A stretch of 64,000 nucleotides of DNA, taken from assembly GCA_027946365.1 (NCBI GenBank), contig JAPEUQ010000011.1, positions 62,001-126,000 on the forward strand. Direction: 5' to 3'. This stretch comes from Kalmusia sp. IMI 367209. Its lineage: Eukaryota > Ascomycota > Dothideomycetes > Pleosporales > Didymosphaeriaceae. Of the stretch, positions 1 through 64,000 are shown in pieces (the stretch's first letter is position 1; each line of letters starts with the position of its first letter). A program made the translations under genes and the position numbers. The notes under the pieces were generated by a model. The model was not told the origin of the DNA. It ran no database searches and worked only from the letters and a program-made list of their open reading frames with translations.

Positions 1-461
1 AAAAGAGCAGAAACAGAAGACTGACATATCGGGCAGACCAGGACCAATGTGTCAGAGAACGCCACGAGCTCCGGCACTTGCTGGTATTTCGTGCCGAATG
101 CACGCAATATATATGCTGCTAATAGGCATGTCGAAATAAGAGCCCCTACCCAAGGCAGGAGGAAGCTATCCCTCCATGATGATGCGCTTTGTGCGGGCAG
201 CGAGCCATAACGAAGACGACGACGAGCGGTGCGAACTATGATCAACGCGTACCCTGCCAGGACGGCGGCAGCGGCAGCGGAAAAAACCAAGGCTGCGACG
301 AATGATGGGTAGTACGGCCGAGAAAGGTACCCGCAGGTCCCGGGCGGCACCCATCCATTGGGATCGGGCCTCACGGTACTTATAGGGCAAGTACGTAATG
401 TTGACGGACCGTTCAAAACCGCATGAGCGGAGAGAGGAGGGCGGGGAGCGAGTGAGGGCAT
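1..461 (-). CDS. RTA1-like multi-pass membrane protein, N-terminal part (cut by window start)
   Basis: An open frame runs on the minus strand from ATG at 461-459 to the window edge, giving about 153 residues without a stop. It begins with a short Ser/Pro-rich lumenal or extracellular stretch, then a CGYL segment followed by an Ala/Val-rich membrane helix, a basic loop (RTARRRLRYG), a second helix (WVGALISTCLLAAYIL) and the start of a third (AFSDTLVLVCPI). This order, an N-terminal Cys region, then helices, then a P-x-L-V-C-P-like third helix, resembles fungal RTA1-like lipid-translocating exporters. That family assignment is my inference from pattern memory. It lies next to the UstYa-like gene, so it could belong to the RiPP locus (export or self-protection), but nothing in the sequence proves this. 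The 3' end is missing. Confidence 0.5.
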   Translation of the reverse strand, partial: MPSLAPRPPLSAHAVLNGPSTLRTCPISTVRPDPNGWVPPGTCGYLSRPYYPSFVAALVFSAAAAAVLAGYALIIVRTARRRLRYGSLPAQSASSWRDSFLLPWVGALISTCLLAAYILRAFGTKYQQVPELVAFSDTLVLVCPICQSSVSAL

Positions 462-987
462 CGAAACCTAATCAGAGAAAGATTATAAGATTACGGCATT
501 TGTTCAGCCCAATGCCTGGCAGTTGAGCTTCTCAAGGTCTGGTATCATTATCAGTGAGCTGGTCGACAAGGGAATGGAGAAATTCACGGAGCAGCACGTG
601 CTCGCCACTGCCCCACAGCCCCAACAATAAGTGCCAAGATCTTCAGCTTCCAGGGGTTGGGATCCTTCGGCGATGTGCGGGGAGACAGAATCCTTCGAGA
701 GCATCAGCTGAGCAATAATTGAAGTGTAGAAAAGCGTCCACACATGTAGCAAGATTTCGGAAACAGTGCTAGTACTAGTACGATAGTTATCGCTTCCAGT
801 CGCACAAGATGTAGGGAGGCTCAAAGATCTAATACGGAAGGTAGGAGTAGAACAAATCTAAAATTACTTCTCGGCATCACGTTGTGTTACGGTAGCTCAC
901 GCTCTACGGTAAGCCTACATCATTCACCGGAGCCATCTGGCCCCATTCTCGGAGTCTTACGATCCTACAGTCGTATAAAATTCCACT
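462..987. other. Intergenic spacer, no gene recognised
   Basis: About 0.5 kb between the partial RTA1-like gene and the 3' end of the first UstYa-like gene. A 106-codon open frame on the minus strand (504-824) has no recognisable motif or splice context. The stretch probably holds the promoter of the RTA1-like gene and the terminator of the UstYa-like gene. Confidence 0.4.
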
Positions 988-2035
988 TTATTCCCCACAT
1001 CGGGCAGGTGGGGTTCGTGGCCCACGATAGATGTTCCCTAGACAGGTGTCAGTAAGTTGCAAAATAGACAAAATAGAGTTAGGATTTCCTCACCATCAGG
1101 CCTAGTAATCAAACCTTCCTCCTCCGTGAAAGAATGTCGTTTCGTCCAATCCTGAACAGCATCCCAATTAACACACGCCGAATCCACAGTATTATTAGCA
1201 AACGCCACACCAGGCTTATCAGGGTTCCAAGCAATAGCCCTGACACCAAGATCCGGCTGGCAAATTAGCCTCCTCCGTAAAGTTTCGATGCAGTGATCTA
1301 TATGTGGCGGGAAGTAGCGCTCATCGTCCGTGTCATAATGCCCCGTATAGTTGGCCTCCGTGTCGCGCAGGTTTGTGCAACCGACTCCCGCAACTTGGTG
1401 TCTGATGGAGTCTAAGCAGTGTAGGTGGTGGTAGACGTTCATTGAGACCCAGACATCGCCTGAATTGTCATTTAGAGAGATGCTTTCGAGGTTTATGGCA
1501 TCGAGAGATGCTGATGGGACGCGTATTGAGTATCCTGGATGCGGTTCGTTATCCGTATGTCGACAATCGTTTTCGAATTCGTACGATGGGGCTGTTTCCA
1601 CTCACCATCCATGAGCTCCATCCATCTAGCTGTCCTCTCTGGGGTTGGAAATCCCTTGTATGAGCTTGCGTGGTCATGGCCCTCGACATCATGATGTGTA
1701 AGAGTCAATCGCTGGGAAGATATAGCTTCGAATGCCGGCGCTTGTTGGTAGTCTCTGTCAGTTCTAGAGAAACTAGCTGAGATCGGCTACTATGAAGATA
1801 CTGAAAACTTACAAGGCACCATTGAGTATTGCGCGAGTTGGTCGCTAGCGCTCCGTGGACATGCATTGTTGAGAAACAACCCGATAATCAGCCCGGCAGT
1901 GAAGATGATCACGTTGATGATTAGGTGCCTGATGTCCAACCGTCGGCTCCAGGCTACGGTGATGGATTTACTCTGCAACGAAACCTCTTCATCATCTTCC
2001 TCGCTGTGAAGTGGCCTGTACTTTTGGTACGGCAT
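988..2035 (-). CDS. UstYa-like (DUF3328) oxidase/cyclase of a RiPP locus
   Basis: Four exons on the minus strand join in frame: 2035-1813, 1776-1606, 1534-1094 and 1037-988, for 294 residues. The layout is typical of UstYa/DUF3328 proteins: a short acidic cytosolic head, one membrane anchor (about residues 35-55, IINVIIFTAGLIIGLFL), a YKGFPTPE-like segment before a conserved Trp, then the two family motifs HHLHC (after MNVY) and HIDHC. UstYa-type proteins carry out oxidative cyclisation and related steps on fungal RiPP cores in the secretory pathway. The gene is divergent from the repeat precursor at 2755, sharing a roughly 0.7-kb intergenic region. Introns 2 and 3 (71 and 56 nt) have good GT-AG and branch sites. 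Intron 1 is only 36 nt and is the least certain junction. All four exons sum to a multiple of three. The family call is firm; the exact reaction is not visible. Confidence 0.85.
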
Positions 2036-2754
2036 TTTCAGGTCTCGAGGACGAAAAAGGACACGAGATGAACTTAGTGTATGATGCCACCCAAGCTCGA
2101 ATTGTATGTGAGGGCAATGACTACTTGATCTCCTACTTTCGGCTTCTTAGGTTGCTTTTGTTCTACTCCTGAGTGAGCCCCATGTACGCTAGGCCGGTGC
2201 TATCCAGCACATAGCGTAGCGAGACCGCCACCTCATTACCCCTGCAAACTAAATTCCTTATCTCATGACCCACGAATTAAGTGAGAATCCAGCCGTCTGA
2301 GAGAGCTTACTGTGTAGGGTGGTGATCGCTAGATCCAGACTAAAAGACGAGTTACGCGCGATTTGTCTATCGATGGTGAGGCGAAAGCACAAGAGAAAGT
2401 GTCAATACTAGAGGTATCTCTTTTGGAAGTGGGACTGGCGACAAGCATAGATACATACAAGATCCAGATGTCAGTGATATTAAAAGATCTGACTCTGTTA
2501 GATCGGGAAGGTGAGTTGGCTACACCTCCGCCAGGCCTCCATGGTCGCTGCTTGGCGCTTCCTGCATTGTGCTCCTACGCCGAGCATTTACACCGCAGTC
2601 TATCGATAACGTTACCTTACGCGACGCCTGCAGGGTGCACAGCACTACCAGCCGTTTTAGAACATATATACATGTATACATCATGTCTGGTCATCCTTAA
2701 ATGTGGCCCTCCGCCTTTCCTTCGTCTCACGCGCCATACCTCTCAGTATTCAAC
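2036..2754. promoter_or_regulatory. Shared divergent promoter region of the UstYa-like gene and the precursor gene
   Basis: About 720 bp separate the two divergent start codons, so one region probably drives both genes. Open frames inside it (for example 2363-2890 in another frame) run into the precursor exon and show no protein features. The best core-promoter candidate is the TATA-rich palindrome annotated separately at 2661-2680. No regulator binding site was identified with confidence. Confidence 0.5.
2661..2680 (+). promoter_or_regulatory. TATA-like element with a 12-bp palindrome upstream of the precursor gene
   Basis: The stretch contains CATATATA followed by TATACATGTATA, a perfect 12-bp palindrome at 2667-2678, about 80 bp before the precursor ATG at 2755. 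Position and composition suit a TATA box. The palindrome could alternatively be a chance AT-rich motif. Confidence 0.4.
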
Positions 2755-3242
2755 ATGCGTGTCTCCACTCTCTCTGCCATCCTCGGACTCGCTGCTAGCT
2801 TTGCCAGCGCGGCCCCCGTTCAGACCAAAGATGTTCAGAATCGCGAAGCTTCCCCTCAGTGGTACGACATCAGCTACATCGACAAGGTGAAGCGCGAGGA
2901 GGCCGAGAAGAAGCGCGGACCTGAGGCCCAGTGGTACGGTGAGTATTTTTCTTAGACCCTATTGACAAATTCTTACATACTTACCGCCTGAATAGATATT
3001 TCCTACATCGACAAGGTGAAGCGCGAGGAGGCCGAGAAGAAGCGCGAACCTGTGGCCCAGTGGTATGGTGAGTAATTTCCCTACTACTTAAAGAATCTCA
3101 TTTACTGATCGCCTACACAGATATCAGCTACATCGACAAAAACAAGCGTGGGGATGCCGAAAGAAGCGCAAGGCGGATCCTCAGTGGTATGACATCAGCT
3201 ACATTGACAAGCGTGCCCAGGAGAATGAGCAGTAGAGCGTGA
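2755..3242 (+). CDS. Dikaritin-like RiPP precursor peptide with repeated WYDISYID cores
   Basis: Three exons (2755-2938, 2996-3067, 3121-3242) give 125 residues in the frame as it stands. Residues 1-19 form a clear signal peptide (MRVSTLSAILGLAASFASA). Then come units with a QWYDISYIDK core and a linker rich in Lys, Arg and Glu (KVKREEAEKKR), whose Lys-Arg pairs fit Kex2 cleavage in the Golgi. Three cores read in frame. A fourth copy at about 3182-3211, followed by its own stop at 3233-3235, lies one base out of frame because the linker before it lacks one base relative to its sister copies (near 3158-3162). The alternative start at 2701 is in frame but would place 18 extra residues before the signal peptide, so 2755 is preferred. 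UstYa-like genes on both sides support a RiPP precursor role. The Tyr-x-Ile pattern of the core matches known dikaritin cores in style, but the product is unknown. Confidence 0.8.
2860..3211 (+). repeat. Four core/linker repeats of the precursor, two of them intron-bearing
   Basis: Core copies start at the Trp codons 2860, 2932, 3061 and 3185. The linker between copies 1 and 2 and the one between copies 2 and 3 are nearly identical at the DNA level, pointing to recent duplication or gene conversion. Copies 2 and 3 are each split by an intron (2939-2995, 3068-3120) at exactly the same place, after Trp-Tyr and the first base of the Asp codon. Copies 1 and 4 have no intron there. The spacing in the spliced message is about 24 codons. 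Confidence 0.85.
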
Positions 3243-3906
3243 AAGATCATGGAGTTTCCTCGAGTCTTTACGTCAGAGAGGTGACGATGTGAAGCAGTAC
3301 CGGTTCACATAGAAACGTGTAGCTGTATATCCTCACTTATGCTGTCAAATGGACTCATTGTCAGAGTCTGTCGGAAAGACTACAACTGTGCCAATCCCTG
3401 CCATGCGAAAATCCCAAGGGCCGAAAGAACGACCCATATCCTTCCTTAAACTTTCATAGTAAGCCTTGGCTTATCGATGACTTAATGAGGGCTAAAAGAC
3501 GCAAATCTGACGCACGAAGTAAGCCAGACACCTTCCTCTTTCGTGGCACATGAAGGATCAACTCGCATGAGACAAGTGGAGTAATTTCTGGGCGACTTTA
3601 TTCTTCTACTTTAGCATGTTGACCGATCTGTAACCCATAGACTTCGCGCTTCAACGCTTGAACCTTGGCTACATCCTTGGCGGTGGATTGGTGGTTGGGG
3701 AGGCGGCATGTTTGCAGTCTATCAGAGACGGCTCGCAAAGTATTGCGCGCTATCTAATCTCTTTATACTAGCGCCCTATACATTATACGCGAGCTTAGTC
3801 TTGCTGACACAATGTCTTGCCTAAGATTTCGCCTAGTTGCCAGACCTCCTAATCTAACTTTCAATCAAAGACCGCTTTGTGAATTTTTTTGGTTCACTGT
3901 ACCAAG
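3243..3906. other. Spacer between precursor and second UstYa-like gene
   Basis: About 660 bp with no open frame that looks coding. It should contain the precursor 3' UTR and the promoter of the next gene. A TATA-rich stretch (ctttatacta, ctatacattatacg) lies near 3761-3790, about 120-150 bp before the ATG at 3907. Confidence 0.4.
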
Positions 3907-4908
3907 ATGGAACGGCCGGATGGTCGGATGAGCTTTGACGACTCTGACGACACTCAGGACACCCATTATTATTCATCAGAAACATCATCACATAGCGTAG
4001 ATGCTGATGCGGAGAAGTTTCTTTTGTTGGGCCAGGGAAACTCAAGCATTCGCAGAGGCACTTGGAGACATGCTTGTTCAACCAGGATTCTGATTGTTGT
4101 GGCGGTTCTTAACGTCATCTTGTTCTTGGTATCCATGGTGATACTATCATCATCGAACAGGCTGAGCCAACTGTCAGACCAGGACTACTGGAGAGCTACA
4201 TCCTACTATTGTACATAATTCCACCCTCATATCTTCAGAAGAACTGGCAGCTGACATTGCATTGAGAAATTACAGCCCCAGTATTCGACCGCTTCAACAT
4301 TCGCAAGCTCACACGAGTTACAAATGGCACATTCTGGGACGCAGAACCCCCTTCAATTTGGCGCGTCCGCACCGGCGCAGAAGCAGACGCAGCATGGGAA
4401 GCAATCGGAAGCAACATTGCGCCCATAATAATAACCGCCGCCGATGTTCTTGCTCTCGGCAAAGACCCCCTCCACGGCCGTCAAAGCACCTTCCGAACTC
4501 AACCTCGGCCCAGACGCGTACATAGCAGGCATGGACGTCTTCCACCACCTACACTGCTTAGACAAGCTTCGCCGAGAGATATCGTATGCGCACTACCACG
4601 AGGCGAAGGAAGGTCCAAGCCCTGGGTCTGATTTGCATGTGGCACATATTAATCACTGTCTTGATGTGCTTGCGCAGGCATTGAGATGCACGGGGAGTGT
4701 CGATATGATTACTTTTAATTGGGTCGAAGGCCATCGGATGCCGCAGCCGGATTTTAATAACAAGAAAGTTTGTAGGGATTTTGAGGCGTTGAGGGGGTGG
4801 ACGATTGAGAATGGGGTCGACAGTGAGGATTTCTTTAAGGCTGCTAGTAAGCCGCCGCCTGAGGCTATTATTATACCTGAATTCCACCCCCACTACACGG
4901 GTAGATGA
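3907..4908 (+). CDS. Second UstYa-like (DUF3328) protein, with a one-base frameshift
   Basis: Exon 1 (3907-4210) encodes an acidic head and a membrane anchor (about residues 60-80, ILIVVAVLNVILFLVSMVIL). A 65-nt intron (4211-4275, GTACAT to TACAG) joins it in phase to exon 2, restoring a YYSPVFDRF segment typical of the family. Exon 2 then shows a DAAWEAIG region, HHLHC and HINHC, and a C-terminal Trp-rich part ending at TGA 4908. The reading frame must shift once between the DAAW part and HHLHC. The exon sum is one base over a multiple of three, and the C5 run at 4466-4470 is the natural site of an extra base. Whether this is a sequencing error or real inactivation cannot be told. The ATG at 3907 is used because the codon at 3889 that opens the frame is TTG. 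It is the downstream partner of the precursor in the RiPP locus. Confidence 0.75.
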
Positions 4909-5135
4909 GAGATTAGGATTAGAATAGATAGACTACTTGATCAATTTTCTCTCTCATAGTAAAGTAGGGCATAAGCGACTTGCCAACCCCTTAGTTAGTA
5001 ACCTTGAATGTTATCTACTAATAGCCTTTCAACTAATAGAGCGATAGGACTACAATATTGCCCTATAATCCTTATATAATTAAGTATTAGGCTAAAATAT
5101 TATAAAAAAGGTACTATAACATTTTGAATATAATG
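4909..5135. other. AT-rich spacer
   Basis: A short stretch markedly richer in A, T and TpA steps than its neighbours (for example around 5041-5110). It marks the right edge of the RiPP genes and may be the remains of a mutated repeat. No gene is seen. Confidence 0.4.
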
Positions 5136-6066
5136 TTGTACTGGAGCTTGCTTGCCGCGCTTCCTGGTCGATTACAAGCTATACCAGATGGCGAGACAGA
5201 TGATCAATCCAACTACATTGGATAGCAGCTGCAACCTTATCCCTTGCGTGGCCTGGCGAAGTGAATCGGGAGAGAGACCGTTGCCTGAACTTGCACAACC
5301 GATTTTTACACTCGAAGACATCGAACCAACAGCCTACAACGAGGTCGCGCTATCATCGTACATCTAACTTACACGCCTCCGTCAGCAGAATATCATTCCA
5401 TCAGATGCCCTCTTCCAATTCGGCCTGCCTTCGCCTTACAGCGTGCTAAATGGCCATATAGAACCGGAGCTGGTCAATGCGATTGAGCCGCTGTATGAGC
5501 AGCGCTTCACAGAAAGCATTCATCACATCGTTTCGAACATCCCTCATGATGATCTGATAATCCAATGGGACCTGTGCTTTGAGATGATGGCACTTGAGTT
5601 TGATCGGGATGGCTTACCGACAAATGCCTTCAGCCGCTATTTTCCATTACCTGTGCTACAAGGTCAAGTAAGCTAGGTGGTGCGGCTATGTGAGAGGATT
5701 CCTCAGGATATAAAGCTCGGTGCTTGTCGAACTTGCCAACGCCTTACTTGCGCGCCAGACGGTCGGCCCACGAACTCAGTGCATTCATCTCCCAGTACCA
5801 AAAGAACGAACCGATTCTGATTATTTTGCATCTCTAGCCGGCCTCAAGCTAAACCACTCTGTCTCTAGCTCAGAACCACCCGTGGTATATCTCGGTCTAG
5901 TACGACGAGGAAACGCATAGAGACTGCACATGATAGTGTTCCGTTCAACTTTACTCTTGGCGTGGCGACGGAATTAGGTTTGAGGAGGACTCCGCTAGAA
6001 GAGATCGACAGCATTCTACATATTTGTAAAGACGTCGCCATGGAGCGCCCAGTAGAGCATTTTTAA
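5136..6066 (+). pseudogene. Decayed MetE/UROD-superfamily-like gene
   Basis: Pieces of one protein are read in different frames. A RLQAIPDGETDDQSNYIG segment is followed by TAG at 5223-5225 where the family has Trp. Then a part containing DIEPTAYNEVALSSY has a TAA at 5365-5367, and FQFGLPSPYS, EPLYEQRF and DLIIQWDLCFEM follow. After a deletion near 5720 come VLVELANALL, IHLPVPKERTDSDYF and VYLGLVRRGN, and finally LGVATELGLRRTP with a C-terminal stop at 6064-6066. This order matches fungal hypothetical proteins related to cobalamin-independent methionine synthase / uroporphyrinogen decarboxylase folds; the match is from family memory. Several stops, frameshifts and the loss of the central part make it a pseudogene rather than a simple base-calling problem. 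The 5' end is also missing. Confidence 0.65.
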
Positions 6067-9000
6067 ACCTGCTCAAGTTCTTAATTAAAGCTGGCTCCTC
6101 CACTCAGGTGGACATTCGGACCTATAGGGTGTCTATCTTGAGCATATGATGAACAACCATGGTAACAAGTTAGGCGCAAGGAAGCTCTCCTTTCATTTTG
6201 TGTGTGTTTGGGTGGGACTTAAAACAGTCAGCAGCCCAAGTTATCAAATTCATGCTCACCGTGTAAATCACATATTACAAAGCCCACTGTCTCTTCATGA
6301 TATACTAGCGTTTTTGTCATGGTAAGGGAGTAATGTAAGTATTCATGAACCCCAATGTTCCAACTTCATATGCCACTAAGCCATCATCTACGTCATATTA
6401 ATTAATGAATATCAATCTCGCATAGACTTGTCTGTATTATATGAAAGCAGGATACATTATGTTAATGGGTTCGTGCATCATGTAACAGTACGCAGCGGGG
6501 TCGTTCTCCATGCTGTTACGCGGCATTAATTTAAAAACAAGGCATTCAAGGGTACCTCACATTCACAACCCTAGAACATCTAGCTCAAGAAGTCTATAAT
6601 GATCTTTAATTACCTCTCGCGCTTCGCTCAGTGGCACATGTGAGCAGTATTTTCTAAAGTGATCCACTTTACCTTCACGATATTCGATAATTACAGCCAG
6701 ACTACCTCATCTATCATCTCAACGTAACGACCATTCAAGAGCATAGTCTCTACATCAATCTTGCCGAAGGAGGCATGCAACCAGACGTCGTGTTATAAGG
6801 TTGATCACTTATGTACTCTATCGATCTACAAAAATATGAGAACTGAGTAGTACATCCTGGAAATGAGAGTACTCTGATGGATCCTGCACGGTTTGTGGAT
6901 GTGGCATCGTAGGTTATGCGTCATGCAGCCCCTTACCAGAGCGCTTGCCAGAGCGCAAGGACTTTGCAATTTTGTGCATTTGTAGAAGAGAGGTAATCTA
7001 GATGCTACCAGTAACAGTATCATGGTCTCCCGGGGATTGAGATAATTTTGGTTTTCGCCCGGGGCATGGTGTAGGCATTTTCGAGGTTCTTATCAGACTG
7101 TACCACTTTGACGCTTCCCAACAGATGTGAATGATACGCAATGCCATGCTCCGAGAGGCACAGTTCATCAGGCTCAAGTCTTTCTTTGTGCTTACCTTCA
7201 TAATCCAGAGAACAGAGCCTAAGAGACACTGTAGTGCATTCGGATTGCGATGAATGCGAAAGCCAGCCTTGTCAACTACTCGTGCTCGTATATACACCAC
7301 AAGTATGCGACCACGAAGTCCGTACACAGTGCAAGAACAAGTTGCATGCGTTGTAGAAAATTTATGAGGCTAAAAAGATGAGTAGGCAAACCGGCATATC
7401 ACGTTGCGCAGCCCTCCAACTGGCAAAGATGTGCCTCCAATTCAGCCTTATCGCAATCACAAACCCAAAGTATTGCTCACTATCTCTGTCAGTCGCCTGA
7501 GGCGAGATGGACACCGCGCATTCGAGAAAGCAGTGGTAGCAAGTATGGTAATGGGAAGAATTTCTGCTCCGTACGTCGCGATGCTGAGGCTTACGAGGCG
7601 TGTTTGATTGAAAAATTTCTTTGAGCAAACCGCGCCAAGGCTAAGTGGGCATAACGGTGGCGGACAGTTAGGTGACTTTCAAACAGGTAGGCACACCCCT
7701 TGCACGATTTTCGGATGCCTAAAACACCTTCGAAGCTGTAGAGTTGTACTACCATGCGATGTTTTTATGTAGAGATCATTAATGTCGTGTTTAGATGATT
7801 AGAAACGATAGATTACATGCGCTGTTCTTGTAATAGAGGAACTCTGCGGGTGTGCGGGTCTGCGTACTGGCCTGTACAAGGCACCACCAATAACACATAC
7901 TATTCCTGGCTCTTTTCCTCCCATATCTACTACAGAGTTCCGCATCGTATCCTTTATCGACAGTAGTCCTCATAAACAGAGCTTTTCAATATATGTATGA
8001 GCTCCAATTCCTGTGCAGAGTTGAGGAGGCACATAGTATCGACCTTCTCTGCAAATGGTGATAGATCCCCACAGCGGCACTTTCATGAGACTGTTCCAAG
8101 CTTCAGCAATTTCAACGATTCCAGGGCGGTCTCTTTCGGGTCTATGTTGGTAGTGCAAAGCGACTCAGAAACTGTGAGAATCTAGTGTTTGCTGAGCAAA
8201 ACGGCCCACTTTGGCAGGTACGTGGGTAGCAAAACGGCTTAGACTTTACGCGCTATTTCGTAGCATACGCTATCGATGCAGCAAATGACGCCAGATAACA
8301 CGCTTCGAACGTCGTTACTCGACGGATTGGTTGTCAACATCGCCCTTTGCGACCGTTCCCTAAACATACCCCTGCCAGCGCCTTCCGAATAATGGCACGA
8401 TCCGGGCCCTTGTACTATACCACTCCAAACCTGGGCAGCGATTGCAAACTCTACTCCATAATGAAGCCAAGCCCAACAGAGTGTTCGTCTTCTCAGATAA
8501 TACACAGCGTAAATACTATTTCTTCGGTCCTGTTATATACACGATGATGTCGGAAGTAGTGAATTTTCTTCTCTTTGCCAATCATCCTGTAGCTACTAAA
8601 ATGATCGTTCCAACCTGCCGTAGGCGTCGTGCGGTACGAGTGACTATATGCTGCATTCTCGATACAGTGTTAGTGTTATCGAAGATGGACGAAATCGACC
8701 AGTACGACAAAGCCAATTGTCTTTGTTCTGGAGCTTGCTTTGATGAAGATAAATCTCTGGAGCTCTTAAGACATAAACGCCAATCATTGCTGGTTTTCCT
8801 GCCGTGGGAGATGCGTGCGGGGCTAGACCTTGCTATTCCACTTTCGGGCTGGAGCCGCAGGAGCCGTGCTCCCGCGTCAACCTACTGGCCGCATCGGACG
8901 AATCTAATCCAACTTACAATCACCTTTTTTCCGCACTTTACAATAACATATTTTCATCACGAAAGGCTAAGGGTCTGAAGTCATGGCCTCCTGTAAGCAA

Positions 9001-9122
9001 TGCTCTTCACAGATTATCACAAATTGCAGCACGTTTCAAGAAGTCGACGAAGTATATAAACACGCATTATTTTACCAAGAATGCGAAGTCTGTTGCAAAA
9101 CTGAACAGCGAGGAGGAAATTA
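6067..9122. other. Gene-poor stretch of about 3 kb
   Basis: No open frame here shows a recognisable motif, signal peptide, repeat or convincing exon chain. The longest (8442-8978, 178 codons, plus strand) has no family features and overlaps a competing 136-codon frame. The region lies between the decayed MetE-like gene and the HET gene and is probably a mixture of relic sequence and the HET promoter. Confidence 0.4.
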
Positions 9123-11459
9123 ATGTGTGCGCAGTGCGACCATCTACGTCTACGGCACATTTTGAAATGTTTTCCATCAACCAAACTCTACACGGACGAA
9201 GAGATATCAATTAGCGTAAATCCATTCCACGAAGATTCCTCTGGCTGCGACTTTTGCTCTTATATCTCTAAATGTCTTGAACAGTATTGCAAATACACAA
9301 AGGTAGATAGTGATGTCATGAGAAGTGGCGGTCGATTCTTCCTAGGCCTTCCAACCGTCCGTCGCCGATACTTTCTCATCGGTCCTATGAGCATACGACT
9401 ATATCCACGCTTCGCCGAGGATTCCGATATCTTGATAACGAGTACTGGACAGGAGCAAGATGTGTACCTCAAAACGAATGTGAATTGGGAGCTAATCAGT
9501 AAATGGGTCTCGCAAGAAGTAGAGCCGCAGAAAACGCAGATGGATGTGCTTGCGTATCTTGAAGATGAACTCGAAGATGTCCGGGTCATAGATGTCGATC
9601 AGTCATGTATTTCGTATGTACCTCCCAGTGGTACATACGTTGCATTGTCGTATGTCTGGGGCAAAGAACCAAGCGGGCAATTTCAAACAATGCGCCACAA
9701 CATTCACAGCCTGGAGCAACCTGGTAGTCTAGGGCATACAAGCCTGCCACGAACCATCACAGATGCTATGACCGCATGCAGGAAGCTCGGTCAGAGATTC
9801 CTGTGGATCGACCGTTTATGTATCATCCAGGACGAGCCTCTGCACATCAAGTCTATTCAGCTGGACCAGATGGGGGCGATTTATCGACAAGCGAAATTCA
9901 CCATAGTAGCTCTAGCCGGTGACGGTGCGACTTACGGACTCCCAGGAGTAAGCCAGCCTCGAATATCCGCCCAGAAGAAGCTCCATCTATATGACTTTGA
10001 GCTCGTTGAAAGTACACCGACACTGTATGCTTGTATGACCCAAAGTATCTGGCAGACTCGTGGCTGAACCTTCCAGGAGTCAGCAGCATCTATGTCTCTC
10101 ATCTACTTCACAGATTTCGGGGTCTACTTCCGCTCTCGCGAAAGCGACATGTCTCGCATCATGACAGAGGGGCCTGCAAAACCAGAACTGAACTTTATGG
10201 ACGGGACAGATGACTATCACTACTCTCATCTAGTGGAGCTATATACAAAGAGATTCTTATCTTATCCTGTTGATATCTTGCGAGCTTTCACAGGAGTTCT
10301 GCATGGGCTTTACGGTCTACATTCATTTGGAATGCCCTGGACGGCTTTAGATCGGGCTATCTTATGGGAAGCGAGTGACTTCAGTAGTGGCCCGAGAAGC
10401 GCAACCGATACTGAGATTTTCCCATCATGGTCTTGGGCCTCCGCTACCGGATCAATTCACTTCCACGAAAGGAGTCCGAGAGGGTGTAGCGTTGCGTTCT
10501 TGGGTATTCCCAATAGCGGCAACAGCTGCTCACCAAGTGTCGACATCGCAGAACCGCTATTCTACGATGAGACTCGATTCTACAGCGACAAACAAGGATT
10601 GGGAACGCACATGGCTGCTGCACTGGCCTGGCTCAATGGGTGCATACGCACCGAGACCCCACAATACCTTAGCAGAAATGAGCTTTCACGCCCACCGCGT
10701 AGTCTTTGGAAATTCTGGCCAGACTATATCACTTACTGGCATGAGGCATTCGATCATTACAAAACTATCGACGTCTTCTCAAAATCCGATATCGAAATCG
10801 CCCGCAAGCCTGGGCATCTCATGATCCATACGCAAATTGCACGATTCAGCTTATACTGGCTGGGCCAGCGCGGTGTCAGTCCAGGTTGTAATCAGTTTCT
10901 CATTCGTGCTAGTAATTATACGATAGCTGGAAGCATTTACCTTGGCCAGCACTACGCCAGAGAGTACAAAGAAGCCGACGGAACTGAAGCCTATTTCATC
11001 GCACTATCTACTTGCCGTTTTCCTGAGACGAGGCTATCATCTGCCTTAGTCGATTCGCACTTCGAGCATATACCTCTGGGCGCTATCTACGGATGCCCAT
11101 GTAGCACTACTGCCAAATCACGCTTTGTCATCATCGACCATTTCTCGACCTGTCCGCAAAATCCAAACTTCACAACGCCTGTGACTTTCCAGCCCTCGCC
11201 GCTTCCACTAGGAGGTCGCAATCGCAAACCGAGCGAACGTGTTTTAGCTTTCTCGAAGTACCTAGGCGGACTGAGCTACGTGGATTCGAACGGCGATTTA
11301 TTGCATCCTTGGGATGACGTTCCGGGTTTAAGTGTGCTTCTTATTAGAGCAAGTGAGAAAAATGAAAGTGATGTTTATCACCGAATCGGTATTGGGCGGA
11401 TAAGTCTCAAGAGGTGGGTGGAAGCTTATCCTGTTTTCAAGACCGTGGTGCTTGAATGA
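9123..11459 (+). pseudogene. HET-domain protein interrupted by one in-frame stop
   Basis: A single frame runs from ATG 9123 to TGA 11459 (about 778 residues) except for TGA at 10065-10067. The N-terminus has a Cys-containing segment (MCAQCDHLRL). The HET signature follows: YVALSYVWG at about residues 172-180, then LPRTITDAM, FLWIDRLCIIQD and a QMGAIYRQA block. HET domains act in heterokaryon incompatibility and related cell-death responses. The stop replaces the conserved Trp of the TRG-W-TFQE motif, and the frame continues without other damage for over 450 codons, including a PSWSWAS motif typical of these proteins. It may be a recent null allele or a base-call error. No intron with proper splice sites removes the stop. 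Confidence 0.75.
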
Positions 11460-12057
11460 CCAGTGGATATTACTCGTTATACTAGTATAGGTAAGTGGCG
11501 ACGCACAAATGGCAGGCTCAAAAGTGTGGTTCTGAGCTTGTTTTGAGCCTAATAGCGAGGAGAAAATCATTATAAGAGTGGCAACGGGGTAGTTAGGAAG
11601 ACGCATCCTCTGCCCATGTATGAAGATCGTGAGTTGTCCTAGACACGTGATGGAGGAAGCAAGCGGAGAGTCTTTGCTGTCTATCAAGGTAGTTGCTTCG
11701 AAGAAACATCATCTATGAAACATAGATTGACTTACTACATGATCGCAAACACTCTGCTTTACTTATCAAAGAACATGCTAGTATGATAATAACATTCATA
11801 TTTTCGATGATGACTTAATACATGCAATCCAAAGAAACTGAGCCTCAAATACCGAACAAGAAGTTGCTAGTTAAATGTTACAAACAGCAAATCACACAAG
11901 TCTAGACACCACGTAGAACTAAGCGCTCGCCGTCAGAGCTCGGACAAATGCGAACAGTATAACCACAAATAGCAATCATGTTTTGTAGCATAGAAAATCC
12001 CACTGTAGGAACAGGCTTTGGGTCTTTCAGAGTTCTACAGTTGTTCCGCTACTCATC
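11460..12057. other. Spacer between HET gene and unknown gene
   Basis: About 0.6 kb, AT-rich in its middle (11700-11900). A 119-codon minus-strand frame (11328-11687) overlaps the HET 3' end and has no protein features. Nothing else is seen. Confidence 0.35.
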
Positions 12058-13446
12058 ATGCAGTCTGATTTATACGCAGAAATTAAGGGTGGCCTAAAAT
12101 CGGTTAAACTTAGGCTAGACGGAGGAAATTGGGAACAAAAGGCAGGAATCTCTGTGCTTTTCTGGGTCCATGATATAAAACGATGCCTGCTCGCGTTTGA
12201 AGATCAATTCCTTGCCTCGAGCGATAGACGGTTAAGAGGTCAGTCCCGCCACATGCCGTTGCCTTATCTATAATCTGCAGATCTAACTACAGTGCGCAGT
12301 CGCTAAACAAAGATTCTGTGATCGAATCCACTGGGAACTCAATGTCGCCTTGTCTGATTGTCTCAGCCATGTTGGGGAACGCGCAAGAGTAAGAGAGGAC
12401 AGAGAGAGACTACTCAAGCGACAAGAACCGAAATACGTCCGGCTTCCAAATGACGAATTCCACATTCCTCTGCAGGTAACAGCATATCGACTGAGCCATC
12501 TTCTTCAAGAGGTCGAAACTATCAAGGAGCAACAGAATGAAAAACTCAACGAGCTGTTGGAGCATCTCGACAGTAAAAGATTGAATATAGGCCCGCGATT
12601 TCCGTCACAGAACCGCAGGGAGTTGCTGCTAGAAATGTGTTTAATTTGCACACTCGATCCAAGTAAGGAAGCCATGCATCACAGAACATACACCTAACCG
12701 AGAAAGGGAACTTTCCGAAGATCCAAAATCTTCTTGACGATGAAGACCAGTTTCGTTGGACAATGAAACGCGACATCAACCAGTTGTGCAACATTGAAAA
12801 CGATCTCAAAGCAGTCATCAAGAATAACATGACAAAAATAATTGGGAAATTGCGACAGTACCTCGACCGAACACCCAGCATTGATCAAATGGCTAAATTC
12901 CACGCTTTTTACTCTTATCCGAAGACCATCTTTGTATGCTTTCATTGCTGCACAACAGGCGCAACGAAAGAGCAGTTTCCCTATCTTAGATTTGGATGAG
13001 ACTCACGAATTCAAGCACACTACCTTTTCGGGGTAGCACTCAAGGAGTATTGGATCAAATATGAGAACAGCGAAGACCTTGAACCACAGGCAAAGTTCCT
13101 TCACGACGATCATCACGCCACATCGTTACCATCCCAGTTCAATCTTGCAGGCCACCTCGGTCAGGCGTTTTGGGGCAATTCATTCAACCCACGTGGCTGC
13201 TGCCGTACATGTCGCTATCTTCGTGCATATCAGGAGTTAAACCCAAACGAGAAGAAGGCTGTCGACGAGAAGTGGAACAAACCATGCGACTGTGCAGAAT
13301 ACGTAGCTCAAGGGAGGTGCAAGTGCTTCGAGCATCAAATCTACGACTGGAATGCTATTAGTCAGCAGGGAACTCCTGGCGTGGATAGTCGAGTCGATTT
13401 TCTGTGTGGATTCCAAAAGTCGCTACAAAGATGGAACAAAGAATAG
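12058..13446 (+). CDS. Unrecognised protein with Cys-rich C-terminus (two compensating one-base shifts)
   Basis: Three exons fit good splice sites: 12058-12238, 12300-12662 and 12707-13446, with introns of 61 and 44 nt. Together they are an exact multiple of three (about 427 residues), but the last exon changes frame twice: +1 at a T5 run (12906-12910) and -1 at a G4 run (13030-13033). Between these, the alternate frame reads naturally (PSLYAFIAAQQAQRKSSF). The first half looks helical and possibly coiled coil (QEVETIKEQQNEKLNELL). The C-terminus holds a cysteine cluster (CCRTC at about 13198-13212, then CDCAEY and CKCFEH) that could bind zinc. I do not recognise the family. It may be a member of a lineage-specific expanded family or a partly decayed gene. 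Confidence 0.5.
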
Positions 13447-13637
13447 CAAAATCAAGGATATGGATAATATAGGGTATAGGAAAATATAGGAATGTTTAAT
13501 TCATTTTTTTTTATATAGCTACTTGTGAACAGGTGTTACTACTGTATACTTCCATGCAATCGGAAAGAAGGTGGATGAGCTTGCATCGAGTCTTTGTTAT
13601 AAAAGAGACACTGCCAGGTGATGGAGACACACTGATC

Positions 13638-14960
13638 CTAGTCAATGTGCGGCTGGAGTTCAGGCGGAAAGGACCCTTCTACATGAGAGCAATATCCTAT
13701 GTCAATGTCCTGAACATGAGACCCATCTAGGATTTTGTGTTGCCAATTGATTTCGCCCGTCTTATTCCACTGTTCAGCAACCTGTACACCTGCGCAACCA
13801 TCGAAGAGATCTTCAAAGGAGTCATCAGCTCCTTCCAGCTTACTTTTGCCACAATTAGGATTGATGAGGAAGACGCCGGAGCACTCTAAGGATTTCTGAT
13901 TGATCCCCAAAGCAACGGGTACGTTAGTTTTAACGCGGCACATCCCTGTTTCCGCAACCCCTGAAACCTCTAGGTACCCAATCTGAAGCCCAAAGAACGT
14001 TCCATTCAATCCTTCGGTATGAAGAGAAAAGTAGCGACGGTCTACGATTGTTCCAGAGCAAGATTCGTCCTCCGGTTGCTTCTTGCCATCTAGCAACCAT
14101 GGCCATCCGTCCAGTTCGGAATCGTCGTCATCACTATCATATCGATCACGTGGATCTGAAGGCATGAAACTGACTAGAAACTCTCGGCATCCTTTCTGAT
14201 CGTGAGCAATGGGAAGGCTTAGGTTCGACCCGAAGACGTCTGGTACAGTAGACCAGGAACTGAGGTTAGCACGCCACTTCCCGCTCAGCTTCTTATCGAT
14301 GTAATCTCTTGCACTCTTTTCAGTCCAGGTACAGCCAAGTCGTGGTCGTTCCAGATCCTCCAGATAGGTCTTCCACTTTAGGAACACCTGATAATCGTGA
14401 TAGATTTCGGGCATGTCGTAAGCTTTGCAAATTGCGCTGAATGACTGCTCACTGACAATACCTGTGCTCGCTTGAAGAACACAACGATAAGCGCAAAGGA
14501 ACCATGTCTCGAATATGATCCAGTCATGGCTATTCGACTCTGGTTTGTGCTCGATGTAGGTGTATGGATTGATAGCAGCTTCGTTGGCAAGCAGTCCTTT
14601 GAGAGTATCCATAAGGCCGAACTTATCCTCCGTCCATGCTTGGTACTCTTTCCAACTCCAGGGTCCAAGAGCCATCCCTAGGTGTTTTTCCTTTGCCTTC
14701 TCAAACCCCTCTTTGGTGAAATCGTACTGCCAATGGAACAGCAGCTCTTCCAGTAGTTGGGAAAGCATGACATGTGCATCATGCTTGCTTACGCTAGGGT
14801 ACGAAGGGAATGAATGCTTTATGACTACCGAATCTGATTTGCTTGTTGATGGGCTAGAAGGTGGAGTCGAATCAAGAGGATGGTCAAACTGTAGCTGAAG
14901 TCGTTCCGTATTGACCGAGTCATCAGATGATCCTGATGACCGGTGGGAAGGAGGCCCCAT
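13638..14960 (-). CDS. Unrecognised 440-residue protein, intact single exon
   Basis: An uninterrupted frame from ATG at 14960 to the stop at 13638 with protein-like composition. It has a Ser/Pro-rich N-terminal 45 residues, a helical Trp-rich middle (WSWKEYQAWTEDKFG), an acidic Asp run (DRYDSDDDDSELDGW) and a beta-rich C-terminal third. No signal peptide, membrane segment or catalytic motif is evident. It converges with the preceding unknown gene, the two stops being about 190 bp apart. I do not recognise a family. Length, clean frame and composition make it a real gene. Confidence 0.6.
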   Translation of the reverse strand: MGPPSHRSSGSSDDSVNTERLQLQFDHPLDSTPPSSPSTSKSDSVVIKHSFPSYPSVSKHDAHVMLSQLLEELLFHWQYDFTKEGFEKAKEKHLGMALGPWSWKEYQAWTEDKFGLMDTLKGLLANEAAINPYTYIEHKPESNSHDWIIFETWFLCAYRCVLQASTGIVSEQSFSAICKAYDMPEIYHDYQVFLKWKTYLEDLERPRLGCTWTEKSARDYIDKKLSGKWRANLSSWSTVPDVFGSNLSLPIAHDQKGCREFLVSFMPSDPRDRYDSDDDDSELDGWPWLLDGKKQPEDESCSGTIVDRRYFSLHTEGLNGTFFGLQIGYLEVSGVAETGMCRVKTNVPVALGINQKSLECSGVFLINPNCGKSKLEGADDSFEDLFDGCAGVQVAEQWNKTGEINWQHKILDGSHVQDIDIGYCSHVEGSFPPELQPHID

Positions 14961-16281
14961 AATTTTCGACTAATCTACGATCCAAGGTGAGTAATTTGGT
15001 GGTAGAGCTATACTTAGTTCCTTGGTAGTGTTCCCTAGCTTTTATACCCAATACTGCACGGACCTTTTTGTGCCAAGCTTTTTTTTTGGCAAACTTCGGA
15101 AGTGTTCCGATCCGTTCAACTCTATTATGTATTGTTTGCATTGGTGAGAGAGCGTAAATCAAGTAAAATATCTTGCAATGGCGTTAGCATTGTGTTTTTC
15201 CTTCTGATATTTTCTCGTGGAGACTCGAGGTGTATTCGGAAAAGCACTGAATACCCAAATCGTTGATAGACATGCTTCCGCAGTATGCTTCTCGAAGAAG
15301 CTAACACCAAAGTCGTCTAGCATTGTAACACCACAGTCGTCTAGCGTTGTGACATCACAGTCGAGAACTGTAACAATTGCACCATATAAACAACCACGTT
15401 GACGCTTTCTTTCTTCCTTTGGAAATTTGGTTTCGCTGGGAAACCTAGAGGGATTTACTGCTATGTCCCTCGAGGCAGAGTATCACTTTTTCGAGATCTC
15501 GGAGATGTTGGAAATTTTGGAATGCTGTCATGGTAACCTCGGAGTTTTAGGGAAAGCTAAACTAGCATGCGCTCTCTAAACGAACAAACTAGAATTTGTA
15601 TACTTTGATAGGAGTACATCTCCAACCTTACAAAGCTAGTCTGTCTGGAAAACATGTTGTAACAGTTTCCTCCAAGCCATCAACATTATCATGAAAAGTC
15701 TTTAAATACTTTAGGATTTAAGGCATGCCTTCCCATCGTGGGGTCTCGATATGAGAACGACTGGAAATAGTTTAAGAATAGGTACTGCGGCGCTAGTGCG
15801 CCTTAGAGTGGACTGCGTCAGCGAATGGCGTGTTCGCAACGCAAATATTCCGGCCAACGTTACAGGAACACGCTTGCCAAAGGGAAAGATCGTAGAGTGG
15901 GGCTGTGATGAATCGACAACAAGCGCGATAGCATTCGAGGGGCTTAGTATCTTCCTTCTTGCAGGGCACTTAGTTGAATTCTTCAATGAAATGTATATCA
16001 TCTTGTGACTTCAGTATTTTGAAGGAGCATTCGCGCTCATGGCCAGTAGCGGGTTCGTTTGCCATCAAGATCTTTCCTCAACTCCAAGGCTTCACTTGCG
16101 TTTCTCACAAAATCTTCAGATATTGAAGTTAACGCCGCAATAGTGAATGCCAGGTGGCCGCTCGTGTCAGTCAAGTCGTTCACTGTTTGAACGCGGGGCC
16201 TTGTTTCTTGAGAACCCGCGACCGATTAAAATCCCACCCAACGCAAACAGTCGACCTGATTCCCACTGCCAACTGCCAACC
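14961..16281. other. Spacer of about 1.3 kb
   Basis: Two overlapping short frames on opposite strands at 15711-16008 are the only notable open frames, and neither shows a motif. A short tandem repeat is annotated at 15311-15374. The right end carries the promoter of the next gene; an upstream in-frame ATG at 16147 exists but gives an N-terminus without protein character. Confidence 0.35.
15311..15374. repeat. 24-bp tandem repeat, about 2.5 copies
   Basis: Units at 15311-15334 and 15335-15358 begin AGTCGTCTAGC and end in ATCAC/ACCAC, with a partial third copy after 15359. The copies differ at a few positions. No function is apparent. Confidence 0.6.
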
Positions 16282-17319
16282 ATGGTACGACCTTCAGCTG
16301 TGAGTGATCTCTATGGCCTCACCGTCCTTAGCATACCGCAAACGACTTCAAACATGGAAACAACTAATAGAACCCACGAATCTGACATCGCGCCCCTCGC
16401 CATCAAGTGCCGCGCTCCACCCGCCTCTCTCACCTCGATTACAACACAAAGTACCTTGTCCTTCGCTCTCCCTACCTCCCTCGCCTTCTTCAAGCGCCTC
16501 ACTTGGGAGCTTACGCCTTGGAAGCGCCTCCCAATTTCTTTCGCTACAGCAACCTTAGTCTCTACGTATATTCCGTCCATACCGCCGTCCGCACTTCCGT
16601 TTGCACTCTGCCTCGGTGTTTCCTACTTGGGTTACATCAACAGCCCGAAGGACAAGTTACCGCACCTGTACGTCGTATTCCCACACCTGCGCCGCGATGT
16701 GTCGAACGATGAGAAATTTCTGCGCGTGTGGCATGATGAGGTCGTCAAACCGGCTTTCGATGAGGCATGGATCCGTAGCGGACTTGTGGATGTATGGGAG
16801 GACCCCAAGGACTACAAGTTGGTCACAGGGGAGATAGCGCCGAGCGCGGACGAAACGTTCGAGCGCTTCAAGCGCTTGAAGCATCCTCAATACTGTCTTT
16901 GGCCTGCGTGGAAAGACGAATGGGCGCACTCACATCCGCCTCCGGGAAGGCTTGCACACGGCGAGGAAGGCGGATTTTCGGATAGGCGCGTTGATGTGTT
17001 TAACGAAGCATGGTCGGCTATGCGGGGCATACTGAACGGACGGGAAGAGCCGGGAGAGATGTCGGATCCGGTTCTACTGGCGGTTTGGATGAAAGAAGCA
17101 CATGCTGGGGAGGGAGTGGGAGCGGAGAATTTGATGAATTTTGTGGGGAAGGAGTGGGACGCATACACCGACTCGCGGTTTGTTCAGAACGGTATGTTTG
17201 TTGTGCATGTAAAGCAGGAGCAAGGTAACAAGGAACATTGTGAGGCGGAGGAGAGGGTTGAAAAGGGAATAGCAGACCCGGGTCGTGAGGAGAATGGGAG
17301 CTGGTGTTGCGTGTCTTGA
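16282..17319 (+). CDS. Unrecognised protein with a C-terminal CaaX-like box
   Basis: Single-exon frame. The ATG at 16282 sits in a good context (CAACCATGG) and is preferred to the in-frame ATG at 16147, which adds 45 residues. The protein is about 345 residues from the preferred start. It has a hydrophobic Thr/Pro/Leu-rich region (about residues 50-130) that might hold membrane segments, and then a charged, Trp-rich domain (WHDEVVKPAFDEAW, QYCLWPAWKDEWAH). The last four residues are Cys-Cys-Val-Ser, fitting a CaaX prenylation signal, so the protein may be membrane-attached on the cytosolic side. I do not recognise the family. The charged domain is convincing as protein; the N-terminal third is less certain and might contain an unrecognised intron. 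Confidence 0.55.
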   Translation: MVRPSAVSDLYGLTVLSIPQTTSNMETTNRTHESDIAPLAIKCRAPPASLTSITTQSTLSFALPTSLAFFKRLTWELTPWKRLPISFATATLVSTYIPSIPPSALPFALCLGVSYLGYINSPKDKLPHLYVVFPHLRRDVSNDEKFLRVWHDEVVKPAFDEAWIRSGLVDVWEDPKDYKLVTGEIAPSADETFERFKRLKHPQYCLWPAWKDEWAHSHPPPGRLAHGEEGGFSDRRVDVFNEAWSAMRGILNGREEPGEMSDPVLLAVWMKEAHAGEGVGAENLMNFVGKEWDAYTDSRFVQNGMFVVHVKQEQGNKEHCEAEERVEKGIADPGREENGSWCCVS

Positions 17320-17506
17320 GCTAAGATGCCTTTCATTGTACGATTGTCGTAATGGTTTCGCTCGAGGGCTAGCTTGTATGCTGGATTCTAGACTGGCATC
17401 ATTTCTGGTGGGCTCTGCTTATCGGAGCCTATGAATGATACATGATGAAGGCGGTTCCATGCTTCCGTTATGACAGGAATTAATAGTCTTAAAATCTCTT
17501 CCGGGA

Positions 17507-18932
17507 CTAGAATAGGCCAACTTCGACGTCCAGATCATGCGCTACCTGCTGGATCGTTCTGCCACCTGCATTTTCCCATAATTCTTGTAAGACTGTAACA
17601 GCCATCCGATAGGGTTGATCGGAGTCCAATGAGTCATTGGCAAGGTCCAAAATACATTCCAGGATCATGATCTTATCAGCGCTATTTAGGACCTGCGGTT
17701 GTGATCCAGCAGCAACTAATGGAAAGAATAGGGTGGCCCATGTCTCCAGCGCAAAGGTGTTATACTTCGCCCTCAACCCATGCATCGTGTCGATTATGTA
17801 CCGCACTGACATTACAATCAACGTTAAGTCTGGTCCGGTGTAGCAACGCTTGCTTGGGGATGCGATATCCGTCCAGTGGTTGACTGCTGCAAGTATTCCG
17901 GCGTGGCGAGTTAGATCCCATATTAGACACTCTTCCGGGCTTCCTGTTTCATTCTTCCATGCTAACAGTTGCTGTTCGATATCGGGTTCCATAATAGCGC
18001 ATAGAAGATCGACTAGGCTACAAGGCAGTCCAAGACAGTCCTCCAGCCCGCTTTGAAATCGGCAATACTTATACCAGATGTGAAGATTGTCAGTCTTCCG
18101 CCCCAAGGTATGTGTAGGCAAGTCCAGTATGCCAATACAGTAGACGTGGGCTTTAGTGTGGCCGGCGGTGCAATAGAACGCGTTTCTTTCTTTTGCAATT
18201 GAAGCTATTCCGTTTAGATGGACTGTCCAAGGAAGGCCAAGCTCCATCTATTATGTTTCAGCATAAGACCGAATCGACTCAGGATAAGACACAGACGTAC
18301 ACTAACAGGGCACAAGAGTAATCCAGCATACACTGTGCCGTCCTTGTCTACGCGTGCTGGGTCAGACAGCTCCAATCTAAGCTGTTCTAAGCTCCGCGCA
18401 TAATATTTCTCCACAAGTGAGGCATGTCTAGGATCAAGCATGACCTGAAAGGCGAGACAGCTTGCCAGCAAAGCTTTCGATCCTGAGCGGCCAGGGAAGT
18501 ATTTGCTTCGCTGTAAGGATATTCTCTTTATCACGATAGAAATACCCCAGTCAAGAACTACAAATTGGTCAATATAGACGAAGGCAAACTTTACAAGTAC
18601 GCACAATCCTGCAGGATCTTCTTTTCCACAATGGTCAAGGAGGCATATGCTTCCCTTCCGAAGAGAAGGACTTCACATTCATCGTCTGGTGGAACAGAAT
18701 CGCGATCCTGTCGTAGTACAGACCTCGACGTCGCTTCCTGCCGCACACGAGAAGCTGTTGACTCGTTCTTCTTGTCGGACAGCCACCTTAGACGAACGGC
18801 ATAGCCCTCGCAAGCCAAACCGAGTGTTACGCACGTAGTGCAGTGGGGTCGCGTTTCGTCGCATTTTTTCCGACGCGCTCGACAAGTCCAACAACCTGCA
18901 CGAGTGCGTTCGTTCTTAGCCTGAGTGGGCAT
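17507..18932 (-). CDS. Zn2Cys6 transcription factor
   Basis: Three exons on the minus strand (18932-18595, 18523-18307, 18247-17507) give 431 residues. Near the N-terminus lies a perfect binuclear zinc cluster with spacing C-x2-C-x6-C-x6-C-x2-C-x6-C (CWTCRARRKKCDETRPHC and onward). The rest resembles the fungal-specific regulatory region (fungal_trans_2 style: YYARSLEQLRLEL, long helical tail) with no other domain. Introns of 71 nt (18524-18594) and 59 nt (18248-18306) keep frame; the acceptor of the first is chosen because it alone preserves phase. It is divergent from the RTA1-like gene at 19446, about 0.5 kb apart, making that gene a natural candidate target. The protein is somewhat short for the family, but nothing key is missing. 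Confidence 0.85.
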
Positions 18933-19445
18933 TTCGTATCGCCCTGGGATTTGGGTGCAAGGAACGATGGGGAGGCCGACGTGATAATGACATTGCTTTC
19001 GGTCGGGCCAATCCTAAGCCGATCCACTGCGACAGTAGGGCGATTCGGCCTTCCCAAAACGATTAGCGTTGCGCTTTTTCGGTCCGGTGTACTCGCACGC
19101 CATGCTCGTTACCAGTGGGCGATTAATAGTGGAGATTACATGTGCATATACTTAAACCTCGATGACAGCCATTTTCAACTCTTCGTCACTACCCAAGTTT
19201 CTTGAAGTGGTCCATTCGGCCCTTGTCGTTTGATCTACTCTTTTCGTGCGTTCACGTTGGCCCGCGCGGTTAGCCATCCGCCAAGGTTTGGCTCTGAGCT
19301 TGGGAGCAGCTAAAGTTTCATGGTACTGTGCTGTGATCCATGATCTAGATCGCCTGCGACTTATACTGACAGGTTAACCTTGACGACAGTATCGATTGCC
19401 AGAGAGCGCTACCGTCATATAAATCATCGTGGTGGGTGCTAGATC
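18933..19445. promoter_or_regulatory. Divergent intergenic region between Zn2Cys6 gene and RTA1-like gene
   Basis: About 510 bp between two divergent start codons. CGG triplets, the half-site type bound by Zn2Cys6 factors, occur (for example near 19079 and 19218), but no clear paired site stands out. Small open frames across it have no coding character. Confidence 0.35.
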
Positions 19446-20482
19446 ATGTCTACCCCAAATCCGAACTACCTGATACCTTTCGGCCCTTCCGCCAACTGCA
19501 CTCTCGAGATTTGTCCCTTAGAATGGAGTGTCTTCCGCTATCAGCCTTCGATACCTGCGAATGCGACAATTCTTGCAATGTTCGGGATATTGTTCCTGGT
19601 CCATACTGTGCAGGGTATCTGGTATAAGACGTATGCCTACATGGGATGCATATTGGCAGGTTGTGTGCTCCAGGTGGTCGGGTACGTTGGACGAATAATG
19701 CTCCACGACAACCCCTTCGACTTCAACGCGTTCTTAATGCAGATTAGTATGAACAAAGCAGTAGAGCCAGACTCATGGCTGGATGCTGATCAGAAACAGT
19801 CTGTATTACGGTTGCTCCCGTTTTCTACTGCGCCGCCGTATACGTCCTACTGTCGCAGTTGTAAGTCTGACTGTTTATCATTATGGTTCCAGGATAATTG
19901 ATGAAATTGTAGCATTACTCATGCGGATCTTTCCATATCACGGTTCAATCCCAAGCTCTTCTACTGGATGTTCATTCCTGCCGACCTCGTCTGCCTGGTT
20001 CTCCAAGCTACGGGAGGCGCATTGTCAGCCACTGGCTCAAACCTAAGCGCTGTCGCTACTGGCGTAGACGTCTCGAAGGCGGGGCTCATCCTCCAAGTCA
20101 TCGTCCTAGTCATCTTCTTATCACTCTCTGCCGACTACCTCATCGCATATCGACGAGGACATAAAGGCGAATTGCCTAAGCGAACGAAAAAGTTTCTCCT
20201 GTTTATGTTCTTGGCCGTGCTGCTCACACTTATTCGATGCATTTACCGTATCGTCGAACTGGGAGGAGGGTATTTTGGTCCGAACTTTCGACATCAACCA
20301 GAGTTCATTGGATTGGAAGGTGTGTAAGTTATCGCCTTGGCTTTTTTGTTACTGTGCTGGTGAATTGACTCGAGACCAGTGTTATGTGCGTAGCGGTCGT
20401 CTGTCTAAGCATCGGGCATCCAGGGCCTGGCCTTTACCATGCTCATAAGAGCAACGCACACGAAAGTATTGAGCTTCGATGA
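19446..20482 (+). CDS. RTA1-like lipid-translocating / resistance membrane protein
   Basis: Four exons (19446-19746, 19800-19860, 19913-20323, 20380-20482) sum to 291 residues. The joined protein shows the family layout: a Cys-containing N-terminal part (CTLEICPLEW) and about seven membrane helices. Signature stretches include the GYVGRIMLHDNPF block, then APVFYCAAVYVLLSQ in exon 2, RFNPKLFYWMFIPADL and LQATGGALSATGS in exon 3, and IRCIYRIVELGGGYFGP followed by LEGV before the last intron. RTA1-type proteins are plasma- or ER-membrane proteins linked to sterol/sphingolipid traffic and resistance to membrane-active compounds. The introns (53, 52, 56 nt) all have canonical ends, and each restores a conserved motif, so the model is strong. 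The start ATG is the first in frame and directly precedes the usual N-terminal region. Confidence 0.85.
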
Positions 20483-21618
20483 TCTTCAGGCTCATACTTT
20501 CCTTCCTGTCGCTGACCTCTAATCAAACGCTACAAAGCATCCTAGGTATGTTTGCTACAGTCGTACATTCCACACCGCTTCGCTTTTGTGGTGTAGAGGT
20601 GGGGAAGGTGCTTGACGTTTCGGCTATTTATAGCGTCAAACTTGGCACGCGTAAAAGCTTTGTTTCCAAGAGATAGAGAGGCCTTCAAGGCGACTTTGCA
20701 AATTACGACTCTGAACAATACGAAGTTGATTGTTAAACTCTCTAAATTCTCCACGATGCCGTCCGCGCCCTCGCGGAGTGTAGCGAGGAAGTAGCTAGAG
20801 TGAAAAACATGACAGTTTCGGCTGCTTTAGACCCATTCTACGAACATGATAGCATGTAGCAGTTCGGCTATTTGACAAGTGAAGCTTGATGAGCGCACAA
20901 AGATTATGATGGAAAAATTGCAATTCAGTCAAATGATCTGAGTGAAGAGAAAGGAGCCAGCCTGTCTGCGGCGGTCAAGCCAGCCCCCGCCCCTCCTGCT
21001 GTGCCGCAACCCCACATCTCAACACTGTTCTTCGCCCCGAATGATGGTTTTCACTCAAGTCACCTCAGTATTCTGCCGGATGACCTTCCGATACCTGAAA
21101 CGCTACCTTTCCAGTAGAGCATGTTCATTCGTGCCCGAGTCGCGCGGTCGCTTGAATGCGCCCAGTCTAGCACGTTTTTACGCGCCGACGTGCCGCTTTG
21201 GGCGAGTCGAACCGGGCCTGCCAATGTTACCAGGCGCTTAATGTGCATGAGGCTCATCGATAGATCTCCATTTTGATTCTGATCACGACGAGCTGCGATG
21301 TCCATTGCCTATGTAACCGCTAGTGAGGCTGAGGCTGGTTGCTGTGCCGCAATCATAACTCGTTGCTAAACTACGCTTGTCCGCTGTTCAATAATGTGGG
21401 GGCATCTCTGAAGGTCCTCTTAAATCCAGAGCAGCAGAGCGACTCAAAGCCGCAGCTTACCATCGTGCGTGGTCGCAAGGCTGAGTGTACTCTTCAGCTT
21501 CCATATTGACTCCAACCATTATTTCAGAAGAATATGGCGATTGCGACCCAAGGCATTTAATTCTTACCGTATTCTTTTGTTTTGCTTTCCATATCTTCAG
21601 GTATTGCATAATTCTAAA
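20483..21618. other. Spacer of about 1.1 kb
   Basis: Short open frames only (up to 99 codons), none with motifs or splice partners. Contains the 3' region of the RTA1-like gene and the promoter of the DUF3433 gene. Confidence 0.35.
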
Positions 21619-24600
21619 ATGGCCTCTGTTAATAAAATTGCCAGCTCTGTTACGCCACTTCGATTCTTTCCTCCCTCTACGGTATCTCCAACTACCGGAG
21701 CTCCAGCTCAGACGGCCAGCCGAACAGCACCTGCATCGACAGGGCTTGCGGATACTACACAGGGGTCAACTACTGCAGCAGGTACACCACAAATCAGAAA
21801 ACACAGCTGTTCGTGTCTCGAGTCATGAATAAACTATCGTCATACATTAACGTTTACTAGTTGCACCCTCTACCAACACTCAGACAGACTGGTTCCCGTT
21901 CACCTTGAGGTGGTATTTCCTACTCCTTCCAATCGCCCTCAGCTTGAGCTTTGGTATATCTCTACTTTATCTACATCTGTATTCACGCAAACATCATGGC
22001 TTGGGTAAAGATGATGGTTCTTCCGCTGTTCTTTTCGCATGGCGCTTCACTCCAACACTTGTGGCGGTGCTTTATACACAGATCACGGTGATCATATTCG
22101 AGGACGTGAAACGGACTGAACCCTTCGCTCGATTAGCCAAGCCACCACCTGCGGGTGCCACGGCCTATGGAACCCTTCTTCAGACTCCAAAAAGTTGGTG
22201 GGGTATACTATACGATCTCATCTTCAAGCGAAAAGAGATCGGTCAGACTGGATGGACCCTTGTGTGTGCGACGCTTGTCCACGTCTTAGCTCTGCTAGCT
22301 ATTTCCCCTTTATCTTCAACGCTTCTAGCCTCTGAGGAGGTCGTTGTCTCAAGGGCTTTTGACTTCACGAGATTCAATCCCAGTCATGGTAGCCAATTAC
22401 CGATGAACGCTACACGAGAGACGTACTTGCGAATCATGGCGTCCTTGTCTCGGAATATTTCGACCTCGGTATGGAGCTCAGATGGTTCATTTACCTTCCC
22501 TTTCTGGGCATCATCCGACGAGCCGCAACTTGGATCCGAACTTTCGTCTGAGCATGGCTCGTGGGAAGTTGAAGCGCGAACGTACAGCACCGACTTTTCT
22601 TGCCAGAACATGACCCTCGAAAAGGCAGAGATGCGGAATAAAACTTACAAAGCGCGTGATTGGCACGGTTTTATGTACAATGGTACACAACCGATGGTCA
22701 CCTATGTCCTGAACTCCGAAGACGGATGTCGATATGAACTGAGTGGTAAGAGACGATCACATAAGCTACACCGTATGTATCATGCTAATACATCATGCTT
22801 TAAAGTTCATCCTGGTGCCGACCTAGCATATCATGGTGGCATCACATGGTCCGACGCCTCGACCTTTCTTCCTACGTTCCCCGATGGAGGCTTAAGAATC
22901 GATGGCATCCTTGTTAATGCACACGTCAGTCCCACCAGTCCATGGGCTCGTATCAAATCTTCAACGGAATGCAAAGGGCGAGACATTATAATAGCCAGTA
23001 CTCCTTGGACGGCACCGGTGTCGGCTTCTTCCATTCAAACAATGTATGTCAGTACGTCTATATACAAACCCTCACCCGATTTCCGTATGCGAGCTCTACT
23101 TTGCAACTCTTCTTATTCTTCGACGATTGCAAATACCAAGCTATCGATGTCCTCCAACAAGCAGACGACTCTACAATACATGCCTGAGCCAAATCCAATT
23201 TCAAAGCCTCTTCCTGAGGCCGAAATTGATTTACGCGGGTTTCAAAAGATGAGCATGGGCGACCAATGGCGATTATATTTCGGTGATATATCCAGAGATT
23301 TCCTAGGTATTACCGAGGAAATCATCGAAAAAAATGATACAATTCCGCGAATACCAAGCGACTCAGGACCTGCCACGATTCTAGCCAGAATTATGAAATG
23401 GAATATGTCCGATATTATAGATGATCCGCACCTCATAGCGCAAGCCCAAAGAGTGAAAGGGCGTATCTTCTCTGAGATCCTCCGAGGGTCACTAGTCCAG
23501 CCTGGATTGCTACAGACGGAACCGCTACAAGGTACGGCTAGTGTCATTGAGGAAAGAATCGTTGTCCTATCCGAGATAGCGATCGCTCTTGGCTCTATTT
23601 TCCTGGTCTCCTCACTTTTACTTGTTTCTCTCTTTTGGTTTTCGCGAATGAAGCGGCGACCACTCCAGCTGCAAGCAGATCCCGGTAGCACTATGGGTCT
23701 GGCACTCTTGTTGAATCCACAATTGACTGCCTCATCTACGTTAAGGAAGATGCACGATGCATCAAGGCGCGAAATCAAAAGAACGCTGCGCTCGGAGACA
23801 TTTTTAACTTCAGGAGGTACCTTGTATCCAGGTAGTGACACGTTTGGCTCAAGTATACGCCCTCTCCGTACGTATGTATCCCTTACTCATGTGCTCCCCT
23901 AGGTATCTTGACCAAAACAAACAACAAGACGCGAGATTGGAGACCTCGAGCAATTCGTCTGAGCAATCTCTTGGCATTATGCTTGTTTCTCTTGTTGGTT
24001 CTTGCAGCTGTTCTCGTTCTGAACGCATTTGCGACAGGATCTAAACTTCGCCAGCAAGCTTTCATTTACGAAGCCGACCTTTCCAAGTTCGGACTCAGTC
24101 TCTCGTCATTTGCTCCCATCTCCATTGCGCCTGCTGCCATTAGCATTGCCATTTCTCTCTGGTGGGACCAGATCGATATGACATTTCGCCTTCTTCAACC
24201 TTATATCGCCATGTCACAAGAGGCTACAACCATACACCATGGCGCCGGCTTGACATATCGTTCAAAAACCTGGTTCGGAGCAGCGGTCAAAGCAGCTCGA
24301 CATCGACACTGGCTTTTATTCATGGTAGCAATAGGCAGTACACTTTGCCAAGTGCTCACAGTATCAATGTCTGCACTTTTCGAAAGACGCACCGATGATA
24401 TCAGTCATCAGTTCTCAGTGAATAATACGCTGCAAATGCGTTACCACCCTGTCGTTACACAGATCGATATCTCACCATTGGAACCAGGGGCTCATGCAGC
24501 CATGGTAGTTGACCAAATGTTAAAGGTTCGTTCTGGGTCCCATGCTCAACGACACAAGGTACAAGTCAGCTTCTTCAAGTTGACTACTTGCCTCTCTTGA

Positions 24601-26425
24601 TGGTTTTTTTTGGCCTTTATTTCTGACATTATCTAACGCAATATATTTTTTTTAGAACGCTTCGTCTACTTGGCTTTACAGTGCGGCCATGCAAATCTCC
24701 TTAGATGGAACTCGACCAACGTGGAGTAAGGATGAGTGGAGTTTTATCCCAATCGATCTTCTTCAATTGGTTGCCCCTTCAACTCAGCAGCTTTCCTCCG
24801 AGACAGGCACACTTGGAAGCTCCACGGCCAATGTCACAATCTCAACACCTGCTATTCGAATCCGTATGGATTGTGACACGATTCCAGAAATACAGAACGT
24901 GTCTTCCTGGCTAGGTAAAAACGAACAGGCTGTCACTAGTGCGGAATTCATACGGAATCAAACTGGGCTCACGAATTTCACAGCCCTGAGACGATTTATC
25001 TTTCAAGACACCCCTGCATTTACTACAATTTTCACAAACGGCAATCAAGTGCAGTGTTGCAATAACCGCACGAGCAATCACCTCGACACAGCTGCGATTG
25101 GATATTGGTCACCAACTGATTCACGTTCCTATCCGTATCAGGATAGAAATTGGCCCTTATCTTTCATACCCAAATGGGTAATAGGAGTAAGTCGAGCTGC
25201 GGCTATCTGGCATATGTTATACAAGGCAGATTGAGGATTGAGGCGTGATGATAGCAACAATTGTCCACACACGAGGCACTCCGCTGACTTTCCCCGCCCG
25301 ATAGAAGCCTAGGCAGCCTTTCAGCAAGGAAGACGGCGCCTATAATCTTATATTCGAAGAGCAACCAGAACTCCAAGCTGCCCTTTGTAAACCCATCATC
25401 GAAACCACGGAGGCGACGGTCTTGATCGACCAAGCAACCGGCGTAGTGCATTCTTACGATTTGGACGGTCCTCCCATTGCTTATGATTCAGCCTGGTCCG
25501 AAGCATTCATCAGGCGCAGCCCATCGAATACAAATCACCAGTTCGATCTATACCATTATAATGGCCCTTTGAACGTTACTACGAGGTAAGCTTCATACAG
25601 AGCTTGCGAAATTTGCTTTGCTAATCGGACGGCTACAGTTTCGGCGTGCTGTTCTTCGACGCCCTGTTTGGCGCAGCAGCCCGAGGGAACATCGATCAAC
25701 AGGGCGGTACAGGGAACGGAGTAGATTACGAAAATCTAAGCGACAACTCCTTCAACTTTCGGGACCACGCAAATGGACTCAACATGGACTTGATGTCGTA
25801 TTCGATGTACGCAATGGCGGGGAAAGACCCCAACGCCCTGCTCAACTACACGACGTTGGTTAGTCATGCAAACCGAACTCTGCAAACTTTCTTCCAACAT
25901 TTCATCCAAAATGGCTTGTCCGTGGCAAATGGCGGTCATGTTTACCAGGCGATCGACGACCAGACAATGACGAAGCTCGGACGCGCCATGGATGCAAACG
26001 GGACTGCGATCACCCAGCCAGTCTATCCGGCCGTAACTACTGGGCGGGCCGGAACAGCGACGGTGACCAGCCGCATACAAATTCTATATATGAACCCAGT
26101 CGCTACATTCCTTTCGGTTGGGATTCTGATCTGGCTCACCGGCACAGCTGCGGTCATAGTCTGCTTACAGCGCAGATATACCAAATTCATGATGCGCAAC
26201 GTGGAGCTGATTGCAGATGTACTCGTGCTGGTAGCAGGCAGCGACAATTTCTTGAGCGTGGTCCAAGAGAGGGGAGTGGCTTTGAAACGGGATGAAAACA
26301 TGCGCACTAGATTGGGCTGGTTCAAAGGGAGCGACGGCCAGATCAGATGGGGGGTGGAACTCGTAGGTGGACGCAAAGCTGTGGAATGGGTGGAAGCACC
26401 GAAGCAAAGCACGACGAGATGTTGA
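21619..26425 (+). CDS. Large DUF3433 multi-pass membrane protein
   Basis: Six exons (21619-21781, 21861-23867, 23903-24558, 24656-25186, 25317-25585, 25639-26425) sum to 4413 bases, or 1470 residues. A Ser/Thr-rich head precedes a membrane block containing WRFTPTLVAVLYTQI and FEDVKRTEPFARL, the hallmark of DUF3433 proteins. A long glycosylatable loop follows with many N-x-S/T sites, then a second similar membrane block (SFAPISIAPAAISIAISLWW, QIDMTFRLLQPYI), a second loop and a C-terminal helix before the conserved ending GSDGQIRWGVELVGG. The family is common in Pezizomycotina at the plasma membrane and its function is not established. Intron 2 is only 35 nt (23868-23902) but is needed for frame and restores sequence; intron 4 is 130 nt. 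Exon joins restore family motifs such as a GPFS segment after intron 4. Confidence 0.88.
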
Positions 26426-28072
26426 CAATAGTCGGCATCTGTAAAGCAGGGAGGTGAAGAATATATGGCGCGAACTCGTTTTCCAGCGTCGGCGCCGTGC
26501 ATGGTGGGTGAAGACTGAGTGAAGACGCAGCTGGTGGCGGCGTGTGACACCCCGTCGTCCCTGCCCGCGCGTGCAGGTGAGGCAGGTGAGGGGCCCTCGA
26601 CACAATTCCTGCTACCTTCAACCTTCAACCCTCATCCTTTACCCCTCACCCATGACCCCTCACAAACTTCACGTCAGCTTTCGCCCCGAGAGGCATCAAC
26701 AAAGATTCGTCGTCCAACACGATGCTCGCCGGCGGCTCCTTGGGTCGTCAGCTTGTTTCTCGCTTATCGTGGTAGACTGACCAGCAATTGGCAGGCCACG
26801 ACAGTACCACGTCAGCTCGTGTGTTGTGTCGCTGCAACGCTACTTCAACCCAAGCAACCATGGCCACGACGGCCACGGCAAAGACGTCTCAGCATCCGCT
26901 TCTTACTCGGCGGCTTGATGAATCTCATCTTGATCTCATCTTGGTGATGGCTCGGCCGTCGGCGCACGGGAAATTACTTGTGGACAAGCCTCGTCCTGAG
27001 TGGCCAAGGCTGAAAACCTGGCCGAATCCACCTCGAGGCTTACCACCCAAGGCCTCTTATCGATACCCACCCACAGCGCAAACCTGCTGTCAGCCCGGTC
27101 ATCCTTCAGCCGGCGCCCACCGCTCCGTCGGCTCTATCGTGATGCGCTGCGAGTTGCAGCAGCCAGGCAACAAGCCAACAAGGCTTTTCTCCTCCGGCGG
27201 GGCCTGCGAAAAATCTCTTTACTCTTGCCACGCCCAACCGTGCCAAAAGGCAAGAGCAGCGACCAAACAGAAGGGCCCCTTTCCAAGCCGACCCAAGAAA
27301 CCCCAGACCGCCCGCGTAGGAGCCATCTTTGTCTGGCCCAAGGGGGCCTCATTTCGGTGAGCTCCTCCAAGTCGAAAGCCCCCGGCACGAGCGCCATTCT
27401 GCGCTGCGCAAATCCACACGTTCCGAGTGTCTCAAGATGCAACCTCAGCGCCTGCGCCTGCGCCTAAGCATCAGCTTGTGCTGTGTCGTCATCGTGAAAC
27501 GACACGCTTCGCCGAGTGTGTGGTGTGTCAAAAAAGTAAAATCGACACCAACATGCAGGCTGACGCCCATCCTCTGACTCTCTCGATCGTAATTTACTCC
27601 TTTTCCAGCACTTATCCGGCATGGGCAGGCTTTGTTTCGACCACTCGCATGGACCAATGACTGCCGATCAGGCACAGCGCTCGTCCGATTGGTGTGCCCC
27701 TGCTTAGTCTGTTTGGAGCTATGCTTGCTTGGGGCTGAACACTTCACCCATGCAGCGTCTCCGGACCGCCACAACGTCTGGCAGGGATCGAAACAAACCC
27801 GCGCCCTGAGCGGCGATTCGTCCCATAGCGGGCGGGCCACTGCCCAGGCGCGGTATGGCTGCGTCTAGGATGCAGCCCTCTCTTATTAAGGCCGCATCCC
27901 CCAGCAGCCCCCGATTTTCCTCCTACCGCACCAAGCAGGACTTCGTTAACTCTCGTTGTCGCTGAATAGCTTCACTCCTTCAGCTATCAGCAGTCGCTCT
28001 TTCATCGTCCCCATCATTCTTACGAGTTCAAAGCTTCCTTTATTCAAGCCTCCCATCGGTCCATATATCAAA
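26426..28072. other. Spacer of about 1.6 kb, GC-rich, no gene recognised
   Basis: Several overlapping open frames up to about 190 codons on both strands are Pro/Arg/Ser-rich artefacts of GC-rich sequence, without a favoured frame. Pyrimidine-rich runs near 26610-26660 and 27900-27960 look like promoter or UTR sequence. The right end is the promoter and leader of the Bys1-like gene. Confidence 0.35.
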
Positions 28073-28942
28073 ATGCAGTTCACCATCGCCGCCGCCGCGC
28101 TCGTCGCTACCACCGCCGCCTCTCAGCTCATGCAGCGTGAGGTCAACTACAACCTGAATGCGACATGTGACACCTCCCTAGCATATGCCAAGGTTGTCAA
28201 CAGATGCTCGTATCCCGTCTACCTCTGGTCCATCGACAAACAGCTCGGATGCCCGAGTGGGTCGGGATTGAAACTCTCCACTGGCGACTTCTACCACGAG
28301 AACTTCCAAAACGGCACGGATGGTGGCATTTCCGTGAAGCTTTCCAAATACGAAACCTGTGGCGGAAAGGACATCTCCCAGTTGGAATACAAGATTGACT
28401 CAAGCGAGAAGTATGGAGGCAACTACCTCGACATGTCTTTTGTCGACTGCACAGGCAACCTTGAAGACTGCCCTGGCCGTACAGATGGATTCTATCTGAA
28501 ATCTGGCAATGACGGTGGGGCCTTTGTCTCCGCCGTCAACAACGAGCATTGCCCGGTGTTCAATGTTTACAATGCTGAGGAGGCCGCCAAAGTTTCCTAC
28601 ATCAACTGGGATGACCGTCAGACCAAGTTCTGCAATGCGGCCGCTAACTTGGAGCTGTACTTGTGCGGTGGTGATGCTCCCAGCGCCGACGATGCCTCTC
28701 CCGCGCCTGCATCGTCCGAGGCACCCCCTTCGACCGAGGTCGCGAGCACCCCAAGCCCTACCAGCCACAAGCAAGCGTCCAAGCCTGCTGCTCCCTCTTC
28801 TACCGAGGAAGCTCTCGCAGTCGCTGCTGCTGCCATTACTTCGGCACCCGTCGCCCCGATCGTCAAGACCGAGGTCGTCTACGTTACCAAGTTCGTCAAG
28901 AGGCACGCCCATGGCCGCCGCCACCAGCACTTTCACGCATAA
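28073..28942 (+). CDS. Bys1-like (thaumatin-fold-related) secreted protein
   Basis: Single exon of 289 residues from ATG 28073 (context TCAAAATGC). A signal peptide (MQFTIAAAALVATTAAS) precedes a domain of about 180 residues that begins AKVVNRCSYPVYLWSID and continues with FQNGTDGGISVKLS and YLDMSFVDC. This resembles the Bys1 family first known as a yeast-phase-specific protein in a dimorphic fungus and is distantly thaumatin-like. Paired Cys residues suit disulfide bonds. A Ser/Pro/Ala/Thr-rich linker follows (about 200-270), then a conserved-looking VYVTKFV stretch, a Lys-Arg site and a His/Arg-rich tail. No GPI signal is seen. Likely a secreted or wall-associated protein. The upstream in-frame codons at 27956 onward lie in the leader and lack protein character. 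Confidence 0.8.
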   Translation: MQFTIAAAALVATTAASQLMQREVNYNLNATCDTSLAYAKVVNRCSYPVYLWSIDKQLGCPSGSGLKLSTGDFYHENFQNGTDGGISVKLSKYETCGGKDISQLEYKIDSSEKYGGNYLDMSFVDCTGNLEDCPGRTDGFYLKSGNDGGAFVSAVNNEHCPVFNVYNAEEAAKVSYINWDDRQTKFCNAAANLELYLCGGDAPSADDASPAPASSEAPPSTEVASTPSPTSHKQASKPAAPSSTEEALAVAAAAITSAPVAPIVKTEVVYVTKFVKRHAHGRRHQHFHA

Positions 28943-31792
28943 GCTACGCCGCCACAACTGTACACACATACCAGCTTACTGTCTTGGCTGTCACGGCGCT
29001 AGGAAGCAGCAGTTGCGACGAGTATGCCGAGATTCAAGATACCACTTTCGCGAAGCTTTCAATTGGGGAAGAGGAGATGGAAAATGTACCATTCCATGTA
29101 ATGACGGGTAGTCGGCGCCGCAGGCAAATTCAGTCTTATACCACCTTATTTTTACATCGACGCGCTTCCCGTCTTGCAATGTGTTCTTTGTTTGCGTTCA
29201 TCGCCTCTTCGGCTCCCTTGCCCTGCGCTCGGCATGTTCGGCGGCTGGGAGCGGATGGAGTTTCGGTCAATACCCTCACGATGTCATGTCTTGATTACCC
29301 CCATCGGCGTGCTGGAACATACTTCTATTCTATCCACTTCTACGCTTACATGTTTTGCGATTGACGACAAGGAGGCACATATCGGGTCGTCGGGCTTGAA
29401 GCAATGCCGTACAATTATTGTGTAGCTATTTGTCCTTTTCGAAAATAGACGTCTTGTTCATTCAATCAGTGCATGTCCACAATCGTTGACACATGGGTCT
29501 TTGTGATGGTTGAAGGCCTTGCCGCGACGCGACTCGTCACAATTAAGATGGTCCCTAATTTCGCGTGCGACTCGAGCGCATGGCTCCGGCGAGTAGTCTG
29601 CACGCGCGCGCACGCTTGGAACGCTGGACCCCCCTTTTAGCCGCGCAATTAGGTCGCCTTGGGTTGCCCGCCTGGCTTGGACCACGCGGCGTGTGCGACT
29701 GCGATGCGCACTGCTCATCGATCGTGGTGTATCGCGAGAGCTCCGTGGTGACGCACCAAGAGACGAGAGACGTAGGATCAATTTAGAGCTTCGAAATATG
29801 CATCTCGAGCTTGACTGCTGCGACGCGACAGCGCGTGCCGTGCGAGTGGGCAGCGCGTCTCGACACTGCCACGAATCCATGTGCCCACGAACGGAGATTG
29901 CGAGCCAGATGCGCGTTGGAGGAGCAACAGCCGGCCAGCGAGTGCGCAATTCAAAATTGATACTGGGGGAGCAAGGGCTAAGCTTTGGGCGATCGCTATG
30001 ATCGGCGGCATGGCCATTTCCGGGGATATGAGGCTGGCATGGCGAACTCTGCACATGTTCAGGAGCGCCATGTTCGACGAGAAGCTGCACGCACAAAAAG
30101 GAAGCGTCTGACAGACGAGCGGGAATGCACGCCGTGCATGCGTTCGCGGCTCGGCGCGGTGCTGGGCGAATGTCACTTGCGCCGACTATTGCTGGTGTAC
30201 CGCTGTTTCGGCGGACGCAGGGCGAGGCGCAGGGCAGCACACCGTGCCGTGATAACACCACACCGCGCAATCTCCCTTTCCAATAATCTTCTCAGCGTCT
30301 TGGCTCCAGTTTCCTGCCGTCGCTGCGAGGGATGCGGTCGACATTGATCGAGTTGTACCGTGGTTGGAGACTCGGCAGGGTTTCTCCTTTGCGTAGGTCG
30401 TGTGGTTAGCTTGACAGCCACTTCGGAGGTCGAGCCACGGTTCTCGCCCATCATCGCCGGAGCCGTTCACGCGAAGATTGAGCGTCAACCGTGGTTGCTC
30501 TGCTGTAGCTGTCGACGGCACATGTGCACGGAAAACATGTTGCCAAGTGCTTTGGCGCAGGGACAAAATGGGTCACCAGTCTTAGAGTCTTGTCATGAAC
30601 TACTTTGCCAAGAGTGAATCGCAGCTGCCTCGATCGTTAATGAAGGTCGTGACTAAAACAGTCGTCCAACTACTGTACATGTTTGTTCTGTGAGTATGCA
30701 TTGCTCTCAGCACGACTCGCGAGACACAAATCGACACTGCCGTACAGGACGGCGCAGCACGATAACAAAGACCTAGTCGTTAAGAGTAAGGAAGAGGCAT
30801 GGCACGGTACAATCTGCTCGGTCTGCCCGGCGTCCTGGCTGCCGGGGTCACGGTCAAATTCTGGCTGAATGCGGTAAACCACGAGCCTTGAGATGAATAA
30901 TACCAAGTCATATGCTTTGCTCCGGCTTGCGGCATGCATGAAAAACTGACTGCTTGGATATTATTAGAAATGGACTAGTCTGCAAGAGTGATACAGAGCT
31001 GGCATGGTACACGCATGGTGTTTGAGGTATCTTTACTGCCATGTCCATCGATGAACCAGTCGTTGTTTACCTTGAAAAATGGAAATTTGTATCATTTGGG
31101 TTGGCTTATCATGTTTCCTATGCTGCACCCAATGCAACTGTTCATAATCAGATAATGTCTGTCTACCCTTCACACGTTTCTGCGGTGTACTCTTAAGAGG
31201 ACTATGCTGGTACTATCTATCGTTTGTACATCGACCTCCTGGGCAATGCCCTGAAACTATTACTGTTAATAGATTTTTGACTTTACAATGCTCCATTCGG
31301 ACCTGTTCGTAATGTGCTGTTGCATCTTCACTGACCAGTCCTCAACAAAACCTAAATCAGGAGGCTTCTCAACTTTGGAACTTCTCACGTGGTTGTCAAT
31401 GCCGCAGTTAGCCATTGTACGCGATGCTGTGTGAAATTTTGGAGGTGCTGGTAGGTCAAATAGCCCCAAGGTAAAAAATTGTCTGCTCACGTTCTATCGT
31501 AGGAGCTTCAGTCGGCCCCTCACATGCAGAACACATGGAGCCAAATGGACAGTATCAAGCCTGTTGACCTACGTCAGTGGGTCGAGTACGCAGAGTACTG
31601 CACTACAGCCCATCTAAATGGAACAAGAAAACGAGACCGAATGCAGTAGCTATCAATTTTATACCGAGTACAATAAGGGTGCTACGAATGAGAAAATGTG
31701 GTATCATCGCAACACCGACCCATCTCCCACCCACCGTACAAAATGCCTCAACCGTTTCTTTTTTTTTTCCTTTTCAAATTGGCCGTATCTCA
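28943..31792. other. Gene-free stretch of about 2.85 kb
   Basis: The first 0.5 kb is the 3' region of the Bys1-like gene. Between 29458 and 30570 the sequence is GC-rich with many overlapping frames on both strands (the longest 270 codons, 29458-30270, minus), none favoured by motifs. From 30600 to 31700 it is more AT-rich and has only short frames. I see no RNA gene or repeat in it. Confidence 0.35.
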
Positions 31793-33059
31793 CTACCTCA
31801 GTGTTTGCGGCCCCATCGACCCATCCAACTCCGCCGAAAACGGCCTCTGCTCATAGGACTGCGGCGGTTTCCCATCCCCACCCACACTGTAAGCCTGCAC
31901 GTTCTGAGGCGGTGGACTATGAGGCGGACTCTGCGTAGGACTCGACCCCGGATATACCTGCTGGCCCTGCATGGGCTGCCACTGCTGTCCGTATGAGTTC
32001 TGCGGTGGCGCATGAGGCGAATGCGAGCCTTGCGTCGCAGGCGACTGCGGCGGAGGCGCCCAGCTTTGATGGGACGCAACGCCGGCGGGGACCGCCGTGG
32101 GCTTTTGAGAGTCGTAGTAGGATGCTGAGGGTTGGCTAGGACTGTTCGGGTAGGGGCCTGAGGCGCCGTGTTGCTGCATAGGAGGTGGAGGGTGGTGGTG
32201 GTGTTCTTCTTGCGGCGGAAAAGGAAGAACCAGAGCGCGAGGCCGATGAGGGCGAGACCGACAATGGGACCGACGACAGCGCCAGCGATCCAGGCCTTGC
32301 TGCTTGACTTCTTTTCTGGTTGGGGGAGGGGCGTGGGGCCTGTTTCTGCTCCGGACGTGTCTGTGGGGTCTGCCGGAGTTGACTGTGGAGTCGTTGATGA
32401 AGGTGAACTTGAGGATTCTGTACATTTTTATCAGCTTAGGGTCTTGTGCCTGACGAAAGTGGTACAAGTTACCAGATGAGGATGAAGAGGTCTCGGTTGG
32501 TCTCACGCGGTAGTACGTCCATCGCAAGGGACTTACACCGCAAAACACGTTGGTCGCTGGATTGTTGTCCAGAGTGTTCTCATACATCAAACCAGTGTTA
32601 CACATTGAGTATGATGTCCCATCAGGGTCGTCGCTATACAGAGTCGCGCTACATCATACTGTTAGTCTATTCATTATCCGATCAAGCTGATAGAAAGAGA
32701 GAGTCGTACCATGCTCGTGTAGTGTAGCTATATGACCCCGACGCAAGGACTGTGTAAACCAAACTACCAGCAACACAGCCTATCGGGACGTTACACCCAT
32801 CAATTGTTGTCGCGCAGCATCTCCAATAGCTATCGCTCTCATAGTATGTGCCTCCGACATCGCAAGTCCTACTGAGCCATTCGCCTTCTACCGACAACCA
32901 CCCTATGAAACGATCATTGTTCTGCTTCCTGAACAGCTCGTAGGGAATGTCGGGGGCTTTGGTGATTGTCGGATCGGGTGCTCCGCGTGTGGCTGTCAAC
33001 AGTTCTGCTAGGCTGAAGCTTGCGAAAAGCACAGAGCCTGCAAGAAGGCATGCGCGCAT
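31793..33059 (-). CDS. Secreted-ectodomain single-pass membrane protein with Pro-rich cytosolic tail
   Basis: Minus-strand exons 33059-32710, 32648-32473 and 32417-31793. The order is a signal peptide (MRACLLAGSVLFASFSLA) and an ectodomain with about eight Cys (for example WRCCATTIDGCNVPIGC). A Ser/Thr-rich stalk follows, then one membrane helix (WIAGAVVGPIVGLALIGLALW) with a basic stop-transfer (FRRKK), and a Pro/Gln/Tyr-rich cytosolic tail. This layout is common among fungal wall-stress-sensor-like proteins. The tail is in a different frame from the helix: one base appears to be missing near 32200-32210 (an AAGAAGAACACC stretch on the coding strand). The exon sum is one short of a multiple of three, agreeing with this. 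The tail frame is the natural one, since the other frame gives an implausible Arg-rich end. No specific family is assigned. Confidence 0.65.
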
Positions 33060-34234
33060 TATGGGCGTGTGTGGCGTTCACTGGTTGCAGAAGATATCAC
33101 TTTGAAACGAAACACCCGAGTTTGCAGACGCAGAGGAGAGCAAGAAGCGAGCTGAACGAAGCTCAGCTGTGAAAGCGTGCAGAATCTACAAGGACCCTCT
33201 TGTTATTATTAAAACATCTTCCTCCCGTGCCGCTGTGGCACAGTACAAGCCCAAGAAACATGGGATGTCGTTTCCGCGACTATCCACTTTATGTTCACGA
33301 GCTTCGTGTATCTACGAATCATAACTTGTAGTAAGCGAATGTGCATGCAGCCAAGGTACTGCTTGACTGGAACAGGTGAAGTGGCTCGTATTCTAGTGGT
33401 AGAGACAACAAACACGAGGTTGTCGTGGCACGGACGTGCACTTGAATAGGTAATGCGTGATGTGCCGAGGCCGCATTACTCGTGTTTGAATGTGGTGATG
33501 CGAGGCGGTGCGCGTATAGCTCGATCCTGCGTACCGAAAGGTGCCGTGATTAGTCCACGAGTGTTTGAACAGAACGGTCAGAGGAGATCAGTTATGAATG
33601 GGGCACTGATTTGGTTTGGGATGGGGAAAACGAGAGATATGTTAGATCACGTTTTCTGACCATCAAGCGGCACCTTCGTGCGATAGCTGAGCAAGATACA
33701 TGTGCTACCAATATTCCTACCATTGATGTCGGAATTAGACAGCTACTTGTCAGGAAGATGCATCTCTTCTGGTTTTGAAATTTTCCGCAGAAGATGGCCT
33801 TGAAGTTGGTGCCTGGTTCGGGTGGTGAAGCGATACTCGAAATTCAGCCTCCAACTCTTCAACCAGGCACGATCCTGGAGGCACGCAATCGATCAGCCTC
33901 GCCCTGATGATCCGATGTATGTAATCGAGGAAACCATTATTCGGCAGTTGTTGCGAAAGACATTCGTCCAATCTTGGAGGACAAGCGTGACTATCGAACA
34001 AAATCGCTCGCGTTTATGCACATCTCAGCTGAACTCCTCGGCAGTTAATTCCTCTTTTTCAAACGTTCCCTGCAGTGGTCAAATCTTCACCATAGCTCCG
34101 GCGTTTTCAAAATAGCCTATTACTGCCGATATCCATGTCCCTACAGTGCAGTGCATAAGTCCATAGATTGCGCTTGTATCTTGCGTACTCAATCCTGGAG
34201 TACCTCGTCCCGCTATGTGTCCCCAAAATCGATT
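33060..34234. other. Spacer of about 1.2 kb
   Basis: Only short frames (below 100 codons) with no motifs. The left part is the promoter of the membrane protein, the right part the 3' flank of the phosphopantetheinyl transferase. Nothing else recognised. Confidence 0.35.
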
Positions 34235-34846
34235 CTACCACTGTATCACTGGAACAAGCGCAACAGCAGTGGCCCATTGAGTGTCATGACTGATGCTCAC
34301 TTCGCACATCTGACCTTCGACTGTTTCCATGTCGAAGTTAACCGTGCGAGATATTGTATTTACAGCCCGCTCGTCGGGCGCGGCGATTGGTAAATCGGGC
34401 AGGCGATCGCGCAGTATTAGAGCTTGAGGACGAGAGGTAGCTCCGGGCGGGATAGTAAGGGACGTCGAGACAGGCAGTATCATGATTGAGTGGAAGCCAT
34501 TCGAGGAGCCTAGATGCTCGCAGCCTTTACGGCAAGCTTCTTTCGCCGCCCACCTACAAACAGTCAGTATGTATACATAGCACAGCAAGGGTAGTGCTGC
34601 TGATATTCTATACCTTCCAGCAAGGAACTGCGAAACCTTGTTCAGCTCGTATTCGGCATTGTTGACATCCTTGAACCGGTGCCAAAAGTATTGCTGTTCA
34701 GGCCATGTCAAAAGCTTCGGAAGGAACTGACGGAGCGGGGAGTTGACAGGACTCAAAGGCTTCGGGGAAAGGAGCTTATGAATGCGCGCGATGCTGCAGA
34801 TATCTGTTCCCACGCGCAGGGGGAAGGGAAACGGCCGTGGAGGCAT
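34235..34846 (-). CDS. PPT2: 4'-phosphopantetheinyl transferase (AcpS-type, probably mitochondrial)
   Basis: Two minus-strand exons (34846-34614, 34553-34235; 60-nt intron) give 183 residues. The protein opens with LRVGTDICSIARI, the AcpS metal-binding G-x-D motif, and after the splice reads FLAGRWAAKEACRK, the second signature (W-x-x-K-E-A). The C-terminal VSISHDTQWATAVALV is also characteristic. The enzyme transfers phosphopantetheine from CoA to acyl carrier protein; in fungi a stand-alone AcpS-type protein serves mitochondrial ACP. The intron falls between LAGR and WAAKE and its removal restores the motif. An in-frame ATG at 34897 would add 17 residues; an even longer open frame runs through the neighbouring tRNA and is not credible. 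The N-terminus is short, so a mitochondrial signal is not obvious. Confidence 0.85.
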   Translation of the reverse strand: MPPRPFPFPLRVGTDICSIARIHKLLSPKPLSPVNSPLRQFLPKLLTWPEQQYFWHRFKDVNNAEYELNKVSQFLAGRYRISAALPLLCYVYILTVCRWAAKEACRKGCEHLGSSNGFHSIMILPVSTSLTIPPGATSRPQALILRDRLPDLPIAAPDERAVNTISRTVNFDMETVEGQMCEVSISHDTQWATAVALVPVIQW

Positions 34847-34997
34847 GAGATGCAGAGAGCTTGAGCTTCCAGCTTCGATGTCTGGACCGCATGACATAAG
34901 CACCAAACGCTTGGCGTGCTCTTGGGTCACGTGCAAATAGCCACCACCGTCGACACCCGACTGCACAAAAAGAGCGGTTCCATTGTGAACACCAAGC

Positions 34998-35003
34998 AAA
35001 AAA
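34998..35003 (-). terminator. RNA polymerase III T-run after tRNA-Ser
   Basis: Six T on the minus strand, starting a few bases past the tRNA 3' end (35007), as expected for Pol III termination. Confidence 0.7.
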
Positions 35004-35006
35004 GTC

Positions 35007-35086
35007 GACGCCGGCAGGATTCGAACCTGCGCTCCCGAAGGAACAAGATTTCTAGTCTTGCGCGATAACCACTCCGCCACAGCGCC
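35007..35086 (-). tRNA. tRNA-Ser (anticodon AGA)
   Basis: The minus strand folds as a type II tRNA: acceptor stem GGCGCTG with CGGCGTC, D-arm GCGGAGTGGTTATCGC, anticodon stem CAAGA/TCTTG enclosing CTAGAAA (anticodon AGA), an extended variable arm with a CTTCGG hairpin (TTCCTTCGGGAGC), and T-arm GCAGG-TTCGAAT-CCTGC. The long variable arm is typical of serine tRNA. No intron. A Pol III terminator follows. Confidence 0.93.
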
Positions 35087-36121
35087 TTTGATCTTCACTG
35101 CCTGAATGATTGATGAAAATTCGTGAGTCGCAATGAATATATCGAGAGTCTATCGAGCTTTTTCGACTACTGCTGTACGGCAGGATTCCATCCCTGTTCA
35201 TGTGGGGTCCTAAGGATAGTTCTAAGAATAGCACGCTCTACGGTTTGGTTTACCACCCCACCACCAGTGTCGCCCAACATGGCGAAGTGTAAGCCAATCT
35301 GCCTATCACTCACACTGCAGGCTACTATGAGCGCATCTGTCTTTTACAGGTTGCCACTTGTCGCATCCTCTACCCTCCAGAGCCAAGGTTGCGGTACGGT
35401 TTCGCCGCCCATCGTATCGTGTCTAGTTGTAGCCTCGTTTTCAGTCCGGAGCGCCTCGGCCGCCCCACCGCTCTGGTTCGCATCATCATCCTTCGTCCAG
35501 CGCAGCCCTGCCTGGACGATCACCACCTTCTCTGCCCAATACCAGCATACACCCCAGACGCGCGTGGCCTCAAACACGATGCCTACACTCTGTCTTCGGA
35601 CTTCGAGCTGGACCACCATGCCCGGACCCCGATGCTCGCGCCCAATCGTCGCACACCGGCAGTCCGTAAGACTACCCCGATTGGCGCAGTCACCCTGTAC
35701 AGATTAGCTCCCCGACCTCAGGTATACAACAATAGCGTGCTGACTGCAGCTAAAGCTGCAGGCCTGTCTGGTGTTTGTCTGGTGCAGCGGACACACCTAA
35801 GCTGTGAGCATGCTCGCTCCTGGTTCGAGTCGGCGGGCTTGCGTACGGGAGGCTGCTTTCTACGGCCTTGTGCGACTGGGGTTACCAGCTTGGAAGCCCG
35901 ACGCCCCGGCGTATGTCATTCTGGATGCTGCGGACACTTATAATCGTGAGGTGCCGTGGGGCGGCCACGCCGCTTAGTCTTCATCAAATGTCCGGTTCGC
36001 AACTATCGTAGGTACTTAGGCGTGGCCTTTACGCATTTACAGGAGTTTGCTCCACCCAACAACGCCATACGAGATATATTGGTTGTGATCTTTCTTCCCG
36101 AACTCACAGCTGACGCCGACC
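35087..36121. other. Spacer of about 1 kb upstream of the gag-like gene
   Basis: A 184-codon frame (35389-35943, plus) and a 194-codon frame (35123-35707) overlap and neither has motifs. Possible splice signals (for example an acceptor at 35349) suggest a transcribed leader of the next gene, but no coding exon could be placed. Confidence 0.35.
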
Positions 36122-37918
36122 ATGGGCCCACTACTGCCGTCCCCGCGTCTGCCTGGTGTTATCATCCTGCGAGCCGAGGCTACCGGACCGGAATATGCTA
36201 GATGGAAACGAGAGATTAAGAGCGCATTCACAGCAAAGGAAACATGGGGTCACTGCGACGGAAGCAATCCGATGCCAATGCCAGGAGCCGGACCGAACTT
36301 CTTTTCGCCAGTGTCCCAACCCGATATGCAGACGACGCTTTTGGAAGATCGCAAGGCATGGGTGAAGAAGGACCGGGAAGTTAAGCTCGACATTTTCCTC
36401 TCGGTTTCGGACGAGATCAAACTCGAAGTATTTGAAGTCGGACCACCACTACCGCCGTCGGCAATGACAGCTAAAGAAATGCTCGAGGCGCTAGACGAGC
36501 ACTTCGACGGCTTCAAGTTTGAGGACTACCACCACGTTTTCTGCCACTTCTTGAATCTCCACATCGATCAATACACCAACATCGAGGAGTTCAATGCCGA
36601 ATTCAAGGCTACTCTTGACGATCTACTAGACCATGGCCACCCATTGTCTAATACACAGGCCTGCAGCGCCTACTTCTCAAAATTACGATGCACGCAGAAC
36701 CCATGGGTTGCAAAGCAGATAAAAGCATGGGATAGTCGCGATCAAGAACCCGAACTCGCACAAATAATGAAAAAGTCTCCGCCATGGTCCATCATCCGCC
36801 CGTTGACGATGTCTACCAAAGGCTCTTCACACAAGTCAGTTCCGGACTCAATACCAGAAGAGTCTCTTGTAGATACCCCTCCTCACTCGGATGGCGAATA
36901 TACTCCTTCAGAACACTCTATCGCAACAGTGTCCTCGAAGCCATCACATTCCCGCGACTCCTCCAACGCAACCCAAAAATCTCAAGAAATCACCATCCAC
37001 GCATCCTACGAGGACCTCACCGAGCTCCAGCTCCAGGCCTTCCCTGAAGTACCTGTCGGCCTTCCAACACACATCCCCAAGCGCGTGTCCAGCATCTCAA
37101 AGCTCTCAATGCACTCCCTGCCACCCATCAACCGGCCTCTCCCACCCATCCCCCTACCACAGAGCGTTCCTGCTCCGTCTCCCCAACACCACCAAGAACA
37201 AACCCAAAGGCGCAAACCCCCAACGCGACTCCTCCCCACAACTAGCCTTCCCGGCCTCGAGCAAACCCATCCTGCACTACGCTCGCCCCTCCCCAAACCC
37301 GAACACGTACCCGAACCTACCATCACCCTCGACCAACTCGAATTGCACCCCGCGATGCGGCGGTCGCCATCACCGCCCCGCGTCCTATCACCACCACCCC
37401 GCCAAGACTCACTCCCACTGCCGCAACCACAACCGGTCAAACCATCCGTCACGGCTCCCGAACTCCAGGCCGACGTCCCCTCCGCGCACATCGCAGCTGT
37501 AATGCGCGCCCTGACTCCCTCTCCACCTCCAACCATCACCCTCGCACCTCCCACGCTCGAGGTCCGTCCTAGCACGTCTCGCTCGGCGATGACGCACCAA
37601 GAGACGTTCTCGAACTGGTCTCAAACCCGTCCACTCCTGCGCATCGATTCGGAGACCAGCAGCGTTTTGAGTCTGCCTCTACAGGGCACGACGCGCAGCG
37701 CGACCCCCGAATTTGCCGATACTACGATCACGGAGACAGCGCCGCAGAAGAAGTCGCCCTCCAAGATCGAGCTTGCGAAGATGCGATTCGAAGGGAGAGC
37801 AGGGAGTCCAAGTCGAGGGCTTCTCGTGCCGAGTGACGAAGAGAAGAAGGCGCGGAAGCGGAGCTGGAGCATTAAAGCTAGACTGAGCGCTCGCCATGGA
37901 ATCAAGGAAATCATCTGA
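36122..37918 (+). CDS. Copia gag-like (UBN2-type) domain protein with long Pro/Ser-rich tail
   Basis: One exon, 598 residues, with a good start context (GACCATGG). Residues about 20-215 look like the gag region of Ty1/copia elements: an YARWKREIKSAFTAKETWGH opening, DRKAWVKKDREVKLDIFLSV, then ALDEHFDGFKFEDYHHVFCH and EFNAEFKATLDDLLDHGHPL. No zinc knuckle, protease, integrase or reverse transcriptase follows. Instead there is a disordered region very rich in Pro, Ser and His, and a basic C-terminus (KKARKRSWSIKARLSARHG). No LTRs are seen beside it. An intact frame without pol, with added host-like tail, suggests a domesticated gag gene. The tail resembles scaffolding or cytoskeleton-associated fungal proteins, but the function is unknown. 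The family call rests on pattern recognition. Confidence 0.65.
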   Translation: MGPLLPSPRLPGVIILRAEATGPEYARWKREIKSAFTAKETWGHCDGSNPMPMPGAGPNFFSPVSQPDMQTTLLEDRKAWVKKDREVKLDIFLSVSDEIKLEVFEVGPPLPPSAMTAKEMLEALDEHFDGFKFEDYHHVFCHFLNLHIDQYTNIEEFNAEFKATLDDLLDHGHPLSNTQACSAYFSKLRCTQNPWVAKQIKAWDSRDQEPELAQIMKKSPPWSIIRPLTMSTKGSSHKSVPDSIPEESLVDTPPHSDGEYTPSEHSIATVSSKPSHSRDSSNATQKSQEITIHASYEDLTELQLQAFPEVPVGLPTHIPKRVSSISKLSMHSLPPINRPLPPIPLPQSVPAPSPQHHQEQTQRRKPPTRLLPTTSLPGLEQTHPALRSPLPKPEHVPEPTITLDQLELHPAMRRSPSPPRVLSPPPRQDSLPLPQPQPVKPSVTAPELQADVPSAHIAAVMRALTPSPPPTITLAPPTLEVRPSTSRSAMTHQETFSNWSQTRPLLRIDSETSSVLSLPLQGTTRSATPEFADTTITETAPQKKSPSKIELAKMRFEGRAGSPSRGLLVPSDEEKKARKRSWSIKARLSARHGIKEII

Positions 37919-38978
37919 TTCCTTTTCTTTCTACCGCTTGAATATTCTTTCCCTTTTCCAGTTTGGGGCATTCTGAGGCGTTTGCAAGTTCCGCTATGAG
38001 GCGGATTTTTCTCTTTGATTCTCGGTACTGCTTTCGCTCGCTCGCTCAGCAAGTCTCCTACTCTCCTACTACTGTTGTTGGTTCCAAGATATACCCGCTT
38101 CACAGCACGAGCCCATGAAGCAAGCGAAGGCGTCAGTCCTTACGTTGATCTCTTTTGTCAAACATAATCCGCTGTATATATCTATCCTACCCACACATGC
38201 TTTCTATCTGTATATAGCTTACCGAAGCAATATCCACATCTACTCTATCAAAGCAGTGCCCTTCCCACAACACAGTGTACACACGATCTTTCAAGCTGGC
38301 GCCAGCACTTGCTTCTCAGCTCACGATATATCACCGGGCTATCTTTTCCTCCCATAGCTGTATAATCGACAACGTAAGAGTCTTACGATTCGTGTCAAGC
38401 AAATACACTGTCGACGCGTACACTACAGCAATACTACCATAGTCTACCGAACGCTCCCTAACGATTTAGCTAGTCTTTAGGGACTCTGTAATAGCTGTAG
38501 CCGTACCTACCGTCCAACCGCCCTAACGCACAAGATGCATCTCACTAATTAGCGCACTTCCTACACAACGCCTCCGATACTCCGACACTACGCAAGTAGT
38601 CAAGCCTACGCACCCATGCCACCACGAAAGCGGATAAGTAGGTCACCAAGCGGGCCAACGGACGGACAACGGCACAACATGGCAGCGGAGATTCGATTTC
38701 AGATTTGTGCCATTGCACAAACCATTCGGGTCTACAAAACGCACAGCGCATTTCCTAATTCTACAATTCCATTTCCCTTTTCCGACCACGAGTCCGGACC
38801 TTCCAGATCGCGTCAGAGTCTACCTGTTCGGTAACGTTTCGTGATATCATATCATGGCAGGCCGTTTACAACCCCGAGAGGAAATAAAATCCGCACATCA
38901 CCTGGCTTGCCCCACCGCGCACGCCCGTTGGCCCGTCCGTAGCCGAACAAGCACATCCTGGCTACGCGGTACCTGCAT
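37919..38978. other. Convergent 3' region of about 1 kb
   Basis: Lies between the ends of the gag-like gene and the aspartate aminotransferase gene. It contains short open frames only. The part around 38380-38560 is rich in short CTA/TAG-containing motifs and may be an old repeat. No gene seen. Confidence 0.4.
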
Positions 38979-41079
<2,101 letters not shown>

Positions 41080-42252
41080 CTAGATGAACAGGTCCCATAG
41101 AACCAGCGTCGTGCAGAACGCGCAGGTCGACCAAAACACCATTTGCGCAGTGCTTCTCCTCTCCGTCGCTTTCTTCAGCTGCTTGTTACCGCTATCCACG
41201 TTCTCGCTTGTTAAATACGAGTCGGCCACGAGCTGGTCGATGTGCTCCGCTTGGAGACTAAGGTTGCTCGCGAGCGTTGTTTGCAGCTCCGAGATTTCGA
41301 GGAGCGACTTCTCCGCCGTCCTGCGCTTGTTAGTCGACGAAAGGCAGCAATGCAAACTTACTCACCGAACTTGATCCAGATGGTCCTCGTAGTATTTCAG
41401 CATGTCCTGGTTCTCCTGTGCAAATAGTTGGAGCTGCTCGGGGTCGAGCTGTTGCTCAACCGACAACGGACCTTCTTCAGGAACTTTTGAGGATAGCCCG
41501 TGGTAGTCTTGCTCTGTGCTGTGATCCCCATTGCTCCCAGTGTAGTCGTCCATTGCAGGCATCGTCACCCTAGCTTTGTACAGCACACTCTTGCTCTTCT
41601 CGATCTCGCGCGTGATCCGTATCTCCATCATCGAGCTTTGGAAGCGGCCACATTCCTCGAGCGCCCGCTGTAGATACCATATCATGCTCTCCCGATGTGC
41701 CTTTATCGTATTCGATTTTGCCTCCTCCAACTCCTCTTCGGGACTCTTTGCTGTTATTGCGCCGCCCGCCGCCCATCGCCCTAGAGCTCCCAGGCCCCGC
41801 CTTGCACGCTTCTTGTACGCGAGTGTGCTCTCGGCTTGCTGTCGTATTTGCTCCGTTTCCTGTAGACCCGTAATGGCATGATTCAGCTCACGCAAGAGCT
41901 CCTTCGCCGAAGCATCGATATCGCTTCGTTGGGCATCGGTGAGGTTTTTGGCGTCTTTGTCTGCGGGGAGCCCATTCGCACTGTTGGTGCGCGCAATCGG
42001 CTTCCGCCGCGGAGGATGTGCAGTCGAGAGATAGCTCTGCCGTATTGACCTCAGATAAGTATGGAGTTCTGCGATGTGCGCTCGCTGTTCTGGTCAGCTG
42101 TCTGGACTGAAGCGCAAGCGTGCAACGTGGCATACAATGCGGTACGCCTCCTTGACGAACTCGTCCAGGTTCTCTTTGCGAAAAACATATGGCTCGACTT
42201 GGCGCGAATTGTGGGCGGCGAGGACCTGGTTAAAGACAGGCGTTAGATCCAT
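41080..42252 (-). CDS. UFE1: ER Qa-SNARE syntaxin (Ufe1/syntaxin-18 type)
   Basis: Three minus-strand exons (42252-42136, 42084-41366, 41320-41080; introns 51 and 45 nt) sum to 358 residues. The protein begins MDLTPVFNQ, as Ufe1/syntaxin-18 proteins do. It has an N-terminal helical region (HIAELHTYLRSIRQSYLS), a long central charged part, a SNARE helix (LLEISELQTTLASNL, AEHIDQLVADSYLT with the central-layer Gln) and a C-terminal tail anchor (MVFWSTCAFCTTLVLWDLFI). It mediates fusion of Golgi-derived vesicles and homotypic ER fusion. An upstream in-frame ATG at 42282 would add ten residues, but the conserved start is at 42252. The SNARE helix spans the second intron. Confidence 0.88.
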
Positions 42253-43024
42253 TGTGGTGGACTGCAACGTGCGGAAGTCCAATGTTGGTCTCGGTGACGA
42301 CGCATCTGCGGTGAATCATTTGGTCGCTTACCCCGCCAATGGTGGCCAGCAAGGCGAGTCAGTCAGCCCCAGGTACCTCCCACCACCCCACTCACTGCAA
42401 CCCGCTCCGCTCGTCTGCTTGAGCGCCATTTTCACTTTTTTAGATGACTTTAGTATGCACTTCGTGGAGCGTTCTCGATCGGTCCTATAGATCCGGCTGA
42501 TTTGGACGCCACGCACATAACAATGATTCACCGACCTTCCTCCACGGGTGGGGGGGATGGTGAAAATCGGCCACTCTCGGCCTGTACCTTTCGTTTTATC
42601 TTCTCTATTACCTTAGCATACACGATTACATGCATACTGCTTGGGTAACGTAGGCTGTAAACATGTCCCGACCTGTTCCTATCACCTGTTGTGCGTTATG
42701 TATGTACCTAGATTCCTCCAGGTCCAGTGCAGGGCGTAGCAAGGCCCACAAATAACCGCTTGAACATGTCCTCATAGATATCACCGACGGGAATAACGAT
42801 AGTGAAAGACGCGAAATCCGCGGAACCACAACATCCCCAACCAATGACGATAGCGTGACTCTACGCGAGCTCGGCCGACTTCGCCCAAATCGCATTTCAC
42901 CGCAAGGGTGTACACTTGAAATCGGCAACCTGCACTTGTCGTGGCCGCGTCGTTCTCCGTTAAGTATGTCGACAGGTAGCGGGCACCCTTATAGTACAAG
43001 ACCTTTTGTTCCCTTTGTGTGACT
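42253..43024. promoter_or_regulatory. Divergent intergenic region between UFE1 and the MFS gene
   Basis: About 770 bp between divergent starts. Two overlapping minus-strand frames (42626-42999) have no protein character. No specific sites recognised. Confidence 0.35.
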
Positions 43025-44923
43025 ATGATATGTCACGACACGCCAAGAGAACTATCTGGGAGCGATGACGAAATCAAGGAGGAGCACACCGACGCGATTG
43101 AGAAGACAGAACGGATAGAGGATGCGATGACGGGCATAGAGGAAGAAGAGAAACATGGGGATTCTGCAACAGTGTCCGCAGCCCCATCAATTCGCGAAGG
43201 CGAAGAGACTCAAGACTATGATCTCGAGGCGGTCGCCACTGTGTCGACCAATTCGCCGCCTTACTCTGTGTTCAGTAAGAAACAGAAATATATGATCGTA
43301 TGTAAGTGAGCTCCGAGTTCATACAAGACACACCATCAAGAGGATGTTTTGGAATGTGTTGTGCATCAAACTCATCCAAGACACATGATATATACCAGGA
43401 CTGTCATAGTGCCTTGTTCTAAGGCCGATTGTGCAATTTATATGCTGACTTAGACTAGTCCTTGCTGCATGGGGAGGTTTCTTCTCTCCTCTCAGCGCGA
43501 ACATCTACTTCCCTGCCCTCACAAATTTAGCCCAGGATTACAATGTCTCGAGCACACTTATGAATCTGACATTGACTTCGTACTTGATCTTTCAAGGGCT
43601 AGCTCCAACAATCTTTGGGGACTTCGCTGACATGGCGTAAGCTCACCATTAATCCGTATATGAATAGTGCTAATCGACGACAGTGGACGAAGGCCCGCTT
43701 ATGCTATCGGCTTTATCATTTACATCGCTGCCAATATCGGTCTTGCTTTCCAAAATTCCTACGCAGCTTTGTTCGTTCTCAGATGTGTTCAGAGTTCCGG
43801 TAGTAGTGCCACTATTGCCCTCGGAAACGGAGTCGTTGCAGATGTTGCGACGACCTCAGAGCGTGGTACATGGATGGGCTATGTGACAAGTGGTCCTATG
43901 GTGGCGCCGGCCATCGCCCCTATCATCGGAGGCTTGCTCTCAGAGTTCTTAGGCTGGCGAGCCATTTTCTGGTTCCTTGTCATTATGGCTGGTGTTTACA
44001 TGATACCGCTCATTCTCATTTTCCCAGAGACAGGTCGCAACGTTGTGGGCAACGGAAGCATACCGCCTCAAGGTTGGAACATGTCACTCCTAAACTACCT
44101 CGAAGTTCGCAAAGCCCGAAAAGCACAGGGAGATACTACGCTCACCCGCGCAGTATCACGAGAGGAACAGCAGGCGCTGGCACGCAAACGCAAGCTCCGC
44201 ATCCCAAATCCATTGGCGGCATTGAAGGTCATTGTGCAAAAAGATGCAGGACTCCTGTTGTTCTACAACAGCATCATATACACGGCATTCTATACTGTTA
44301 TGGCCTCTGCGCCATATCTTTTCGAGGAAATCTACGGTTTCAACGACTTACAGATCGGTCTATCCTTCATTCCATTCGGCATCGGAGCCATGATCGCACC
44401 CCTGACGGCTGGTAAGCTCATGGACTGGAACTACCGTCGCCTTGCGAAAAAGGGCGGCTTCTCCATCGACAAGAAAAGAGGCGATGACCTGAGAGACTTT
44501 CCATTGGAAGAAGCGCGGTTGTACGTTGCTATTCCCATGCTCGTCATTGGCACAGCCGTCATTCTCTGCTATGGTTGGATCCTGCATGTTGAGCCTTCCC
44601 TAGCAGCACCACTCGTCATGCACTTCTTCCTCGGTCTTTGCCTGACTGGAGCGTTCAACTGTATGAGCGTCATGCTTGTCGACTACTATCCGCTCAGTCC
44701 TGCCACTGCTACCGCAGCAAACAACCTCGTTAGGTGCCTTATGGGCGCAGGAGGTACTGCTGTCATTACCCTGATGATAGACAGCATGGGTAGAGGATGG
44801 TGCTTTACCTTCGTCGCTGGAGTGATCGTGTTGTTTAGTCCCATCCTATGGGTGTTGATGAAGTGGGGCCCTAAGTGGCGAAACGAGCGCAGATTGAAAA
44901 TGGAAGCAGTGGCGAGTGGATGA
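43025..44923 (+). CDS. MFS drug/polyamine exporter, DHA1 (QDR-like)
   Basis: Three exons (43025-43301, 43459-43636, 43684-44923) sum to 564 residues. A long acidic cytosolic head of about 85 residues precedes twelve predicted helices. Family features are AAWGGFFSPLSANIYFPAL in helix 1, DFADMAGRRPAYAIG (the MFS loop-2 D-x-x-GRRP motif, restored by the second intron), IALGNGVVADVATTSERG, GPMVAPAIAPIIGGLL (the antiporter motif C region) and FPETGRN after helix 6. A large loop lies between helices 6 and 7. Such proteins export drugs or small molecules by proton antiport at the plasma membrane. ATG 43025 is used because the earlier codon at 43019 is GTG. Introns are 157 and 47 nt. It lies some 38 kb from the RiPP locus, so no link is implied. 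Confidence 0.9.
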
Positions 44924-46127
44924 TGAGCTGGCTAACGACATTTTTTTTTCCTTTTTGACATGCTATCTACCCTTCCAAGGCGATGGTCATCACCAAATAT
45001 AGGTTACGCTCGAAATGGACACATCTAGAGAGCGTTTGGGGGTTGTCTCGGGGTTTCTGCTCGCTCCTCTTCTTGCATAGCGATATTGCGAGCTCATTCA
45101 ATCGTCCAGCAAACGTCATGGTGTGAGCGCAACCATGCCGAGGATCCGCTCTCGCGTTACATGAGTGTAACGTGACACCAATGACCATGCGATCACCAGC
45201 TCGTTTATGAACGAAAATGCATCCTACAATGGTAGAAGCTCTCGGAAAGGCAGCCATTATAATTCGCAGTGAATCTCCAATCTTTATGCAGTCGCTGATC
45301 ATCTGGCTGTGTAGCGCAGGGTCGCATCTACTATTTTTGGATGCACAAAATGCTCCTGTCAGAGTATGCGACCAGCATGCAACTCCACAAAAATACAGCC
45401 TATTCACCTTGTAGAGAGCACGAAGTGACTTTCATGAAAGATGTACCCGAATCAGACGATTTCAATATTTTACGTCAGTATGAATCTGCATAGCTATGAG
45501 ATACATGATAGGATCAGCCAGAATACGAACCCATGCAAGTTAACCAATCATAAGCACAATCCTCACCCATTACATGAAACACTCACAGCCGTACCTGCTC
45601 TTCCAGCGTGCATTACCTACTGCCCTTCCTCGCCCATTACTCGTGGCCACAACTTCATTGGCCACAAGCCGCGAAGCAATTGATGTCAGCTTACCATTCC
45701 CAGGCCAATGCACTCGCACGGGCCCAGCAATAACGCGGCATGGGTCTCCTGACGGCCATAAATGTCTACTCTCTGGTGTGACAAAAGGCAAAGAGGCAAC
45801 GCTGATCCGGGGGCCTGGGACACGGAGCCAGTGTCGGCGGGAGCGACTGCGGCTGAGCTGCGTATATGCGCCGAAGTGGCGTTTGCAACGGTCGTGTCGT
45901 GGCTTCCAGATGCTCAGCACAGCTCGTATTGCATGGATGGATGCATGTGTGTAGAGCCGCACGAGACTGGTCTCATTACTCGAAGGCATATATATAGTGA
46001 CCGACCGACTCGAGTATGGTTCCTAGTCACATACTAGCACCACTTCACTACATTCAACATTAACAATCTCACATCTCCAAATTATCATCCAGACTACCGC
46101 ACACCCACATCCGTTCATCCGTCCAAC
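44924..46127. other. Spacer of about 1.2 kb with promoter of the small secreted protein gene
   Basis: No coding frame is favoured. Overlapping frames on both strands at 45570-46037 lack motifs. A TATA-like stretch ATATATATA lies at 45988-45996, about 130 bp before the ATG at 46128. Confidence 0.45.
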
Positions 46128-46654
46128 ATGCTCTTCCAAACATTCGCATCTTTGATCTTCCCGACGCTCCTCCTCGCAGCACCCACAAATCTCAGAACTC
46201 GTCAATCCCAAAGCCTCTGCACGCCAACTTCGTACACCATCTCATCCTTCAGTCTCAATCCCACTGCTCCCAACCAACACATCCACTTTGCCTTCACATC
46301 CGCCTTCAGCGACCCCGCCGTCATCGTAGACGGAGCCAGCGCTGGGGCTACCTGCGACGCGGTTCAGGCTCCCGACGGCAGCTTTCCGAATAGCAGTGCG
46401 TGCTCGACGGGACGCTCGAATCTGGAGTTCGATTTGGCCGGGCCGATTGATTCAGCGAAGTATCAGATCATTCACACATGGAGGTGCAATGGGTGAGTAC
46501 CTCGACTCTAACGTGGAGCTTATGTGTATTGACATATCGACGCAGACAAACCTGGATGAGCTCGACGCCAGTGGTAATCGATAGTAACAGCGATGGAAAG
46601 ACGTTTACGGCTGAGAATGTAAGGCAAATATGCCAGACGCCGACGTGCCCGTAA
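46128..46654 (+). CDS. Small cysteine-rich secreted protein (effector candidate)
   Basis: Two exons (46128-46492, 46546-46654; 53-nt intron) give 157 residues. A signal peptide (MLFQTFASLIFPTLLLAAP) is followed by a short pro-region ending RTR. The mature part has six Cys, an even number suited to disulfides, and alternating polar/hydrophobic stretches (YTISSFSLNP, IHFAFTSAF, SNLEFDLAG, YQIIHTWRC) suggesting a beta-rich fold. The general layout recalls AltA1-like small secreted proteins of Dothideomycetes, but I cannot confirm this. The last Cys lies two residues from the stop. The intron sits directly after HTWRCNG and its removal extends the protein by 36 residues with two more Cys. A TATA-like element is upstream. 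Role probably extracellular. Confidence 0.75.
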
Positions 46655-47080
46655 AGAGAGAACATTAGGGAGAAGGGGTGGGGCGTGTGCTGGGCGGGGT
46701 AATGTGAGTTTTGCATGGATTTGTTTTCGTGGAGAGCATCATTGATCTTCTAGTCAGAAGGGCGGGTAGCTAAGAACAAATTATTTTAGAAGTACTAATA
46801 TAGGTATTACTATATAATCCAACAGTGGTAAACATGGAGCGGTAGACAACCACGACGCGAGTGCAGAAGCACGTAGTGAGTACCATGGCAAGGTACATGC
46901 AGACTGACCAATAAGAAGACCTACTCTGTAGTGCAATAATGTTGTGGAAGGTTGCCATGCCAGCACATTCACTTGGTGCCACACGTTGATGATTCAACAG
47001 AGAACGCGGGGCAGAGGCGCAGCCCAACAGTGTCTTGCACTCAAATCCTCTACACCTCCTCAGGACATCCATCAGCCACA
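46655..47080. other. Spacer before the F-box-like pseudogene
   Basis: About 430 bp. A 152-codon minus-strand frame (46770-47228) overlaps the next gene and shows no motif. Nothing recognised. Confidence 0.35.
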
Positions 47081-48220
47081 ATGAGAGAGCTAAACGATCT
47101 TGCGAATGAACTGGTGCTCGAAATTTACTGCCACCTAGACAATATCGACGACGCGCTGCATCTAGCACAGTGCTCCAAGCATACAGATGCGGTGTATGAC
47201 ACCTATCGGCACCAAATCTTAAAAACAATCATAGTGAGCGCCGAATTAGTGGTGGTGATGACGATCGAACGTGATCACTGCTCAGGATCGACCTAGTTGA
47301 CTTTGGATAGCTCTGTTCCGACGTTCATGCTTACGATATTGAGCTTTGTCATTTCCAAAACGCTTTCCAGCGCTTTGCTTCACAACATCTCTAGGGCAGT
47401 CTTCTGCAACCGCGTCCAGATGTCTACCCATCATCGAGCGTTTTTAAGCAGCGTTTGCAAGCAGAATCCATCAGCGATCAACAAGTCTGGGATATCGCGG
47501 CTCGCTGGCAGGGCCTTCGAATGCTTCAACATTTATACCAGGACCCTTTGATAAATTCGAAGTACACGAAGAGTCTTGGGATTACGGGGCACAATATTCA
47601 CCAAAAAGTAGAAGTGTTGGATATTTTAACCCTTGGCTCAAAGTAATTACAAGAAGGCCAGCTGTCATGACGATAAAGCCGCGACCAGAGCATTTTCACC
47701 CTCTGAAATTGCTCGTTTCTACAAAGCTCTCACTGGGTACTGACTCGCCGTGGAAAGCATGCGGCTCGCTAAACAGTGTAGATGTACACTTCAATCCATC
47801 CAGAATGAAATTTTTATCAAAGTACTTGCGAATTGGTGCAAGAGGACAGATTTGCAAGAGAGCTTAGATGTGCTGGAAGTAGTCGACTTCATCTACGGAT
47901 TCCTTTGCCAGCACATCTACAGCGTCAATTTTGAGTCGTACCAGAATTGGTTCAACCTGAGTTGGTTTGCGCCTGATGAGGATGCGGAGTCCAACTGGAA
48001 CTTCTTCTTGAAGGCTCTATGGCGAACTCTTAATCCAGCAGATGTGTTTGAATTTCTGCATTTCACATCCTTATGGAGAGGAGACACAAGTAAACACACC
48101 CAGATCTGGTCGGGGAAGAAACGTGATTACCTACACACGCGAGGCTACTTCAATCTGGGCAGGGTTCAAATTTCGACGTCGACCCTGTTACAAACTTATC
48201 TTTATCGGCCCCAGAGCTAG
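47081..48220 (+). pseudogene. F-box-like protein gene with stops and a frameshift
   Basis: The start reads LNDLANELVLEIYCHLDNID, a good F-box-like opening for a substrate adaptor of SCF ubiquitin ligases. A probable intron (47231-47284) follows. Downstream, the same frame reads DVYPSSSVFKQRLQ and GLRMLQHLYQDPL but has TAG at 47392-47394. A frame change near the CCC at 47630-47632 leads into ARFYKALTGY, then TGA at 47741-47743 where Trp is expected, and a long helical tail ending at 48220. Two stops plus a frameshift make this a decayed copy, although the pieces still align in order with fungal F-box-like proteins. C-to-T and G-to-A changes could explain both stops. Confidence 0.55.
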
Positions 48221-50357
48221 AGGCGGCCTGCGAGTTACAGTTGCGAAAAAATTCGAAGGTGTGCCGTCCGAAGTTGCTGATGCGTGGACGAAGTATCGGA
48301 TCACGATCTAGCACACGGAAGCTCGTGGGCAATTTGGTTTGACGTCGAGAGCAGAGCTCCTGGGATTCATTGCGTCGGAGATAGTCACGGGGCTGATGAG
48401 ACTTTCGTCCCGTGACTAGAGTTTGTTATTGGAAGTCGGGATTCGAAGGCTCCCCTATAGATTCATGGAGACGGGCTCGTTGCAATTCTGTCTGCCTATA
48501 GTCTCCTACAAATTTTATTTCTGTTTATGCGTCCCTCGCCGCTATGGACGCCGACACCAGCAAATTTAGCACTCGAGGTAATGGGGACTCGTCACATGTT
48601 GGCAGTCGAGAGGTTTCCAGGGCGATCTTTCAAAATCAGCTTTATCGCATTTACATTGACTATGTACAGTGACTGTGCGCATACATGTACCCAATCAATA
48701 TCTCATTAGCTCAACGATCATATGTGAGGTACTATACATTTCATAATAGATAATTGTTTTCGGCAGCGCTTTGTGTAAACATATGGCCCAATATGTCCTC
48801 TGAGTGAATGAAATGGAGATTACCCTGGGCGTATGGTAATACGGAGAAAAGTAACGATGTCAGTTTCAAGATGCGGTAAGAAATGATGAACAGCCCACCA
48901 ACCATTCTTACCATATTTGTACCAAATTGATATCCAAAGAGTGTTTGGGTTGATTTCACTGCTCCGTGATATCCATTATCTCAGCAGCGTCAAAGAACAC
49001 GAGTCGAGTGCTCTAAAGCTAGGGGCCTTGTTTTTGCCGCGAGTGGCTCTTTCAAACGGATTTCTAAGAATTATATGACCACATCTAAACACAGCTTCAA
49101 AAAGATTAGTGTTAGTGAGAATAGAGCTCGAAGTAGCTACCTCACCTGTCAAGAGAAGCTCTTCATCGTTTTGAAGATGCTAGGTTCAAAGAGCGTATCT
49201 GTCCAGCTTAATGAAAATAACGAAAATATGGGGCCATTCTTTCAGTCGCTACAACGATATTTCGCAGGAAACGATAAAGAGGTTAATTCATGACGATGAT
49301 GTGTCTTTTTCAATGTCAGAAATTCTGGTAAGCATTTCATACATTAAGTACGAAAGCTATCAGGAACGGTCTCGGAGTAATACTACTCACGAAACGATCG
49401 TAGGTGGGTCTGGAAGGACGTTTATGGAAGATCTAGACCAATCTTAGAGACTTTACAAGCTTGAAGCGCTCGTGTCGACATTGATCACAAATTTCGATAA
49501 CACAATTAGACGAAACGTCGATATTCATTGCCTTGACCTTTGCCTCTCCCGCCACAAAGGCGCGTTTGGTTGTAAGTGAAGCACCGAAGATGGATGTCAC
49601 CAGACCAATATACCATGTACCAAGAGGCATGCGTTGGAAATGAACCTAGGATCAGAGCACTATTCAGAGCGGAGCAAGAGGATGAGGTTATTGGGAGTAA
49701 GTACTCTCATTGACTTGCAAGAAGTGTCTGCCCTCTTTCTCAACGCGGGAATACTCCAATCCAGAGGGAAGGGGTTTTGGGACTTCGTTTCAGCATAAGT
49801 ATCGACGGTAGTATCACGAGACCAGCGTACATAGCATTCCCAACCCTTGGGTGGAAAAAGATTATCATCGTTCGTGGTCTGACCTGACGCAGCCAATTGG
49901 GCGGTTTCATTATTCTAGTGGATCTTCTTATCTGGCAGTACACACTGGGTTATCAACACCGGTTCGACTGGACCTTATCAAACGCGCTTTTGGCTTCCAC
50001 AGAGCCTTAAAATGGTGTGATATAGGCAAATGACTTAGAACGTCGAGGTCTTCCTGCCAGATAAGATTGAGCTCATATCACGCATAGCATCAGTTCATTA
50101 GAATGTAGTCGACCCAGTTATCCTGCACCCACCAAGACCCGGCTACATGGCACAATCTGCGACTTCACTACTTAGGCGGACCCTGCTGACCAAGTTCGCA
50201 ACAAAGACTCCAGAACATCTGTTAGAGTTTTTCCCGCATTCGTCGAGAGCTTTTGCGTCACATCCGAGCCATCCGAGTCGCGAGTGGGAATGCATATAAT
50301 ACAACCTAACATATATTTTCCTTCGATTCTTACACGGAGAGAGATATTGCCAGGACA
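48221..50357. other. Gene-poor stretch of about 2.1 kb
   Basis: AT-rich with short frames. On the minus strand, 49433-49943 has two short pieces with some protein character (one contains KGWECYVRWSRDT), possibly relics of a gene, but I could not join them or name a family. Nothing else recognised. Confidence 0.35.
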
Positions 50358-51236
50358 ATGCCTGCAGAGTCAAACAAAGCTGATAAGCAAAGCTCTCAAC
50401 GAGATCACCAAGTCTACCTATCGTCGTCGATTCCAGTACTAAAACAGTACATCACGATCGAAGAGGAGTCACAGATCCTTGAGCAGTTCAGAACAAGTTG
50501 GCGACCCAATAACCAGGTCCTCTGGAGCGGTGTTGATCGTGGACAAGCTCAGAAATGGGCAAACAGTCGTAGTAAACAAACTTTGACGACTGCTATGGGG
50601 CCTCTGATGGATAAAATGAGTTCAAAATGTTCGAAAAAGGAAAAGTCAAAGTCGGATTGGATCAAATACATTAAGGGAGCGTCTGCTTTGTTCGCATGGT
50701 CGATTGCAAGAGGCGATTCCGTTGTCGTGTTGTCCCCGCCTCCACCTCAACGATTTAATCCGAATGGTTTCACGAATTTCCAAATGATTGAGGCACCGGT
50801 TCTTCATTGGGCGGCAATGCTAAGTCATGCCTCACTAAAAGTTTACGTGGTGCACCCTATAGTGAAAGGCGCTGAGGACTTCCTCTATCAGATTTGGCCT
50901 GTGGATGAGACTAGTACTTGGAATACACGTTTTAAGACTGTGCAATTTCGATCTAAGAAGTGGAGAGTTCCCGGCTGGGATGACTGGAAAGTCCTCTTCA
51001 GAAACGCTATTGATTCTGTGGTAGGATTAGGCTTTTGGGACGGAGTCTTAAATTGGAAAGAGAACCCTGCACACATAAAGGACGAAGAAAGAAAGATAAA
51101 GGAGAAAAAAGAACAGAAGATGGAGCCACAGAAGAAGAAGAAGAAGAAGAAGAAGAAGAAGCAAAGGAAAACACTAAGACGGAAAACGAACAAAGCTAAG
51201 AAGAAAGGTAATAAGGAAGAGAGAACAAAATGTTAA
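50358..51236 (+). CDS. Unrecognised protein, possible ADP-ribosyl-cyclase-like core, polylysine tail
   Basis: Single exon, 292 residues, intact. Residues about 25-215 contain QVLWSGVDRGQAQKWANS, TLTTAMGPLMD, a LFAWSIARGDSVVVLS strand-like stretch, an FQMIEAPVL segment and KVYVVHP. The order W-S-G, then a T-L motif, then a small-residue/valine strand, then Glu in E-x-P-x-L is reminiscent of the ADP-ribosyl cyclase/CD38 fold and related fungal proteins. This is a tentative resemblance, not a firm family call. There is no signal peptide. The C-terminal 50 residues are dominated by Lys, Glu and Arg, with a run of eleven Lys encoded largely by a GAA/AAG microsatellite, suggesting nuclear targeting or nucleic-acid contact. 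It stands alone in an AT-rich, gene-poor region. Confidence 0.55.
   Translation: MPAESNKADKQSSQRDHQVYLSSSIPVLKQYITIEEESQILEQFRTSWRPNNQVLWSGVDRGQAQKWANSRSKQTLTTAMGPLMDKMSSKCSKKEKSKSDWIKYIKGASALFAWSIARGDSVVVLSPPPPQRFNPNGFTNFQMIEAPVLHWAAMLSHASLKVYVVHPIVKGAEDFLYQIWPVDETSTWNTRFKTVQFRSKKWRVPGWDDWKVLFRNAIDSVVGLGFWDGVLNWKENPAHIKDEERKIKEKKEQKMEPQKKKKKKKKKKQRKTLRRKTNKAKKKGNKEERTKC
51131..51160. repeat. (GAA)10 microsatellite inside a coding region
   Basis: Ten perfect GAA units lie in the C-terminal part of the preceding gene and, in the frame used, encode lysine (AAG). Such a tract is prone to length change, so the tail length may vary between strains. Confidence 0.9.
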
Positions 51237-52899
51237 AGGAAAGAATAAAGCATGAATATATGCTGTGCGTGCTACGTCGCTATAGCAATCTCTGTGGTAC
51301 TATGCTGCTCTTCAGAAGGTCCCAGCAGTGCTCTTGTCAGTCCAGATCTGGAAAGTTAGACCATGATTAATATATCGAATCTATCTATACGAATTCATAA
51401 GACGCCTATGTATCGTTATCATCGATACCCACGTGAACCACACCTCTGTACCTTAACATTGAATAATCACTGCAATGAAAGTCCCTGCAGTTTAACCATT
51501 TCAGCCTTCACAACCATCAAACACTAATGCTCTCAAGCCGCAACCTAGGATCGAAAGATAATGATATATAGAATCAAACGTGCACATGAATCGCTCGACG
51601 AAACAACCCACTCCAAGCCCTCGAAAATATCGAACCCACTTAAGCCAACGTCTCCCTCGGCTCTTTGGAGCCATACTAGACGAATACACCCCCCAAATCT
51701 GTGTGAGCGTGACTTTGGGCTATTTCTTAGATGATATTTGCATTCAAGATGATTCCCCTCGATAGAATTATAGCAATTAGTACAGGGTAGCATGCCGTCG
51801 CAGTATTTTCCTTTTCGAGTCCTAGACAAGGCAGACATGATGGATTTAGCCAGCTGTAAGGCGAAGCACGCATCCCACAGCCGCGGTAAGAACACATGAT
51901 GCTGTTCGCTTTGAATATCCTATAACAATCCGCAAGCATACCTACATATCTACATGGTGTCAAGTGCCTGCGATATGGACTGACATACCCACCCGAGCGT
52001 GTCGGAAGGCGGAGGCATTCGCAGACGGCAAGCAGACCTGAGGTCATGAGCTGCTGCAACACTACATTATTTACACTATATGTCAAGTCTAGCGTAGGAA
52101 TTCGGTTCTTGAGCACACATTATGCTTGTGCGGTGTCTTGTTCTGGGAACCGCCGCAGCGCTGCAGCGCCCAAACGTTAAGTCTAACAGATTTTGACGCA
52201 ACAATCCTTTGTCGAACAGACACAACGCCTATACAGCGTCCGTCCTAGTAAGTACCCCCGTCCGGCTCTGATTTCCCTTCGCAACGGCCAGTCATAACGG
52301 CGTACTTCACGTCAGAACCCCCATTGTGCACGTTTAACCAAGCACTTGATCGCGAGACTCTTCCACGAGGCAGCGAACCGCTTCGACGGTTCCCCTAGAC
52401 ATTTTTAAATGGGATTGGGTCTTCGAGCACTACACCTGTTGATTCATCTCAGAACTCACGGAGACACAGCCCCCTTCAACAACATCGATCTGCACACGAG
52501 GCAGGCACAAGCAACTACACAAAGACAGCGAACGATGAACCAAGACTTTGATTCCAATCTAACAAGAGGGGGTAACAGGGAGATCAAGCTCCACAATACA
52601 AAAACCAAAGGAAAAGCTTCTCGAAGCTCCGCCGAAGCCTACCTTCCTCCTCTATCATCCAGCCATTGGCAGCCCTCAGCGGAGCGGACCCAACCAAGCT
52701 GCCTCCACAGTCAGGAAGCCTCGCCAAATGCCACGCAATTTTACAGCGCTCTAAGCTCCCTCGCGAGCCTTACGGTAACTGGCCTACGCAGTCGACGAAT
52801 CAGTGGGGATTACGGTACTTTTGCTGAAGCAGAAACATCAGAGCGCGTCCCACGTGGAAAAGAAAGAGGATGTTTATATGACATGATGCGAAGAAGCGA
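51237..52899. other. Gene-poor stretch with a degenerate Zn2Cys6 fragment
   Basis: On the minus strand at about 51727-51895, pieces in two frames resemble a zinc cluster: SCLPC in one, then KYCDGMLPCTNC and LECKYH in the next, a one- or two-base frame break apart. This looks like the relic of a transcription factor. A 164-codon frame at 52409-52903 (plus) has no motif. The rest is spacer. Confidence 0.35.
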
Positions 52900-54149
52900 T
52901 TAGAAACCAGAGGAGTCATGGCGACGCACCTCTTGCTCTACCTGGAGTTGATCCACAACAGGCGCAAGCTCCGAAAGGATCTCGTAAGCCTTCTTATGAT
53001 ACTCGAGCTGTGCGGCGATGAGGTCCGCAAGGTTGCGGAGCGGTTCGGGAGTGTCGAGAACCTAAGTGATTCATATTAGACGGAGAGGGGTTTGGGATTG
53101 CAAATGGGTTTACTGACGTTCTTCATGACGCCGACGGCTTCCTCCGTCTGGCCGACAAATTCGTCTTCAGCCTGCTCGATCTTGGCCCGCTGCTCCTCGG
53201 TCAAGTCCTCGTCGCCCAGCTGGTGCTGTTGGGCCTTCTGTCCGGGCAGCGTGAAAGCACCACCCTTGATGTTCGCCTTGGTAGCGTCCAAGCTCAGCCG
53301 CGAGTTCTCCACGGCCTTGCGGGCGCGCGTTGCAAACATGATGTTGGTGTTGAGTGTTGTGCTCCATCCCGCCAGGAACCTGCTCTGGATCTGGGCATCC
53401 TGGGCCAACCGGGATTCTCCAACCTTCTCGCTGGCGATAGCGAACTTCTCAAGGGCGGTGGCTAGCGGATCCTCGCCGGCGCCGGAGTGCTCACCCTGCA
53501 GAGTATGCGAGCTGTTGAGCGCGGCGCGTGCGACAGCATGGCTGAAGGTCTTGGGCTGGGGCTTCGCGGAAGGGGGTGCGGTGAGGGCGGCCTGGGCTTC
53601 CGCGGGAGAAGTTGCGGCGGAGAGGAGCTGGACCTTCTCGCCGACGGTCCGGCCAAGGTCGTTGAAGGACTCGCGAATGTTGGTCGGGTAGTCGTAGGCC
53701 TCGTTGGAGTATTGAGATCTGCGAGAGAGGAACTGTCAGATATGCTATGGTAGGATGAGAAAGGTGTTTAGGGTGTCGTACGTGACCTGTAGCATGGTAT
53801 TGTGCACTTTCTTCAAAGCATCGACGCGCTTCTCGAGCTCGATATAGTCAGGGGGAAGCTGGGTCTGTCACAAGCTCCGTCAACATGTTTGCACGCAGAA
53901 ATGGATACAGCTCTTTGGAAACGGTCGAGGGCGGTCGGGGGGAGCCGTAGGGGGCATTCGAACCTTGTCATCGGCCTGACCAAGCGTCTCCTTGACGAGC
54001 TGCTGCGTCCGGGCCGCAAAGGGCGTGAACGAAGCACTACAAAGGCCATGTCAGCAGGTCTGAAGCTGCGCATGTGCGGCAGAGCGCGGTGAGGAGAGCG
54101 TAGTGTGGACGTACGAGATGTTCTTTCCGAAAGCCTGAAATTTGTCCAT
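52900..54149 (-). CDS. GVP36: BAR-domain protein Gvp36 family
   Basis: Five minus-strand exons (54149-54115, 54036-53964, 53864-53782, 53718-53118, 53061-52900) sum to 317 residues. The protein starts MDKFQAFGKNIS and continues FTPFAARTQQLVKETLGQAD, PPDYIELEKRVDALKKVHNT, then a helical body with RKAVENSRLSLDATKA and an acidic KIEQAEDEFVGQTEEAVG helix, ending in a coiled-coil segment. This matches the Gvp36 BAR-domain proteins, which bind curved membranes of Golgi vesicles and act in endocytosis and secretion. The multi-intron 5' half with very short exons is usual for this gene. An Ala/Pro-rich insert lies in the middle (about 110-140). Introns are 78, 99, 63 and 56 nt. Confidence 0.85.
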
Positions 54150-55538
54150 GGTGATGGATGGATGCAGATGTACAGCAGTGGCTAGTGTCAGTCTAGATCA
54201 GTGGTGGTTGGAGTTTAGGCGTGGGTGGTTCACTGCGAGCTTTCATGTGGATGCCATGCGCCTTCCGCTGGATGATGGCCTGTGCACAGACCCTGACACA
54301 GCCACCGCTATGCCACATTGGGGCGTATCAGATAGAGCTCCACATAGAAGTTCTTCAAGAATCGCGGACGCTGCTGAACTTTCAGCAACCCTTGGCTTGA
54401 TATCGTTGAGAAGACTACAGAGTGCAGCGGATAAACTCGATCAGTTTCTCTAGCTCTTACGTGAGGACGACATGCTTCCGCATTTGCTCAACAAGAACCC
54501 TGGCCATTTGGCAAGACAACTAGATATCCATCACTCCTTGTGATGCTTTGAGCTTGATTGAAGACTAAACATCCCGAGATGCTACGTACATCATAGAGCA
54601 CTACAGTCTGGACTATGGATCTGCCTGCACCACCACCTGAGCAGTAGGACTCACATAGGCATTATTTGCCCGGCTCGATCCTCCGAGTGTAACTTGTATG
54701 CTACAGACCGACAATGTGTAATTTCCCGTCCCCGCACCACGCGCCTGTATCATCAATGTAAACTCCCCCACGACGTCACAGCGCATTGCTACCCCTTGGA
54801 AGAAATAGTACTCCGACATAGAGGCCGTGATCCTGCAAGAGCGAGACATATAAAATTGTTTATGCTGATATAATAAGTACAAGAAGCGAACAACTCGTCG
54901 CCAACAACCACCGACCTCGTCTTCCCCTCACCTTGTTAAAAAGCATACGAGACCACTTCAGAAAGTCAACCCCTGCCGTGCGAGACATTCTCCAACGCCA
55001 CCACCACATCAGAAGTGAATGCAGGGCATCTCAACAAGTTTCGTCATCCTTGACAAAGATCACAGGACCAACATGCCCACAGCCCACCTCCAATCTTCCT
55101 CACATCGAGTTTAACTATCCCGATCCTCGACAACCCTCCCTTGTAGTAGTGACATTGCACGTATGCTGCATAACAACAATGCTGCAAACAAGGTGTGGGA
55201 AGCGCTTCTTACTCGACGTCCAAACAAGGTGCTGCAGGGAGCTGGATCCGGGCTGTAGTATACTCCATGTCGTGTTCCCGAGCGCTGCCGTAGTCTCGCT
55301 TGCCATCGCCAAAATCGCTCTAGCAACGTAGCACAATGCCAACTGTACAAGAAGCCTTCGTGCAGGACGCAAGCCACGCTCTAAACTGCCCGTTGGGGTG
55401 TCACCATACGCTATTCGGAACCACCTGAGACGCCGTAACTGTCGTGCAATAGCGGATTTGGGCTATGCATCTCATTGATGTAGGAAGCCGCGACCCGACA
55501 GCTTGTCATTCTTGTCTAACCATGAGCGACGTCTCCGG
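54150..55538. other. Spacer of about 1.4 kb
   Basis: A 132-codon plus-strand frame (54933-55331) and an 89-codon minus-strand frame (54613-54882) are the only notable frames; neither has a motif or a splice partner in phase. Includes the promoter of GVP36 and the 3' end of the regulator to the right. Confidence 0.35.
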
Positions 55539-58046
55539 TCAAGAGAAATGGCCCGATCCATATGCGTCGGCGCTAGAGTACCTGGAATCGTAGTTGTACT
55601 CGTACTCTGGTGAGGAGCCTGTGTACACGAGCATTTCGTCGGTATTGGCCGACATGGCGATTGTGTCCTCGGTGGCGTTGCTGGACGTATCGTCGGGCGG
55701 CGAGTTTGTGATGACCAGGGTGCTGAATATGCCGCGCATCTCTCGGAGGTCTTCCGACACTCGGTCCTTGGGCGCTGTTGTCCGTTCTTTGATGAAGTCC
55801 TTGATCGAGCGGATTATGGGTGGACAGCCTTCGTCGTTGGGTAACCACCAATCTGATGCGCCGATTCCCCACCCCTCCAGAAATCTATTCCGGAGAACAT
55901 CAGAGTAAATGTAGCTAAATCAATGTCAGCGTGATACACCCACAAGAACGAGAGCGAGAGCAAAATGTCTGTTCGCAATAGTTCAAAAGAAGACAATCCA
56001 CTCACCCTGCACTTTCTACCTTCGCTAGTGTCTTACGGCACCATTGTACTGTCTTGGGGTCTTTTGGCAGAAAGAGAGTCGCAATAGCAAAACTTGCTTG
56101 TGCTTCGATGATGGCCCCTGGGGGCGCATCTGGATATTTTCGGATAGCTTCGAAAAGCTGAGCGGCGCGTAGCGCTCGCTTGGTCATCTCCGGGTCGAAT
56201 GGCTTCCGCAAGGCCATAGAGGTCGATATGTTATACATGGAGATGATGCCCCACATGTCGAGGTGAAGGTAATTTGACGTCCCAATAGTTCCCGCCCCAA
56301 AGGATGTCGGGTTCAAAGGCATTGACAATGCTATCCGGATCTGGGCTTCCTGGCATCGTGTGGACTTTGTGTTTTGGGTCAAGGAGCACCGGATCGATGT
56401 TATGTTCTAGTTCGTGGACTCGCTCTCCCAATCTTGGCAATTGTTCCATGAATTCCGCATCACTGATCAATCCTTTCCCCTTTGCAACGAAGAAATCACT
56501 CGACTCTTTGGCTACCAGCCGTGAAAAGGCGAACCGTTCGTCGTATTTCAGATTCAGGTCGTCCGGATGTTCACAAATCTTCCTCTCGAAATGCTCATGC
56601 ACTGCAACGTACCAATCCCGACTGAGTATGGCCTCGCCTCCAGATTGGAATCCGACAAATAGGTCAAACCGACTATACCACAGAATTATTTTCAGAAGGG
56701 AGTCTGACTGTGTAATCGTTTTTGGGTCATAGAGCTGCGTCAACATCTCCTTTGCAGCTTTCTGGTGACCCATGAGGTTGACCCAGTCGCCGAGGACCTC
56801 CTGGAAAGAAAACATCAGCAAACGCTATGTAAGATCGCATTGTAACTCCTACCTCGATAGCCGCAAGCTGTAAAATGGTGAGAAGGGTGGGCAGCCCTTG
56901 CTTCTTGGACTTCATCATGTTCGCACGGAGCCGAGAAATCGACTCATCGTAGTACTGCAAGAAGGTGTGCATGCGGCCATTCGGTTGGCCTAGAGTATGG
57001 AAATAGGCGGCATAGCCCACAACCGCGTACAGTAGTGGCGAATACTTCAAAGCGTGCTCGAGGTAATCGGTCTTGAAGAATTTGGAGGCATTGTGCTTCA
57101 ACGAGTAATGATGCGCGGACATGTTGTTCTTGAAGTAGTTCAGGTAGAACTGAATGTCTTTCCTCAATGTAGACTTGCCTGTTGCCGTTTGCTTTGTAGT
57201 CGGATGGCTGCCCTTCCGATGGATGGGTGGACGTGTCGCCAAGTTGGGTGTTTTCAGGGGAAGCTTCTGTAGACGGTGAAGGGCTTCGGTCGAGCGTCAA
57301 CGCTGGTGTGTCAGATGCTTCCCGTCTCTCCTGGCCCTTCGACTCTGTCTCCATATCTTCCTCCTCCTCCTCCTCTTCTTCCTCGTCGTCAAGAATAGCA
57401 GGTAGCCGTTCTTTCGCGTCGTCGTCATGGTCTTCCGGCGACGACCCCTCCACAGAAGATGATTTCCCTGACTTGGACCCACTGCGACCAGTCTTCTGCG
57501 AAGATTGAGGCTCCCGGGTAGATGCACTCACGATTGCCTTTACGACATCCTAGAGAGGGGGTAAGCACCATGGTAACCACATTGAATCGTGGAAAAGCAC
57601 CTACTCTCACATACGGGGTGTGCTTCATCACACTATAGATCGCTTTAGTACCGAGTAGCTAGTCTTGACCAAAGGTTCTGGAAACTCACCTTCACCCTAC
57701 GCTGCCGGCATGTAAAACATCCACTTCGCGTTCTCCGATGCTTCACATGTTCACCGGGGCCTGGGCGCCGCCTTGCTCGAGCATTCTGGTCTTGTGAAGC
57801 ATCCATGCTGCCAGAAATATCTTGGTACTGGCCCATGTACGTTTGTTGCATGTGTGGTTCCTGATAGGGCGCAAAGGGCCCAGGCATAGTGTGGTACACT
57901 GGGCTTTCAGGCACACCATGTGTGTAGGAGCCATCGGGCGCGATCATGGTCGGCACATTGGGCAGATTAGGATTCGGAATGACATTCGGGTTGACACTGT
58001 AGTACTGCGGCGGAATGTTCGAGTTCGGCGGATAGTATCCAGACAT
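55539..58046 (-). CDS. Zn2Cys6 transcription factor, about 750 residues, three one-base frameshifts
   Basis: Minus-strand exons 58046-57690, 57632-57605, 57549-56853, 56800-56006 and 55914-55539. The N-terminus is Pro/Asn/Tyr-rich. The zinc cluster follows, split by two introns: HRRTRSGCFTCRQRRVK, then CDEAHPVCERC, then RKGNRECIYP. A long acidic/Ser region contains a Glu run, and the regulatory domain starts STLRKDIQFYLNYFKNN and continues ALKYSPLLYAVVGYAAY, LGDWVNLMGHQKAA and LDMWGIISMYNIS to a C-terminal tail. It has the layout of fungal_trans_2 regulators. The frame shifts by +1 near CCCGGG (57513-57518), within 57171-57190, and at about 56268-56269; family motifs continue across each. Exon lengths agree exactly with three extra bases. 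No duplicated parts or stops lie inside otherwise, so consensus errors are likely. Confidence 0.82.
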
Positions 58047-61000
58047 GATGGTACTGCTGCAGAGGTAACGGCGCAGCAGGACGTAGATGATGGTGACGAG
58101 AGCCTTGCGGGAGTGCGATCAACGTCATCCGTGCCCCGGGAGGTCCAGGATCGAGCAGGGATGCGTGGACGATCGCAAAGCGCTTTGCAATAGGGTCCTG
58201 CACGCGGGCGTCAGGCACGGGTGGTAGTCTGGTAAGGCGCGTTTGAAATTGGCCCAACTGCCAGGCGCTGCTCAGGGCCGTATTTGAGGACGACAAAATG
58301 TACGGGATGAATTTGAGGCTTGCGCTGGGGCCCTAGCTAGCTCAATGACGAGACCCCCGTCGGCTTTTAAACAACACCTCAGAGTCTCGATGCTCACTCC
58401 GCAGCAAGGTGGACTTGCGGCGCAACACAGGCGGCGCCGTGGGAGGCAGGTGGAGAGGCAGTCTGAAACTGAACGGTGGTGCTGTCAACGGCTGCGGAAC
58501 ACAGCAGCAGCGAGCGGTAGTGCATAAAGTGTCTGCCTGTGCCTGTGACAGAAGCCATGTATCTCAATGGGACAGTCAAGCAGGCAGGGTATCGTGCGGC
58601 CTCAGTCCACAGGCAGCGTGCTCACCAGACAGGCGCGGGGTGAAGGACGAACCCTGGCTCCACCATGCAAAGAAAAGAACAAAGCGTGTGCTCTCGCCCT
58701 CGGTCAGTGCGCGCACCCTCCAGCAGTGGGTTGATTCGAGCCGGGCAATGCCGTTTCCGCGTCAAAGTTAGCGCAGCCCTCGTCCAGCGGCCCAGAGAGC
58801 GGCGCTATAGCAGCGTTTGCTAAGGGTCCCACTCGTCGAAGATGCCCGCGACGTCTGGGGAGCAGAGCAAGCCTCAGCAACCCTTCTGGGAGCAGCCCTT
58901 TCGCTCCAACCTGCCCACTGCGGCCAAGGAGCTGGCATCCTGGCCGATGATCGCAGACTTGAATCGGAGGTCCGCCATTCGCGCTGTCCGTGGAGCCTAA
59001 AGACAGGATCGCCTTTGCAGCGAGTGGGGCCAAACCGTGAGATGACAGCAGGACGGTGGGTGGGAGAGTCGAGGGCGCAAGGGACATGATGCCGTGCGGC
59101 AGACAGGCGGCCGGCGAATGGTAGTGACGTGTAGTGGAGAGAGACGACGGCACTTGGGCTTGGTGTTCGTGTCGCGCACGCCACAGGCCTCTCCCAAAAG
59201 GCTCCCTTACTCGACACGGCGTGAAGGCGGCTGCAGGAATTCTTCGATATAGCCAGCCCATTCTACATGCCCAAAGCGGAGCGAGCGCCGACGCAGGATG
59301 CGCTGCTATTGAGGGCCCTGGCCGTCGAGCCTCATCAATAATAATGCTGCGTCCAAGAGATATCGAGTGCTATAGAGTCGCCCAAGGCGGCTAGCTCGGC
59401 ACCCAAAATTAACCCGCCCGCACAGCGCCATGCGCCTATTGTTGCAGTGACAGACGCTGTCGGCGGCAGAAGCAAAGAAGCACAAGAGCCTGGGTTTCGA
59501 CCGACGGCGCCGCTGCATGCAGCCCAATCAACGCACGGCTCCGCCCAGCGCCCATCTCGAGTCCCGGTGCGGTGGACGGCCAGGCCAGACGTGCGTACAT
59601 GCGTATCCCAAGGCCTCAAAAGAAGCCACTGGCCCGTCGCCGCAGGACACCGAGGCGTCGACATGTATGCGCAGATCCAGCGGGGCGCCTGTGTCCTGCC
59701 CTATCGAGGGGGATGCAAACTGTTGGGGCGCGCATGGCATGCCATGAGAGGGTCGAGACGACACGCAAGACAGCACTCCGCTTGCCTTGCACCGCGGCCT
59801 GCAAAGCCGCCTCCTGGTGAGCGACTGTATTCATGCCGTGTCCCAACATGCTCGCCGACCATACGCCCTACTTGGATCCTGCAATTCCTCTTGTGTGCCG
59901 CCAGCAGTGCTGTAGTAGACTTTGTGGTGGGGTCCACTTTGTATGCATGGTCAGACCGTCGAGCGCAGATTCTGCACCTTTCTGTTAGCGCCCCACGGCA
60001 GACGCAGGAGCAGTCCCGCTGAACATTGAGTGGTGGATGTTGTGCGGTCCGAACAGCGAGTGTGGTCGATGGTGAGGTGCGTGGTCTATCATGGCGGCCT
60101 TTGCACACGTACCAGCACGGCAAACGCCCATCACCAGGGTCGTGCCGCCAGCCGTATGTATGGGCGATGCCGAGAGCGGCTTGAGATGGTTAGAGTTGCC
60201 CACGTCCGTAAACTAAGTTTCCGTTGCCACGCGCGGCGGTTGGGTGCGATTGCGGGCCGCCGTGCGAGAGCGCCGTGCATCTGCATCAATGCTGTCCCCC
60301 ATCTGCAGAGTCAAGCCGAGAGAGTGTTGATTTCCTAGCGCTCAATACCTACAGAAGACCACAGATGCCGAGGACTGAAGGCACCGTGACAACACAGTAC
60401 ACATCCTTTCGAACGGTCGAGGAGCATACCGGCGCTGTGGAATGTCGCCACGTGCCATCCAGGCTTGAACCCTGCTCCAACAGCTCTCTTGTGAGACCCG
60501 TCGATCGATGTTGAAACGCACTGGCGATGAAACTCTGAAACACACTTCCTTGTTTGAGTGCGACCATTTGCCGCGCGCCGTCACCAAATGGCCGACCTCA
60601 CTTCGTGCTGATGCCACAAGAGCTCTCTACCTGTGACTGTACGGCGCCGTAGTGCGCACAAAAGGCGGTGGCGCAAGATGATCGGTGTACACTTTTCTCC
60701 AGGGATCCACAGTTGGTGACCGTCTGTCACGCGCGGATTCGACGCTCTAGAGCAGCTGTGGAGGCATAGCAAATCGACATCATGACCCGGCTCGGAAGTT
60801 TGCCTACTGGCCGACCCTGAACAACGGTCAATGACGATGGCGAGCATATAACCACCATCCGTTTCGGGCAAGTCTATTGACCGCCAGAGTCGTTCAGGGC
60901 CATTAATAAGATCTAATCTGTAAACCATCGCAAGGTACGTCAGATGTCAGGGCTTGGTATTCGCCCGATTGCGGGAGTACAACATTAGAGTTTAGTCTCT

Positions 61001-61614
61001 GCCTTTGTGCTGCCGTATTAGATAGAGACACGGCATGCCAAACGATCAAGTGACGGTGCGCCATCTTTGACGCCAGGAGCGGAAGTCGCATGAGACTTGT
61101 GCTAACTTTTCAAGCTCCGATCAAGAACGGTCCTTACACCGATAGTGTCTGCGATTGATCGCCTGTGCAACGTTGATGTTCTTCACCTTCGTATGTGCGT
61201 ATCGTCGTACAGCCTATACGAGTTTGCTGACTGTATTGACGAAGGAGGGAATACCTAGACAGGAGGTAGCGTATCCCAAGCCGATGGGCCGAAGGTTGGG
61301 GGCGGCCAGTGTAGTAGGCCGAACCAGGGCTCCGATGGCAACAGCTCAGGACTATCGATTCATCCTCCGGGTGTGTTCCGTGCATTGCCTCATCGAGTAC
61401 AATTACCGGTGCGCTCAAAGCCGTCTCTGCAAATGACTTTGGGCATCTCAAAAAGTTTCCGCCAAAGCCTCCGAGTTGCCCATGGCATAGCGCCAGGAGT
61501 TAAGATATCAATCTCCACCAACGCGCAGTTCCTCCCCCATCAAGTAAAGCCATCACATTCAATCACAATCATCAGCAGATCCTGCCTTGTCATGCCGCCC
61601 ACACCCCCGTGCCT

Positions 61615-61890
61615 GTCATTTCGGGCCGCCCACTAGAACTCTCACCAATGACTTCTGGAAACCATCTCCTACACTTGTGACTTCGTCACTCTGCGCTCAA
61701 GGTTCATGAATCGTTCAACAACTGACCAGAGGTCCCCATCCCGCTCGCCCCCATTTTTTTTTTCGTCATTCCGGGCCGTCGACTAGAGCCCCACAAGAAC
61801 CTGCAATGCATTCTGCAAAGACTCCTGCTCCCACATTTCGGCATCCCTGATCCAAGGTTCTTGAATCGCTCAACATGACCAACGGGCCAC
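61615..61890. repeat. Diverged direct repeat of about 115-125 bp, two copies
   Basis: Copy 1 (about 61615-61730) and copy 2 (about 61765-61890) share flanking blocks: GTCATT-CGGGCCG-CACTAGA at the start and CAAGGTTC-TGAATCG-TCAAC at the end, with a diverged middle. No coding frame links them. They directly precede the hairpin at 61897-61982. Confidence 0.6.
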
Positions 61891-61896
61891 TCCCGC

Positions 61897-61982
61897 GCGC
61901 GCTAGATCCCCACTCAAATCCCAATGCGAACCTTGGGATTTGATGGCATTGATTGGGATTCGACTAGGGTATTCTAGCGCGC
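61897..61982. repeat. Nested inverted repeat (hairpin/cruciform candidate)
   Basis: Outer arms GCGCGCTAGA (61897-61906) and TCTAGCGCGC (61973-61982) are perfect complements. Inside, TCAAATCCCAA (61914-61924) pairs with TTGGGATTTGA (61933-61943), leaving a loop of 8 bases. A further CCCAATGC / GCATTGATTGGG pairing can compete with the inner stem. The structure could form on either strand. It has no tRNA features. Confidence 0.7.
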
Positions 61983-63001
61983 TCCGCCGAATACCAACAA
62001 CCCCTTCCGTGCCTGCACCGCTTTCGGACATACCTATAAAGCTCCAACAAGATCACCACAATAGTTCATTTCCTGGTGCTCCGCGGTCGTCCCACGCTAA
62101 AGCTGGTGAATGATCGTGATCGTGATCATTCTTGTATCCATGCCACCGATTCCTGCCCGGTCTTGATAACGGAAGGAGACGGACGAGTCACTGTGAAGGG
62201 CCGTGCGAGCGAAAAACATACCTTTAATGAATCATATCCCTAGATGGTACGATATCACACGGAGTGAAAATTACCCCGTGATACCGAGGTAGAGTAGGCA
62301 CGTGCGTACGTACGTATTCTTCCAAAGTCTCGTACAGAGGACAGCCGTCATCACCATGTTCCTGGACCGTGAGCGCTCGAGAATCATGCAAAGGTCGACT
62401 AAACATGTCAACACTATGTAGGTCACGCGTTAATTAGAACCACAATTCGCGCATATTCTCATCGTTGATTAAGCCGCAGACATGTGCCGCTACTGTGCCA
62501 TGTCGCATTATGTGTCTGACACGAGAAACCATATACACTCGGTGCAGCCCCGGGATGAATCAAGTACGTAAGAAATGGTCGTAGCAGTCGTGCTCGTTCA
62601 CATGCGTCCCCGATACCTTTCGCCGTGGATATACCCCTTAAACACAAAGATCAGGCTTCGGTGCCTGGTTGATCGCTTCCGATTATGCCGAAAATGAGAA
62701 ACCCCGATCTCCCAGTCCACTTGAATTCTTCCTGTATCCCTCCCAATAGCCCAGCGGAACTATGTCCCTGGACCACAAACGCCGAACGCTGTAATCGAAA
62801 TTTGAAAACGAGCTGTGAGTGTCGGTAAAAAGAAATCTCCTCGACGACGAAGTGGAAGTCGCAGCCGAAATTATCCAATGAAATGGATCACACACCCCAT
62901 TATAGGGTGGTAAGCAAAGGAGTTGAGAGTACCTCGCAAAGGTAGAACGCGCACGCAGTCCGCAAACTGATGACAAGTGGGTTACCGAAGGCAAGATACT
63001 T

Positions 63002-64000
63002 TCAAGTGACAGTCTGATCAGAGGCGTCCGCGGCGTTGGTGTCGGTATCCGGGTTTGTCACTTGAAGCGGGCTGGCAGGCTTCTCATCTACGCCTTGGGC
63101 CCTGCAAAGAGGACATGAGTTGCGACCAGTCGTTAACCACTGCTTCTGTCAGAGGCGCAAAACAGAATGTAAGTGAAGAACTCACCTGATCAATGCAAGG
63201 CTTATGGAACAAATGCCCGCACTTGATAAGCCTTCGAGCTTCTTCATCGAGTTCAAAGCCAGATAAACAGACCAAGCACTGCGCATCGGCTGGAAGGGCG
63301 ATAAATTCGGCTCCTCCCTCGGTCTCCGCGACCAGGTTTCCGGAATGCATACAGATCTTATATAGCCCTGCTGCAGCAGCGACATCCTCTTCGGTTGCCA
63401 CGGGCGGTTTCGCAGGCCCAAGCAGACTGGAGAGCAAGAGCATATCCTCATATGTAGGTGAGTCGGTGAAGAGGCTAGGGGTGGTGAGTATGGGATGGTT
63501 TTCAGGGTAACTGCCACCAAGCACGTAGATGATCCAGCTTCTAGAGCCTTCCCCAGGGTTGTTGTCGGGCTCCACGACACCATTCCTGCGTGAAGAACCA
63601 GATCCGAACCGAGTGAAGTCGGATTCACTCAAACGACGCTGACGAGGGGTACGGCGAAAGGTCGGCGGTTCTTCAGTGGTCGACTCCAGGCCGGACCCTG
63701 TCGCACGTCGTATGAAACTTCCACGTCGGGAAGGTGCAGATGATTGCAAAGTCGGAGAGGGCGGCGAGGCAGCAAATGTTGGGGTCGTTGATCCAGACGA
63801 AACTGCAGAGAGTCCAGAACTGGCCGGTGTCGAAGGAGGGGGAAGAGGGCCGGCTGGAGAGTCGCTCATAGTAGACCATGGGCGTGGTCGTGACGCACGA
63901 TATCTCTGGTTGTCGTAACTAGACGAGAAGTTATTCATGCCTCCCATAGATGCCCTTCGGCGATGGCTAAACCTCGTAGTGTTAGGTGGCTGGCGCAACA
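63002..64000 (-). CDS. RING-H2 finger protein, 5' end beyond the window
   Basis: Minus strand; frame open to the window edge. Exons 64000-63186 and 63139-63002 with a 46-nt intron. The N-terminal part is a basic Ser/Pro-rich disordered region; the sequence visible at the edge starts with TTG, so the true ATG lies outside. The C-terminal RING-H2 reads CLVCLSGFELDEE, IKCGHLFHKPCIDQ and, across the intron, WLTTGRNSCPLC, with the C3H2C3-type ligands all present. A WIIYVLGGSYPENHPIL segment precedes it, as in other fungal RING proteins of this kind. It is a likely E3 ubiquitin ligase with an unknown substrate. The splice is required for the last two zinc ligands. Confidence 0.88.

What the first reader, a model, noticed from the sequence alone, without database searches (positions are those of the whole stretch)
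988..4908. Candidate dikaritin RiPP locus with an unrecognised WYDISYID core
Seen: a signal-peptide precursor with repeated QWYDISYIDK cores between Lys-Arg-rich linkers, flanked by two genes with the paired HxxHC motifs of UstYa/DUF3328. Known: in dikaritin pathways UstYa-type proteins cyclise Tyr-containing cores released by Kex2-like cleavage. Inferred: this locus makes a cyclic peptide from a Tyr-Asp-Ile-Ser-Tyr-Ile-Asp-type core. The core has two Tyr residues, so one or two ether links are conceivable. I do not recognise this core from characterised pathways.
Basis: partly seen in the sequence, partly recalled or inferred. Interest (0 to 1): 0.92.

Follow-up and report, generated by a model that had tools for sequence, protein, structure and literature searches.

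The report
Intron-split fungal ring-peptide precursor family
A fungus sequenced from a collection of plant endophytes carries a gene that spells the short peptide QWYDISYID four times, with two predicted introns cutting through the repeats, between two UstYa-family enzyme genes; the peptide is likely trimmed like a yeast mating pheromone and predicted to be closed into a ring, and related precursors occur in another named fungus and in metagenome data.

Summary
Window 988-4908 lies in Kalmusia sp. IMI 367209 (Pleosporales) and carries a KR-punctuated repeat precursor between two UstYa (DUF3328) genes, both with paired HxxHC motifs. Four QWYDISYIDK cores are present, but not in one open frame: copies 2 and 3 are split inside the Asp codon by predicted 57- and 53-nt GT-AG introns, and copy 4 lies in another frame. 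The right-hand UstYa gene is also read in two frames, so in this assembly the locus may be decaying. The precursor is one of 24 family members, core Q[WF]YD[IV][ST]Y[IV]D; 22 of 24 show one side of the same split core. Three relatives share exact contig lengths with close UstYa hits, which indicates co-location. Spacers before the core alternate as X-Ala/X-Pro (A/P at 80 of 90 even, 5 of 90 odd positions), pointing to Kex2, then Ste13-type trimming to N-terminal Gln. The core holds the Tyr-X-Ile motif cross-linked in ustiloxin and phomopsin. No tyrosinase is near. Cyclisation, splicing and expression are untested. New variant of a known kind: an UstYa-linked repeat precursor with a conserved long core and intron-split repeats.

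The parts
988..2035 (-). UstYa/DUF3328-type gene 1, divergent from the precursor; C-terminal Pfam match within 1038-1601; HxxHC motifs at 1416-1430 and 1290-1304; N-terminal hydrophobic segment; no interruption seen when read by eye with GT-AG introns
   Evidence: Pfam PF11807 E 1.2e-21; motifs; exon reading by eye; last short exon (988-1037) inferred by eye
2755..2938 (+). Precursor exon 1: signal-peptide-like leader, core 1 complete, first part of core 2
   Evidence: translation; closest relatives 78-83% identical
2857..2886 (+). Core copy 1 QWYDISYIDK (uninterrupted)
2939..2995 (+). Predicted intron 1 (57 nt, GTGAGT...TAG, phase 1), inside the Asp codon of core copy 2
   Evidence: sequence; similar to intron 2, alignment score 52 against shuffled mean 31, 0 of 500 shuffles reach it; family evidence
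2996..3067 (+). Precursor exon 2 (72 nt, exactly one repeat unit, phase 1-1)
3068..3120 (+). Predicted intron 2 (53 nt, GTGAGT...CAG, phase 1), inside the Asp codon of core copy 3
   Evidence: the NCBI model P0001 places the acceptor later
3121..3242 (+). Precursor exon 3: rest of core 3; core 4 is carried here in another frame
   Evidence: frame of core 3 ends at a stop at 3240-3242; frame of core 4
3182..3211 (+). Core copy 4 QWYDISYIDK, out of frame with core 3 as assembled
3907..4908 (+). UstYa/DUF3328-type gene 2; intron about 4211-4275 by eye; read in two frames either side of roughly 4450-4475; HxxHC motifs at 4543-4557 and 4645-4659; relatives continuous over that stretch exist (P0025, P0026, P0028)
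   Evidence: Pfam PF11807 in two frames, profile 51-110 and 115-220; 86% identical relatives; motifs

Best explanation
This is a repeat-precursor gene between two UstYa-family genes, and its core, QWYDISYID, is likely released by Kex2 and a Ste13-type dipeptidase and predicted to be cross-linked into a ring by the flanking UstYa oxidases. Shown by sequence: the leader, the four core copies, the KR sites, the X-Ala/X-Pro spacers, the two UstYa genes, a family of relatives with the same split core, and exact contig-length matches between three relatives and close UstYa hits. Inferred steps: (1) splicing joins the two halves of cores 2 and 3; (2) Kex2 cuts after KR in the Golgi and Kex1 trims basic residues at the C-terminus; (3) a Ste13-type peptidase removes two X-Ala/X-Pro dipeptides, exposing Gln, which would cyclise to pyroglutamate; (4) a UstYa copper oxidase forms a Tyr-Ile side-chain ether in the Y-D-I segment, as in ustiloxin and phomopsin, with the second Tyr as a possible further site. 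The conserved core would fit a signal or hormone-like role at least as well as a toxin. In this strain the product may no longer be made in full, because one UstYa gene and the last core are out of frame as assembled.
For: UstYa Pfam matches on both sides and paired HxxHC motifs. Four cores whose six variable codons are all synonymous; 11 of 90 single changes to core 1 would be. 24 precursor family members including the window's own, E from 5.6e-57 to 3.2e-10. UstYa(+) hits share contig lengths 77022, 6602 and 6508, and contig counts 2, 1 and 2, with precursor hits; 3 matches observed, 0.026 expected in a length-jitter control, 0 of 2000 trials with 3 or more. Spacer alternation 80 of 90 against 5 of 90. 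Split core: 18 of 24 show the 5' side and 4 others the 3' side. YXI is the cross-linked motif of ustiloxin and phomopsin (PMC7329392, passages and Discussion); [quoted passage not shown] DUF3328 HxxHC(x)nHxxHC is a dicopper site and the cyclase AprY is copper-dependent (PMC12435403, passages). All 31 members of alignment A2 have two HxxHC motifs, which lie on two predicted helices, 101-116 and 133-153, of P0026.
Against: No expression, splicing or metabolite data. No tyrosinase nearby (the only match on this contig is at C3:1107446), although ustiloxin and phomopsin need one; asperipin-2a does not. Position 3 of the YXI motif is Val in 7 of 36 complete cores, and Ala or Thr in three orphan halves. 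Spacer KSDP (8 of 45), KTEA and EADS (1 each) break the dipeptide rule, and Ala stands at an odd position in 5. Copies 1 and 2 end ...DK-V-KR, which Kex1 alone would not trim to ...YID. The assembled plus-strand UstYa gene and core 4 are out of frame. The NCBI gene model disagrees with mine on the intron 2 acceptor.
Confidence: 0.66

Rival explanations
1. The precursor makes an unmodified linear signalling peptide, pheromone-like, and the UstYa genes act on something else.
For: The X-Ala/X-Pro spacer is described as generally dedicated to alpha pheromones in Ascomycota (PMC6339444, passages); Trp near the N-terminus and KR-EAEA punctuation are pheromone-like. No canonical pheromone gene was found elsewhere in the genome by three patterns.
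Against: Annotated pheromone precursors lack nearby DUF3328 genes with three exceptions (PMC7329392), whereas here two UstYa genes flank the precursor and three relatives appear to share contigs with UstYa hits. The core has neither the Cys pair nor the PYG[LM]P[IV]G motif of Pleosporales pheromones. The pattern searches are inconclusive, so this rival is not closed.
Confidence: 0.14
2. The locus is real but decaying or silent in this strain: a relic of a pathway that is intact in relatives. This can hold together with the best explanation.
For: Core 4 lies in another frame than core 3; the plus-strand UstYa is read in two frames while relatives P0025, P0026 and P0028 read through the same stretch; a nearby HET gene has an in-frame stop at 10065-10067.
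Against: The minus-strand UstYa (by eye), the leader and cores 1-3 are uninterrupted once the predicted introns are allowed for; core 4 is still perfect at the peptide level, so the change would be recent. The hybrid assembly was polished with short reads (PMC10027605, passages), but residual indel errors cannot be excluded. No RIP signal: TpA/ApT 0.59-1.00 over 1-16.5 kb, window mean 0.73.
Confidence: 0.35
3. A secreted structural or surface-active repeat peptide, cut by Kex2 but neither cyclised nor a signal.
For: A linear peptide from a Kex2-processed repeat protein acts in aerial hyphae formation (PMC7329392, Discussion).
Against: The short polar core, its two Tyr, the X-Ala/X-Pro spacers and the UstYa neighbours are not expected of it (inference).
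Confidence: 0.05

Closest known systems
Ustiloxin / phomopsin (dikaritin) precursors UstA, PhomA and the POI2-type KEPs
   Same: Signal peptide, KR-separated repeated cores, UstYa genes nearby, Tyr-X-Ile motif in the core (PMC7329392; PMC6514808)
   Different: Core is longer, Q[WF]YD[IV][ST]Y[IV]D; no tyrosinase nearby; cores split by predicted introns; near-strict X-Ala/X-Pro spacer (whether UstA or PhomA has such a spacer was not checked)
Asperipin-2a (AprA/AprY)
   Same: Aromatic-rich core with several Tyr, UstYa cyclase, no tyrosinase in a four-gene cluster (PMC6514808, passages)
   Different: Core FYYTGY is unrelated; one UstYa gene there, two here; the neighbour here is an RTA1-like gene; a reductase was not sought
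Ascomycete alpha-pheromone precursors
   Same: KR followed by X-Ala/X-Pro dipeptides, repeated short peptides (PMC6339444, passages)
   Different: Core lacks pheromone motifs; UstYa genes flank it
Amanita MSDIN precursors and intron-bearing KEP genes
   Same: Introns in fungal peptide-precursor genes are known: one 52-58 bp intron in MSDIN genes (PMC5159998, passages), alternative splicing of two MSDIN transcripts (PMC7998459, passages), and KEP genes of an agaric amplified from cDNA to be intron-less (PMC9769878, one passage)
   Different: In MSDIN genes the intron interrupts the fourth-last codon; here predicted introns cut through the core and repeat with it

Membership tests
Kex2-processed repeat protein (KEP) | N-terminal signal peptide | tested here: inconclusive
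   By eye only: MRVSTLSAILGLAASFASA-AP; no predictor available
Kex2-processed repeat protein (KEP) | Repeated motif separated by KR-type sites | tested here: met
   Four identical cores with KR linkers, the fourth out of frame
Dikaritin | Multiple DUF3328/UstYa genes beside the precursor | tested here: met
   Two, one each side; one of them is read in two frames
Dikaritin | Tyrosinase in the cluster (Ding definition as told in PMC12048977, passages; clusters lacking some of these genes were reported later) | tested here: not met
   37 PF00264 match pieces in the genome, the only one on this contig at C3:1107446
Dikaritin | Methyltransferase, transporter or peptidase in the cluster | tested here: inconclusive
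   RTA1-like gene next upstream and a sugar-transporter gene about 12 kb upstream; only selected frames were scanned; no methyltransferase or peptidase among them
Dikaritin | Side-chain cross-linked (ether) product | not testable with these tools
   Needs LC-MS/NMR
UstYa / DUF3328 copper oxidase | HxxHC(x)nHxxHC | tested here: met
   Both window genes; 31 of 31 in alignment A2
Alpha-pheromone precursor | Pheromone core (Cys pair, or PYG[LM]P[IV]G in Pleosporales) | tested here: not met
   Core QWYDISYID has neither; motifs given in PMC6339444

The most novel reading that the evidence does not exclude
A Pleosporales peptide-hormone class in which splicing sets the dose: one exon equals exactly one repeat unit (72 nt, phase 1-1), cores 2 and 3 are completed only by removing an intron from inside them, and intron retention or acceptor choice switches which and how many cores are made; the released peptide is trimmed like a mating pheromone and then cross-linked by UstYa.
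Probability: 0.15. Interest if true: 0.78.

Novelty: new variant of a known kind. Interest (0 to 1): 0.55.

Why it matters
It adds a conserved core family to the UstYa-linked peptides, with a clear chemical prediction (Tyr-Ile ether, pyroglutamate N-terminus) and masses to look for. Introns inside the repeats can hide such precursors from searches that look for repeats in one open frame: the public gene model here is likely wrong, and my own one-frame scan missed this gene while finding four others. The pheromone-like spacer next to UstYa genes bears on the proposal (PMC7329392, Discussion) that cyclic peptides of this kind arose from linear, pheromone-like precursors. If splicing sets core number, that would be a new layer of control for a ribosomal natural product.

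Tried and rejected
A rescue of core 4 by a further intron in linker 3 was considered and rejected: the gap is about 40 nt and no GT-AG pair of usual size fits (by eye). RIP as the cause of decay was rejected on dinucleotide indices. The pheromone idea was tested by three pattern searches: WCxxxGQPCW (recalled, 0 matches), WCxxxGQxC (recalled, 4 matches against 5 in the reversed control) and PYG[LM]P[IV]G (from PMC6339444, 0 matches); inconclusive. A scan of viral contigs confirmed no relative (71 pattern matches, none confirmed). A DNA search of the own genome with 2755-3234 found only the locus itself. UstYa relative P0025 has no sequence match among solved structures at E <= 1, and the AlphaFold model of P0026 (mean pLDDT 74.4, pTM 0.62, monomer only) has no PDB match at E <= 0.001, so it adds only that both motifs sit on two long helices. 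Position counts for Y, D, Y and K are circular, because the search pattern fixed those letters; the Gly of the split cores was fixed by the pattern too, and was checked without that bias. The claim that the X-Ala/X-Pro spacer is unique to this family in the genome was dropped: locus L016, beside another UstYa gene, has a similar ladder. The claim that no other repeat precursor of the sample has an intron among its repeats was dropped as well: the fourth copy in L007 lies beyond an in-frame stop.
Full report
WHERE IT IS. The window is G000:C3:62001-126000 of a 42.8 Mb, 30-contig fungal genome. The precursor's public gene model is N0V90_009502 of Kalmusia sp. IMI 367209, Didymosphaeriaceae, Pleosporales. 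The genome paper (PMC10027605, passages only) calls it an endophyte, cf. Kalmusia sp., assembled with Raven from long reads and polished with short reads.

OBSERVATION. PF11807 (UstYa) matches window:1038-1601:- (E 1.2e-21), 4435-4908:+ (2.3e-34) and 4266-4631:+ (6.4e-6). Both genes have two HxxHC motifs. Between them lies the precursor. Four copies of QWYDISYIDK are present; six of ten codons vary among copies and all six are synonymous, where 11 of 90 single changes to core 1 would be. This is well beyond chance and indicates selection on the peptide.

GENE STRUCTURE. The repeat is not one frame. My model (by eye, translated exon by exon) has exons 2755-2938, 2996-3067 and 3121-3242. Both predicted introns are GT-AG, 57 and 53 nt, and both fall after the first base of the Asp codon in WYD. 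They resemble each other (score 52 against a shuffled mean of 31, 0 of 500 shuffles reach it), as if the intron was copied with the repeat. Exon 2 is 72 nt, exactly one repeat. Core 4 (3182-3211) is in a different frame from core 3. The NCBI model (P0001) takes a later acceptor for intron 2, which drops core 3 and reads core 4; the family evidence below favours my acceptor. Each model yields three complete cores.

FAMILY. A profile search found 24 proteins at E <= 10 (the window's own P0001 among them), the weakest at 3.2e-10. Only two carry organism names: P0001 and Periconia macrospinosa P0012. Twenty-two of the 24 show one side of a split core (read). Eighteen have Q[WF][YF]-Gly in place of Asp, the residue after Gly being Lys (9), Glu (5), Ala (1), Arg (1) or the end (2), which is what G|GTAAG and G|GTGAG donors would mostly read as. 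Four others begin inside the core's second half. Three of the 18 (P0004, P0005, P0009) read through 19 extra residues (57 nt) and resume at DISYIDK. No Q[WF][YF] is followed by anything but D or G, except in the NCBI model P0001. In P0018 and P0019 the split is in the first copy. The remaining two, P0001 and P0012, are annotated spliced models. No DNA of these relatives was seen, so their introns are inferred. Complete cores number 36 in 21 proteins: position 1 Q 33, A 2, P 1; position 2 W 21, F 14, V 1; position 5 I 29, V 7; position 6 S 23, T 12, I 1; position 8 I 22, V 14; position 9 D 34, G 2. The other positions were fixed by the search pattern.

LINK TO UstYa. A search with 4462-4908 gave 34 proteins at E <= 1e-10 among 43 candidates, the best two 86% identical, from Paraconiothyrium brasiliense (P0025) and a metagenome (P0026). 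Three of the 34 share an exact longest-contig length, a source and a contig count with three of the 23 non-self precursor hits: 77022 (P0026/P0007), 6602 (P0033/P0002) and 6508 (P0034/P0015). Jittering the lengths gives 0.026 matches on average and never three in 2000 trials. I read this as the same contigs; two of them are under 7 kb, so the genes would be close neighbours. The other 20 precursor hits show no match, which says little, because only the longest contig of each cluster is listed.

PROCESSING. Of 54 spacers between the last Arg and the core, 45 have four residues before Gln; Ala/Pro stands at even positions in 80 of 90 cases and at odd positions in 5 of 90. The nine left out are five of two residues (EA), three of P0012 and one of eight residues. 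The 45 come from related sequences and only 15 are distinct (27 of 30 even, 2 of 30 odd positions among these). This is the X-Ala/X-Pro signature of Ste13, described as generally dedicated to alpha pheromones in Ascomycota (PMC6339444, passages). It would leave Gln at the N-terminus. At the C-terminus, DKR and DKVKR both occur, so trimming there is less clear.

CROSS-LINK. In ustiloxin and phomopsin the Tyr and Ile of a YXIX core are joined (PMC7329392, passages and Discussion). YDIS and YDIT fit; YDVS (7 of 36 cores have Val there) keeps a beta-branched residue. DUF3328 enzymes are described as binuclear copper enzymes at the HxxHC pair, and the asperipin cyclase AprY as copper-dependent (PMC12435403, passages). 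No tyrosinase is near, as in asperipin-2a.

IN-GENOME CONTROL. The genome has 102 UstYa match pieces in 55 loci. Thirty stretches were fetched with 1.5 kb flanks, some overlapping and one (L011) being the window locus. Six others (L007, L012, L015, L016, L029, L030) carry repeats with dibasic sites; in all six the listed copies lie in one frame, whereas the window's four lie in three frames. Two qualifications: L010 gave a single five-letter word in three frames, over 1.2 kb, which I take for chance; and in L007 the fourth copy lies beyond an in-frame stop, so an intron between repeats is likely there too, though not inside a core. Sites further than 1.5 kb from a match, and the remaining UstYa loci, were not examined. 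So an UstYa-linked repeat precursor is ordinary in this genome; cores cut by introns were not seen in the other six. L016 also has an X-Ala/X-Pro ladder, so that trait is not unique.

STATE OF THE LOCUS. The plus-strand UstYa matches the profile at 51-110 in one frame and 115-220 in another, while P0025, P0026 and P0028 read through that stretch. With core 4 this makes two frame changes within about 1.3 kb. Either the locus is decaying or the assembly carries small errors; RIP is not indicated.

LITERATURE. Exact core strings were sought in two searches: 0 papers and 7 unrelated ones. A search for introns or alternative splicing with fungal RiPP precursors (5 papers) gave two on Amanita MSDIN genes, whose intron interrupts the fourth-last codon (PMC5159998, passages) and two of whose transcripts are alternatively spliced (PMC7998459, passages). 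Introns in KEP genes as such are not new: PMC9769878 amplified intron-less KEP sequences from cDNA (one passage). The word intron does not occur in the main text of the large KEP survey PMC7329392. Supplementary tables, subscription papers and figures were not searched, so earlier listing of this family cannot be excluded.

VERDICT. A real, conserved precursor family of a known kind with an unusual gene structure. Product, splicing and activity in this strain remain untested.

Noticed in passing
L007, L012, L015, L016, L029, L030 (G000 C4, C7, C26, C30, C6, C27): Beside six other UstYa matches of this genome lie repeat precursors with dibasic sites within 1.5 kb, with repeats such as PIGQFISIWYGEDGDD, VDATYTSINWKKV, APTVDEGFSKIIY, ATYAPLVYTGGLK, SSPVPPLWDGG and TEFAPWYRATNILP.
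   Followed up: partly
L016, near the end of its minus strand: A repeat ATYAPLVYTGGLK preceded by a ladder EADAEADPKAAA, again X-Ala/X-Pro after KR, beside a UstYa gene.
   Followed up: no
window 9105-11459 (+): HET-domain gene (PF06985) with an in-frame TGA at 10065-10067, in what looks by recall like the conserved RGWTFQE motif: probably a pseudogene.
   Followed up: no
window 5134-6061 (+): Short open pieces in changing frames, the two tested without Pfam match, next to AT-rich DNA; looks like a gene relic.
   Followed up: partly
L031:9239-9940 (-), just upstream of the window: RTA1-like membrane protein gene that likely runs into the window start; the nearest neighbour of the minus-strand UstYa and a possible exporter.
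   Followed up: partly
window 36089-37918 (+): Long frame with weak copia gag-like matches below Pfam cut-offs.
   Followed up: no
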